This document shows positions 1-49,793 of a DNA stretch of 49,793 bases, one piece after another. The position numbers and the translations under genes were made by a program. The stretch is from Beijerinckiaceae bacterium (GTDB taxonomy: Bacteria > Pseudomonadota > Alphaproteobacteria > Rhizobiales > Beijerinckiaceae). The notes beneath the pieces were generated by a model. The model was not told where the DNA came from. It worked only from the letters and a program-made list of their open reading frames with translations, and made no database searches. Position 1 is the stretch's first letter. The number at the start of each line of letters is the position of its first letter. The stretch is from assembly GCA_947474545.1 (NCBI GenBank), contig CANJJI010000014.1, forward strand, positions 1-49,793. The letters are read 5' to 3'.

Positions 1-265
1 GATCGTCCAATCCCTCCCAGCATTCAATAAATTTGTCCAAAATATTCTCCCGCGCCGTGATTCGTTCACGGCCCGGTAGAATCCATCTCAAGCAAAACGT
101 AAAATCAGCGCCCGAAACAGCACGCTATTTCAAATGCGATTCCCCTGTCTCTTGCGGGCTCTTCAGCCTGCGCTCCGGCAGCTCCCACATCGACAGAACC
201 GCCCAAACCGTATCTATTCGCTGACCGTATTGTCCCCTTCCTGCCCAAGGTCCGGTCCTTTTGCC

Positions 266-1459
266 ATGTCCGCCAATCCCGATTCCGCGCCCAAGGCGGC
301 TCCAAGCGTGCTGATCACGCTCCTGCCCGTTATGTCGGTGCTGTTTGTGGCCTATCTCGTCATCGGCTTTGCGATGCCGGCCTTGCCGCTGCATGTGAGC
401 CAGGGGCTGGGGCAAAGTGCGTTCATCGTTGGCGTTGTCGGCAGTACACAATTTGCCACCGCGCTGATTTCCCGTTTCTGGGCGGGCGCACATTCAGACG
501 GTAAAGGCCCGAAGCATGCGATGATCGTGGGGTTGTTGACCATCATTCTTTCAGGGCTTGCCTATCTGCTGTCGCTGCAATTTACCGCCACCCCGCAATT
601 GTCGGTAGCCATTCTCATGGGGGGACGGGCGCTGTTGGGCATTGGCCAAAGTTTTATCGTGATGGGCTCCATGAGCTGGGGGCTGGCACTGGCGGGGCCC
701 GCGAACACCGGCAAGGTGATGGCTTGGATGGGCATTGCGCTTTATGCGGCGGCCGCCATAGGTGCACCTATTGGGACGGCGCTGTATCAAGCCTATGGGT
801 TTGCGGCAGTTGCGGCGGCGACCATGCTGATGCCAGCGGCGACCTTGCTGCTGGTTGCACCGTTGGCGGCGATTCTGGGCACACCGCAACCGCGTGCCGC
901 ATTCTCAAAAGTGGCGGGCGCTGTGGGCCTGCCAGGGCTGGGGCTGGCGCTCAGCGTGGTGGGCTTTGGCGCCATCACCACATTCATCGCGCTGCTTTAT
1001 GTGGAGCGCGGCTGGGATCATGTCTGGATGGCGTTTTCAACGACGAGCCTCGCCTTCATTCTGGGCCGCGTGACGCTGGGCCATCTGCCGGACCGGATTG
1101 GCGGGGCACGAGTTGCTGCCGTCTGCGTGCTGGTTGAAGTTGCCGGGCAGCTGATGATCTGGCAGTCGCCCAGCGTGGCGTTAACGCTCGTGGGTGTTGC
1201 TCTCACCGGCTTTGGCTATGCGCTGGTTTATCCGGGCTTTGGCGTGGAAGCGATCCGCCGCGCGCCCCCGCAAAACCGGGGCCTCGCCATGGGGGCGTTT
1301 ACTGCCTTCTACGATCTCTCACTGGGAATCTCCGGGCCGCTGCTGGGGCTGGTCGCTGGCGCTGCTGGGATTGGCTCGGTTTTCTTCGTGAGTGCATTGA
1401 CGGCGATTGCCGGCGCGATGATTGCGGGATGGCTGGTGTGGCGGCCGGGCAGAGGGTGA
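266..1459 (+). CDS. MFS transporter, YhhS/YfcJ-like (UPF0226)
   Basis: This is a 397-residue inner-membrane protein of the major facilitator superfamily, probably an exporter of small metabolites. The whole chain is hydrophobic with about 12 membrane segments. Two stretches resemble E. coli YhhS as I remember it: LLGIGQSFIVMGSMSWG in the first half, and PPQNRGLAMGAFTAFYDLS with GPLLGLV in the last quarter. The reading frame is open back to 134, but those 44 extra residues are polar and proline/arginine-rich, so I chose the ATG at 266. The 265 bases before it show only a 7-bp-arm hairpin at 54-72 and no clear promoter. The substrate cannot be deduced; YhhS homologues are annotated as arabinose or drug exporters on thin evidence. 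Confidence 0.85.
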   Translation: MSANPDSAPKAAPSVLITLLPVMSVLFVAYLVIGFAMPALPLHVSQGLGQSAFIVGVVGSTQFATALISRFWAGAHSDGKGPKHAMIVGLLTIILSGLAYLLSLQFTATPQLSVAILMGGRALLGIGQSFIVMGSMSWGLALAGPANTGKVMAWMGIALYAAAAIGAPIGTALYQAYGFAAVAAATMLMPAATLLLVAPLAAILGTPQPRAAFSKVAGAVGLPGLGLALSVVGFGAITTFIALLYVERGWDHVWMAFSTTSLAFILGRVTLGHLPDRIGGARVAAVCVLVEVAGQLMIWQSPSVALTLVGVALTGFGYALVYPGFGVEAIRRAPPQNRGLAMGAFTAFYDLSLGISGPLLGLVAGAAGIGSVFFVSALTAIAGAMIAGWLVWRPGRG

Positions 1460-1545
1460 GGGACAGACTTTTCAGCAAACAGCCTGCTTGCCCCCCGCCC
1501 AATTATAGTATTGATTTCTATTTACAATCTACTGGAGATCGGGTC

Positions 1546-1992
1546 ATGCCACTATCCCCCACCCGCCGCGCACTGGTTCTGGGCCTGCTGTCCGCGCCGT
1601 TTGCTTCGCTCGCTGCACACGCACAGGCAGGTGATCCTGTGGCGATCACGGCGCAGATCTTCAATGATTACCAGCGCGACAAGGTTCCTTCGATTCCCTA
1701 TACGCCGGCCATTCGCGCCCGTATGCGCATGTCCAGTGTCGGCAAGGAGGCCGATATTATTCTGCAGGCGCAGGATACCGAAGTTAAGAATTATACGGTG
1801 CAGCCGGTGTCCCTTGGCGCAGACAAGGCTGTTGTCGATGCGCGCTTTCTCAGCTTCGACCGGCGCATGCATGTGCGCTTTGATTTTCGCATGGTCGACG
1901 GCAAATGGTTGGTTGCCAATTTTCGGCATATCGCAGGGGTCGAACACAAGACCGACCTGCGCCGTGAATTGAAAATGCAACCGCTGGATTGA
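1546..1992 (+). CDS. small exported protein, possibly DUF3828-like
   Basis: The product is a 148-residue protein with a Sec signal peptide: a TRR n-region, a hydrophobic stretch ALVLGLLSAPFASLAA, and likely cleavage after HAQA near residue 28. The mature part has the look of a DUF3828/lumazine-binding-like beta domain, with a final strand FDFRMVDGKWLVANFRHI where the WLVAN turn is typical. The family call is weak and the function unknown. I chose the ATG at 1546 because GGAG sits about 9 bases upstream and the signal peptide begins there; the frame is open further upstream, overlapping the transporter end. It lies 86 bp after the MFS gene and may be co-transcribed with it. Confidence 0.65.
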   Translation: MPLSPTRRALVLGLLSAPFASLAAHAQAGDPVAITAQIFNDYQRDKVPSIPYTPAIRARMRMSSVGKEADIILQAQDTEVKNYTVQPVSLGADKAVVDARFLSFDRRMHVRFDFRMVDGKWLVANFRHIAGVEHKTDLRRELKMQPLD

Positions 1993-1999
1993 TGGGTTT

Positions 2000-2965
2000 C
2001 TAAATTCCTGCGAGCCGCGGAAACAGCGCTTGCGCGTTTTTCCGTTCAATCGCGGTGCGCGCCGCGTCACTCATTGAATAGGCGTGCAAATCCGCAATAT
2101 CTGGACCGGGCTTGATAAAAGGGAAATCGCTGCCGTAAAGAATGTTCGATTGCGGGAAGAAATTCAGCAGGGCTGCCAGTTGCGGCGTACTGGTCGCCGC
2201 AGCCGTATCACAATAGAGACGCTTCAACGCATGTTCGATGCCGCCGGGATTATTATCGACAAATGCCTTGACGCTGGAGCCCACGTGCTCAATTCGCGCT
2301 GCCAGATAAGGCAAAACGCCTGCGCCGTGTGAGAAGATGAATTTGATATCGGGGCAGCGCGTCAGCGTTCCGTGCAGCACAAGATTGGTGATCGCGCGCG
2401 TCGTTTCAAATGGAAACTCGATGCCCTGCGGCACCAGCCCCGGAATCAATTTAGCTGTGGCCGGGTGCAGGGCCGGATGCACAAAGACAACACATTTGCG
2501 CCGGTTGAGCTCATCGAAGACGGGCGCAAACGCGGGATCGCCCAGCGATATGCCGTCGTAATTCGACAAGAGACCGATGCCATCGGCTTTTAAGGTATCG
2601 AGCGCATATTCGATTTCCCGCAGGGCGCCGTCGGTGTCGGGCGGCGCGATGACTGCAAAGAAACCAAAACGGCTGGGGTAAGCTTGAACCGTTTTCGCGC
2701 CTTCCTCGTTCCAGTCACGCGAGAGCCGGCGGGCGGCGGGCACATCGCCATACCACACGCCCGGTGTCGAAATAGAACCTATGCCGCAGGCGATTCCTTG
2801 ACTGTCCATGGTTTCGAGCGCCAGCTCAGGTGACCAGTTCACGAGCCGGTCCTTGCCGGTGGAGCTGTGCGAATAGCCGGGAATGCGCGCCTGTTCCTCG
2901 ATCATGTAACGGCGCGGCCAGAAGTGATGGTGAACGTCGATGCGTTGCAAGTGCTTTCCGGCCAT
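2000..2965 (-). CDS. amidohydrolase family protein (ACMSD-like)
   Basis: This 321-residue TIM-barrel metal-dependent hydrolase or decarboxylase belongs to the amidohydrolase-2 group, with 2-amino-3-carboxymuconate-semialdehyde decarboxylase and related hydratases. Metal-ligand motifs are in the expected order: DVHHHF at residues 10-15 (HxH), VHPALHP mid-chain, FSHGAG, and YGSDFPF near the C-terminus with the catalytic Asp. Length fits the family. The start has a GGGAG ribosome site. It is transcribed with, or just after, a Bug-type solute-binding gene 58 bp upstream, a pairing common in aromatic or carboxylate catabolism. The actual substrate cannot be read from sequence. Confidence 0.85.
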   Translation of the reverse strand: MAGKHLQRIDVHHHFWPRRYMIEEQARIPGYSHSSTGKDRLVNWSPELALETMDSQGIACGIGSISTPGVWYGDVPAARRLSRDWNEEGAKTVQAYPSRFGFFAVIAPPDTDGALREIEYALDTLKADGIGLLSNYDGISLGDPAFAPVFDELNRRKCVVFVHPALHPATAKLIPGLVPQGIEFPFETTRAITNLVLHGTLTRCPDIKFIFSHGAGVLPYLAARIEHVGSSVKAFVDNNPGGIEHALKRLYCDTAAATSTPQLAALLNFFPQSNILYGSDFPFIKPGPDIADLHAYSMSDAARTAIERKNAQALFPRLAGI

Positions 2966-3023
2966 GCCGATCTCCCGATTTTAAATTGTGCTCTGTCCTG
3001 AGATAAGCTGCGTGCGGACTTGA

Positions 3024-3995
3024 TCAGTTCAAGCGTATATTGGCAGTCTTGATGACCTTGCCCCAGCGCTCGAATTCCTCTCTAAACAGCTTTTCCAGCT
3101 CCGCCGCGTTCAGCGGCATCGGCTTTGCATTCAATGTCGATATGCCCTTTTGCACGGCCGGATCAGACAGGGCCTCGATCATCGCGTTATTGAGAGTCTT
3201 GATGATGTCTGGCGGTGTCTCACGGCGCGCCACATAGGCGTACCATCCATTGACTTCAAAGCCCGGGACAGCGTCTGCGATTGGCGGCAGTTCGGGAAAT
3301 TCGGCGTTGCGGTCGAGGCTGGTTACGCCGATACCGGCGAGCTTGCCGGTGCGGATAAATTCGCCCACCGGCAAATTGCTGAACATCATCTGCACATTGC
3401 CGCTGATGAGATCAGTCAGCGCCAGCGCGCCACCGCGATAGGGTACATGGGTCAGCTCTATGCCGGCCATCATCTTGAGCAATTCTGCGCCCAGATGGGG
3501 GTCTGATCCCATGCCCGGCGTTGAATAATTGATCTTGCCCGGATTGGCTTTCGCATAGGCCAGAAATTCCGGCAGTGTTCTAACCGGAACCGACGGATGC
3601 AATAACATCACAAGACCGCCGGTGGCGATGCTCGCTACCGGCACAAAGTCGCGCATGAAATCGAAATTCAGTTTGTCGTAGAGCAAGTTCGCAAGAACAT
3701 TACCTTTTGAAATTGAAAGCAGTGAATAACCATCTGCCGCCGCGCGCGCTACGCCGCCAGCCGCAATGTTGCCGCCCGCGCCGGGCTGGTTCTCGATGAT
3801 GAAGGGCTGGCCGAGTTTCTCCGCCAGAAACTTGGACGTTAGCCGCGTTACGAAATCGGATGTTCCACCTGGCGCTGTCGTTACAGCCACGCGCACGGCC
3901 TTGTTAGGATAATCGAGCGCAAGCGCGGGCGAGTGAAGTTGCAGCGCCGCAGCGCCTCCGGCAGCCAGACGCAGGAAATCGCGGCGTTGTATCAC
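3024..3995 (-). CDS. Bug/TctC-family periplasmic solute-binding protein
   Basis: This 323-residue exported protein belongs to the TctC (Bug) family, which binds carboxylates for tripartite tricarboxylate transporters. The N-terminus carries a twin-arginine motif RRDFLRLAAGG followed by a short hydrophobic run ending in ALA, so Tat export is likely. The Bug core follows: a YPNKAVRVAV strand, a TAPGGTSDFVTRL ligand loop, and ENQPGAGGNIAAGGVA. The start is GTG (3993-3995) with a good GGGAGG site 7-8 bases upstream. No TctA or TctB membrane subunit is present anywhere in the window, so it is an orphan receptor. It probably works with the adjacent amidohydrolase, judging only by position. Confidence 0.88.
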   Translation of the reverse strand: MIQRRDFLRLAAGGAAALQLHSPALALDYPNKAVRVAVTTAPGGTSDFVTRLTSKFLAEKLGQPFIIENQPGAGGNIAAGGVARAAADGYSLLSISKGNVLANLLYDKLNFDFMRDFVPVASIATGGLVMLLHPSVPVRTLPEFLAYAKANPGKINYSTPGMGSDPHLGAELLKMMAGIELTHVPYRGGALALTDLISGNVQMMFSNLPVGEFIRTGKLAGIGVTSLDRNAEFPELPPIADAVPGFEVNGWYAYVARRETPPDIIKTLNNAMIEALSDPAVQKGISTLNAKPMPLNAAELEKLFREEFERWGKVIKTANIRLN

Positions 3996-4073
3996 GATAA
4001 CATCCTCCCTTTCAGTTTGGGCAGGAAGTTAGCAATGAACGATATCGATGTCGAACCGGGACAAGGGCAATTC

Positions 4074-5159
4074 TCACCCCCTGTCCATCAGCCGCGACAC
4101 AACGCGCGCTGTGTAATCCACCAGCGGCACGATTCGCGCATAGTTCAGCCGCGTCGGGCCAATCACGCCGAGCGCGCCAATGATCTTCTGGTTGCCGTCG
4201 CGGAACGGTGCGACGACCGTCGACGAGCCCGACATGGAGAACAGCTTGTTTTCCGAGCCGATGAAAATGCGCACTCCATCGCCGGTTTCAGCGCGATGCA
4301 GTATATCGGCGACTTCTGTTTTGGTTTCCAGATCAGCAAAGAGTTTGCGGATGCGCTCGAGGTCTTCGACGGCGCGCAGGTCTTCCAGCAGATTGGCCTG
4401 ACCCCGCACGATCAGCTGTCGATCGTTACCCTCCGGCCCGCCCCAGGAGGCAAGGCCGGCGTCTATCAGCCTGGTGGTGAGTTCATCAAGTTCGCGTTTT
4501 GCGGCCTCGCGGGAGTTTTCGATCTCCGCCTTCAGTTCGGCAAGTGTGAGCCCCCGCAAACGGGCGTTGAGATAATTGGCCGCTTCCACCAGCGCCGATG
4601 CGGGCAGATGCGGCGGGATGACGAGGATGCGGTTTTCCACTGCGCCGTTTTCTGACACCAGAATGGCGAGCGCGCGCCCCGCCTCCAGCCGTACGAATTC
4701 GATCTGTTTGAGGCGGGCATTGTCCTTTGAAGCGAGCACAACCGCCGCACCGCGTGTCAGGCCCGACAATAACTGGCCGGCTTCACCAAGGACGTTTTCC
4801 AACGTACGGCCGGTCGAGGCGGCTTTGATTTCAGCCTCGATTTTCGCGCGATCTTCCGAGGAGACATCGCCCACATCCAGCATTGCGTCGACGAAGAAAC
4901 GAAGGCCCAGTTCTGTCGGCAGCCGGCCGGCACTGGTATGCGGCGCATAGACGAGGCCGAGTTCTTCCAGATCCTGCATGACATTGCGGACCGAGGCAGG
5001 CGACAGCGTCATCGGCAGATGCCGCGAAAGCTGGCGAGAACCAGTTGGCTCCCCCGTGGTCAGGTAGGAATCCACGATCTGGCGAAAGATTTCGCGCGCC
5101 CGTTCATTGAGCGAAGCAAGTGAAGCAGGATCAGCCGGGCGTTCGATGCGGTTGGACAT
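4074..5159 (-). CDS. hrcA: heat-inducible transcription repressor HrcA
   Basis: HrcA represses chaperone operons (groESL, often dnaK) by binding the CIRCE inverted repeat, and is itself kept active by GroEL. This 361-residue protein has the winged-helix N-terminus ([20 protein letters not shown], then [18 protein letters not shown] and the [12 protein letters not shown] wing). A GAF-like dimer domain ends with [21 protein letters not shown] chose the ATG at 5159 over one 18 codons upstream because the fold starts there. No CIRCE sequence (TTAGCACTC-N9-GAGTGCTAA) is visible near it, so it is probably not self-regulated by CIRCE. The usual partners rph and grpE are absent: its neighbours are a Bug protein and an acyl-CoA ligase. 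Confidence 0.95.
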
Positions 5160-5225
5160 CAGGGGAAGATGGGGGAAGCGGCAGGGGAAGACAAGCGGGG
5201 CTTGGGCCCTCACTGGCGGCGCGGC

Positions 5226-5258
5226 GATGAAAATATTCGACAGGGCAAATTTTTCATC
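5226..5258. repeat. AT-rich inverted repeat between ligase and hrcA
   Basis: GATGAAAAT (5226-5234) and ATTTTTCATC (5249-5258) form an inverted repeat with one extra T and a 14-base spacer. It sits about 67-100 bp upstream of the hrcA start and just after the ligase stop. It could be a weak terminator for the ligase or an operator for hrcA. It does not match CIRCE. Confidence 0.35.
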
Positions 5259-5261
5259 CCG

Positions 5262-6884
5262 TCACGCCGGCAACCTGTACCCCTTAAACTGCTCTCTCAG
5301 CGTCACCTTATTAATTTTCCCCGTGGCCGTATGCGGAATCTCTTTCACCACCTGCACGTCGTCAGGCAGCCACCATTTGGCGATCTTGCCCTGCATGAAT
5401 GCGAGTACGTTTTCGCTTGAGATTTCGCGGCCCTCTTTCGCCACTACAACAAGCAGCGGCCTTTCATCCCATTTGGGGTGGGCGATGCCGATGACGGCAG
5501 CTTCCATCACATCGGGGTGGCCGACAGCCAGGTTTTCCAAGTCAATGGATGAAATCCACTCGCCGCCTGACTTGATGACGTCTTTCGAGCGGTCGGTGAT
5601 CTGCATATAGCCATTAGCGTCAATGGTTGCGACATCGCCGGTGTCGAAGAAGCCTTGCTCATCGAGAATATTGTCTTCGACGCGATAATAGGCTTTGGCC
5701 ACTGCGGGGCCCGCGACTTTCAGGCTGCCAAAGGTCTTGCCGTCCCAGGGCAATTCCTTGCCGCTGTCATCGGTGATTTTCATCTCGACTGTGAAGGGCG
5801 CATAACCCTGTTTGATTTTAAGATCATAGAGCGCTTCGCCCTGCAATTCGCCTACGCTGGCCTTGAGCGAACCCAGCGAACCCAGCGGGCTCATCTCGGT
5901 CATGCCCCAGGCATGCAGCACTTCGATGCCATAGGTCTTTTCGAACGTCTCAATCATGGCGCGCGGCGCGGCCGAACCGCCTATGACCAGGCGCTGGAGA
6001 TGGGGCAGAGTTTTGCCTTCCTTCTCCATATATTGCAGCAGCATCAGCCAGACGGTCGGTACGCCCGCCGTGCAGGTGACTTTTTCATCACTCAGCAATT
6101 CATACACTGAAGCGCCGTCGAGTTTTGCGCCAGGCATCACAAGTTTTGCACCCATCATTGGCGCGGAGAAGGCGATCGACCAGGAATTGGCGTGGAACAG
6201 CGGCACGATGGGCAGGATGGTCGTGCGCGATCCAATCGCAAGCGCATCGACGCCGCTCGCCGCCATGGAATGGAGCACGTTGGAGCGGTGCGAATACAAT
6301 ACGCCCTTGGGATTTCCCGTGGTGCCGGAGGTATAGCAAAGGCCGGCGGCGGAATTTTCGTCGAGCGCAAGCCAGCGGAAATCGCCGTCAACAGTACCAA
6401 TCCAATCCTCGTAGCTGATGGCGTTTTTCAATTTGGTCGCGGGCATATGCGCGTTATCGGTGAGCACAATATAGCGCTCGACCGTTGGCATCTTGTCCGC
6501 AAGCGCCTCACAAAGCGGCACGAAGGTGAGGTCGGTCATGATCACGCGGTCTTCGGCGTGGTTGGCGATCCAGGCAATCTGTTCGGGAAACAGGCGCGGA
6601 TTGATGGTGTGGTAGACCGCGCCTGCGCCGGTGATGCCGTACCAGGCTTCCAGATGGCGCGCCGTATTCCACGCCATTGTCGCGATACGGTCGCCAGGCT
6701 TGATACCATCCTGTACGAGCCGCTGAGCCACTTTTAACGCGCGTGTGCGGACTTCCCGGTAGGCAATCCGCTCGATTGGACCTTCGACAGAGCGCGTCAC
6801 CACCTGCTGCGATCCATGCTGGCGCGCCGCTTGATCGACAATACGGTGAATCAACAGCGGCCAATCCTGCATCAAACCCAGCAT
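5262..6884 (-). CDS. AMP-forming acyl-CoA ligase (FadD/DmdB-like)
   Basis: This cytoplasmic enzyme activates a carboxylic acid with ATP and CoA via an acyl-adenylate. The 540 residues carry the full ANL set: the P-loop YTSGTTGNPKG at about 184-194, HAWGMTEMSPLG near 330 (adenine/acyl pocket), a TGD...DRSKD hinge, SGGEWISS, and the C-terminal PHTATGKINK with adenylating Lys523. The GITGAGAVYHTINPRL stretch is typical of the medium/long-chain ligase and methylmercaptopropionyl-CoA ligase (DmdB) branch. Chain-length preference cannot be predicted. The gene is monocistronic or reads on into hrcA 102 bp downstream. Confidence 0.9.
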   Translation of the reverse strand: MLGLMQDWPLLIHRIVDQAARQHGSQQVVTRSVEGPIERIAYREVRTRALKVAQRLVQDGIKPGDRIATMAWNTARHLEAWYGITGAGAVYHTINPRLFPEQIAWIANHAEDRVIMTDLTFVPLCEALADKMPTVERYIVLTDNAHMPATKLKNAISYEDWIGTVDGDFRWLALDENSAAGLCYTSGTTGNPKGVLYSHRSNVLHSMAASGVDALAIGSRTTILPIVPLFHANSWSIAFSAPMMGAKLVMPGAKLDGASVYELLSDEKVTCTAGVPTVWLMLLQYMEKEGKTLPHLQRLVIGGSAAPRAMIETFEKTYGIEVLHAWGMTEMSPLGSLGSLKASVGELQGEALYDLKIKQGYAPFTVEMKITDDSGKELPWDGKTFGSLKVAGPAVAKAYYRVEDNILDEQGFFDTGDVATIDANGYMQITDRSKDVIKSGGEWISSIDLENLAVGHPDVMEAAVIGIAHPKWDERPLLVVVAKEGREISSENVLAFMQGKIAKWWLPDDVQVVKEIPHTATGKINKVTLREQFKGYRLPA

Positions 6885-7000
6885 GGCATCGTCCTTCCCT
6901 CGCTACTTCAGACGCCAGTCTAGCTTGCTGGCGCGGTTCGTCACGTGGAAAAACTACGCCAGAAAGCGCTTAAAGTCTCGCGGCAAGGACAGCAATAGGA

Positions 7001-7354
7001 TCAGACACTTTTCAACGCGGTCCAGCTCCCCGTGCAATTTCTGCCCGCTGCGGTCCATGAGCCCGACGCGCGCGTACCGTCGACGGTTCCGTAAGCGTTG
7101 AGTGAATCGTTGCCTCGAACAACCTGAAGCGACACAACGCCATTGCCGCCAATGTTACCGACGATACGGGCGTACAAGAGATTTTCATTTACGCGCCCAT
7201 CGCGGATCTGGATTTGCGACACGACCGACCGGTCACAATCGCCCGATTTTGTCAGCAGGGATACTGACCAGACGCCATCGTAGCTTCCGCCCGCCTGGGC
7301 GGCCGGGCTCAGCATGGAGGCAAAAAGAAGCGCAGCTGCAGCCTGTTTGAACAT
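7001..7354 (-). CDS. small secreted protein of unknown function
   Basis: This is a 117-residue protein with a clear Sec signal peptide (a Lys n-region, AAAALLFASMLSPAAQA, cleavage near residue 21). The mature domain of about 96 residues begins GGSYDGVWSVSLLTKSGDC and ends in a Gly/Ser/Thr-rich SGSWTAAGRNCTGSWTA. Two cysteines could form a disulfide. The repeated G-x-W-x-V/A pattern suggests a small beta-barrel. I chose the ATG at 7354 because a GGAGAGA site precedes it and the signal peptide starts there. The function is not recognised. It stands alone between the ligase and a membrane protein gene on the same strand. Confidence 0.7.
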   Translation of the reverse strand: MFKQAAAALLFASMLSPAAQAGGSYDGVWSVSLLTKSGDCDRSVVSQIQIRDGRVNENLLYARIVGNIGGNGVVSLQVVRGNDSLNAYGTVDGTRASGSWTAAGRNCTGSWTALKSV

Positions 7355-7559
7355 TCCGATCTCTCCGGGATTTAGGGGCGTGGACGCCTTCAATCCCGCA
7401 AATAGTCATGCCATCTGTCTATATGAAGGCAGTACAGCCCCCCAACGGCTAACGTGTGCGCGTCAATTTCGCGCACACGCGTCAAAGTCGCGGGGACTTG
7501 CAGAGACAAGCGCGATTTCGGGCAGCGCCCTGATAGTGCAGGTTTGCCACCCTGTAGCT

Positions 7560-8204
7560 TCAGGAGGCGGTTTTCCTGTCCCAGATTTCGAAGATCAAAA
7601 CGGCCACCGCGCCATAAATCACGTGGCCTGCCCAGCTCATGAACGAGAGGGGTGCAAAAGCTGTGAGCAAGAGAAAGGGCTGGTTGGCGAGCGGCGCCAT
7701 AATGCCTAGCGCGTTGAACCATGTGAAGGAGCCCCAGCTCAGCGCATCAGCCGAAAGCGCATTCCTGTTTATGAAACGCGTCGCCGACAGCAGGGTGACG
7801 AGAATCCAGAAGATGCCGATGAAAGCCGTCAACTGTCCCGTGATGCCCATATACGCGACATAGACTGAAAACAGCAGCCAGACCCCGATATCCAGAATCG
7901 CGCCCCAGTTTCTCAGGCCGCGCGACACAAACCAGTAGGCGAGGGGATAGCCCACAATGCCCACAATCCAATGCAGGGCCGTTGCCAGCGGCAGGGATAT
8001 CATCACGCCTGTACGGGCTGCGATGAGCGTGCGCACCAGTTCTGGTGGCTCAAGAGGGAAACCGGCCACGGGCGGCGTGGCGTAACGGGCCCAGAGTTCC
8101 CAGATCACAAGGCCCACGAAGCCGCCCACGAACAGGCGCAGGAGCGTCTGCACGTTGGGAACAGGTGGAATGGAAATCAGGGATGAATTTGCGGTGGTGT
8201 TCAT
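7560..8204 (-). CDS. multi-pass membrane protein of unknown function
   Basis: This 214-residue protein appears to have about six membrane segments: FVGGFVGLVIWELWA; a segment around LATALHWIVGIVGYPLAYW; ILDIGVWLLFSVYVAYMGI; LTAFIGIFWILVTLLSA; and two in the C-terminal third, including the HVIYGAVAVLIFEIW end. The charged loops are short. I recognise no family motif and no catalytic residues. It has 205 bp of non-coding sequence on its 3' side and 267 bp on its 5' side, so it is probably transcribed alone. The 5' gap separates it from the divergent FAH-family gene and contains no convincing promoter. Confidence 0.7.
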   Translation of the reverse strand: MNTTANSSLISIPPVPNVQTLLRLFVGGFVGLVIWELWARYATPPVAGFPLEPPELVRTLIAARTGVMISLPLATALHWIVGIVGYPLAYWFVSRGLRNWGAILDIGVWLLFSVYVAYMGITGQLTAFIGIFWILVTLLSATRFINRNALSADALSWGSFTWFNALGIMAPLANQPFLLLTAFAPLSFMSWAGHVIYGAVAVLIFEIWDRKTAS

Positions 8205-8471
8205 GCAGCCTCCTGTTTCCAGCGCTATGCGCCGGCTAAGGATTTTATAATGCGTGGCGGTGATGCCCGTGCTTCACAACGCGGTCAACCGGGCATCAGT
8301 GTTGCGTGATGGCAGGTCGCGTCTACATCACGGCGCGGTGACTGGCGCTTGACTTGGCGGGGGCTTTGGCGAAGATCACGCCAGCGGGCGCGGCGGTCAT
8401 CGCCGCACCAAACCCGTGCACCAAGAATCTGAAACCGGACCGGAATTCCGGCATCCATTTGGGAGGATAGT

Positions 8472-9392
8472 ATGAAGCTCGCGTTTTTCAACGACTGGCG
8501 CCTCGGCGTAGTGAATGGCGATCAGATCGTCGATGTAATGGACGCGGTCAGCCTCGTTCCCCGGGTCGGCCCGCATGATCTGATCAACGGCGTAATCGAG
8601 CGCTGGGATACCTACAAGAGCAAGGTGGAAGCCGCCGCCAAGGGCAAGGGCGTTCCGCTTGCCAGCGTCAAGTTGCTGCCGCCGCTGCCGCGCCCCATCA
8701 ATATCGACTGCATGGCTGTCAATTATATGGAAGACGGCACCCGCACCGAGCCTGCGCCGATCAATGGCTTTCCGAAGTCCGCGAACTGCATCATCGGACC
8801 CGGCGAACAGATGATCATGACCGACATTCCCATGACAGCCTTCGAGGCTGAGGCGGAACTGGGCATCGTCATCGGGAAGAAGGGCCATAATATTCCCGCC
8901 GCCAACTGGCGCGAACATGTGTTCGGCTATATCAACTTCATCGACGGTTCAGCCCGCGGCCTGCCGCCAGCGGGCGCTGTCTTCTACCAGATGAAGAACC
9001 GCGAAACCTTTGCTCCCATCGGCCCGTGGATTGTCACCGCCGACGAAGTGCCGGATCCGCAACAGCTGCAGGTTCGTCTGTGGGTGAATGGCGAATTGCG
9101 CCAGAACTTCAACACGTCCGACATGGCGCACAAGATTCCGCGCTCCATCGAATGGGTGAGCGCCATGCATACCCTGAACCCCGGCGATATTCTCGCCACC
9201 GGCACCAACCATGGCGGCCTCTCTTCCTTGATGGATGGCGACAAGGTGGAGCTGGAATGCGACCATTGCGGCAAGCTGGCCGTCACTGTGAAGGACGATC
9301 TCAAGCGTAAGTGGCCGAGTGTCACCCGTCTTGCAGGCGGTGACCGGAGCAAGGCCAGCGTGCAGACTGGCGGCAAATACGCACCGAAGTAG
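8472..9392 (+). CDS. fumarylacetoacetate hydrolase family protein
   Basis: The FAH superfamily hydrolyses or decarboxylates acylpyruvates and 2-oxo-diacids in aromatic catabolism. This 306-residue protein has a short N-terminal domain (KLAFFNDWRLGVVNGDQIVD) and then the FAH fold with metal-binding acids in FEAEAELGIVIGKKG (ExE) and YINFIDGSARG (Asp). The C-terminal half includes HTLNPGDILATGTNHG, the GD-x-x-x-TG turn typical of the family. The start has a strong GGGAGGA site. Next on the same strand is a TctC-like binding protein, so the pair may serve uptake and cleavage of one carboxylate. The exact substrate is unknown. Confidence 0.9.
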   Translation: MKLAFFNDWRLGVVNGDQIVDVMDAVSLVPRVGPHDLINGVIERWDTYKSKVEAAAKGKGVPLASVKLLPPLPRPINIDCMAVNYMEDGTRTEPAPINGFPKSANCIIGPGEQMIMTDIPMTAFEAEAELGIVIGKKGHNIPAANWREHVFGYINFIDGSARGLPPAGAVFYQMKNRETFAPIGPWIVTADEVPDPQQLQVRLWVNGELRQNFNTSDMAHKIPRSIEWVSAMHTLNPGDILATGTNHGGLSSLMDGDKVELECDHCGKLAVTVKDDLKRKWPSVTRLAGGDRSKASVQTGGKYAPK

Positions 9393-9432
9393 GGGCGATA
9401 GTTTGCTTACAAAGCAGCTCAGGACAGCCTTG

Positions 9433-9564
9433 CCCTTCGAGACGCGCCTTTCAGGCGCTGCTCAGGGTGAGGTTTTCTGGAAGTTCAGCCCTTTAAAAAA
9501 TTACAACCTCACAACAGCTCTCATGCTGAGAGTTTCGCGAAGCGAAACGTCTCGAAGCACGAGG
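9433..9564. repeat. paired REP-like palindromic elements in inverted orientation
   Basis: Two copies of one palindromic element face each other. Copy A (9433-9472) reads CTTCGAGACG, a stem GCGCCT-TTC-AGGCGC, then CTCAG-GG-TGAGG. Copy B (9520-9564), on the other strand, reads CTTCGAGACG, a stem GTTTCGC-TTC-GCGAAAC, then CTCAG-CA-TGAG. The flanks and the TTC loop are shared, while the stem sequences differ but still pair. This conserved pairing is characteristic of REP-type repeats common in alphaproteobacteria. About 47 bp, including an A run, separates the copies. Copy B contains the start codon of the downstream gene. I did not see other copies in the window. Confidence 0.8.
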
Positions 9565-10611
9565 GCTGCACGTGGAATTGTCACCGCACTGACGGCTGCG
9601 CTCGTTTGCGCAGCCGTTTTGTTTTCTTCCCCCACCCGCGCGCAGGATCAGACCGCCGAATTCTATCGCGGCAAGACTATTCGCCTGATTGTCGGCGCTG
9701 CGGCTGGCGCGGCCTATGATTTCATGGCGCGGGTACTGGCAACCCACTACGGCCATTATATCCCCGGCAATCCCAATTTCGTTGTCGAGAACATGCCCGG
9801 CGCGGGCTCCATCGTGATGCTGAACTATCTAGCCAATCGCGCGGCCAAAGACGGCACGGCGATAGGCCTATCGCTTGGCGGGGTGATCCATGAACCGCGC
9901 CTCAATGCGCTCTCGCGCGATGGCAAGAATGTGCAATTCGATGCCACAAAATTCGGCTGGCTCGGCTCGCCCGCGCAACAGCCGCTGATTTATGTGGTCT
10001 GGCATCAGACCCCGTTCCAGTCGTTTGCCGACCTGCAAAAGCAGGAAGCGACGTTTGCGACGACCTCGCGTTCCGGCGACAATTTTGTCATTCCCGTCTT
10101 CACCAATCAGGCGCTCGGCACAAGGCTGAAACTCGTGCAGGGCTATAAGGGCGTCAACGATATTTTTCACGCGATGGAACAGGGCGAGGTGCAGGGCACC
10201 GGCATGATCCTCGCCAGCCTGCTCGCCAGACAGGACTGGATCAGGGACGGCAAGGCCCGCGTACTGATGCAATTTGGCGCAACGCGTAACCGCCTCATTC
10301 CTGATGCGCCGACCGCCATCGAAATGCTGCAGGAGGAAAGGGCGAAGCAGATGCTGCGCATCTACGCCCAGAAATATGCAACGACCTATCCGTTCATGGT
10401 TCCAGCGGGCACGCCGCCCGAACGCTTGCGCGCGTTGCAGGATGCATTTGATGCGGCGATGAAGGATGAAAAACTGGTCGCCGACGCGCGCAAATTCGGC
10501 ATAGACATCGATCCCGTGCGTGGCGTAGACATCGAAAAAATCGTGGCGGAAGTCGCAACGCTGTCCGGCGATGTGGCGGAACAATTGCGCGGGCTGATCA
10601 ATCCGCCGTGA
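9523..10611 (+). CDS. TctC-like periplasmic solute-binding protein
   Basis: This is a 362-residue exported binding protein of the tripartite-tricarboxylate receptor family, in the FYRGKTIRLIVG subtype rather than the classical Bug form. The n-region is arginine-rich, followed by TALTAALVCAAVLFSS and likely cleavage after TRAQ. Ligand-loop motifs are AGAAYDFMARVLATHYG, IPGNPNFVVENMPGAGS, and ANRAAKDGTAIGL. The only ATG upstream of the signal peptide (9523) lies inside REP-like copy B, which therefore encodes about the first 14 residues. The frame is open back to 9319 but that overlaps the FAH gene. No TctA or TctB is nearby. Its last 16 codons are partly duplicated at 14283-14330. Confidence 0.82.
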   Translation: MLRVSRSETSRSTRAARGIVTALTAALVCAAVLFSSPTRAQDQTAEFYRGKTIRLIVGAAAGAAYDFMARVLATHYGHYIPGNPNFVVENMPGAGSIVMLNYLANRAAKDGTAIGLSLGGVIHEPRLNALSRDGKNVQFDATKFGWLGSPAQQPLIYVVWHQTPFQSFADLQKQEATFATTSRSGDNFVIPVFTNQALGTRLKLVQGYKGVNDIFHAMEQGEVQGTGMILASLLARQDWIRDGKARVLMQFGATRNRLIPDAPTAIEMLQEERAKQMLRIYAQKYATTYPFMVPAGTPPERLRALQDAFDAAMKDEKLVADARKFGIDIDPVRGVDIEKIVAEVATLSGDVAEQLRGLINPP

Positions 10612-10669
10612 GGGTATACTCCCCCGATGTCAGGCTTCACTATTCCTGTGCCGGCTTGCCCCCAGTCAC

Positions 10670-11659
10670 TCAGCTCCTGATCTCATCCGGCGGTGCGCGG
10701 CCCGCCAGAAATTCCAGGATATTGCTTGCGGCCCTGTGTTCTATCGCGAGGCGAACGCTGGCAACGGCGGAGCCCAGATGCGGCGTAAATAAAGTCGCGG
10801 GCTGTTCGCGCAACGCCGGCGGAATCTCCGCAGGGCGGCCGTCCAGTGCCCAATCCTCAAACGCAAACACATCCGCCGCATAGCCGCCGAGCCGGCCGGA
10901 CGTCAGCGCGATTGCAATGGCATCTTCATCTGCAACCGAGCCACGCCCCACATTGATGATGAACTGGCCCGGCCTTGCCTGCGAAAGATAGTGCTGACCA
11001 ATCATCTGCCGTGTGGCGGGCGTCAGCGGCGCGGCAAGGAAAAGATAATCCGCATGCGTCGCGGCTTCCTGCAGGTTCGCCATGTTCACACGCGAATCTA
11101 CCGCCTGCGGATCGACACCCAGAATGCGCGCGCAGCCAAATCCGGCGAGTCTGTCAATAATTGCACATCCGACCTTGCCAAGGCCCACAACTGCTACTAT
11201 CGCCTGATGGAGCCCAGTTCCATAAAGGACAGGCCGCCAGCCCGCGAAGTCGCCGTTGCGCACCAGCCTATCGCCGGCCAGCACTTGCCGGGCCAGACCG
11301 ATGGCCAGACCGATCGCCAGTTCCGCAGTCGGCTCGGTAAGCAAATCGGGCACGATGGATACGCGAACGCCAGCTTGTACTGCAGCCGCGATATCAAAAT
11401 TGTCGTAGCCTTTGAGTGCACATGCGAGCATTTTCAACCGGCCCGGTGCGACGAAGAAAGGCGCTCCCAACCGGTCGGGCATGAATGTCATGACGGCGTC
11501 GCAGGTGCGCGCGAGGGCTTCGACATTGTCGGGGGTCCAGGGTTCAATGCCAGGATTGATGATGACTTCTCCGGCTTCGCGCAACCGGTCCGCGACGGCC
11601 TCGTGAATTCTGGCGGTTACAAGAATCCGGCGCTGCGAAATCTTTTCAGAAACCATCAT
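10670..11659 (-). CDS. ptxD: phosphite dehydrogenase (NAD-dependent)
   Basis: PtxD oxidises phosphite to phosphate with NAD+. This 329-residue D-2-hydroxyacid-dehydrogenase-fold protein matches the Pseudomonas stutzeri enzyme, as I recall it, at every residue implicated in that reaction: Met60 (FMPDR), Lys83 (CALKGYDNFD), Trp141 and Tyr146 (GWRPVLYGTGL), Arg239 (VGRGSVADE), Glu268 (YAADVFAFEDWA), His294 (TPHLGSA) and Arg303 (VRLAIEH). VPDLLTEPTAELAIGL is also nearly identical. The nucleotide fold is GLGKVG with Asp183 at the end of the second strand, favouring NAD over NADP. It is the last gene of the ptx operon and overlaps ptxC by 4 bases (ATGA). It converges on the TctC-like gene with 58 bp between and no clear terminator. 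Confidence 0.9.
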   Translation of the reverse strand: MMVSEKISQRRILVTARIHEAVADRLREAGEVIINPGIEPWTPDNVEALARTCDAVMTFMPDRLGAPFFVAPGRLKMLACALKGYDNFDIAAAVQAGVRVSIVPDLLTEPTAELAIGLAIGLARQVLAGDRLVRNGDFAGWRPVLYGTGLHQAIVAVVGLGKVGCAIIDRLAGFGCARILGVDPQAVDSRVNMANLQEAATHADYLFLAAPLTPATRQMIGQHYLSQARPGQFIINVGRGSVADEDAIAIALTSGRLGGYAADVFAFEDWALDGRPAEIPPALREQPATLFTPHLGSAVASVRLAIEHRAASNILEFLAGRAPPDEIRS

Positions 11660-12459
11660 TTCAGCATCTGCCTCAATCGTCCGCCGATCGAATCAACCAC
11701 GACGACACAGGCCAAAATGGTCAGGAGGATTGCGGAGACTTCGTCATACTTGATCAACCGCAACGCAGCCATCAATTCAAATCCAATGCCGCCCGCTCCG
11801 ACAATGCCCAGAACGGCGGAAGCGCGAAAATGATATTCGGTCCGGTAGATCGTGACATCAGCGAGTTGCGGCAAGACCTGCGGCAAGACCGCATGGGTAA
11901 TAACCTGAAATCGCGTTGCGCCCGCCGCCCGGGCCGCCTCAAGCGGCTTGTGATCAACATGCTCGATGGCTTCAGCAAAGAACTTTCCAACCATGCCCAC
12001 CGAATGCAACCCGAGTGCCAGCACGCCGGGCAGCGCGCCAAAGCCAACCGCGGCGACGAACAATATGCCCATGATAATTTCGGGAACTGAACGCAAAAGC
12101 GCCAGCAGCGCGCGTGCAGCTTCATAGACAATGCGGTGTGGCGTGGTATTTTTGGCCGCGCAAAGAGCCAGTGGCAATGAAAAGAAAATTGCAACAGCCG
12201 TACCCGCAATCGACATGGCCAATGTGTCAAGCAGCGGCCGCAACCAGCTTTGCCAGCGGGCGAAATTGGGCGGCACCATTTCGCTGGCAAGCTGCCGGAT
12301 CGCCGGTCCGCTTTCGATGAATCGTTGCGCGTCGAAAAATCCGGTAATCCAGAGCGCCGATACGATGACAGCAAGTATTGCGGCCAGCAGGGCGGCATGG
12401 CGCCGCGCGCCCTGCCGGTCCTGTGCTAATATTGCCGCGTATTGCGCCGCCTCGCTCAT
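11656..12459 (-). CDS. ptxC: phosphite/phosphonate ABC transporter permease
   Basis: This 267-residue inner-membrane permease belongs to the PhnE/PtxC type (MetI-like fold). About six membrane segments are visible, the first being LLAAILAVIVSALWITGFF. The cytoplasmic coupling loop has the family EAA motif, EAARAAGATRFQVITHAVLP, and the C-terminus has the characteristic ASAVLGIVGAGGIGFEL. It overlaps the upstream binding-protein gene and the downstream ptxD by ATGA on both sides, so translation of the whole set is probably coupled. Alone it could be called phnE; the linked ptxD argues for phosphite as cargo. Confidence 0.88.
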   Translation of the reverse strand: MSEAAQYAAILAQDRQGARRHAALLAAILAVIVSALWITGFFDAQRFIESGPAIRQLASEMVPPNFARWQSWLRPLLDTLAMSIAGTAVAIFFSLPLALCAAKNTTPHRIVYEAARALLALLRSVPEIIMGILFVAAVGFGALPGVLALGLHSVGMVGKFFAEAIEHVDHKPLEAARAAGATRFQVITHAVLPQVLPQLADVTIYRTEYHFRASAVLGIVGAGGIGFELMAALRLIKYDEVSAILLTILACVVVVDSIGGRLRQMLK

Positions 12460-13325
12460 TTCATCGCCGCAAGATCTAGCTGCAGAATTTTCGCGGTTTC
12501 GCGCAGCACGTCATAGGTCTGGTCGTTGGCGGCGACAAACCCTTCGACGCGGAACGACTTTAGGACTTCTTTGTCTGTTACTTCCAGAAATGCCCGGCGA
12601 ATCGCGTCCTTCAGTACTGGCGCCAGATCGCCCTGCATCACTATGGGATAGTTCGGAATTTTGTCAGAGACAGCGAGGATTGACAGTTTTTCGGCGTCAA
12701 TCGTTTTGCGTTCGATCAGCACGTCGAAAATCGATTTTGATAATGCGCCTGCTGGCACCTGCCCCGCCTGAACCGCGCGGGCGACCGCATCATGGGTGCC
12801 CAGATGCACGGGCTTGTAATCCTTTGCACCATCGAGGCCGGCTTTGCTCAATAGCAAGGCGCGCGGCGAAAGATGGCTGGACGTTGAAGCCTGATCGCCA
12901 AAACCAAATGGCTTGCCGCGCACATCTTCAAGCGTCTTGACCGGACCAGCCTTGTTGGCGATCAGGACAGAATTGTAAAACGGTGCGCCACGCTCGACCC
13001 CCACGGCAAATGGTTCGATATTGGGCGCTTTCGATTTTGCCAGAACATAGGAGAACGGTCCAAAATAGGCCACTTCAATACGCCCGAAACGCATGGCTTC
13101 GATCATCGAAGAATAATCGGTCGTCACAATGATCTCGATGTCCTTTTTGAGAACATTGGCGAGATAGGTTTTGAGAGGCTGCGCGTTCTGGATCAGCGTC
13201 GAGGCGTTTTCATCCGGCAGCAGCGCAACGCGCAACCGGGCAGGATCCTTGCCCTGAGCGAATGCCGGGGCAGCTGCACAAACCGCGCTGGCGGCGGCGT
13301 AACGGATAAAATCTCTGCGTTTCAT
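12456..13325 (-). CDS. ptxB: phosphite/phosphonate periplasmic binding protein
   Basis: This 289-residue solute receptor belongs to the PhnD/PtxB family. The N-terminus MKRRDFIRYAAASAVCAAAP looks like a twin-arginine signal ending near AFAQG. The mature protein shows the PhnD-type pattern: LRVALLPDENASTLIQNAQ, TTDYSSMIEAMRFGRIEVAYFGPFSY (the YFGPFSY stretch lies in the anion pocket in this family), and GKPFGFGDQASTSSHLSPR with the Ser/Thr cluster that holds the oxyanion. Length is usual for the family. It overlaps ptxA and ptxC by 4 bases each. Specificity for phosphite rather than phosphonate is inferred from ptxD. Confidence 0.88.
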   Translation of the reverse strand: MKRRDFIRYAAASAVCAAAPAFAQGKDPARLRVALLPDENASTLIQNAQPLKTYLANVLKKDIEIIVTTDYSSMIEAMRFGRIEVAYFGPFSYVLAKSKAPNIEPFAVGVERGAPFYNSVLIANKAGPVKTLEDVRGKPFGFGDQASTSSHLSPRALLLSKAGLDGAKDYKPVHLGTHDAVARAVQAGQVPAGALSKSIFDVLIERKTIDAEKLSILAVSDKIPNYPIVMQGDLAPVLKDAIRRAFLEVTDKEVLKSFRVEGFVAANDQTYDVLRETAKILQLDLAAMK

Positions 13326-14119
13326 GAGGCAACTCCAATTGGTGGGATGTTCTGGATGGGAACGCGCCGAGGGAGCCGCCCGCTGGCCGGTACGATGTTG
13401 CCGTAAATCGCCGCTACGGCATTTTCATCGAGTTGCGATGGCGGTCCGTCGAAGACAACTTTTCCCGCATGCAGTCCAACAATCCGGCCCGCAAATTTCT
13501 TGGCGAATTCGATCTGGTGCAGACTTACAACAGCGGTCAGTCCATCACTCTGGCAAATACCGTGCAGCAGAGAGAGCACATGGTCCGAGGTTGCGGGGTC
13601 AAGCGATGCGACCGGCTCATCAGCAAGAATGATTTCCGGCGATTGAACCAGTGCGCGGGCAATGCCGACGCGTTGCTGCTGCCCGCCCGACAATTCATCG
13701 ACACGGCGCAATGCCTCTTTCAGCAAACCAACCCGGTCAATAGCTCTCAGGGCCAATTCCTTTTCGGCGTGTGAAAAGCCAAACAGCGTCTTCAGCGGCG
13801 AATGAAAGGCCAGTCTGCCCGTCAACACGTTGGACAGCACGCTCAACCTGCCAATCAGATGGTGCTGCTGGAAGATCATGCCGGTCTGACGCCTGTGCGC
13901 GCGCAATTGTTTCTTGCCCGCTATATCGCCGGTGGCGGATTCGATCCGCCCGCCAGTCAGGCGCACCAGGCCGTTAAAGCTCCGCAGCAATGTCGATTTG
14001 CCGGCGCCTGAAGGACCCAGCAGCACGGTAAAGCTACCCGGCTCGATCGACAGTGTGGTCGCGGACAGGGCGAGTGTGCCGTTGGGATAAGTAACTTCTG
14101 CAGCCAGCGCCTGGAGCAT
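13322..14119 (-). CDS. ptxA: phosphite/phosphonate ABC transporter ATPase
   Basis: This 265-residue ATPase energises the importer. Walker A is GPSGAGKST at residues 35-43, the Q-loop follows at MIFQQHHLIGRLSVLSNVL, the signature is LSGGQQQRVGIARALV, and Walker B is IILADEPVASLDP. The GRLAFHSPLKTLFG insertion after the Q-loop is typical of PhnC/PtxA. It is the first gene of the operon: GAGAGGA lies about 7 bases before the ATG, and the Pho-box-like array starts 37 bases upstream. Its end overlaps ptxB by ATGA. Confidence 0.9.
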   Translation of the reverse strand: MLQALAAEVTYPNGTLALSATTLSIEPGSFTVLLGPSGAGKSTLLRSFNGLVRLTGGRIESATGDIAGKKQLRAHRRQTGMIFQQHHLIGRLSVLSNVLTGRLAFHSPLKTLFGFSHAEKELALRAIDRVGLLKEALRRVDELSGGQQQRVGIARALVQSPEIILADEPVASLDPATSDHVLSLLHGICQSDGLTAVVSLHQIEFAKKFAGRIVGLHAGKVVFDGPPSQLDENAVAAIYGNIVPASGRLPRRVPIQNIPPIGVAS

Positions 14120-14155
14120 TCGGGGGTCCTCTCACGTTGTCGCTAGGCGCGGCGC

Positions 14156-14184
14156 GTGACAGTCCTGTGAATAAATTTTGACAT
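14156..14184 (-). promoter_or_regulatory. Pho-box-like array upstream of ptxABCD
   Basis: On the minus strand three half-sites follow each other at an exact 11-base period: ATGTCAA, TATTCAC and CTGTCAC, each separated by 4 bases. The consensus PhoB half-site is CTGTCAY. The promoter-proximal copy matches 7/7, the middle one 4/7 and the distal one 5/7. The array ends 37 bases before the ptxA start. PhoB sites stand in for the -35 element, and this position suits that role. PhoB control is inferred from sequence pattern alone. Confidence 0.65.
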
Positions 14185-14282
14185 TTATGATTTGCGCTAA
14201 GGCATCGCCTGTAGCGCTCCGCGCCCGACTTAGTCAGCCGCCCCATACGCACTTGGAGAATTGGCGTGGTGACCTTTAGCGC

Positions 14283-14330
14283 CTCTCCGGCGATGTCGTG
14301 GCGCAATTGTGCGGCCTGATCAATCCGCCG
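14283..14330 (+). pseudogene. 3' fragment of a TctC-like gene
   Basis: These 48 bases match 10561-10608, the last 16 codons of the TctC-like gene at 9523, at 40 of 48 positions and in the same orientation. The fragment would read LSGDVVAQLCGLINPP against LSGDVAEQLRGLINPP. Its frame is closed by a TAG at 14277-14279 and continues past the homologous stop, so it is not a working gene. The two copies bracket the ptx operon as imperfect direct repeats. It may be the remains of a second TctC-like gene. Confidence 0.7.
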
Positions 14331-14428
14331 GAAACCATGCCGCGGCTCGCCTTTTCGCGGGTCATAATGCTTTAAAACCCCCGTTATATGTTCAGCTTCG
14401 TTTCCCGTTAGCGCCAGAGATCGCCGAT

Positions 14429-14920
14429 ATGTTCCAATTTTTTGCGAAGCTATTCCTGCGTTTGGGCTTTATCGCCTTTTTGGCTGGCCTTGCCCCCACC
14501 TCGATCGCCATATTCGACCAATTGACGTGTACGCCTGCCACAGCGCGCGTTGAGAGCCTTCAAGGCGCTCGAACCGCGATCAGCTTTACCACTGCCGACG
14601 GACGGCCGGTGAGGATGCTGGCCTATACGCGAAAGATCGGCCTCGAATTCCGGGCTATGGCGCCGGGGTCCAGCACGCTGTCACCCGGCGTCTATTCTGG
14701 CGACAGACCGGTCCGCGCAGGCGCAGCTGTCAACATCCTCTATCGCGGCGCGGGCATAGACGCGCCGCCCTACGTCTCGCAACCATTTTCCTTTGCTGCG
14801 GAAAGGCTGGGCATCACGGTGGGCTCAATCGGGCTGGTCCTGCTGCTGTTGAGCATGGTGCTCCTGCGTCTCTCAGGCAGCGGATCGGGCCGACGCGGAT
14901 CTTTTGCAGGCGCTCATTGA
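14429..14920 (+). CDS. membrane protein, DUF3592-like
   Basis: This 163-residue protein has one membrane segment near the N-terminus (GFIAFLAGLAPTSIAIF) and one near the C-terminus (TVGSIGLVLLLLSMVLL). Between them is a domain of about 90 residues outside the membrane core. The middle part (ARVESLQGARTAISFTTADG, then GDRPVRAGAAVNILYRGAG) has the beta-rich layout of DUF3592 proteins, an unexplained family. I took the ATG at 14429 rather than the upstream one at 14309, because the earlier 40 codons run through the degenerate TctC fragment and look non-coding. The ribosome site is weak. It is followed 135 bp later by the glutaryl-CoA dehydrogenase operon. Confidence 0.6.
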   Translation: MFQFFAKLFLRLGFIAFLAGLAPTSIAIFDQLTCTPATARVESLQGARTAISFTTADGRPVRMLAYTRKIGLEFRAMAPGSSTLSPGVYSGDRPVRAGAAVNILYRGAGIDAPPYVSQPFSFAAERLGITVGSIGLVLLLLSMVLLRLSGSGSGRRGSFAGAH

Positions 14921-15055
14921 CGCCGGCAAGGCAGACGATGAAGCATTGCTGACCAATCACGCACGGCGCTCCGGCAAGGCTCGAAAAGCGCCCTTGCCAA
15001 TTCGCCCTGCCTGCCGCAAACCTGCCGGGAACCAAACAAGCCTGCCGGAGCCCCC

Positions 15056-16252
15056 ATGGCCAACACTGCCGCCAAGAATGAATTCGTCTGGGATGATCCC
15101 TTCCTGTTCGAGAGCCAGCTCAACGAGGAAGAGCGGATGATCCGCGACACGGCGCGGGATTTCGCACAGAGTGAATTGCTGCCCAAGGTGGTCAAAGCCT
15201 ATGCCAATGAAACTGTTGACCGCGATGTCATCCCTGCTATGGGCAAGCTCGGCCTGCTGGCCGTCACCTTGCCGGAACAATATGGCGGCTCGGGCGCTGG
15301 CTATGTGAGCTATGGCCTTGTGGCGCGGGAAATCGAGCGGGTGGATTCAGGCTATCGCTCCATGCTGTCTGTACAATCCTCGCTCGTCATGCATCCCATC
15401 AACGCCTTCGGCAGCGAAGAGCAGAAGCGTAAATATCTGCCCAAACTCGCTACCGGCGAATGGGTCGGCTGTTTCGGCCTCACCGAACCGGATTCCGGGT
15501 CTGACCCGGGCTCGATGACCACAAAGGCCGAAAAGGTGCAGGGCGGCTATGCTATTACCGGGCGGAAAATGTGGATTTCCAACGCGCCCATCGCCGATGT
15601 GTTCGTCGTCTGGGCGAAATCGGACGCGCACAAGGGTGCGATCAAAGGATTTATCATTGAGAAGGGCGCGAAGGGCCTGTCAGCGCCCAAGGTTGAGGGC
15701 AAGCTGTCGCTACGCGTGTCTGTGACAGGCGAACTGGTGCTTGATGGCGTTGAAGTCTCCGAAGACCAGATCCTGCCAAATGTCAGCGGGCTCAAGGGGC
15801 CATTCGAATGTCTCAACCGTGCGCGTTTTGGCATATCCTGGGGTGCCATGGGCGCGGCGGAAGATTGCTGGTTCCGCGCCCGGCAATATACGCTGGACAG
15901 AAAGCAATTCGGCCGGCCGCTCGCCGCCAATCAGCTCATTCAGAAAAAACTCGCGGATATGCAGACCGAAATCACGCTGGGCCTGCAGGGCGCGCTGCGC
16001 ATCGGCCGGTTGTTCGATGAGGGACGGCTTGCGCCGGAAATGATCTCGATCATGAAGCGCAACAACGCCGGCAAGGCGCTCGACATCGCCCGTGTCGCCC
16101 GCGACATGCATGGCGGCAATGGCGTGCATGGCGATTTCCACGTGATGCGCCACCTGCAGAACCTGGAATCGGTCAATACCTATGAAGGAACGCATGATGT
16201 GCATGCGCTGATTCTGGGCCGGGCGCAGACGGGGATACAGGCGTTTTTCTGA
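15056..16252 (+). CDS. gcdH: glutaryl-CoA dehydrogenase
   Basis: GcdH is an FAD enzyme that oxidises and decarboxylates glutaryl-CoA to crotonyl-CoA in lysine, tryptophan and glutarate breakdown, passing electrons to ETF. The 398 residues show the acyl-CoA dehydrogenase layout: an N-terminal helical domain, [19 protein letters not shown] in the middle beta domain, and the C-terminal helical domain with the catalytic base Glu377 in [17 protein letters not shown]. The N-terminus [20 protein letters not shown] and the [13 protein letters not shown] [15 protein letters not shown] are characteristic of GcdH among its relatives. It begins a tightly packed operon with a membrane protein and a CoA-transferase. 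Confidence 0.93.
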
Positions 16253-16253
16253 G

Positions 16254-16694
16254 ATGAGCGGGGAAGATGCCGCGCCGGAACTCGATCCGTTCCTGCAAAA
16301 ACTGCGGGCCATGCTCTTATATGGTGCGCTCGCCTTTGCAACCGGCTTCGTGTTCGGCGTGATGCGAGAACTCGCGTTCATTCCGCTGCTCGGAAAAAGC
16401 GTTGGCAAATGGACCGAATTCATCCCGCTGGTTGGAGCCCTCTTCTTTGTCGCCGCCTATGCGCTGCGGCAAATCAATGCGCCTGACAGGCGTACCCTAC
16501 TGATGATGGGTTTTGGCGGCGTCATCGTGTTGCTGATGTTCGAATCCCTGTTCGCGCTTTATGTGATGCAAGTGCCGCTTGCTATCTATCTGGACGGCTT
16601 CAATATCCTTAAAGGCGAATTATTCCCGTGGGGGCTGGCGATGATGGCGCTTGCACCACTGCTGTTGAATTACTTCCGGACACGAAACATATGA
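16254..16694 (+). CDS. small four-helix membrane protein, unknown
   Basis: This 146-residue protein has four likely membrane segments (about residues 17-37, 55-72, 80-102 and 120-140) and few charged residues outside the N-terminus. A stretch TGFVFGVMRELAFIPLLG precedes the second helix. I know no function for this family. Its start codon follows the gcdH stop after one base. Its own stop overlaps the next start (ATGA at 16691-16694), so it is translated together with the glutarate genes. A role in acid uptake or membrane association of the pathway would be a guess. Confidence 0.72.
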   Translation: MSGEDAAPELDPFLQKLRAMLLYGALAFATGFVFGVMRELAFIPLLGKSVGKWTEFIPLVGALFFVAAYALRQINAPDRRTLLMMGFGGVIVLLMFESLFALYVMQVPLAIYLDGFNILKGELFPWGLAMMALAPLLLNYFRTRNI

Positions 16695-17872
16695 CTGGAC
16701 CGCTCCAAAATATCCGCGTTCTCGAACTCGCCCGCATTCTCGCCGGTCCCTGGTGCGGCCAGTTACTTGCTGATCTGGGCGCTGATGTCGTCAAGGTCGA
16801 GCGCAAGGGCGCGGGCGATGATACGCGCCACTGGGGCCCGCCCTGGGTTGAGGGCGTGGATGGGAAGCCTCTGGGCGCAGCCTATTTCTACGGCTGCAAC
16901 CGCGGCAAGCGTTCGGTGGAAGCAGACTTCGAAACAGATAAAGGGCAATCGCTGGTGCGCAAGCTTGCTTTGCATGCTGATGTCATTGTCGAAAATTTCA
17001 AGCTCGGTGGCTTGAAAAAATACGGTCTCGATTACGAGTCGCTGAAGAAGATCAATCCGCGTATTATTTATTGCTCAATCACAGGCTTTGGCCAGACGGG
17101 TCCTTATGCGCCGCGCGCCGGTTATGATTTTCTCATTCAGGGAATGGGCGGGGCGATGCACCTGACTGGCACGCCCGATGGCCCGCCGTCGAAAAGCGGC
17201 ATCGCCATCGCCGACATATTTACAGGTCTCTATGCTGCCAACGCCGTGCAGGCTGCGCTCCTGCGGCGTAATGAAACCGGCGAGGGCGCCTACATCGATT
17301 GCGCGCTGCTTGACGCCATGGTCGGGGTGCTCGGTTATCAAGCGCTGAATTATTTTGTAGGCGGCAATGAACCCAAGCGCATGGGCAATGGGCACCCCAA
17401 TATCGTTCCCTACGATGTGTATCCTGTCGCGGATGGCGACATCATCATCGCCACGGGCAATGATGGCCAATACAAAAAACTCTGCGAAGTCCTCGGCGTT
17501 CCCGCCTATATCGACGATCCCCGCTTCAAAACCATGAAGGACCGCAGCGCCAATCGCGCCGTGTTCAACGAAGTCTTTCATCCCATTACACGGCGCTATG
17601 CGCGGGCTGACCTGTTGCCCAAACTGGACGCCGCCAGCGTTCCTGCCGGACCTATCAATACGGTTGTCGATGTCTTCAAGGACCCGCATGTCATTGCGCG
17701 GGGCATGCGCATTGATGTGCCTAATCCGAAAGCCAAAAAGGGATCGTCGCCGGGTGTGCGTTCTCCGATCGTTATGGACGGAACAATGGCTGCCTCAGCA
17801 CGCCCGGCGCCTGCGCTGGGGGAACATACGGATGAAGTCCTGAACGACAGGAACTGGGGAGGCCATTCATGA
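16691..17872 (+). CDS. CaiB/BaiF class III CoA-transferase, probably glutarate
   Basis: Class III CoA-transferases move CoA between carboxylic acids through an aspartyl-CoA anhydride. The 393 residues begin QNIRVLELARILAGPWCGQL, the classical N-terminal signature. The catalytic Asp is most likely Asp175 in GIAIADIFTGLYA, and GEGAYIDCALLDAMVG follows. Adjacency to gcdH points to formation of glutaryl-CoA from glutarate, the reaction of the mitochondrial enzyme SUGCT. That assignment is contextual. I used the ATG at 16691, overlapping the previous stop, because the conserved domain starts there; the upstream extension lies in the membrane-protein gene. The end overlaps the next start (ATGA at 17869). 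Confidence 0.88.
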   Translation: MTGPLQNIRVLELARILAGPWCGQLLADLGADVVKVERKGAGDDTRHWGPPWVEGVDGKPLGAAYFYGCNRGKRSVEADFETDKGQSLVRKLALHADVIVENFKLGGLKKYGLDYESLKKINPRIIYCSITGFGQTGPYAPRAGYDFLIQGMGGAMHLTGTPDGPPSKSGIAIADIFTGLYAANAVQAALLRRNETGEGAYIDCALLDAMVGVLGYQALNYFVGGNEPKRMGNGHPNIVPYDVYPVADGDIIIATGNDGQYKKLCEVLGVPAYIDDPRFKTMKDRSANRAVFNEVFHPITRRYARADLLPKLDAASVPAGPINTVVDVFKDPHVIARGMRIDVPNPKAKKGSSPGVRSPIVMDGTMAASARPAPALGEHTDEVLNDRNWGGHS

Positions 17873-19545
17873 CTGAGAGCTCCAACGCCCGCACTGCGGC
17901 TCAAATCCTTGTCGACCAGCTCACTGTGCAGGGTGTGCAGCATGTCTTCTGCGTGCCGGGAGAATCCTACCTCGCCGTGCTCGATGCCTTTCACGATGCG
18001 AAAATCGAGATCACCGTTGCGCGGCAGGAAACTGGCGCAGGCATTATGGCCGATGCCTCGGCACGGCTGACCGGTCGACCCGGCGTTTTCTTTGTCACCC
18101 GCGGCCCGGGAGCGATGAATGCTGCCCATGCCATCCATATCGCGGAGCATGACAGCGTACCGCTCATCATGTTCATCGGCCAGGTCGAGCGCGGCATGCG
18201 CGGGCGCGGCGCGTTTCAGGAAATGGATTACGAAAAGGTCTTCGCGCCTTTTGCGAAATGGGTTGTTGAAATCAATGATCCCTCGCGTATTCCCGAAATC
18301 GTGTCCCGTGCCTTTCATGTGGCCATGCAGGGGCGGCCCGGCCCGGTCGTGATCTCTCTGCCCGAGGATATGCTGACAGAGAAAGCCAGCGTTGCTGACG
18401 CCTTACGCGCTGAGGCTATCCAGACCTTTCCAGGCGAGGCGGCGATGCAGAAGCTGGCAAGTCTGCTCGACAGCTCAAAACGCCCCATCGCAATTCTCGG
18501 CGGTGGCGGCTGGGACGAAACGGCTTGTGCGCAATTCGCAGCGTTTGCGAAGCGCTATGCGCTGCCTGTTGCGTGTTCCTTCCGGCGCACCCCATTGTTC
18601 GACGCCACGCACGAATGTTATGCGGGCGAGCTGGCTCTGGCGACCAACCCGAAACTTCTGGAGCGCATCAAATCGTCAGATCTGGTGATGTTGATCGGCG
18701 GACGGCTGCCCGAAGTGCCTTCGCACAGCTATACGCTGATCGACATTCCCAATCCGCGGGAAATTTTTGTTCATGTTCATGCGGATGCAGAGGAACTTGG
18801 GCGAATCTATCGCCCGCATCTGGGTATTCACGCGACGCCGCAGGCGTTTTGCGTTGCGCTTGAGCAGCTTGCCCCAAAAGCTGCGCCAACATGGGCAGGC
18901 GGGACCGCGCAAGCGCACGCGGATTACATCGCTTTCAGCGATTTTGCGCCCGCCATGCCCGGCGACGTCCAGCTTAGCCAGATCATGCTGTGGCTGCGTC
19001 AACGTTTGCCTGAAGATTCCATCGTCACCAATGGCGCGGGCAATTACACCATATGGAACGGGCGCTATCTGCGCATGCGCCATCACAGGAATTTGCTCGC
19101 GCCGGTTTCCGGCTCGATGGGATACGGACTGCCTGCCGCCGTAGGGGCAAAGCGCGTGATGCCCGAACGCATGGTTCTCAGCTTCAACGGCGATGGATGT
19201 TTTCTGATGAACGGGCAGGAATTTGCGACAGCCGTGCAATATAATCTGCCCATCATTGCAATTGTCATCGACAACAGTATTTATGGGACAATCCGCATGC
19301 ATCAGGAACGCGAATATCCAGGCCGGATCAGCGCAACCCAGATGCGCTCGCCCGATTTCGCCGCGCTGGCGCGCGGCTATGGCGGGCATGGTGAAACGGT
19401 GGAGAAAACAGACGAATTCGCTCTGGCCTTCGAACGCGCTGTCGCTTCGGGATTGCCCGCGTTAATTCATGTGAAAATAGATTGCGATGCTATCAGCCCC
19501 GTGACAACACTGACTGCAATCAGAGAAAAAGCGTTGCGGGCGTAA
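17869..19545 (+). CDS. thiamine diphosphate-dependent enzyme (acetolactate synthase-like)
   Basis: This 558-residue enzyme belongs to the ThDP decarboxylase/ligase superfamily. The N-terminal PYR domain has the activating Glu54 (VARQETGAGIMAD). A central domain with a GGGGWDE-like loop follows. The C-terminal PP domain has the cofactor motif GDGCFLMNGQEFATAVQYNL to IDN at about 442-470. It resembles the large subunit of acetolactate synthase, but no small subunit (ilvH) is present. The family also includes benzoylformate decarboxylase and oxalyl-CoA decarboxylase. Overlap with the CoA-transferase by ATGA implies a joint function. The substrate is unknown. Confidence 0.85.
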   Translation: MTESSNARTAAQILVDQLTVQGVQHVFCVPGESYLAVLDAFHDAKIEITVARQETGAGIMADASARLTGRPGVFFVTRGPGAMNAAHAIHIAEHDSVPLIMFIGQVERGMRGRGAFQEMDYEKVFAPFAKWVVEINDPSRIPEIVSRAFHVAMQGRPGPVVISLPEDMLTEKASVADALRAEAIQTFPGEAAMQKLASLLDSSKRPIAILGGGGWDETACAQFAAFAKRYALPVACSFRRTPLFDATHECYAGELALATNPKLLERIKSSDLVMLIGGRLPEVPSHSYTLIDIPNPREIFVHVHADAEELGRIYRPHLGIHATPQAFCVALEQLAPKAAPTWAGGTAQAHADYIAFSDFAPAMPGDVQLSQIMLWLRQRLPEDSIVTNGAGNYTIWNGRYLRMRHHRNLLAPVSGSMGYGLPAAVGAKRVMPERMVLSFNGDGCFLMNGQEFATAVQYNLPIIAIVIDNSIYGTIRMHQEREYPGRISATQMRSPDFAALARGYGGHGETVEKTDEFALAFERAVASGLPALIHVKIDCDAISPVTTLTAIREKALRA

Positions 19546-19656
19546 CCACCATCCGTCTGCCGTCCAGATATTGCTGGGGCGCCAGATGCATTGTGCATTC
19601 GCCCGTCAGATCGTGTATCAACATAAAGTCTTACCCGTCCAACAGGGAGCCTCCCT

Positions 19657-20529
19657 ATGAATGACACTGCTTATACGCCCCCCAAAGTCTGGGCCTGGAA
19701 CAAGCCCAATGGCGGACAGTTCGCCAGCACGAACCGCCCGATTGCCGGCCCCACGCACGACAAGGAACTTCCAGTTGGAAAGCATCCGCTGCAGCTGTAT
19801 TCGCTGGCGACGCCCAACGGCGTGAAAGTCACCGTCATGCTCGAGGAATTGCTGGCGCTCGGCCACAAGGGTGCTGAATATGACGCCTGGCTGATCAAGA
19901 TCGGTGATGGCGACCAGTTCGGCAGCGGATTTGTAGACGTCAATCCAAATTCAAAAATTCCCGCCATGATGGACCGCAGTGGTCCGACACCCATTCGTGT
20001 ATTCGAATCCGGCTCAATTCTGCTTTATCTGGCTGAGAAATTTGGGGCCTTCCTGCCCAAGGATCTCGCCAAACGAACGGAGTGCATGAACTGGCTGTTC
20101 TGGCAGATGGGCAGCGCGCCCTATCTGGGTGGCGGCTTTGGCCACTTCTATGCCTATGCGCCGGTGAAGATCGAATATTGCATTGACCGGTTCACGATGG
20201 AGACCAAGCGTCAACTCGACGTGCTGGAACGCCATCTTGCGCATAACAAATACATGACCGGAGACGATTACACGATTGCCGACATCGCGATCTGGGCTTG
20301 GTATGGCCAGCTGGCCCTTGGCCGTCAGTACGGAGCTGGCGAATTCCTCGACGTAAAATCCTACAAGCAACTGCAGCGTTGGGCGCAGGACATTGATGCG
20401 CGTCCCGCCGTCACACGCGGGCGTATGGTCAACAAGGCCAATGGCGACCTCAACATGCAATTGCGCGAACGTCATGACGCCAGCGATTTCGAGACGAAGA
20501 CACAGGACAAGCTCGAAACGGCGCAATAA
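19657..20529 (+). CDS. yghU: glutathione transferase-like oxidoreductase, YghU type
   Basis: This is a 290-residue Nu-class glutathione transferase, which in E. coli reduces disulfides and organic peroxides using bound glutathione. The N-terminal extension WAWNKPNGGQFASTNRPIAG is the YghU signature. The thioredoxin fold follows (HPLQLYSLATPNGVKVTVML, NPNSKIPAMMD, FESGSILLYLAEKFG), then the helical domain with YLGGGFGHFYAYAP and DDYTIADIAIWAW. A GGGAG site lies upstream of the ATG. The 111 bp between it and the ThDP gene shows no terminator, so it may belong to the same transcript. Confidence 0.93.
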   Translation: MNDTAYTPPKVWAWNKPNGGQFASTNRPIAGPTHDKELPVGKHPLQLYSLATPNGVKVTVMLEELLALGHKGAEYDAWLIKIGDGDQFGSGFVDVNPNSKIPAMMDRSGPTPIRVFESGSILLYLAEKFGAFLPKDLAKRTECMNWLFWQMGSAPYLGGGFGHFYAYAPVKIEYCIDRFTMETKRQLDVLERHLAHNKYMTGDDYTIADIAIWAWYGQLALGRQYGAGEFLDVKSYKQLQRWAQDIDARPAVTRGRMVNKANGDLNMQLRERHDASDFETKTQDKLETAQ

Positions 20530-20562
20530 GCAAGGACGTTTCGGCGCAAATAAGGCTCTTAC

Positions 20563-21513
20563 ATGCCCAGCAAACTCGAGCAGCTCAAATCCATGACAAC
20601 CATCGTCGCTGACACCGGCGACATGGAGTCGATCCGGGCTTTTCAGCCAACCGATTGTACGACCAACCCCACGCTGATCCTTAAGGCTGCGCAGATGGAT
20701 GCCTATGCGCACTTGGTCGATGAAGCGATCAACTGGGGCCGCAAGGGCGGCAAGGTCGCCGGGCAGGTCACCGACCGGCTGGCCGTGAATTTCGGCGCCG
20801 AGTTATCCAAAATCGTGCCGGGTCGCGTTTCGACCGAAGTGGATGCTGATCTTTCCTTTGATACGCAGGCAATGATCGACAAGGCGCGCGAACTCATCAC
20901 CGATTACAGGGCGCGCGGCGTCGGGCGCGAGCGCATTCTGATCAAGCTCGCGACCACGTGGGAAGGCGTGCAGGCCGCGCGTGTACTGCAGGGCGAAGGC
21001 ATCGACTGCAACATGACGTTGCTGTTTTCGCTGACCCAGGCACAGGCGTGCGCAGAAGCGGGTGCATTTCTCATTTCGCCGTTCGTTGGCCGCATCCTCG
21101 ACTGGTATGCGAAAGCCACGGGGGAAACCTATACAGCGGAGACAGATCCCGGCGTGCTGTCGGTGCGCGCGATTTATAATTACTACAAGGCGCATGACAT
21201 CGGCACAGTTGTGATGGGCGCAAGTTTTCGCAACACCGGCGAGATCGAAGCACTGGCGGGCTGCGACCGGCTGACCATTGCTCCTGCGCTGCTGCAACAA
21301 TTGAGCGAAGCGGACGAATATCTGCCGCGCATGCTGTTGATGCCTGTACGCAACATTGATGTACCCAAACGGCTCAACCCCGACGAGAAGACATTCCGCT
21401 TTCTGCTCAACGAAGACGCCATGGCAACCGAGAAACTTGCCGAGGGCATCCGCCTCTTCACGAAGGATCTGCGCAGCCTTCGGGACATGGTGGAAAAAAA
21501 ATTGGGCGCGTAA
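20563..21513 (+). CDS. tal: transaldolase
   Basis: Transaldolase exchanges a dihydroxyacetone unit between sugar phosphates in the non-oxidative pentose phosphate pathway. The 316-residue length and layout match the TalB subfamily. The N-terminal ADTGDMESIRAFQPTDCTTN carries the conserved catalytic Asp, and the Schiff-base lysine is Lys128 in RILIKLATTWEGVQAA. Further conserved blocks are NMTLLFSLTQAQACAEAG, ISPFVGRILDW and MGASFRNTGEIEALAGCD. It follows yghU by 33 bp on the same strand. Transaldolase is cytoplasmic and acts as a dimer in this subfamily. Confidence 0.96.
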   Translation: MPSKLEQLKSMTTIVADTGDMESIRAFQPTDCTTNPTLILKAAQMDAYAHLVDEAINWGRKGGKVAGQVTDRLAVNFGAELSKIVPGRVSTEVDADLSFDTQAMIDKARELITDYRARGVGRERILIKLATTWEGVQAARVLQGEGIDCNMTLLFSLTQAQACAEAGAFLISPFVGRILDWYAKATGETYTAETDPGVLSVRAIYNYYKAHDIGTVVMGASFRNTGEIEALAGCDRLTIAPALLQQLSEADEYLPRMLLMPVRNIDVPKRLNPDEKTFRFLLNEDAMATEKLAEGIRLFTKDLRSLRDMVEKKLGA

Positions 21514-21653
21514 TCCCCGGCAACTCCTGCTTAAAAACGCGCTGCATATGAAATCAGCCGTTCAGCCTCAGAATTTGTCCAGTGCTGCCACAATCTCGCC
21601 AGACGCAGGGTTAGTGTAGCTGGCAAGAATTCCGCTGTCGGCTGGGACGTCAC

Positions 21654-22355
21654 ATGTTTTTCGGTTCCGTATCGAGTTCAGAGCATAATACGAGCTCCTC
21701 GCAGCGGCTGTTTGTTCGCGATCTTGCAGCATCGCTGACTGCGATCGGCGCATTGGGCGCTTTGCTGTTCGTCATACAGGTCAAGCCGTCTGCTCCGGTA
21801 TATTCTGGTTTGAAAGCTCTTCCCCCTATCGCCTCGAGCGGAGCCGCAGGTGGCGACCGCCACGCCGCGATTCCTGCCCGGCAGCCAAGCGATGTGGCAT
21901 CCACGCCCGAAGGTGACGAAGAACGCGTGGCCAAGGCGATGGTTGCTTTCGCGCTTTCTAAAGTATCCCCCTTGCGGCCAGAACCAATGGCCTCGATCCC
22001 CGTTTCTGTTCCACTCCTGTCTGTGCCGCTGGCTCCACAGAGCCGCCGTAGCAAGGTGCAAGCCGTTTCCCGGCCTGAGGTGTCACGGATACCCATCGGC
22101 CCCGGCAGCGTAGGCTTTGCGCAAGCCGAATGGCCGGCGCGGGCTTCTGGCCAGTTGATCGCGGCGACGCCAAAAGATCGGGCCGCCCTGGGTAATATGG
22201 CGCGCTTCGTTCCCAGCCCTACCTTGATTGCAAGTGGTGTCCAGTCCTTCGCCGGCGGCGCAAAAAAGACGGTCAGCTACGGTGTTAGCGGCCTGCGTAG
22301 CGGCCTTTCGACCGTCCAGGAAAAGGCACTCACGATGGCGGGCAAGCTCTGGTGA
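21654..22355 (+). CDS. membrane-anchored protein of unknown function
   Basis: This 233-residue protein has a short Ser-rich N-terminus, one membrane segment (LTAIGALGALLFVIQVK, about residues 29-45), and a long Pro/Ala/Ser/Arg-rich region. A final helical part, SGVQSFAGGAKKTVSYGVSG and onward, is followed by a Val/Gln/Lys-containing end. The linker composition suggests an envelope or linker protein rather than an enzyme. No domain is recognised. No strong ribosome site is visible before the ATG at 21654. It stands alone, 140 bp after transaldolase and 107 bp before the antiporter. Confidence 0.5.
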   Translation: MFFGSVSSSEHNTSSSQRLFVRDLAASLTAIGALGALLFVIQVKPSAPVYSGLKALPPIASSGAAGGDRHAAIPARQPSDVASTPEGDEERVAKAMVAFALSKVSPLRPEPMASIPVSVPLLSVPLAPQSRRSKVQAVSRPEVSRIPIGPGSVGFAQAEWPARASGQLIAATPKDRAALGNMARFVPSPTLIASGVQSFAGGAKKTVSYGVSGLRSGLSTVQEKALTMAGKLW

Positions 22356-22462
22356 TACCAAGCCTTGTTGATGGAAAGTCTCGTATCGTCTTTGGATTGA
22401 TGTAGTTTGCGCAAATAGATCGCTCGCAGATCACCTGGCGCATATACAATCCGGAGACCCCT

Positions 22463-24295
22463 TTGGCAGGCCCCCTCTCTCTCGGCGAATATAAGGAAGC
22501 ACTCATATTCCTCGGCGCCGCTGGCGTCGTCGTGCCGTTGTTCCGGCGACTTAAAGTCAGTCCCGTCATTGGATTTCTTGCCCTTGGCATGGCCCTTGGG
22601 CCGCATGGGCTGGGCCGTTTGGCTGACCAGTATGTGTGGGCTTCCGCATTCAACCTGTCCAATTCCGAGCGCATGCAGAATTTCGCCGAACTTGGCGTTG
22701 TCTTTCTGCTGTTTACCATCGGGCTGGAACTCACGTTCGAGCGCCTGAAGACGATGCGGCGACTGGTCTTCGGCCTTGGCGCACTACAGGTGGGCATATC
22801 GGCCCTGGTGATAGCTGCAGGGGCGATGGTTCTTGGCGTGGACGCGCGCGCGGCGGCCATCATCGGAGGCGCACTTGCCTTGTCTTCCACAGCCATAGTC
22901 ATGCCTGTCCTCTCTGATCGCAGGCGGCTGAACACCGCCGCCGGACGAGCCATATTCTCGATATTGTTGTTTCAGGATCTGATGGTGGCGCCGCTCCTGT
23001 TCATGGTGTCAATAGCCGATATTCGAAATGGCACAGATGCTGGAACCGGTATTGGAGTGAGCCTTCTGTATGCCGTCTTGCCAGCCCTTGGCGTTCTGGG
23101 CGTCATTATTGGCCTGGGCAGACTCGTACTACGTCCGCTTTTCCATCAGGTGGCTTTGACCCGATCAACCGAATTCTTCATGGCGGCCTGCCTGCTCGTT
23201 GTGTTGGGTACGGGCATCGCTTTTGCGGCGGCAGGTTTGTCGATGGCGCTTGGCGCATTCGTCGCCGGGCTGCTGCTGGCAGAAACAGAATACCGCCGCG
23301 AGATCGAAACAACGATCGAGCCCTTCAAAGGCCTGTTACTGGGGCTTTTCTTTGTCTCCATAGGCGCGAGCCTCGATGTTCAGCAAGTGATCGCCCACCC
23401 CGCTCAGACACTCGGTCTAGCCGTGATGCTGATCGCGGTGAAAATCCTGTTGCTGCTTGCTATCGCCCGGTCATTGCGTTTTTCCGCGCCCGTTTCTCAG
23501 GAAATCGCGCTACCGCTGGGCCCGGGCGGTGAGTTTGCATTCGTGATGATCGGCGCAGCGATAGCCACGCATGTGCTTGAGCCGGGGCTCGGCAATCGAA
23601 TTCTCATCGCCGTCACATTGAGTATGGTGACCATCCCCGCACTGAGCTGGTTCAGCGGCGTGCTTTTGCGGGCGCAGCCCGAGAAACAGAACGACTATGG
23701 CCACCTTGCGCCTGAGATCGAAGAAAGCGGCCATCTCATTGTAATCGGGTATGGCCGGGTCGGGGCATTGGTGAGCGACATGCTCACGCGGCACAAGATC
23801 AAACATATCGGCACTGATTCCAATCCGCGCGTCGTGCTGCGCGAACGCTCGGCCGGCAACACGATCTATTATGGCGACGCCACGCGCGTGGAATTCCTAC
23901 GCAAATGCGGTCTGGCCAATGCACGTGCTGTCGTCCTCACGATGAACGCGCCGCGCGCCGTCGAAATCATCGTCGCCCTGGTGCGGCGCGAACGGCCCGA
24001 TATCACCATCGTTGCACGCGCCCGCGATGCGCATCACGCAACCGTACTTTATGGCCTGGGCGCCACCGACGCCATTCCCGAAACCATCGAGGCGAGCTTG
24101 CAGCTTTCCGAGGCTGTGCTTGTCGATATCGGTATTCCCATGGGTTATGTGATCGCCTCCATTCATGAAAAACGTGATGAGTATCGCAAGATGCTGCAAC
24201 CAGCTTCCGGTCAGGCTCACGAACAACGGGGTATTCGCATGTCCACGCGTGTGAAGGACATGCGTAAAGAGCCGAAGGGGGCGAAAGAGGCGTAA
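22463..24295 (+). CDS. monovalent cation:proton antiporter, KefB/KefC type
   Basis: This 610-residue CPA2-family protein has a membrane domain of about 12-13 helices followed by a cytoplasmic RCK/TrkA-N domain. The N-terminal SPVIGFLALGMALGPHGLG is the family hallmark, and FTIGLELTFERLKTMRR and LALSSTAIVM follow. The Rossmann domain starts near residue 424 (HLIVIGYGRVGALVSDML) with NTIYYGDATRVEFL in its nucleotide-sensing half. This architecture fits KefB/KefC-type K+ efflux during electrophile stress; no KefG/KefF partner is adjacent. The start is TTG, supported by GGAG 7 bases upstream. A 9-bp-arm hairpin follows immediately after the stop. Confidence 0.9.
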   Translation: MAGPLSLGEYKEALIFLGAAGVVVPLFRRLKVSPVIGFLALGMALGPHGLGRLADQYVWASAFNLSNSERMQNFAELGVVFLLFTIGLELTFERLKTMRRLVFGLGALQVGISALVIAAGAMVLGVDARAAAIIGGALALSSTAIVMPVLSDRRRLNTAAGRAIFSILLFQDLMVAPLLFMVSIADIRNGTDAGTGIGVSLLYAVLPALGVLGVIIGLGRLVLRPLFHQVALTRSTEFFMAACLLVVLGTGIAFAAAGLSMALGAFVAGLLLAETEYRREIETTIEPFKGLLLGLFFVSIGASLDVQQVIAHPAQTLGLAVMLIAVKILLLLAIARSLRFSAPVSQEIALPLGPGGEFAFVMIGAAIATHVLEPGLGNRILIAVTLSMVTIPALSWFSGVLLRAQPEKQNDYGHLAPEIEESGHLIVIGYGRVGALVSDMLTRHKIKHIGTDSNPRVVLRERSAGNTIYYGDATRVEFLRKCGLANARAVVLTMNAPRAVEIIVALVRRERPDITIVARARDAHHATVLYGLGATDAIPETIEASLQLSEAVLVDIGIPMGYVIASIHEKRDEYRKMLQPASGQAHEQRGIRMSTRVKDMRKEPKGAKEA

Positions 24296-24320
24296 CCTAG
24301 GCAAACCTGTCTTGCCTAGG
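24296..24320 (+). terminator. hairpin after the antiporter gene
   Basis: CCTAGGCAA (24296-24304) and TTGCCTAGG (24312-24320) form perfect 9-bp arms around a 7-base loop, directly after the antiporter stop. The following bases are GC-rich rather than T-rich, so it is not a textbook intrinsic terminator. It could still stabilise the 3' end. Confidence 0.45.
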
Positions 24321-24366
24321 GCGGCTCTTCGGCTATTGTCCACCCTAGCCAAAACAGGAGGAAACC

Positions 24367-24657
24367 ATGGCAAAAGGATATTGGGTCAGCGCTTATCACG
24401 CGGTTCATGATGCCGACAAACTCGCAGCTTACGCCAAGCTTGCGGGTCCGGCGATTGAAGCAGGCGGCGGCAAGTTTCTGGCCCGCGGCAACGCCGTCAA
24501 AGCCTATGAGGCGGGCATTGCCCAGCGCACTGTGATCGTCGAGTTTCCGAGTGTCGAGCAGGCCATCGCCACCCATGATGGCGCGGGATATCAGGCCGCT
24601 CTCAAGGCTCTTGCCGGCGGTGTGACCCGCGATCTGCGCGTGGTCGAAGGCGTTTGA
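24367..24657 (+). CDS. DUF1330 domain protein
   Basis: This 96-residue protein is a whole DUF1330 (dimeric alpha-beta barrel) domain. It has the standard blocks GYWVSAYHAVHDADKLAAYA, GGGKFLARGN and TVIVEFPSVEQAIATHDG. The family is small, cytoplasmic and of unresolved function; some relatives sit in degradation operons. An AGGAGG site lies just upstream. Its last 56 bases overlap the doubtful 3' end of the convergent shikimate-dehydrogenase-like gene. Confidence 0.92.
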   Translation: MAKGYWVSAYHAVHDADKLAAYAKLAGPAIEAGGGKFLARGNAVKAYEAGIAQRTVIVEFPSVEQAIATHDGAGYQAALKALAGGVTRDLRVVEGV

Positions 24658-25582
24658 TCAGAGATATTCCGGCCCCATGTGCATGCGCGGGGCCAGGCAA
24701 ATGTCGTTCAGCAGCGCGGGGAGCCGGATTATTCTGGCTCCTTGTATATCGGCTCACCTGAAACCATTCGCTTTGCATTTGTAATTGTGCTGCAGCCATT
24801 TCCGCGCCTGTCTGAATGGCAAGGCCGCATGACTTTGCCCGCTCCAGAACAGGCGTAATATCAACCTTGGTGACAACGTCGGCTACCAAGGCATCAGCTG
24901 GCAGCCCGGCGGGCTCGAATGGCAGGGGATCGCTGGTATTCATACCGAGGGTCGAAGCATTCACTGCAAGGTCGAATGAGCCGAGATCGCCGATATTTTC
25001 GGTGACGGCGAGGTGCGGATGGCGTTTGGCGATGGCCTGCGCCAGCGCACTCCTGCGCACACCGTCAAGATCATGGATCGCGAGCAAAGCAGCGCCAGCA
25101 TATGCAAGCGCATCGATAATGGCGCTGCCCGCTCCCCCTGCGCCAATTACGAGGCAACGCTTGCCTTCAACCTTAAAGCCCTTTTGGGCGAGCGCTGCGA
25201 TAAAGGCCAAACCGTCAGTATTGTCGCCGTGCAGTGAGCCATCGGAATCACGCCGCACGGTGTTCACAGCACCCATCGCCTGCGCGCGTTCTGACAGAGA
25301 ATCCATGGCTGCGAACGCAGCTTGCTTGTGCGGCACGGTCACCGAAACCCCCGCGCAATTGGCCCAGGTTCGCACGAGCGCGAAAAAGCTCGTAACGCTT
25401 GCCGGGGGAATATCCATGGGGACCATGACGACATCGAGGCCGGTCTCGTCGAAATATGCATTGAGCACGGGCGGGCTTTTCACTTGCACGACCGGATGCC
25501 CGATCAACGGTATTACGGAAGTAGCGCCGGCGATGCCTTTGGCAGGCGAGGGCTGACTGGCATAATTGTTGTTCGCTGACAT
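24602..25582 (-). CDS. shikimate dehydrogenase-like protein with aberrant C-terminus
   Basis: This is a member of the shikimate/quinate dehydrogenase fold. The catalytic Lys86 (VTVPHKQAA), Asp123 (GDNTDG) and the NADP-type loop VIGAGGAGSAIIDALA are present. The usual substrate motif Hx-Ser-x-SP is VQVKSP here, so one shikimate-binding serine is missing and the substrate may differ. Homology appears to end at residue 274 (QMQSEWF). The last 52 codons are Arg/Pro/His-rich, contain two hairpins, and overlap the DUF1330 gene. One base shift would give a TGA at 24754-24756, so the natural stop has probably been lost. Trust the first 274 residues. Confidence 0.8.
   Translation of the reverse strand: MSANNNYASQPSPAKGIAGATSVIPLIGHPVVQVKSPPVLNAYFDETGLDVVMVPMDIPPASVTSFFALVRTWANCAGVSVTVPHKQAAFAAMDSLSERAQAMGAVNTVRRDSDGSLHGDNTDGLAFIAALAQKGFKVEGKRCLVIGAGGAGSAIIDALAYAGAALLAIHDLDGVRRSALAQAIAKRHPHLAVTENIGDLGSFDLAVNASTLGMNTSDPLPFEPAGLPADALVADVVTKVDITPVLERAKSCGLAIQTGAEMAAAQLQMQSEWFQVSRYTRSQNNPAPRAAERHLPGPAHAHGAGISLIKRLRPRADRGSHRRQEP
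24671..24741. terminator. two hairpins between convergent genes
   Basis: GGCCCC (24671-24676) pairs with GGGGCC (24689-24694). GGAGCC (24720-24725) pairs with GGCTCC (24736-24741), extended by one G-T and two more pairs to a TTAT loop. Both lie between the DUF1330 stop and the end of shikimate-dehydrogenase homology, as expected of a shared termination zone. Neither has a good T tract. Confidence 0.4.
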
Positions 25583-25956
25583 CAGGCCGAAAGCTTTTCT
25601 GGCTGGGCGCAGCCGGGAAAGCCGGCTGGCGCGAGGATCATTAAGAATGCGCGTCCCGAAATTAGCATCAAAGAGTTCAAGCCCAATAAAACGGTCGTAT
25701 AATCTCTGCGCCGGGTCAGAATTTCCACGTTGCCCTTGTGGATAACCCCTGATACAACGCCCGCGCTGGCAGGGGTCTTCCTTCCGGCAAAACCCGTCTG
25801 CAATTGCTGGCCGCGCGCCGGCCCACTTTGGTGGATGTTCATCCTTGGATGGGCTCCGGCTTTTGCAGGCTCCCCAAAACGCTAACCCCGCCGGCGCATC
25901 TGTTCCTGCACCACCTCACAACAGCATGGTCATGCAGGGACACATCAGGAGAAATA
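25583..25956. other. intergenic region upstream of rpsA
   Basis: These 374 bases separate the shikimate-dehydrogenase-like gene from rpsA. The genes often found here, cmk and aroA, are absent. A minus-strand reading frame of 86 codons (25582-25842) fills part of it but has no recognisable domain and no good ribosome site; I do not call it a gene. The promoter-like hexamers at 25676-25703 are the only signal I can support. Confidence 0.5.
25676..25703 (+). promoter_or_regulatory. candidate sigma-70 promoter for rpsA
   Basis: A perfect TATAAT lies at 25698-25703 in an AT-richer patch, with TTCAAG (25676-25681) 16 bases upstream as a weak -35. It would give an rpsA leader of roughly 250 bases, which fits an autoregulated ribosomal protein. 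The evidence is only the hexamers. Confidence 0.35.
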
Positions 25957-27702
25957 ATGGCCAATACTGCAAGTAGCCTCAACCCTACGGTTGATGATTT
26001 CGCCGCTATGCTCGACGAGAGCTTTGGAGCTGCGGATGCGTTCGAAGGTTCCGTCGTCAAGGGAATCGTCGTTGCAATTGAAAAGGATGTTGCTGTCATC
26101 GACGTCGGTCTGAAGACCGAAGGCCGGGTGGCGCTGAAGGAATTTACTGGTCCGGGCCGTGAGCACGCGCTCAAGATCGGCGACGAAGTTGAAGTATATC
26201 TGGAGCGCATCGAGAACGCGCTCGGCGAAGCCGTCATTTCGCGTGACAAGGCCCGCCGCGAAGAAAGCTGGGTCAAGCTCGAACAGGCCTTTGAGAAGAA
26301 AGAGCGCGTTGATGGCGTCATCTTCAATCAGGTCAAGGGCGGCTTTACGGTCGATCTCGACGGCGCGGTGGCCTTCCTGCCCCGTTCGCAAGTCGATATC
26401 CGCCCGATCCGCGATGTCGGCCCGCTGATGAATGTGCCGCAGCCGTTCGAAATCCTGAAAATGGACCGCCGGCGCGGCAATATTGTCGTGTCCCGCCGGA
26501 CCGTTCTGGAAGAGAGCCGTGCGGAACAGCGCACCGAAATCGTCGGCAAGCTCGAAGAGGGCCAGGAGATCGACGGCACCGTCAAGAACATCACCGATTA
26601 CGGTGCGTTCGTGGATCTGGGTGGCATCGACGGCCTTCTGCATGTCACCGACATTGCATGGCGCCGGGTCAACCATCCCTCGGAAGTGCTTACGATCGGT
26701 CAGACCGTGCGCGTGAAGATCATCAAGATCAATCACGACACACACCGCATCTCGCTGGGTATGAAGCAGCTTCAGGACGACCCGTGGCATGGCATTGAAG
26801 CGAAATATCCGCTTCAGGCCAAGCTGTCGGGCCGTGTCACGAACATCACCGACTACGGCGCGTTCGTGGAACTCGAGCCAGGCATCGAAGGGCTGATCCA
26901 CGTTTCGGAAATGTCCTGGACAAAGAAGAACGTGCACCCTGGCAAGATTGTCTCTACCAGCCAGGAAGTCGAAGTGCAGGTTTTGGAAGTCGATTCCAGC
27001 AAGCGCCGCATTTCACTCGGCCTCAAGCAGACCCTCCAGAACCCTTGGGAAGCTTTCGCCGAGAAATATCCCGTCGGCACGATTGTCGAAGGCGAAGTCA
27101 AGAACAAGACCGAATTCGGCCTGTTCATTGGCCTCGAAGGCGATGTGGACGGCATGGTCCATCTCTCCGATCTCGATTGGAAGCGTCCAGGCGAGCAAGT
27201 CATCGAAGAGTACAAAAAGGGCGATATGGTCAAGGCTCAGGTTCTCGACGTCGATGTCGAGAAGGAGCGCATCTCGCTGGGCGTCAAGCAGATCGGTTCC
27301 GATCCGTTCGCTGCCAAGTCCTCAGAAGAAGGCGGCTCGGGCGAAGTCAAGAAGGGCGGAATCGTCACCTGTGAAGTGCTCGAGGTGAAGGAAAACGGTC
27401 TGGAAGTGAAGATCGCAGGTACTGATCTCACCACCTTCATCCGCCGCGCCGAACTGGCGCGCGACCGTGCCGACCAGCGTCCGGAGCGTTTCGCTGTTGG
27501 CGAAAAGATGGATGCCCGCGTCACCGTGTTTGACCGCAAGGCGCGCAAGGTGTCGGTCTCCATCAAGGCGCTTGAAGTTGCCGAAGAGAAGGAAGCCATC
27601 GCACAGTTCGGATCTGCGGATTCGGGCGCATCGCTGGGCGACATTCTCGGCGCAGCCCTGCGTGCACGTGATACGCAGGACAAGGACGAAGACAAGAAAT
27701 AA
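25957..27702 (+). CDS. rpsA: 30S ribosomal protein S1
   Basis: S1 binds mRNA upstream of the start codon and unfolds it on the 30S subunit. The 581 residues contain six S1 domains (roughly 33-100, 118-183, 204-273, 289-360, 376-447 and 463-533). Copies 3 to 5 show the clearest motif, for example ITDYGAFVDLGGIDGLLHV, ITDYGAFVELEPGIEGLIHV and KTEFGLFIGLEGDVDGMVHL. The C-terminus is acidic/basic mixed and unstructured. I chose the ATG at 25957, preceded by AGGAGAA; the open frame to 25804 has no homology. A strong intrinsic terminator follows at 27743. Confidence 0.97.
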   Translation: MANTASSLNPTVDDFAAMLDESFGAADAFEGSVVKGIVVAIEKDVAVIDVGLKTEGRVALKEFTGPGREHALKIGDEVEVYLERIENALGEAVISRDKARREESWVKLEQAFEKKERVDGVIFNQVKGGFTVDLDGAVAFLPRSQVDIRPIRDVGPLMNVPQPFEILKMDRRRGNIVVSRRTVLEESRAEQRTEIVGKLEEGQEIDGTVKNITDYGAFVDLGGIDGLLHVTDIAWRRVNHPSEVLTIGQTVRVKIIKINHDTHRISLGMKQLQDDPWHGIEAKYPLQAKLSGRVTNITDYGAFVELEPGIEGLIHVSEMSWTKKNVHPGKIVSTSQEVEVQVLEVDSSKRRISLGLKQTLQNPWEAFAEKYPVGTIVEGEVKNKTEFGLFIGLEGDVDGMVHLSDLDWKRPGEQVIEEYKKGDMVKAQVLDVDVEKERISLGVKQIGSDPFAAKSSEEGGSGEVKKGGIVTCEVLEVKENGLEVKIAGTDLTTFIRRAELARDRADQRPERFAVGEKMDARVTVFDRKARKVSVSIKALEVAEEKEAIAQFGSADSGASLGDILGAALRARDTQDKDEDKK

Positions 27703-27742
27703 CCCCTTCTTGCCTTAATCCGGCAATATTTCAGACAGATAA

Positions 27743-27770
27743 GCCCGCGCCGTCTGGCGCGGGCTTTTTT
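27743..27770 (+). terminator. rho-independent terminator of rpsA
   Basis: GCCCGCGCC (27743-27751) and GGCGCGGGC (27756-27764) pair perfectly around a GTCT loop and are followed by six T (27765-27770). It lies 40 bases after the rpsA stop and is the clearest intrinsic terminator in the window. Confidence 0.95.
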
Positions 27771-27857
27771 GCACCCAGGTGCAAGCACCGCCTGATCCTT
27801 CATTCACCATCCCCTGCCGATCTGATAAGACGATTGCAATTGAACTGGAGCGTCGCA

Positions 27858-28829
27858 ATGGCTGTTTCGAACCCCCTATCGGCCGATCATCTGCTTGATC
27901 GCAGCCGCTTGCGCCGCAAGCTTTCATTCTGGCGGGTGATGGCCGCGCTTGCTGTCATCCTCGCCTTGGGCGTCGGCGGCTACAGGCTCGCTGGCGGGTC
28001 ATCGCAGATATCTGGCGATCATATTGCCCGGGTTTCTATCACCGGCGTGATCACAGGCGATGCAGCAACGATACGGCTCCTCGAACAGGTCGGGAATTCA
28101 AACGCAAAGGCTGTATTGTTATCGATTTCCAGCCCCGGCGGCACGACGACAGGCTCAGAACTTCTCTATAACGAAATTCGCCGGCTTGCTGCAAAAAAGC
28201 CCGTCGTTGCTGTTGTTTCCGGCATGGCGGCATCGGGAGCCTATATCGCCGCTTTAGGAGCAGACCGCATTTACGCGCAACAAACTTCGCTTGTCGGTTC
28301 TATCGGCGTGCTGGTTCAAATTCCCAATTTCGTGAAGTTGATGGACAATGTCGGCGTGAAAATGGAGACGATCAAATCGAGCCCGCTGAAGGCCTCGCCC
28401 AGCGGAGTCGAGCCGACAACTCCCGAAGCACGCGACGCGATGGCGGCGATCGTCATGGATTCCTATGAATGGTTCAAGGACCTGGTTCGCGAACGCCGCA
28501 AGCTTGACGACAAGGAGCTCGCGGATGTTTCAAATGGCCGCGTTTTCACAGGCCGTCAAAGTGTACCGCTCAAGTTGATCGATCAACTTGGCGGCGAACG
28601 TGACGCCATAGCCTGGCTCGAAAGCGAAAAGCATGTCGCGAAAAATCTCCGCGTCCGTGAATGGCGGCGTCCTCTGAGCCGCTCGTTCGGACTGACGAGC
28701 GCACACTGGATTGCTACACTTTTTGGCATGGAGGCGTTCGCGCAAAATCTGGAGTCCCTCCAGAATGCGGCGAACGTTCGAATGCTTGACGGTCTGGTAG
28801 CCGTTTGGCATGGTGCGAATGGAGAATAG
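27858..28829 (+). CDS. sppA: signal peptide peptidase SppA (short form)
   Basis: SppA is a membrane-bound serine protease that degrades cleaved signal peptides. This 323-residue short form has an N-terminal anchor ([20 protein letters not shown]) and one protease domain. The substrate-groove loop is [19 protein letters not shown], the nucleophile serine lies in [16 protein letters not shown], and the general-base lysine is probably in [13 protein letters not shown] chose the ATG at 27858, with GGAG 8 bases upstream. It is typical between rpsA and ihfB in alphaproteobacteria. Confidence 0.93.
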
Positions 28830-28884
28830 CTGCGGATTTGCGGCTATATTATATTTCCGGACATTATCGCCGAGGGGGCAACAC

Positions 28885-29175
28885 GTGATCAAATCAGAAC
28901 TCGTAACGACAATAGCTGAGCAGTTTCCTCATCTTTTCCAGCGCGATGTTGAGAACATCGTGAATGCGATCCTGGAAGAAATTACGGACGCGCTTGCACG
29001 GGGCGATCGCGTTGAGCTGCGTGGGTTTGGCGCATTTTCAGTTCGCAAACGTGATGCGCGCACTGGCCGCAACCCACGTACTGGGCAGCATGTTGAAGTC
29101 GCCGAAAAATTTGTACCATTCTTCAAGACCGGCAAGGAAATGCGTGATCGCCTCAACGGCGGCGCGACTAAATAG
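28885..29175 (+). CDS. ihfB: integration host factor subunit beta
   Basis: IhfB pairs with IhfA to bend DNA sharply at specific sites, affecting promoters and recombination. The 96-residue protein spans the full HU/IHF domain: [20 protein letters not shown], the arm region [20 protein letters not shown] with RNPRTGQ (the intercalating proline is in this arm), and [16 protein letters not shown]. The start is GTG at 28885 with GAGGGGG upstream; the reading frame to 28810 overlaps sppA and is not homologous. Confidence 0.95.
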
Positions 29176-29204
29176 AGCATCGCTTCGCGCGGCAGGAGAG
29201 ATCG

Positions 29205-29573
29205 ATGAAGACCTTTTTTAAATGGCTTCTGCTCGTGCCTGTCGCGCTGATTGTTTTGGTTTTTGCGGTCGCCAACCGGCAGCTGGTCAATGTCGTGCTC
29301 GATCCGGTCGGCCTTGTCAGCGATGGCATGATGATCAGTGCGCCCTTGTTTGCGATTGTTTTTCTCACATTGATGACCGGCGTGATCCTCGGTGGCGCCG
29401 CTACCTGGTTCACACAAGGCAGTCACCGCCGTCTTGCCCGCGAAGCGTTGTCCGATGCGCGTGCCCTTCGTGAAGAGGCCCGGCAAAAAAATGAAGAAGT
29501 AGCCCGGCTACGGACAGAACTTGCTGCACTGCCGCCGCCAATGCCGGCCAACGATCGCAGCCGCGCCGCCTGA
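29205..29573 (+). CDS. lapA: LapA family protein (DUF1049)
   Basis: This 122-residue inner-membrane protein has two membrane helices (WLLLVPVALIVLVFAVANR and APLFAIVFLTLMTGVILGG). A cytoplasmic coiled-coil tail follows (REEARQKNEEVARLRTELAA) and the chain ends in a Pro-rich stretch. The NRQLVNVVLDP motif after helix 1 is the LapA signature. In E. coli LapA works with LapB in lipopolysaccharide assembly control. It follows ihfB by 29 bp, probably on the same transcript. In related genomes trpF comes next; here 5.3 kb of other genes intervene. Confidence 0.88.
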   Translation: MKTFFKWLLLVPVALIVLVFAVANRQLVNVVLDPVGLVSDGMMISAPLFAIVFLTLMTGVILGGAATWFTQGSHRRLAREALSDARALREEARQKNEEVARLRTELAALPPPMPANDRSRAA

Positions 29574-29687
29574 AAATCAGCTGCAGAGGCGTCTGTGCCC
29601 CGTTGGATTTTTGCGTCCCAGCTTCCGCTCCATTCTCTGCTGTGACCTGTGCTGCTTTTTGCGTTAATATGAACAGCGTCTGGAAAT

Positions 29688-29720
29688 CATCCGCTTGCGA
29701 TCCTGGATCGCAAGCGGATG
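29688..29720. repeat. 33-bp near-perfect palindrome
   Basis: Arms of 16 bases (29688-29703 and 29705-29720) are perfectly complementary around a single T. The left arm contains ATCCGCTTGCGATCC. It lies 49 bases upstream of the exported methyltransferase-like gene and 115 bases after lapA. No T tract follows, so it is a poor terminator. An operator for a dimeric regulator or a mobile-repeat remnant are both possible. Confidence 0.75.
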
Positions 29721-29768
29721 GTGCGGCCGCAAAAATGTTCAAAAACCAACGTTCACAGGGAGATTTTC

Positions 29769-30602
29769 ATGATGGGCGCACCAATGTCCCGCCGGCTGCT
29801 CATGTGTTGCACGGCTGTGGCTATTACAGGCCTCGTCCTGCCGGGTCCTTTGGCCTTCGCCCAGCAGAATGATCCGCTTGCGGCCCAAATTGCAGGAGCT
29901 CACCGCTCCCCCGGAAATGTTGCCCGGGACAAATTTCGCAAGCCTTATGAAGTGCTGAAATTCTTCGGCATCACGGAAAGCAGCCGCGTCGTCGAAATCC
30001 TGCCCGGCAGCGGCGGCTATTTCACTGAAATCCTTGCTCCTTATCTTGCGGAAAAGGGCCTCTACATCACTGCGGGCCGCCACGAAGGCGTACCCCAAAA
30101 TTATACCGAAGACCACAAACGCATGCTGGAGAAATATGCCGCCAACCCGGCTGTGTTCGGAAAAGTTCAGGTCACAAAATTCTACAAGGACGACTATGAG
30201 ATTGCGCCAGCAGGCAGCATGGATTTTGTGCTCACCTTCCGCAATCTCCACAACTGGATCGAGCGTAACGAGATCGACGGGGCGCTGAAGGCCTTTAACA
30301 AAGCTCTCAAGCCGGGCGGAATACTTGGTGTCACTGACCATCGGGGCCGCACCGACATGAGCCAGGAAGCGCAGATGAAAAACGGCTATATCCGCCAGGA
30401 CTACGCCATTGCCCTGATCGAAAAGGCCGGGTTTCAATTTATCGGATCTTCGGAAGTGAAGGCTAACTCGAAGGACACCAAGGATTACCCGGAGGGCGTT
30501 TGGAGCCTTCCGCCGACTTTCCGGCAGAAAGACGTCGATCGTGCGAAATATGAGGCCATCGGCGAAAGTGACCGAATGGTATTGAAGTTTGTGAAGCGCT
30601 GA
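29769..30602 (+). CDS. exported methyltransferase-like protein (COG4798 type)
   Basis: The product is 277 residues with a Sec signal peptide (SRRLLMCCTAVAITGLVL, then PGPLAFAQQ). A class I SAM-methyltransferase-like domain follows: SRVVEILPGSGGYFTEILAP as motif I, a segment reading DFVLTFRNLHNWIE, and ALKPGGILGVTDHRGR as the post-motif strand. Its location is odd because S-adenosylmethionine is cytoplasmic. The COG4798 family is known to carry such leaders, and its role is unsettled. The start (29769, or 29772) follows a GGGAG site. The dioxygenase gene follows 21 bp later, so the two are probably co-transcribed. Confidence 0.82.
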   Translation: MMGAPMSRRLLMCCTAVAITGLVLPGPLAFAQQNDPLAAQIAGAHRSPGNVARDKFRKPYEVLKFFGITESSRVVEILPGSGGYFTEILAPYLAEKGLYITAGRHEGVPQNYTEDHKRMLEKYAANPAVFGKVQVTKFYKDDYEIAPAGSMDFVLTFRNLHNWIERNEIDGALKAFNKALKPGGILGVTDHRGRTDMSQEAQMKNGYIRQDYAIALIEKAGFQFIGSSEVKANSKDTKDYPEGVWSLPPTFRQKDVDRAKYEAIGESDRMVLKFVKR

Positions 30603-30623
30603 TTGAAATCAACGGAGATCGCC

Positions 30624-31589
30624 ATGACCGCTCTTGCAGAACGCACAGTGCACGAATCTACACTTCGCATCGAACAGGACGGTGCTTATCTTGGCGCACT
30701 GGTGAGCGGCATAGACCTATCAAGACCGGTCACCGAAGCCGATCTAGCAATCCTCAGGCAAGCTCATGCCGAATACGGCTTGCTGATCTTCCGTGACCAG
30801 GCCATGAGTCCGGACGATCTCATCGTATTCGGCAAACGCTTCGGCGCGCTCAGTGTGCATCCCTTCGCGCCAAATTCAGGCGCGAAGCCTGAGTTAATTA
30901 CCTTTCGCAACGACGAAAACCATCCGCCTTTTGGCACGGATTGCTGGCATTCGGATGAAACCTTCCGTCTTGCGCCCCCTATGGGGACGATGCTCCGCGC
31001 AACGGATGTCCCCTCGTTCGGCGGCGACACGATGTTCGCCTCGATGGCCGCAGCCTGGGAAGGGCTGAGCGATCGGATGCAGCATTTCATCTCTGGTCTT
31101 GAAGCCTGGCATGATTTCAAAGTGTTCAAGCCGCTGTTTGGCGAAACAGCCGAAGGGCGTCGGCAGATGCGTGATTATGAAGAGCAATATCCGCCAGCGC
31201 TACATCCTGTCGTGACCAAACATCCAATCACCGGACGCAATGTGATTTTTGTCAATCCGCAATTCACGGTCCGCGTAAAAGGCATGGACGAGGCGGAAAG
31301 CACAGCCCTGCTGACGCAACTCTACGACCTCGCAAAAGTGCCAGAATACCAATATCGTGTGCGCTGGAGGAACAATACCCTGATTTTCTGGGATAATCGT
31401 TCCATGCAGCATTATGCGGTACATGATTACTTCCCCAAACGCCGCTTCATGGATCGTGTGACGATTTCCGGTACGAAGCCCCTACCTGCATTTGAAGCCG
31501 CTGAACAAAAGCTGGTACGCAACAAAAAGGCGCGCAAGCCCGAACGGTTTTTCAACGACTTTGGCGGGCATGGAGTGGGGAAAGGGTGA
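30624..31589 (+). CDS. TauD/TfdA family Fe(II)/2-oxoglutarate dioxygenase
   Basis: This 321-residue non-heme iron oxygenase is from the family that hydroxylates taurine, 2,4-D or alkyl sulfates. The iron ligands are visible: HxD in CWHSDETFRLAPP and the distal His in NRSMQHYAVHDYFP. The 2-oxoglutarate-binding Arg is probably in KRRFMDRVTISG near the C-terminus. A conserved FGGDTMFASMAAAWEGLS follows the HxD. The ATG at 30624 has ACGGAGAT upstream. No sulfonate transporter genes are nearby, so the substrate is open. Confidence 0.9.
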   Translation: MTALAERTVHESTLRIEQDGAYLGALVSGIDLSRPVTEADLAILRQAHAEYGLLIFRDQAMSPDDLIVFGKRFGALSVHPFAPNSGAKPELITFRNDENHPPFGTDCWHSDETFRLAPPMGTMLRATDVPSFGGDTMFASMAAAWEGLSDRMQHFISGLEAWHDFKVFKPLFGETAEGRRQMRDYEEQYPPALHPVVTKHPITGRNVIFVNPQFTVRVKGMDEAESTALLTQLYDLAKVPEYQYRVRWRNNTLIFWDNRSMQHYAVHDYFPKRRFMDRVTISGTKPLPAFEAAEQKLVRNKKARKPERFFNDFGGHGVGKG

Positions 31590-31601
31590 GTTCCATCCTG
31601 T

Positions 31602-32434
31602 TCAGTGCAGCGCCCGGACCAGTGAGCCCTCGGACAGAGACGAAGGCGGATAGACGACAACTTTGTCGCCGGGCGCTAGACCGGACGCGACAGCGGCAAA
31701 CCGGCCAGATCTGCGTTGAATGTCAACGGCGAGCGCGATGACCCGCTCGTTTCTAACAACGAAAGCGAACCAGCTCTCTTCCCGCCGGAACAGCGCGCCT
31801 GCCGGCACAATAATCGCGTCCGCCAAATCATCTACAATGATACTGACATCGACGCGAAAAGCGTCAGACAAGTTGCGCCATTCTTCACGTGGTGAAGTGA
31901 TTTCAATAATGACCCAGACCCTTTGCTCCTCAACCCCAAGAGCGGATGTTTTTGTAAAGCCAGACGGTTCTATACGCCTGACCCGGCCGGCCAATGCGGT
32001 CACACCTCCCCAATGCTCGATGCGGACGTTTGCGTCTTCAGGAATTCTGATCGCATCGGCCGTGAGAACGTCGACGATGACCTCGATATCGGCAGGGTCG
32101 CCAATTTCCAGAAGAGCGGCGCCAGCGCTTACGATAGCTTCATTTTCCTGCAATACGCGCAAGACACGCCCGCTGACCGGCGCCGTGACGTTCACTTTCT
32201 CGACATTTACTCCACCAGTTTCTGCGCTCTTGCGTAATGCCGATCTTGCTTCGGCAAGAATATGAGCTGCTGCATGGAGACGGCGTTCGGCCGCCGTAAC
32301 GTCACGTTGCGCGGCGTCGAACGTAAACGTATCGCGCTCAAACTGAGCGACGGAAATAACACCTCGTTCGCGCAGCTGCCGCGCCCGGTCGAGATCCCCG
32401 CGGGCTTTCGCTTGCGCTAGATGTTTGGTCCCAG
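31602..32434 (-). pseudogene. HlyD-type efflux adaptor, 5' end lost
   Basis: This is the remaining C-terminal three quarters of a periplasmic adaptor (membrane fusion) protein. What is left runs from part of the alpha-hairpin (KARGDLDRARQLRERGVISV, AAERRLHAAAHILAEA) through the lipoyl domain (VNVTAPVSGRVLRV) to the beta-barrel and membrane-proximal domains. It ends with LAPGDKVVVYPPSSLSEGS. The N-terminal anchor and first half of the hairpin are missing. The open frame continues to 32651, but only as antisense of the transposase. It once belonged with the truncated ABC ATPase upstream. Confidence 0.82.
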
Positions 32435-32996
32435 TGTTTGATGGTGCATTCTCATCTGCCGAATCGAGGGATGCGCTATGGGCCAAATTCTTCATGGGAG
32501 CGCCACAACGACGGAGGCGGTCCGTCGAGCGATACAACATAGTCAAGAGAGCCTGAGAGCGTTGGCTGGACGCTACGGCGTCAATCCGAAAACAATCGCT
32601 AAATGGAAGCGGCGATCCTCGGTCGCGGACATCCCGCCTGGCCCGAAACACCCGAAGTCCACAGTGCTTTCAGTCGAAGACGAGGCGATGGCCGTCGCCT
32701 TCCGGCAGCATACCCTTTTGCCGCTGGACGATTGTCTTTACGCCCTCCAGCGCACAATACCGCACCTGACGCGGTCATCCTTACACCGCTGTTTTCAAAG
32801 ACACGGCATATCTCGATTGCCCAATGTCGAGGGCGAGGTCTCTGCCAAACGCAAGTTTAAGGCCTATCCGATCGGCTACTTCCATATCGACATCGCCGAA
32901 GTTCGAACGGCGCAGGGCAAACTCTATCTGTTCGTCGCGATCGACCGGACGTCGAAGTTCGCGTTTGTCGAACTGCACGAAAAGGCGACGATGCGC
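32435..32996 (+). mobile_element. truncated IS481-family element
   Basis: This is the left part of an insertion sequence. The left end is probably at the TGTTTG at 32435; TGT ends are usual in the family, though a second TGTTTG at 32422 is an alternative. The right part, including the other terminal repeat, is missing. The junction with ABC ATPase coding sequence falls near 32990-32998. It lies between two halves of a broken export operon. No target-site duplication can be identified because the right end is gone. Confidence 0.75.
32478..32996 (+). pseudogene. IS481-type transposase, 3' truncated
   Basis: About 173 residues of the transposase remain. The N-terminal helix-turn-helix is ESLRALAGRYGVNPKTIAKW, and the retroviral-integrase fold begins at YPIGYFHIDIAEV with the first catalytic Asp138. 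The text then shows [20 protein letters not shown] and stops matching after ATMR. The second Asp and Glu of the DDE triad are lost, so it cannot be active. The reading frame continues to 33119 only through antisense ABC ATPase sequence. Confidence 0.88.
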
Positions 32997-33571
32997 CCAG
33001 TATCGCAATCCAGGGCTCCGGTCGGTTCATCGCACAACAGGATATCTGGCCTTTTGACAATTGCACGAGCGACAGCAACTCTTTGCTGTTCGCCACCGGA
33101 CAATTGTGAAGGGAAATAATCCAGGCGTGGCGAAAGTCCAACGAGCGCGACAGCCTCCTCAGCGCTCATCGGGTGGCTGGCAATCTCCGTGACCAGTTGT
33201 ACGTTTTCGCGGACTGTAAGGCTGGGAATGAGGTTGTAAAACTGAAAAATAAAGCCGACATGCTCGCGTCTATAGGCTGTCAGATCCCGCTCCGAAGCGC
33301 CCGTGAGCTGGTGGTCGCGCCAGAATGCACTGCCGGATGTCGGGACATCAAGCCCGCCAAGAATGTTGAGAAGCGTTGATTTGCCCGAGCCTGAGGGACC
33401 AAGGAGAACCACAAATTCTCCCGCGCGAATTTCCAGATCGACGTCATTTAATGCATGGACCGCCGAGCTGCCCGTCCCGTAGATCTTGGTCAATCCCCTG
33501 GCGACAAAAATAGAGGCGCTTGTGGCTCCTTCAGAATGCCTTTCGCCCTGCCAATTCGAGGGATTGCTCAC
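32997..33571 (-). pseudogene. ABC exporter ATPase (LolD/MacB/DevA type), 3' truncated
   Basis: This is the N-terminal part of an ATPase that would drive an FtsX-type permease: [11 protein letters not shown], Walker [22 protein letters not shown]-loop [17 protein letters not shown], signature [16 protein letters not shown] and Walker [13 protein letters not shown]. Coding ends at the insertion-sequence junction, before the H-loop, losing roughly 40 residues. The GTG at 33571 is the likely start; the frame to 33748 overlaps the divergent gene's promoter. The permease gene expected after it is entirely absent. Confidence 0.85.
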
Positions 33572-33746
33572 ACTGTGCCTTTCAAGCTCCAGGTTCACAC
33601 AGAAAATTAGGACCAATTTATCCAAGCACTGACGCTGAAGTTCTCCCTTGCGTTGCATCAAGTTCATCTGGCGAATACTTCGCAACAATGAAACTCTTTC
33701 AACTTCCACGTACATTGAATAAGGAGGGAGGAGGAGATCGTCACAC

Positions 33747-34799
33747 ATGATTAGTCAAAAGCTACGCTTGAACCTTGCGCTTTACACCAGCCTGATAGCC
33801 GTTGTGCTTTCGAACCCCGCAGCTGCCGATTCCGTCGCCGATTTCTACAAGGGCAAAACCATCAACCTCTGGGTCGGGTACGGCACGGGCGGCGGCTATG
33901 ACACGACGGCGCGGGTCGTTGCGCGTCATTTCGGCAAGCATGTACCCGGCAATCCCAATGTTGTCGTGCAGAATGTCACTGGGGCGGGCAGCCTGCTTGC
34001 AGCGAATAATCTTTACAATATCGCGCCGAAAGATGGTTCGGTTCTGGGCATCTTCTCGTCCACCGTCGCCATGTTGCCGCTCTATGGCGATCCCAAGGCC
34101 AAGTTTGAGACGCTGAAGTTTTCCTGGATCGGCAATATTCATCGTGACACTCTGGCCTGCGGCGTCTGGAAAGGCGCTGGCCAGAATATCAAGACGCTTG
34201 AGGACCTGATCGCAGCCAAGCAAACAGTTGTGTTTGGCTCGGACGGCGGCGATGCGCCGCTGACGCGCTGGCCTTTGTTCATGAAAAACGTGCTGGGTGC
34301 GAACCTGAAAGTGGTCGCAGGTTATAAAGGCACCCGGGAAATCAATCTCGCCATGCAATCGGGCGAGGCGGGCGGGAGCTGCGGCATGTTCGAGTCGACG
34401 GTCAGCACAGCTTATGCGCAGGATTACGCCGAAGGCCGCCTGAACCTGTTTGTGCAAACAGGTTTCAACCGGAATGTTCCTTATTTTGGCAATGCCACCA
34501 ACCTCTACAAACTACTGAAAACAGACGAAGAAGTGCAGATGGCCAAACTGGTGTTTGGCGTTTCGGAAATGACCCGTCCCTTTGCCGGTCCGCCGGGACT
34601 CGACCCGCAGAAGCTTGCCGCCCTGCGCAAGGCCCTGATGGATATGATGCAGGATCCAGCGCAGATCGAAGAGGCCAAGAAGGTGGGCACGCAATTTTCA
34701 CCCATGACAGGCGATGAGATCGTCGCAGAGCTGACAGAGCTCTACAAGACTCCAAAACATGTGGTCGACAGGGCGACGGAAGTGACAAGCAAGCCATAG
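33747..34799 (+). CDS. TctC-like periplasmic solute-binding protein
   Basis: This 350-residue exported receptor is of the same subtype as the one at 9523. The signal peptide is [20 protein letters not shown], cleaved around AAADS. The core reads [40 protein letters not shown] and [16 protein letters not shown]. Two cysteines (in LACGVW and GGSCGMF) could pair. A long purine-rich ribosome site, GGAGGGAGGAGGAG, precedes the ATG. No transporter membrane subunits are nearby. It sits between the wrecked ABC operon and trpF. Confidence 0.85.
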
Positions 34800-34862
34800 A
34801 GCGCGCCCAAGCGAAACGGCTTTTTGCTCGACAATAATGGGCCGATAGTGTTGATCGCCGCT

Positions 34863-35543
34863 ATGTCTTCTCTAGTGATCAAGATCTGCGGGCTTTCAAC
34901 GCCGGAAACACTCGATGCGGCTCTTGATGCAGGGGCCGATATGGTGGGATTTGTGTTTTTTCCACCAAGCCCACGTACCCTGACTTTCGAGGCCGCGGCT
35001 GCCTTGTCGGTGCAAACCGGCCACCGGGCACTGAAAGTGGCGCTGAGCGTGGACGCGGACAATGCGCTTCTTGAAGGGATCGTCGAACATCTCAAGCCTG
35101 ATATCCTGCAGTTTCACGGCAAGGAAACGCCTGAACGCATTCTGACTGTGAAAGCCCGCTACGGACTTCCCGTGATGAAAGCCATCCACATTTCCGAACT
35201 TTCGGACCTCGAGGCTGTCGCAACTTACGAAGATGCTGCCGATCGCCTGCTGTTCGACGCGCGTCCTCCCAAGGGGGCGACGCTTCCAGGCGGCAATGGC
35301 GCGGCCTTCGACTGGACTATTCTCAGGAATGTACAGACGGCGCGGCCCTGGATGCTATCCGGCGGGCTCTCGCCAGCCAATGTGGCAGAGGCGCTGGCTG
35401 TCACCCATGCCCGGGGAGTGGACGTTTCGTCCGGAGTGGAAACTTCGCCAGGCGTGAAAGACGCCAGCCTCATTCACGAATTTATAAGGCGGGCAAGGGC
35501 GGCGGAAAAACTGGCGCTTGGATCGGACGCATCCCTGGCCTAA
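34863..35543 (+). CDS. trpF: phosphoribosylanthranilate isomerase
   Basis: TrpF catalyses the Amadori rearrangement of phosphoribosylanthranilate in tryptophan synthesis. The 226-residue (beta/alpha)8 barrel starts with [20 protein letters not shown], whose Cys is the catalytic base, and continues [18 protein letters not shown]. The catalytic Asp is in [10 protein letters not shown], and the phosphate-binding loops are [16 protein letters not shown] and [10 protein letters not shown] took the ATG at 34863; the frame opens 13 codons earlier with TTG. trpB follows after 23 bp. Confidence 0.95.
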
Positions 35544-35566
35544 ATAGACGGGACAGGAGACTTCCC

Positions 35567-36781
35567 TTGAACGAACATCCCAATTCCTTCCGCAACGGTC
35601 CGGACGCCAGTGGTCATTTCGGCATATTTGGCGGGCGCTTCGTCGCCGAAACGCTGATGCCGCTGATCCTTGAGTTGGAAACGGCCTATACAACGGCCAA
35701 GGCCGACCCGTCTTTTCAGGCCGAACTCGATCACCTCGCGACCCATTATGTCGGCCGTCCGAGCCCGCTTTATTACGCTGAGCGCATGAGCCAACATCTG
35801 GGCGGCGCGAAAATCTATTTCAAACGTGACGAGCTGAACCACACGGGCGCACACAAGATCAACAACGTGCTGGGCCAAATACAGCTCGCGCTGCGGATGG
35901 GCAAAAAGCGCATCATCGCTGAAACTGGGGCAGGGCAGCATGGCGTGGCGACAGCCACCGCCTGCGCCAAATACGGCCTCGAATGCGTCGTCTATATGGG
36001 CGCCGTCGATGTCGAACGTCAGAAGCCGAACGTCTTCCGCATGAAAATGCTGGGTGCGAAAGTTGTGCCCGTGCAGTCAGGTGCGCGCACGCTTAAGGAC
36101 GCGATGAACGAGGCGCTGCGCGACTGGGTCACCAATGTCGCCGACACGTTTTACTGCATAGGCACCGCAGCGGGCCCGCATCCCTATCCTGCGATGGTTC
36201 GCGATTTTCAATGCATCATCGGCAAGGAAGCCAAGGAGCAGATGCACAAGGCGGAGGGACGCCTGCCGGATTCTCTGATCGCCTGTATCGGCGGCGGCTC
36301 CAACGCCATCGGCTTGTTCCATCCCTTTCTCGACGATCCCTCTGTTGAAATTTTTGGGGTCGAGGCGGCTGGCCACGGGCTCGATGTGCCCGACGGTCAC
36401 TGCGCCTCGCTCGCGGGCGGACGTCCCGGCGTGCTGCATGGCAACCGCACCTATCTCCTGATGGATGATGATGGCCAGATCTTGGAGGGCCATTCAATAT
36501 CTGCCGGCCTCGATTATCCCGGCATTGGCCCGGAACATTCCTGGCTGAAGGAGTCAGGCCGCGTGACCTATCTCTCCGCGACTGACAAGGAAGCGCTGGA
36601 AGGCTTTCAGCTCTGCTGCAAGCTCGAAGGCATCATCCCGGCGCTTGAGCCTTCACATGCGCTGGCAGCCACGATGAAACTCGCGCCGCAAAAGCCAAAA
36701 GACCACCTCATGGTGGTGAATATATGCGGCCGCGGCGACAAGGACATTTTTACAGTGGCGGAGCATCTGGGCGGGATGTGA
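35567..36781 (+). CDS. trpB: tryptophan synthase beta chain
   Basis: TrpB joins indole and serine to tryptophan with pyridoxal phosphate. The 404 residues show the PLP lysine Lys97 in [13 protein letters not shown], the [20 protein letters not shown] loop that binds the serine carboxylate, and [15 protein letters not shown] for the cofactor phosphate. [10 protein letters not shown] closes the C-terminus. The start is TTG, backed by ACAGGAGA upstream. Its channel partner TrpA is normally the next gene; here it is 5.2 kb away. Confidence 0.97.
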
Positions 36782-36789
36782 AAAAAGCT

Positions 36790-36814
36790 GGCGAGAGTTA
36801 TCGCCCCTTCTTTT
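36790..36814 (+). terminator. weak terminator after trpB
   Basis: GGCGA (36790-36794) and TCGCC (36801-36805) flank a 6-base loop and are followed by CCTTCTTTT. The stem is short. If active it would end trpFB transcription before trpA. It overlaps the 3' end of the small minus-strand gene. Confidence 0.35.
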
Positions 36815-37085
36815 CCGCCGCCTGCTCGGCTCTGTCAGCGATGCGCTTGATCATTTCTTTCGTCAGTACGCCTGCGGCGCGCTTTTTTTCGCTGCGGGCA
36901 TAAAGCGACTCGTTGCCCGCGGGCGCAGGCGTCTGTTCGGAGGCGGGGACGGGGGCTATCAGTGATTGAAATACACGAGCCGCCGTGGAGTCCTGAGGAT
37001 AATCCCTGAATACGGAATCGGGATCGTAGAGCGCGGCTTCCCGCACTGCTTCCTTCCCGTCTTCATACTCCGGCTTGCCTGACAA
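36798..37085 (-). CDS. small hydrophilic protein of unknown function
   Basis: This is a 95-residue, highly charged protein with no membrane segment or signal peptide. The N-terminus is acidic (YEDGKEAVREAALYDPDSVF), the centre is Pro/Ala-rich, and the end is a basic helix (VLTKEMIKRIADRAEQAAEK). The start is TTG at 37085, with GGGAGCG 6 bases upstream. No family is recognised. It is the only minus-strand gene between trpB and folC. Confidence 0.55.
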   Translation of the reverse strand: MSGKPEYEDGKEAVREAALYDPDSVFRDYPQDSTAARVFQSLIAPVPASEQTPAPAGNESLYARSEKKRAAGVLTKEMIKRIADRAEQAAEKKGR

Positions 37086-37243
37086 ATTAACGCTCCCACG
37101 CGGCCTTCTGTTTTATGTGATTTTGCAAAGAATGCGTCAATCCCGCCCGCGCCGCGATAAACTGTGAGCCACTGCGTTTATTGCTTGAGAACAAGGCATG
37201 AACGTGCCTATACAGGCCTTCCCACCACACGGCATGTGCACCT

Positions 37244-38488
37244 ATGAACTTCACTTTCATCCACGCCGCAGATCTTCACATCGATAGTCCGCTCGCGGCT
37301 TTGGGCGCGAAAGACAAGGACGTCGCTGCGCGCTTTGACGGCGCGGTACGGCAAGCTTTCGAGAATTTGCGCGACGAGGCCGTTAGGTCAGGCGCTGCTT
37401 TTCTGCTCATCGCTGGCGACGTATTTGACGGCACCTGGAAAGATATGACCACCGGACAATATTTTGCGCGCATCCTCGGCGAATTGTCGCGTGCGGGAAT
37501 CAAAGTGTTTATCGCCAAAGGCAATCATGATGCGCAGAGCGTGGTTGTGCGCGACCTGCCACTGCCGGGAGGAGTCACGGTCTTCGGCGCGCAAGAGGCG
37601 GAAACTGTAACAATCGAACATCTGGGCGTCGCTATTCACGGGCGCAGTTTCCCCGATCGTAACGTTCCTGCCGATTTCGCCGGAAATTATCCCATGCGGA
37701 TAAAGAATTTCTTGAACATCGGTATGCTGCACACGTCACTCGGAGGCTCCGCGGAACATGACGAATATGCGCCCTGCAGTGTGGATGATCTCAGGCGTTT
37801 CGAATATGATTATTGGGCGCTGGGCCATATTCATGAACACCGGATTGTATCCGGTGGTGATCCCTGGATTGTATATCCCGGCAATATCCAGGGGCGCAGC
37901 GTGCGCGAAACCGGGGCCAAAGGCGCTGTACGTGTGTCTGTGAAAGACGGCCGCATTGATAGCGTCGAGCACATCGCGCTCGACGCAGCGCGCTGGGCGC
38001 ATAGCCGCGTAGATGTCGAGGGCCTCGCAACCCTAGAAGAAGTCCATAAGCGCATTGATGAAGCCCTTGCCGATGCGCAAGCGCAAGCCGCCGACTTACC
38101 ACTTGCAATCCGTCTGACTTTGCACGGACAGACGACTCTACATGAAACGCTCATGGCGGGCCTCTGCGACCTGGAGGACGTCAGGGCTATTGCCTCGCGG
38201 CACGGTTCCTATTGCTGGGTCGAGAAAATCAGGATCGAAACTGTTGCACCTGCGATCGATCGCATACTCACGGCAGATGACGCCCTCGACATACGCGCAC
38301 TGATCGAAGCCGCTTCCAATGATCCGGAGCTTAAAGATTTCTTGCAAAAGACTGTGGCGGCCATCGCCGAAAAACTCCCCAAGACACTCGCGACAGACTT
38401 CATACGGGAGGCCGGTGCTTCGCCGGGCTTGGGGGACAGCGCCAGGGATTTTCTCCTTGGCGCGTTTGCCATGGAGAGGAGCCTGTGA
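37244..38488 (+). CDS. metallophosphoesterase nuclease, YhaO/SbcD family
   Basis: This 414-residue DNA repair exonuclease is from the SbcD/Mre11-like group. Metal-binding motifs occur in order: HAADLHIDSPLA (Asp10, His12), LIAGDVFDG, AKGNHDA, GMLHTSLGG and ALGHIHEH. The C-terminal half is a variable cap domain. It overlaps the next gene by GTGA, and the pair matches the yhaO-yhaN arrangement known from Bacillus and many proteobacteria. Such pairs form SbcCD/Mre11-Rad50-like complexes that process DNA ends; the biological role of this subfamily is poorly established. Confidence 0.88.
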   Translation: MNFTFIHAADLHIDSPLAALGAKDKDVAARFDGAVRQAFENLRDEAVRSGAAFLLIAGDVFDGTWKDMTTGQYFARILGELSRAGIKVFIAKGNHDAQSVVVRDLPLPGGVTVFGAQEAETVTIEHLGVAIHGRSFPDRNVPADFAGNYPMRIKNFLNIGMLHTSLGGSAEHDEYAPCSVDDLRRFEYDYWALGHIHEHRIVSGGDPWIVYPGNIQGRSVRETGAKGAVRVSVKDGRIDSVEHIALDAARWAHSRVDVEGLATLEEVHKRIDEALADAQAQAADLPLAIRLTLHGQTTLHETLMAGLCDLEDVRAIASRHGSYCWVEKIRIETVAPAIDRILTADDALDIRALIEAASNDPELKDFLQKTVAAIAEKLPKTLATDFIREAGASPGLGDSARDFLLGAFAMERSL

Positions 38489-41400
38489 AATTCGTATCGC
38501 TCGACCTGGAGGCCTATGGCCCCTTTACCAGCCGCAAATTGCCATTCCGCGCGGCAGCTCATCTGCACCTGGTCTATGGCCCCAACGAGGCTGGAAAGAC
38601 ATCCGCGCTTTCAGCTATCGGCGATCTCCTGTTTGGCTTCGGGAATCGAACCAGTTCTTCTTTCCGGCATCCCAATCCTGCGCTGCGCATCGGCGGCGAA
38701 GTGGTGACCCGCGACGGGCGCTTACTGAAATTTCGCCGCCGGAAGGCCAGCCGCAACACGATTGTTGACGCTGATGACAATCCCCTTGACGAACACCTGC
38801 TGACGCCCGTTCTCGGCACATTGGACCGGGCGGATTTCGACACAGAATTCGGTTTGACGGCGGCCGCTCTGCGCAAGGGCGGCGAGGAATTGCTCAAGGC
38901 CGGAGGACGTCTGGCGGAAACGCTCGCGGCCAGTTCGGCTGGCCTGCTCGTGCTTTCGCGTTTGAAAACGAGGCTGGACGCAGAAGCGGAAGCCATTTTC
39001 ACGCCACGCAAGTCGGCATCGAAGCCTTTCTACGTGACACTCTCCGCGTATGACGAGGCTGAAAAAGGGCTGAAGGCCAGCGTCGTCACAAACGAAAATC
39101 TAGAGTCCGCACGCCGCGCCCTTGCCGCCGCCGAGGCCAGTCGCAGCGATGCAGCCGATGCCTATGAAGATACCGGCCGCCAGATCGAACAGCTCAAGCG
39201 TATCCGGCAGACCTTTCCCAAATTGAAGCGGCTGGACGATGCCCGTGCGGCGCTCCACGCTTGCGGAGCGCTCCGCGACATTGATGTCGTGTTGCTGGAA
39301 AGCTGGCGTTCTCAGGCGGAGAAATGCCGCGATCTCTCCGCCGAAATTGCAAGGCTTGAGGAGGCGGACCAGAACGATCACCTCGCCATATCCGCGCTGA
39401 ACGTAGACGAGTTGCTCCACGCCAATTCTGAGCGCGTTCGTGCATTACGCGACCGCAGCACAGAGGTGCGCAAGGGACGCTCGGACCTGCCGCGCCGCCG
39501 CGAAAGCTATGCCGCCGTGCGCGGCAGACTGGAGGTTTCGGCCCGGCACCTCGGATTTCCGGACATCGACGTGCTGCTTGATCGCGAACCATCGGCGCCG
39601 GAGCTGGCTCGCGCCGAAGAGATGGTCGAGTTGCGGCGAACGATATCAATCCGCGCGGATGAAGCGCGCGAGCGCCTTGCGCGTTTGCAAGAGGATATCG
39701 AGCGGTTTCGCGAACAGGCAGATGCAGGCTCCTATCTGGCCGACCCCGGCGAGATGAAACGGCAATTCGATGCGCTGCGCCGGCTTCCTGTTGACGCTGA
39801 GGGTTTGCGTGAAGCCTCCGCCGCCCTGAAGCGCGAAAGCCAATCCCTTGCCGAAGAGGCAGCGCGCCTGCATCCGCCTATTAGCGCGGAAGCTCTCGCA
39901 CATATGCCATTGCCCTCGCCCGAGGATATTGCGGCGGCGGTAAATGAAGCGGGCAGTCTCGCACTCGAAATCAAGCGCCTTTCTGCGGAAGCCGTGGCGG
40001 CGGCCCGCGCCACCAAAATGGCCGAAGAAGCCATGCACGGATTTACCCGGGCGGCCGCAAGCGCCAGTCCGGAAAGCCTGCGCGAAGAACGTGCGCGCAG
40101 GGACGCCACGATGGATTTGCTGGCCCAGTCCATGAATGGCCCAGCAGAGGTCCGTTCCGCGCATTTTGCAGATTTGCGCACTACAACGCGAGCCGCCGAT
40201 GCGATTGCCGACATGCTGCTGGACAGCGCCAGAACCATTGCTCAGGCGCAGGCTGCAGCCCGGACCCTTGCCGAGAAGCAGCAGGCGGAGAGGGATATTG
40301 CCGAAACCCTCGAAAATTGCAGGGGCCAGCGCGATCAATTTGAAATGCGGTGGCGCACGTTGTGGCAGCCTTGCGGCATAGAGCCTGGCGAACCGGCCCT
40401 GATGCAGCGCTGGCGTGATGCCGCTGAAAATATTTTAAAGCGCCGCGAAGCGCTCGGCGCGCAAGCGCAAAAGCAGCAGATTTTGGAAGCGCGGCTGGCC
40501 GCCAGCCGGCCCGCCCTCGAGACTCTCGCGAAGACAGCGGGAGTCGCGAGGCCGGAAGAAGAGCCCGTCGAACATCTTTATGAGCTCGTCCGCAACAAAC
40601 TCGAAGATTTGCAAAAAATATGGAATCAGGGACGCGAACGCGCCGGCGCGCTGCAACGAACCGGGCAGGAATTGCGCAAAGCGAAAATGGAATGCGAGGC
40701 CGCCGAAACGCGGATGGCCGCAATAGTTGAAAGCTGGCCGGAAGACATCGCCTGTCTCGGCCTGGACAGACAGGCAAGCGTTCAGCAGGCTGCGGCTGCC
40801 TTGAAAATTTGGCAGAGTGTACCGGGCGACCGCGCCGCCATGCAATTGCTCGAACGCCAGATCGACGGCATCCAGCGCGATGAGGAAGCCTATACGCTGG
40901 CCACCCATGAACTGACAATTGCTTTTGCCCCTGACCTCGCGGGTGCGCAACCAGACGCCGCTGTAGCCGCCCTTCAGACGCGGCTGGATCGCGCCGTCAA
41001 GATGCAGGGCGAGAAGGAAGCGCGGCTCGGCGTGATGGAGGCGCGGCGGCTGCAGCGTGGATCATGCATCGCAAAAGCCGCAAGCCTGAAATCCGCTTTG
41101 CAGAGCGCATTTGCCTTGCTCGAAGCTACGGACGAGGAAGACCTGCTTGGCGCCATTCGCCGTCATATCGATCGCAAGTCGAAAGCTGAGGAGGTCGAGA
41201 ACGTGCGCAGGGACTTGCGCGAAACTGCCCCCGGCCACGACGAAGTTGATTTGCGGGCTGAACTCGAAGGCTTCGATTACGATACTTTGCCAGCACGGAT
41301 TGCCGCGCTTGAATCTTCGCTCGCGGCGCAGCGGACCGAGCTCGACAAGTCCGTAGAGCAGATCATCTCCTCAAAACATGCGCTCGAAACATTGTCGCAA

Positions 41401-41946
41401 ACCAGCAGGGCCGCCGCATTCGCGCAGGCCAGCGCCACGGCCCAGGGCGAACTGCGCGAAATCGCCGCAAACTGGCTGATCCGCGCTGCCGCTGCGGGTA
41501 TGGCGCGGATAGCCATCGAGCGGCAGCGGGAGAAAATTCAAATTCCCATGCTCGGAGAAGCCTCGCGCCTGTTTCGTGTGGCGACAGCGGGTGCATTCTC
41601 TGGATTGGCGGCAGGCTTCGGCGATGACGAACAACCAACTTTGTCCGCCCAACGGGCAGGAGGAGAGAAAGTCAGTGTCACCGTGCTGAGCGAGGGTACG
41701 CGCGATCAGCTTTTCCTGGCCTTGCGGCTCGCCCTGCTGACCACGCGAGCCGGAGAACCCCTGCCATTCGTCGCCGACGACCTTCTCGCAAGTTTTGACG
41801 ATGAAAGGGCGGCCAGCACTCTCAATCTGCTCGCCGAATTCGGCGCCGGGACGCAAACCATCTTGTTCACCCATCACCGCCACATTGTCGAAATCGCGCG
41901 CGCCAGACTGGGCGAACGGCTTGATCTGATCGAATTGACTGGGTGA
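38485..41946 (+). CDS. AAA/SMC-like ATPase, YhaN/SbcC family
   Basis: This 1153-residue Rad50-like ATPase is the partner of the upstream nuclease. The N-terminus has LEAYGPFTSRKLPF and Walker A YGPNEAGKTS at residues 31-40. Two long Ala/Glu/Arg-rich coiled-coil stretches fill most of the protein. The C-terminal lobe contains a LSEGTRDQLFLALRLAL signature and Walker B PLPFVADDLLASFDDERA (about residue 1093), then a THHRHI switch. No zinc-hook CxxC is evident, which is typical of YhaN. The start is GTG, translationally coupled to the nuclease gene. Confidence 0.9.
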   Translation: MKFVSLDLEAYGPFTSRKLPFRAAAHLHLVYGPNEAGKTSALSAIGDLLFGFGNRTSSSFRHPNPALRIGGEVVTRDGRLLKFRRRKASRNTIVDADDNPLDEHLLTPVLGTLDRADFDTEFGLTAAALRKGGEELLKAGGRLAETLAASSAGLLVLSRLKTRLDAEAEAIFTPRKSASKPFYVTLSAYDEAEKGLKASVVTNENLESARRALAAAEASRSDAADAYEDTGRQIEQLKRIRQTFPKLKRLDDARAALHACGALRDIDVVLLESWRSQAEKCRDLSAEIARLEEADQNDHLAISALNVDELLHANSERVRALRDRSTEVRKGRSDLPRRRESYAAVRGRLEVSARHLGFPDIDVLLDREPSAPELARAEEMVELRRTISIRADEARERLARLQEDIERFREQADAGSYLADPGEMKRQFDALRRLPVDAEGLREASAALKRESQSLAEEAARLHPPISAEALAHMPLPSPEDIAAAVNEAGSLALEIKRLSAEAVAAARATKMAEEAMHGFTRAAASASPESLREERARRDATMDLLAQSMNGPAEVRSAHFADLRTTTRAADAIADMLLDSARTIAQAQAAARTLAEKQQAERDIAETLENCRGQRDQFEMRWRTLWQPCGIEPGEPALMQRWRDAAENILKRREALGAQAQKQQILEARLAASRPALETLAKTAGVARPEEEPVEHLYELVRNKLEDLQKIWNQGRERAGALQRTGQELRKAKMECEAAETRMAAIVESWPEDIACLGLDRQASVQQAAAALKIWQSVPGDRAAMQLLERQIDGIQRDEEAYTLATHELTIAFAPDLAGAQPDAAVAALQTRLDRAVKMQGEKEARLGVMEARRLQRGSCIAKAASLKSALQSAFALLEATDEEDLLGAIRRHIDRKSKAEEVENVRRDLRETAPGHDEVDLRAELEGFDYDTLPARIAALESSLAAQRTELDKSVEQIISSKHALETLSQTSRAAAFAQASATAQGELREIAANWLIRAAAAGMARIAIERQREKIQIPMLGEASRLFRVATAGAFSGLAAGFGDDEQPTLSAQRAGGEKVSVTVLSEGTRDQLFLALRLALLTTRAGEPLPFVADDLLASFDDERAASTLNLLAEFGAGTQTILFTHHRHIVEIARARLGERLDLIELTG

Positions 41947-41998
41947 GGCCCGCGCTTCCACCGTTCCCATCCAGCCGCGCCTGTGCTAACCCCCGCCC

Positions 41999-42844
41999 AT
42001 GCCTACGACAGCTCTCACCAAGACCCGTATCGATGCCCGCTTTGCCCAATGTAGGGACGAAGGCCGGGCGGCGCTTGTCACGTTTCTCATGTGCGGCGAT
42101 CCAGACCTCGCGACTTCGCTCGAGATTCTCAAGGCTCTGCCCAAGGCGGGCGCGGATGTGATCGAGGTCGGCATGCCCTTTACCGATCCGATGGCCGATG
42201 GCCCATCCATTCAGGCGGCGGGCTTGCGTGCGCTCAAGGGTGGCACGACGCTAAAGAAGACACTCGGTCTGGTGGCGGATTTTCGCACATTCGATCCGGC
42301 TACGCCGATCGTGCTGATGGGCTATTATAATCCAGTCTATATCTATGGCGTTGAGAACTTTCTCGCCGACGCCAAGGCAGCGGGTGTCGATGGAATGATC
42401 ATCGTTGATCTTCCGCCGGAAGAAGATTCCGAACTCTGCATCCCCGCCCTGAAGGCCGGACTGAATTTCATCCGGCTGGCGACGCCGACGACCGATGACA
42501 AACGGCTCCCGGCTGTGCTGACAAATACATCCGGCTTTGTTTATTATGTTTCGATCACCGGCATCACCGGCGCCGCCATCCCTGATTATTCAAAGGTCGG
42601 TAGCGCCGTGGCGCGCATCAAGTCTCACACTGCGCTTCCTATCGCGGTTGGCTTTGGTGTCAAGAATGCACAAACGGCCGCCGCAATTGCAGCGCATGCT
42701 GACGGAGTGGTGGTTGGAACTGCACTTGTTGATGCTCTCAAGGGTTCGCTCGACGCAAACAGCAAGGCGACGGCGAAAACAGTTTCAGCGGTTGCTTCGC
42801 TTGTCTCCGACATCGCATCGGGCGTGCGCAGCGCCCGCAAATAG
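41999..42844 (+). CDS. trpA: tryptophan synthase alpha chain
   Basis: TrpA cleaves indole-3-glycerol phosphate and passes indole to TrpB. This 281-residue barrel has the catalytic Glu56 in [20 protein letters not shown], the second catalytic Asp in [11 protein letters not shown], and the phosphate loops [12 protein letters not shown] and [22 protein letters not shown] and [11 protein letters not shown] are family hallmarks. It is separated from trpB by the small gene and the YhaO/YhaN pair. accD follows after 52 bp. Confidence 0.96.
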
Positions 42845-42896
42845 ATCTGGGAATGCCGGGCCCTGAATTATCGGGCGAGCGTAGAAGAGTTGTCAC

Positions 42897-43787
42897 ATGA
42901 ACTGGATTACAGAGTCCCTGCCACCCAAAATCCGTTCCTTCCTCAAAAAGGACACCCCGGATAATCTGTGGGTCAAATGCCCCGATAGCGGCCAGCTGGT
43001 CTTTCACAAGGATCTGGAATCAAATCTCTATGTGGTGCCAGGCTCAGGCTATCACATGCAAATTCCACCGCGTGAGCGGCTGAAGACTCTGCTGGACAAT
43101 GGAGTATTCGAAGAAATCCGCACACCTGAGGTGCAGAGCGATCCGTTGAAGTTTCGCGACATAAAACGCTACTCCGACCGCATCAAGGAATATCGCGCCC
43201 GGACTGGCAATCAAGACTCCGTCATCATCGCGTCCGGAAAACTGGAAACGATGGATGTTACCGTTGGCGTGCAGGACTTTGGCTTTCAGGGCGGCACGCT
43301 GGGCATGGCGGCCGGCGAGGCAATCATCGCAGGGATGGATCGCGCCGTGAAACGCAAGACACCCTTTATCATGTTCACCGCATCTGGTGGCGCGCGCATG
43401 CAGGAAGGCATGTTCTCCCTGATGCAGATGCCAAGAACAACGATTGCCGTCCAGCGGTTGCGCGCCGCCAGGCTGCCATACATTGTTGTGCTTACAAACC
43501 CCACAACGGGCGGCGTTACGGCTTCTTATGCGATGCTAGGCGATATACACATTGCTGAGCCGGGGGCAGTCATCGGCTTTGCCGGCGCCCGCGTGATCGA
43601 ACAAACCATTCGCGAAAAACTCCCCGAAGGCTTCCAGCGCGCCGAATATCTGCGTGAACATGGCATGGTGGATATGGTCGTGCCGCGCCATGAATTGCGA
43701 TCGACACTGGCGCGCCTGTGCAGCTTGTTCACCAAAAAACAGCTTGCCCCTGCGGCAGAGTCCGATCACGCAGTGCAAGAAGCATGA
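42897..43787 (+). CDS. accD: acetyl-CoA carboxylase carboxyltransferase beta subunit
   Basis: AccD and AccA transfer the carboxyl group from biotin to acetyl-CoA to make malonyl-CoA. The 296 residues carry the crotonase-like core: [60 protein letters not shown] and [20 protein letters not shown]. The N-terminal zinc ribbon seen in E. coli is degenerate: only the first of four cysteines remains ([21 protein letters not shown]). Loss of these cysteines is usual in alphaproteobacterial AccD. The gene order trpA-accD-folC is conserved. Confidence 0.96.
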
Positions 43788-43812
43788 GCCGCTGTAAGAC
43801 AGGGCGCTCAGC

Positions 43813-45132
43813 GTGAGCATGAACTCAAATGAAATGCTGGGCCGCTTTCTTACGCTGCATCCGCGCAAGATTGATCTGTCGCTGGGCCGCATCGATGGTT
43901 TACTGGCAAAACTTGGCGCACCGCACCGGCATCTTCCACCCGTCATCCACGTGGCGGGTACGAATGGCAAGGGATCGACGGTGGCGTTCATGCGGGCCAT
44001 TTTCGAAGCGGCCGGCAAGCGTGTGCATGTCTATACATCCCCGCATCTGGTCAGTTTTCACGAACGCATCAGACTGGGACGTTCCGGCGGCGGCGCCTTC
44101 GTTTCCGAGCACGCACTCGTTGAGGCCTTTGCAGCCTGCGAGCGCGTGAATGATGGAGCGGCGATCACCTTGTTCGAAATCACCACGGCTGCAGCATTCA
44201 AGCTCTTTGCGGAAAATCCCGCCGATGTCCTGTTGCTCGAAGTTGGCCTTGGCGGGCGATATGATGCAACCAACGTGGTCGACAGGCCTGCCGCCTGTGT
44301 CATCACACCGATATCGCATGACCATCCTGAATTTTTAGGAACCGATCTTGCGGGCATCGCCCGCGAGAAGGCGGGAATCATCAAACGCAGCGTACCTGTC
44401 ATTGCCGGATGGCAGGCGGCGCCTGCCCTTCATGTGATTGAAGATGAAGCCCGGCGCTTGCATGCGCCTCTACTGATCGGCGGGCAGGACTTCAATTGCT
44501 ACGAGCAACACGGACGCTTTGTCTATGAAGACCAATACGGTCTGCTGGATTTGCCGCAACCGACATTGCCAGGTCAGCACCAATTCGAAAACGCCGCGAC
44601 AGCGATCGCCACCTTGCGATCCTGTTGGCCTGAATTGGAAGCGCATGCATTCGAAGCTGGTGTCGCCAATGTGCAATGGCCCGCGCGCCTGCAGAAGCTG
44701 GCTTTGGGGAGGCTCACGCAAATGATTCCGCCGGGTGCAGAATTATGGCTGGACGGCGGACATAACGAAGCCGGTGGACGCGTGCTCGGTGAAGCCATGG
44801 GCGATATGGAAGAGAAGTCGCCGCGACCTCTTATCCTCATTTGCGGAACACTGAACACCAAGGATACCAGCGGGTTTCTGGCGCATTTTCGCGGGTTGGC
44901 GCGTGAGGTGATTGCTGTTCCGATTACTGGCGACCACGCGGCGAGAAGCGCCGGTGAAGTTGCAACCATCGCGCGGCTGCAAGAGCTTTCTGCAGCAGAG
45001 TCCGGGAGCGTGGAAGCGGCGTTGGAGGCTGTCGCCTCGCGCAACTGGCCGGTCCCGCCTCGAATTCTTATTGCCGGTTCGCTTTATCTTGCTGGCGAAG
45101 TCCTCAAGGCCAACGGCACACCACCAGTTTGA
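43813..45132 (+). CDS. folC: bifunctional folylpolyglutamate/dihydrofolate synthase
   Basis: FolC adds glutamate to dihydropteroate and lengthens the polyglutamate tail of folates. The 439 residues follow the Mur-ligase plan: HVAGTNGKGSTVAFMRAIFE is the P-loop domain, LLEVGLGGRYDATNVVD carries catalytic acids, and PISHDHPEFLGTDLAGIARE is the Mg site. The C-terminal domain has WLDGGHNEAGGRVL. The start is GTG at 43813 or the ATG two codons on. It ends 61 bp before the convergent response regulator. Confidence 0.95.
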   Translation: MSMNSNEMLGRFLTLHPRKIDLSLGRIDGLLAKLGAPHRHLPPVIHVAGTNGKGSTVAFMRAIFEAAGKRVHVYTSPHLVSFHERIRLGRSGGGAFVSEHALVEAFAACERVNDGAAITLFEITTAAAFKLFAENPADVLLLEVGLGGRYDATNVVDRPAACVITPISHDHPEFLGTDLAGIAREKAGIIKRSVPVIAGWQAAPALHVIEDEARRLHAPLLIGGQDFNCYEQHGRFVYEDQYGLLDLPQPTLPGQHQFENAATAIATLRSCWPELEAHAFEAGVANVQWPARLQKLALGRLTQMIPPGAELWLDGGHNEAGGRVLGEAMGDMEEKSPRPLILICGTLNTKDTSGFLAHFRGLAREVIAVPITGDHAARSAGEVATIARLQELSAAESGSVEAALEAVASRNWPVPPRILIAGSLYLAGEVLKANGTPPV

Positions 45133-45193
45133 GCTTTTACCGGCCGGGCCGCCGCATTCGCAGCCCGATGCTACCATTTAAATTTGGCTCGCC

Positions 45194-45571
45194 TCAGGCG
45201 GCGATCCCCATATGCTGTTTCAGCTTGCCCATAAGGCGGCCGAAATCCACGGGCTTGGTGTCGAAATCCACGCATCCCACCGAAATGGACTTGTCGCGAT
45301 CACTGGCCAGCGCGTGAGCGGTCAGCGCTATGATGGGTATTCTGGCGGTTGTGCGGTTGGCCTTGATCAATTGTGTTGCTTCCCAGCCGTCCATCTCGCC
45401 CAACGCAACGTCCATCAGGATGAGATCCGGCATTTCGGAAGACGCCATTGCCACGCCGCTGGGTCCGTCGATGGCGCTTACCACCGTAAAGCCCTGCCGA
45501 ACGAGCCGGCGCGTAAGCATGTCCCGATTCATTTCATTGTCTTCGACTACGAGTATCTTGCCCATTTTCAT
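45194..45571 (-). CDS. single-domain response regulator (CheY/DivK-like)
   Basis: This 125-residue receiver without an output domain has an acidic pocket in VVEDNEMN, the phospho-acceptor Asp54 (LILMDVALGEMDG), Thr84 (IIALTAHAL) and Lys106 (DTKPVDF). The sequence around NEMNRDMLTRRL resembles DivK and related phosphorelay regulators. It lies 33 bp after the histidine kinase at 45605 on the same strand, so that kinase is the likely partner. Such proteins pass signals by binding other proteins. Confidence 0.9.
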   Translation of the reverse strand: MKMGKILVVEDNEMNRDMLTRRLVRQGFTVVSAIDGPSGVAMASSEMPDLILMDVALGEMDGWEATQLIKANRTTARIPIIALTAHALASDRDKSISVGCVDFDTKPVDFGRLMGKLKQHMGIAA

Positions 45572-45604
45572 ATCCTCAAACTGATTCCTCTTTGGGGCGT
45601 TCGA

Positions 45605-47080
45605 TCAAGCTGCCACAGCAACCGGCCCGAGAGTGTGCTCCGGGACCGAGGCAGCGCCAGCCACTTCGGGAGTCTTGCCTGAACCCTGCGTTTCCAGGTC
45701 TCTTGCATTGTTCGGCACGACAATCGTAAATGCGCTGCCTTCGCCAAGTCGGCTTTGTGCTTTGATGTCCCCGCCCATCAGGCGGCACAGTTTCAAGCTG
45801 AGCGCCAGACCCAGGCCGGTACCGCCGTATTTGCTCGAACTGGCGTCGCCCAGAACGGTAAACTGTTCGAACAAGGTCGATATCTCGTGATCCGCGATGC
45901 CGATGCCGGTATCCCTGATCTCAATCATCAGCATCTCGTGTTCAGGCCCGGCAATTTTCTTTGCGTGAATGCCAATCATGCCATTCTTGGTGAACTTCAC
46001 CGCGTTATCCAAAATTTGTGACAGGATCTGCTGAATCTTCTGCTGATCGAGATAGGCCATGCCGACTTCCGGGCTGATATCAGCATTTATGACATTGCCG
46101 TTCGCCCTCGCACTTTCGCGAGCCTCGTCGGAAACGCGGCGGATCAGATCGGCGATCGACGTATCCTCGTTGTACAAGCCCATCATGCCGGCATCTATCT
46201 TGGAAAGGTCGAGAACTTCATTGATCAATTTCAACAGATGCTGGCCAGCGCTGTGAATTTTGTTCAGATCCGAGATTGACTCTTCGTCGCCTTCGTCCTG
46301 AGCGTCCTCCAGCAACATCTGGCTGTAGTTGATGACAGCGTTGAGGGGCGTACGAAGTTCGTGACTCATTTTCGCAAGAAATTCAGCCTTGGCAGCGCCC
46401 GCCCGCTCGGCGTCGGTCGTTGCCCGGCGCAATTCAGAAGCTGTAGCAAGATGTTCGCGCATTTCTGCTTCGAGCTCTGCCTGGGACTCGTATACTTTAG
46501 CGTAGTAAAGAGCCATCATGGTTACATAGAGTGCGACGGCGACTGTCGAGACAATGCCGAGCCATTCCATATCAGTGCTTGGCAGATCGCTGACAGGCGG
46601 CGAAGCCAGCATTGCAACTGCAAGGAACACCATCATGTTAATAGCAAAAAGAGCAATAACAATGGTTCTCAGAACTGTGGAAGGACCAATATAAAAGAAC
46701 GCTAGCAACGGGATCGTCAGCACCCATGGAAGGGTTGGCGACTTGATGCCGCCATAGAAATAGCAGCTCCACAGGATGCAAAAAATCAGATTTTCGACCG
46801 AAAGAATTGCAAGCAGATTATAGTTGCCAAATTTCTTCAACAGGATCGGAAATACCCAGAAGCCGAAGATTGAGGCTGCAAGAACGGCCACTTCAAAGCC
46901 GGGAGTGGGATCGAGCAAGTAAAGCGCGATCGGGACGGCGCTGCCAAGAAACGGGCCAAACAAATGACTGATCAGAAAGACACGTGCCTGATTGACGCGA
47001 TCGCGGTCGTTCATCAACGACGGGTGAATAAACCAGTCGACGATTGAGGAAATTTGCGCACTGATAGCAGCCAGCTTCAT
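45605..47080 (-). CDS. membrane sensor histidine kinase
   Basis: This 491-residue kinase has about six N-terminal membrane helices, without a recognisable extracellular domain. A coiled-coil linker is followed by the HisKA domain with phospho-acceptor His240 (FLAKMSHELRTPLNAVINYS). The ATPase domain has an N-box QQILSQILDNAVKFTKNG, G1 IEIRDTGIGI and G2 YGGTGLGLALS. I chose the ATG at 47080. The membrane part is clearly related to that of the divergent kinase at 47311 (DWFI near the start, HLFGP, FYGG, SPxLPW). The 230 bp between the two is AT-rich and must hold both promoters. Confidence 0.92.
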   Translation of the reverse strand: MKLAAISAQISSIVDWFIHPSLMNDRDRVNQARVFLISHLFGPFLGSAVPIALYLLDPTPGFEVAVLAASIFGFWVFPILLKKFGNYNLLAILSVENLIFCILWSCYFYGGIKSPTLPWVLTIPLLAFFYIGPSTVLRTIVIALFAINMMVFLAVAMLASPPVSDLPSTDMEWLGIVSTVAVALYVTMMALYYAKVYESQAELEAEMREHLATASELRRATTDAERAGAAKAEFLAKMSHELRTPLNAVINYSQMLLEDAQDEGDEESISDLNKIHSAGQHLLKLINEVLDLSKIDAGMMGLYNEDTSIADLIRRVSDEARESARANGNVINADISPEVGMAYLDQQKIQQILSQILDNAVKFTKNGMIGIHAKKIAGPEHEMLMIEIRDTGIGIADHEISTLFEQFTVLGDASSSKYGGTGLGLALSLKLCRLMGGDIKAQSRLGEGSAFTIVVPNNARDLETQGSGKTPEVAGAASVPEHTLGPVAVAA

Positions 47081-47310
47081 CGATGGAACACCTTCACACA
47101 TCCCACATTGAACTGCGCGCAGAATGCACCAATCAAGTTAACGCGTATTTTCACCTATTTACTCGTCCCGGGCAGACGGGAATAATAATGGTTCAATATC
47201 TATATGTTAAATTAACCTTTCGCTGAGGAACAATCCCAACAAACTGAATTTTAACATTTGTAGCGCAATTCTGACCGCCGAAGACGGTTCAGCTTTGGAG
47301 ACTGCCGGCA

Positions 47311-48732
47311 ATGAATTGGGCCATGAACATAATCGACTGGTTTATTCCAGCAGAGTTTCGCTATGAGCGATCCGAGCTCAGTCTCGCGCGGAACTTCGTG
47401 TTCACCCATCTCTTTGGGCCTCTGATTTCGCAATCGATCCTGTTGTTCCTTTATTGGAGTGATCCGCAAGGAGGCTGGCCGATGTGGACGATCTTCGTCT
47501 GCGTGTGGGCCTTCTGGCTCTTGCCGCTACTGTTAAAATATAGTCGCGACCTCTATATCAGCGCTACCTTCTCCGTGCAGTTGTTGGCCTTCGTTTCGCT
47601 GTTCGGCGCATTCTTCTACGGTGGCGCAAGTTCACCTTTCCTGCCATGGCTGATTGTCAGCTTGCTGCTTGGGTTTTTCTATCTCTCGAAACGGCCTATT
47701 GTGGTTATCTTCATATTCTCGATGAACCTGGCTGCCTTCTTTTCCGCTTATCTCATCTTTGGATTTGCCGAACGGGTCGCGCGCGAAAATCTGGTGACCG
47801 TTGGCTGGATTTCAATCTTTTCCGCTACGGTTTATATGGCCTGGATGGCGGTCTATTATGCGAGCATGTTGTCCATGCGGGGCGAGTTGGTTCGCGAAAC
47901 TGAACAGCATCGCGCAACGATGACGCGGCTGCGCGAAGCAAAGGAACTTGCTGACGAAGCCAACCGCTCGCGCTCCATCTTCCTTGCCAAGATGAGCCAT
48001 GAATTTCGCACGCCACTGAACGCGGTCATTGGTTATAGCGAAATTGTCATTGAAAATCTCGAAGTTGGCGACAAAAACCCGCAGAAGAAAGTCGACTTGC
48101 TGCGCATCAACGCGGCCGGCAAGCATTTGCTTTCGCTGCTGACTGATGTTCTCGATCTATCACGCATTGAAAATGATGAAGTCGATGTTCAAGTCAAATC
48201 TTTCGATCTGAACGACTTCATTTCTGACGTCGTATCCAATACAAGCAGCCTGGTTTCGCAAAACAACAATCGTTTTGTGGTCAACTGCCCGCCGAAAGTC
48301 GGCATGATCTCGACAGACGCGACCAAATTGCGTCAGGCCGCGCTTAACCTCATAAGCAATGCTTCCAAGTTTACCAAGGATGGCGTCATCACCCTCTCGT
48401 TGCGGCGCGAACGCAGCAGTGTCGGAGACTGGATCGAATTGCAGGTCGTAGATTCGGGCATTGGAATCTCCCAAGAGGAAATCGGCAAGCTGTTCACCAA
48501 TTTTCGCCAGGCTTCTCTGTCCACCTCCAGCCGTTATGGCGGAACCGGCCTCGGCCTCGCGCATAGCCAGAAGCTTTGCGGCCTGCTCGGGGGACGTATA
48601 TCTGTCACGAGCGACGTTGGTAAAGGATCGACTTTCACGATCCGTATTCCAGCAAGTCTGGATGTGATCAAAAGGCATACCGCCGACCGCGTGGACGCTT
48701 TGCCAGCCACTCTCGCGACGCAATCCATATAA
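47311..48732 (+). CDS. membrane sensor histidine kinase, paralogue
   Basis: This 473-residue kinase has the same layout as its divergent neighbour: about six membrane helices (residues 25-180), a linker, and HisKA with His230 (FLAKMSHEFRTPLNAVIGYS). The ATPase domain has AALNLISNASKFTKDG, VVDSGIGIS and RYGGTGLGLAHSQKLCGLLG. Shared membrane motifs (DWFI, THLFGP, FFYGGASSPFLPW) show a common origin with the kinase at 45605. The receiver-GGDEF gene follows after 19 bp, so the pair probably forms a phosphorelay to cyclic di-GMP. Confidence 0.93.
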   Translation: MNWAMNIIDWFIPAEFRYERSELSLARNFVFTHLFGPLISQSILLFLYWSDPQGGWPMWTIFVCVWAFWLLPLLLKYSRDLYISATFSVQLLAFVSLFGAFFYGGASSPFLPWLIVSLLLGFFYLSKRPIVVIFIFSMNLAAFFSAYLIFGFAERVARENLVTVGWISIFSATVYMAWMAVYYASMLSMRGELVRETEQHRATMTRLREAKELADEANRSRSIFLAKMSHEFRTPLNAVIGYSEIVIENLEVGDKNPQKKVDLLRINAAGKHLLSLLTDVLDLSRIENDEVDVQVKSFDLNDFISDVVSNTSSLVSQNNNRFVVNCPPKVGMISTDATKLRQAALNLISNASKFTKDGVITLSLRRERSSVGDWIELQVVDSGIGISQEEIGKLFTNFRQASLSTSSRYGGTGLGLAHSQKLCGLLGGRISVTSDVGKGSTFTIRIPASLDVIKRHTADRVDALPATLATQSI

Positions 48733-48751
48733 CATAGGTTCAAAGAAGCAC

Positions 48752-49793
48752 ATGTCCGCAATGTCCAATGCGCTGCGCAAAGGCCTCGACAAACTGTCCG
48801 GATTGTCTCCGGATCCCCAGGTCAGCCCTGTGGTCAAGCCGCACATTCTCATAGTCGACGACATCACCGACAACAGGGTCATTCTTCGGCGGCGTTTCGA
48901 ACGGCAAGGCTTCGAAATCACCGAAGCGGACGGCGGGCTGCGGGCGCTTGAACTGATTGACAAGAACGATTTTGATATAGTGCTGCTAGATGTGATGATG
49001 CCAGATATTGACGGCGTTGAAGTATTGCGTCGTCTACGCAAGACGCATAGTTCCGCCATCCTGCCTGTCATCATGGTAACTGCTCGTACGCAAAGTGACG
49101 ATCTCGTCCAGGCGCTGGGTGAAGGCGCAGACGACTACATCACCAAACCCGTTGACTTTGCTGTCGCCTTGGCCAGAGTGAAAACTCAATTGGCGCGGCG
49201 CGATGCGGAAATGCGTGTCCTGCTTGCCGCCCAGACTGTGCAAAAATCCAACGAAATTCTCGAAGACCGCGTTCAAGAGCGGACCGCACAACTGGTCCAG
49301 ATGAATGAGCAGCTCAAGAAGGAAATTGTACAGCGCGAAAAATCGGAAGCTGAATCGAAATATCTTGCCTATCATGATGCGCTCACCGGTCTTGGCAATC
49401 GTGTGCTGTTCCGGGAGGGCCTCAGCCGCGCGATCGAAAGTATCCCTGTCACCAGCGGCAAGCTTGCCATCCTCTTTATCGACCTAGACGGATTCAAGAG
49501 CGTTAACGATACGTTAGGACATTCGGTCGGCGATACACTTCTGAAGGTCATCGCATCCCGGTTACGAGATCTGATTACGGATCAGGATTTCATCGCCCGG
49601 CTCGGTGGCGATGAGTTTGCGATTCTTCAGGTCGGCCAGGAGCAGCCAAACGCCTCTTCTCTGCTGGCGACGCGGATCATCAAAACAATAAGCCAGGTGT
49701 GCGATGTCGACGGCCACGAAGTCACTGTTGGCGCAAGCATCGGGATCACATTCAGCTCAAGCAACAAGGACGATTCAGAAGAATTGCTCCGTA
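48752..49793 (+). CDS. response regulator with GGDEF domain (partial, runs off window)
   Basis: The frame starts at ATG 48752 and stays open to the last base, giving 347 residues so far. A receiver domain comes first (HILIVDDITDN, phospho-acceptor Asp80 in LLDVMMPDIDG, Thr110, Lys132). A coiled coil of about 50 residues follows, then a diguanylate cyclase domain: YHDALTGLGNRVLF, LFIDLDGFKSVNDTLGHSVG and the intact catalytic RLGGDEFA at about 283-290. The inhibitory I-site RxxD is TDQD here, so product feedback at that site is unlikely. An EAL domain could follow beyond the window. Phosphorylation by the upstream kinase is inferred from adjacency. Confidence 0.9.
   Translation, partial: MSAMSNALRKGLDKLSGLSPDPQVSPVVKPHILIVDDITDNRVILRRRFERQGFEITEADGGLRALELIDKNDFDIVLLDVMMPDIDGVEVLRRLRKTHSSAILPVIMVTARTQSDDLVQALGEGADDYITKPVDFAVALARVKTQLARRDAEMRVLLAAQTVQKSNEILEDRVQERTAQLVQMNEQLKKEIVQREKSEAESKYLAYHDALTGLGNRVLFREGLSRAIESIPVTSGKLAILFIDLDGFKSVNDTLGHSVGDTLLKVIASRLRDLITDQDFIARLGGDEFAILQVGQEQPNASSLLATRIIKTISQVCDVDGHEVTVGASIGITFSSSNKDDSEELLR

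Follow-up and report, generated by a model that had tools for sequence, protein, structure and literature searches.

The stretch of DNA analysed here (the window, 49,793 nucleotides) carries four intact open reading frames on the minus strand at positions 10670-14119, in the order ptxA-ptxB-ptxC-ptxD. These are predicted to encode the ATPase subunit of a phosphite ABC importer, of the PhnC family (ptxA, 13322..14119), a periplasmic phosphite-binding protein (ptxB, 12456..13325), a permease of the PhnE family (ptxC, 11656..12459) and an NAD-dependent phosphite dehydrogenase (ptxD, 10670..11659). All three gene junctions (ptxA/ptxB, ptxB/ptxC and ptxC/ptxD) are 4-base ATGA overlaps, in agreement with a sequence-only reading of this DNA, which had described a four-gene ptxABCD operon and left its strand unstated. 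ABC importer genes are joined to ptxD, the arrangement of ptxABCD of the assimilatory type, and the GC content of the operon is 58.2% vs 57.6% for the window. Beyond ptxD, a convergent TctC-type receptor gene ends at position 10611. At the other end of the operon, 48 bases on the plus strand at 14283..14330 form a diverged copy (85%) of this gene's 3′ end; an ORF at 14309-14920, for which no Pfam match was found, separates ptxA from an acyl-CoA dehydrogenase gene.

Comparison of PtxD with solved structures gave 284 bits to P. stutzeri PtxD (4e5k/4e5n) vs 140 bits for the best non-PtxD match, and the two PtxD proteins are 46% identical over 315 columns. In the alignment, Met60, Lys83, Trp141 and Tyr146 of the window protein correspond to Met53, Lys76, Trp134 and Tyr139 of the solved protein, and Arg239, Glu268, His294 and Arg303 to Arg237, Glu266, His292 and Arg301; all eight residues claimed earlier to be kept are present, and Asp86 and Ser297 also agree. 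The Asp noted earlier at the NAD-binding position (175 in P. stutzeri PtxD) is Asp183; it occupies the place of Glu175, and Asp stands there in 46 of 48 PtxD-like rows. The catalytic set His292/Glu266/Arg237, together with Arg301, Trp134, Tyr139, Lys76 and Met53, is complete in the window protein. Roles in PtxD are described for His292, Arg301, Trp134 and Tyr139 in PMC3909101. Only some of the eight residues are diagnostic: among seven paralogues from the same genome (those with a fetched locus, out of 13 other matches), Met60, Lys83 and Tyr146 occur in none, Arg303 in two, Trp141 and His294 in six each, and Arg239 and Glu268 in all seven. Phylogenetic analysis split 47 PtxD-like rows, including the window and P. 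stutzeri proteins, from these seven paralogues with support of 100/99, placing the window protein inside the PtxD clade, the position on which the sequence-only reading had staked its identification. The partial sequence of L039 was omitted from the tree, and L043, which is the window itself, was omitted from both the tree and the residue alignment. No NCBIfam model matched by the window proteins names PtxD, and no curated cut-off stands behind the PtxD call.

Family models were applied to the importer proteins, described earlier as PhnCDE-type. PtxA scored 298 bits with TIGR02315 (cut-off 266) and PtxC 291 bits with TIGR01097 (cut-off 216.7), while PtxB passed TIGR01098 and fell under the cut-off of the PhnD model TIGR03431. 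Among solved proteins, PtxB matched PtxB 5o2j at 269 bits vs 89 bits for HtxB. Alignments to the solved proteins show that it keeps D38, Y71, Y117, S147-T148-S149, H178 and the cap residue Y226; the STS-H motif, the two tyrosines, and the capping Tyr and Asp are therefore all present, these being phosphite-binding residues listed in PMC5700983. According to the same source, the places of Y226 and D38 are taken by Asp and Thr in PhnD of E. coli. The predicted binding protein is PtxB-like rather than PhnD-like, and the matches to solved PtxD and PtxB are decisive for the protein identities predicted here.

An operon at the same locus, with ptxABCD and without ptxE, was found in the uncultured Rhizobiales genome ErkenSummer_bin-4723 (G166; locus L009). 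Identity between the two loci is 83% for ptxA (dN 0.10, dS 1.04), 95% for PtxB, 91% for PtxC and 79-80% for PtxD. The four ptx genes are under purifying selection, with dN/dS values of 0.02-0.15; the highest, 0.15, belongs to ptxD, and the six flanking genes measured gave 0.07-0.10. The dS values of the ptx genes (0.93-1.35) overlap those of the six flanking genes (0.66-1.27), and this overlap, together with the low dN/dS, fits upkeep of the operon since the common ancestor. Unlike the window, L009 has neither the 48-base TctC repeat nor an additional ORF separating ptxA from the acyl-CoA dehydrogenase gene. A search of L009 and L081 for a second copy of the TctC end returned as best matches only their own TctC ends (39/48 and 35/48), followed by 26/48, so that neither locus has one. 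A search of the genus for a source of the repeat and of ORF 14309-14920 scored nine candidates in each genome. Apart from the query itself, it yielded only five matches, all short (31-48 bases at 83-90%, the best with E 5e-8). The repeat is possibly a recombination scar.

No ptxE, that is, no LysR gene of the P. stutzeri type, follows ptxD in the window, as had been reported earlier, and the best match to a PtxE-type LysR regulator in the same genome (30% identical, 72.6 bits) lies on a different contig. This absence is no peculiarity of the locus. Of 43 ptxD loci, only 15, among them the PtxE query's own locus L092, have ptxE directly after ptxD, and 28 have no PtxE match there; in this count L009 and L082 are one record counted twice, and some contigs end soon after ptxD.

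A candidate PhoB-box-like site, TATTCAC-N4-CTGTCAC (11/14), lies upstream of ptxA at 14156..14173 on the minus strand, and its score gave p values of 0.011 against the whole window and 0.026 against the flanking 8 kb in each direction. An initial stricter scan, using a strict consensus on both strands over about 300 bases, had found a best window site of 9/14, and a score of at least 9 was reached by 310 of 500 shuffles, which is nothing above chance. The later tests used a C/T-tolerant consensus on one strand over 150 bases (150-180 in one of them), and since the rule was loosened after the first result, the window's own p values are to be taken cautiously. Firmer evidence comes from other loci. 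The set comprised 26 loci, obtained from 41 after removal of four near-copies (L017, L018, L021 and L028) and of 11 without a 215-bit ptxA match. Pho-box-like sites are enriched before ptxA across these loci (Fisher p ~2e-22, a value that is too small because the loci are not independent, L090/L091 and L083/L084, for example, being close kin), and in a permuted-motif control, in which spacers 5 and 6 were left unscored, none of 150 permuted motifs was as good. Individually, p exceeded 0.05 in ten of the 26 loci, namely six in which it was also above 0.15 (L024, L027, L031, L037, L040 and L042) together with L010, L020, L039 and L082. The best site of L009/L082 sits at the same offset as that of the window, with a weaker score in L009 (p 0.10). 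Additionally, a phoR-pstSCAB-phoU-phoB cluster is present on contig C191 of the same genome. The enrichment supports phosphate-starvation control of operons with and without ptxE alike, and such control is likely for the operon described here.

Taken together, these data suggest, with a probability of roughly 92%, that ptxABCD works here as an assimilatory phosphite-oxidation operon. PtxB would bind phosphite in the periplasm, its capping tyrosine favouring phosphite over phosphate; PtxC and PtxA would carry out ATP-dependent import of the phosphite; and PtxD would oxidise it to phosphate with reduction of NAD+ to NADH. PhoB would most likely activate expression when phosphate runs short, with no dedicated PtxE regulator involved. 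The organism would then be able to grow on phosphite, in line with the growth on reduced phosphorus deduced in the sequence-only reading. PhnJ was not found in the genome, which is 96% complete, making C-P lyase an unlikely destination of the imported ligand.

PtxD could instead carry out dissimilatory oxidation of phosphite, feeding energy metabolism and not the phosphorus supply, and it is stated in PMC12102248 to serve both modes. The ptxD gene described here, however, lies in an ABC-importer operon, a gene set assigned to assimilation in PMC11933879. No ptxE follows it, and the adjoining genes are the TctC-type receptor gene, the ORF without family match and the acyl-CoA dehydrogenase gene; going solely by the gene families of these neighbours, none of ptdC/F/G/H/I stands beside ptxD. 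We consider a dissimilatory role very improbable. A merely ptx-like system for another ligand, a phosphonate for the importer or a 2-hydroxyacid for the enzyme, might be suspected because the models matched by PtxA and PtxC (PhnC and PhnE) are generic phosphonate ones, and because Arg239, Glu268 and His294, being common to nearly all paralogues, are uninformative on substrate. Such a specificity is hardly to be expected of a PtxB that keeps Y226 and D38 and stays under the PhnD cut-off, or of a PtxD that keeps the three residues found in no paralogue compared.

Recent acquisition or decay of the operon is likewise scarcely probable. The trait is patchy (ptxD in 7 of 51 genomes of the genus), the syntenic locus of G178 lacks the operon, the 48-base repeat flanks it, and the PtxD protein changes somewhat faster than the six flanking genes. 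Against this, G166 holds the operon at the same locus with dS values overlapping those of its neighbours and low dN/dS, all four frames are intact, and the GC content is close to that of the window. The operon may be a mosaic, with PtxD and PtxABC drawn from separate sources: outside L009, the closest PtxB is that of L029 (76.0%) and the closest PtxC those of L021 and L083 (77.5 and 77.3%), but the closest PtxD is that of L010 (59.2%). A tree of the ABC part, built on the 34 rows carrying all four genes, does not resolve the branching of L010 relative to the window pair.

Phosphite oxidation by ptxABCD is a known trait, patchy among relatives, and a maintained assimilatory operon at this locus would leave the understanding of the mechanism unchanged. 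With it, an uncultured lineage, labelled Rhizobiales in the case of the same-genus L009, joins the probable phosphite users. G178, the nearest relative with this locus, carries a ptx operon distinct from this one on a separate contig. Tentatively, and at slightly under even odds, the genus may have gained and swapped phosphite use repeatedly, drawing on different PtxD lineages; one of these would have become established between the TctC and acyl-CoA dehydrogenase genes in the ancestor of the window species and G166 and then been lost in the sister G178, with PhoB as the shared switch making the cassettes interchangeable. If so, a species can give up one phosphite operon and rely on a second. 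The same-locus pair and the empty site could serve to date when the operon was gained and lost.

Outside this locus, the PtxD closest to that of the window (59% identical, joined with it at 100/99) belongs to the ptxABCD operon of an Alcaligenaceae MAG (L010). Like the window, L010 has no PtxE match after ptxD; unlike it, L010 has, upstream on the opposite strand, a LysR-like region that matches the PtxE query at 29%. The ptxABCDE operon of P. stutzeri WM88, the source of the solved PtxD (4e5k/4e5n) and PtxB (5o2j), reportedly belongs to the Pho regulon (White and Metcalf 2004). The window differs from it in having no ptxE after ptxD, Asp for Glu175 and a PtxD of only 46% identity, and shares with it the gene families, the active-site and binding-site residues and the gene order A-B-C-D.

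Four genes, overlapping by ATGA at every junction and read on the minus strand from 14119 down to 10670, form the ptxABCD operon (ptxA 14119-13322, ptxB 13325-12456, ptxC 12459-11656, ptxD 11659-10670). Gene number, overlaps and coordinates are as in the sequence-only reading, which gave no strand. In profile-model searches, ptxA, ptxB and ptxC passed the curated cut-offs of TIGR02315 (PhnC), TIGR01098 (phosphate/phosphite/phosphonate-binding) and TIGR01097 (PhnE), respectively; PtxB stayed below the PhnD cut-off (197 against 261 bits). The best solved matches of PtxB were PtxB proteins (240-269 bits), with HtxB at 89 bits, and the phosphite-binding residues listed in PMC5700983, including D38 and the capping Y226, were all present.

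The ptxD product belongs to the D-2-hydroxyacid dehydrogenase family (Pfam). Its top 14 solved-structure matches were all named phosphite or phosphonate dehydrogenase (263-284 bits), the next being a glyoxylate reductase (140 bits), and it was 46% identical to the P. stutzeri enzyme over 315 aligned columns. A tree was built from 54 rows, namely 47 PtxD-like proteins, P. stutzeri PtxD included, and seven paralogues from the window's own genome. The window protein, which might have branched outside the PtxD clade, grouped with P. stutzeri PtxD, and the branch splitting the PtxD-like rows from the paralogues had support of 100/99; four paralogue branches were very long and their mutual order is unsure. 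Window PtxD joined first that of an uncultured Rhizobiales (L009) and then that of an Alcaligenaceae MAG, with 100/99 at both nodes.

In the alignment, M60, K83, D86, W141 and Y146 corresponded to P. stutzeri positions 53, 76, 79, 134 and 139, and R239, E268, H294, S297 and R303 to positions 237, 266, 292, 295 and 301, while D183 aligned with E175. Among 48 PtxD-like rows, R239, E268, H294, R303 and W141 were kept in all. M60 was present in 47, with a gap in the remaining row; 46 rows had K83, the other two showing Ala or a gap; 43 had Y146, replaced by Phe in the other five; and 46 had D183. The eight residues earlier listed as associated with phosphite oxidation are thus all present, but the list is only partly diagnostic, because R239 and E268 occurred in 7/7 paralogues compared, and M60, K83 and Y146 each in 0/7. 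Taken on its sequence, ptxABCD is a genuine and probably functional assimilatory phosphite operon. One genus member (G161) carried a single in-frame TAG inside ptxD, which may reflect either loss of gene function or a fault in the assembly.

Between the window and L009, dN/dS was 0.10, 0.02, 0.04 and 0.15 for ptxA to ptxD, with dS of 0.93-1.35; six flanking genes gave dS of 0.66-1.27 and dN/dS of 0.07-0.10. Purifying selection on PtxD is thus clear, though somewhat looser than on the flanking genes. Since L009 is the locus of genus genome G166, these values indicate that the operon was probably already at this junction in the common ancestor of the two and has been kept since.

At E at most 1e-50, ptxD was found in 7/51 genus genomes, the same seven having ptxB (1e-30), and in 4 of the 149 family genomes sampled, own genome counted. 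Genome G178 is nearer the window than G166 (dS 0.50-0.77 vs 0.66-1.01, three shared genes of the locus). There the TctC-type and acyl-CoA dehydrogenase genes that border the operon share a contig, the space between them holding another ORF, of 115 aa, and no ptx, and another ptx operon, its PtxD 49% identical, lies on a different contig. Genus rows on the PtxD tree required three label changes, at least two forced by well-supported branches, which may equal one gain and two losses. We prefer loss of the operon in G178 together with separate gains, a reading that is not proven.

The same junction holds ptx in L009 (5223-9045), ptx and an extra ORF in the window (10611-15056) and the 115-aa ORF in G178 (L081, 6522-7271); as its cargo differs among the three relatives, it may be an insertion hotspot. 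The window operon is flanked by the 3' end of the TctC-type gene (10561-10608) and a 48-base copy of it (14283-14330; 85% identical), a second copy being absent from L009 and L081. The genus is very rich in genes for TctC-type receptors like the one at 9502-10611, with at least 39 in this genome (39/39 scored candidates, 275 first-look candidates). At four further ptxD loci (L012, L023, L025, L026), PtxD appears coupled to another importer type, since the importer genes there were about 30-42% identical to ptxABC.

As first noted from the sequence, no ptxE follows ptxD in the window. The query was a Cupriavidus protein annotated as LysR family, taken as PtxE by its position directly after ptxD; it matched directly after ptxD in 15/43 ptxD loci, its own included, and its best match in the window's genome (only 30%) lay elsewhere. 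A candidate Pho box, TATTCAC-AGGA-CTGTCAC, was located upstream of ptxA (14156-14173, minus strand), scoring 11/14 against a Pho-box consensus, and L009 had a candidate at the same offset (10/14). With the consensus loosened after a first negative scan, similar sites over the 26 partly related loci whose sequence before ptxA could be scored gave a Fisher's p of about 2e-22, p being above 0.05 at 10 of them. None of 150 permuted direct-repeat motifs reached the observed sum of 214, the best of them summing to 134; with the spacer set to 2 or 3, the sum was 67 and 59, respectively. The genome encodes a phoB above the model cut-off, in a cluster that reads phoR-pstSCAB-phoU-phoB, names besides phoB coming from the translations. 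A search of this genome, which is 96% complete, for C-P lyase (PhnJ) gave no hit. The ptx operon of P. stutzeri is reportedly a member of the Pho regulon (White and Metcalf 2004, cited in PMC4046663).

PtxD, PtxB and both modes of phosphite oxidation have a literature, drawn on here through PMC5700983, PMC12102248, PMC3909101, PMC11933879, PMC10746228 and PMC4046663. There, ptxABCD without ptxE is described as the assimilatory set (PMC11933879) and a ptxABCD operon is reported from Prochlorococcus (PMC5700983). The operon described here adds to this already known type.
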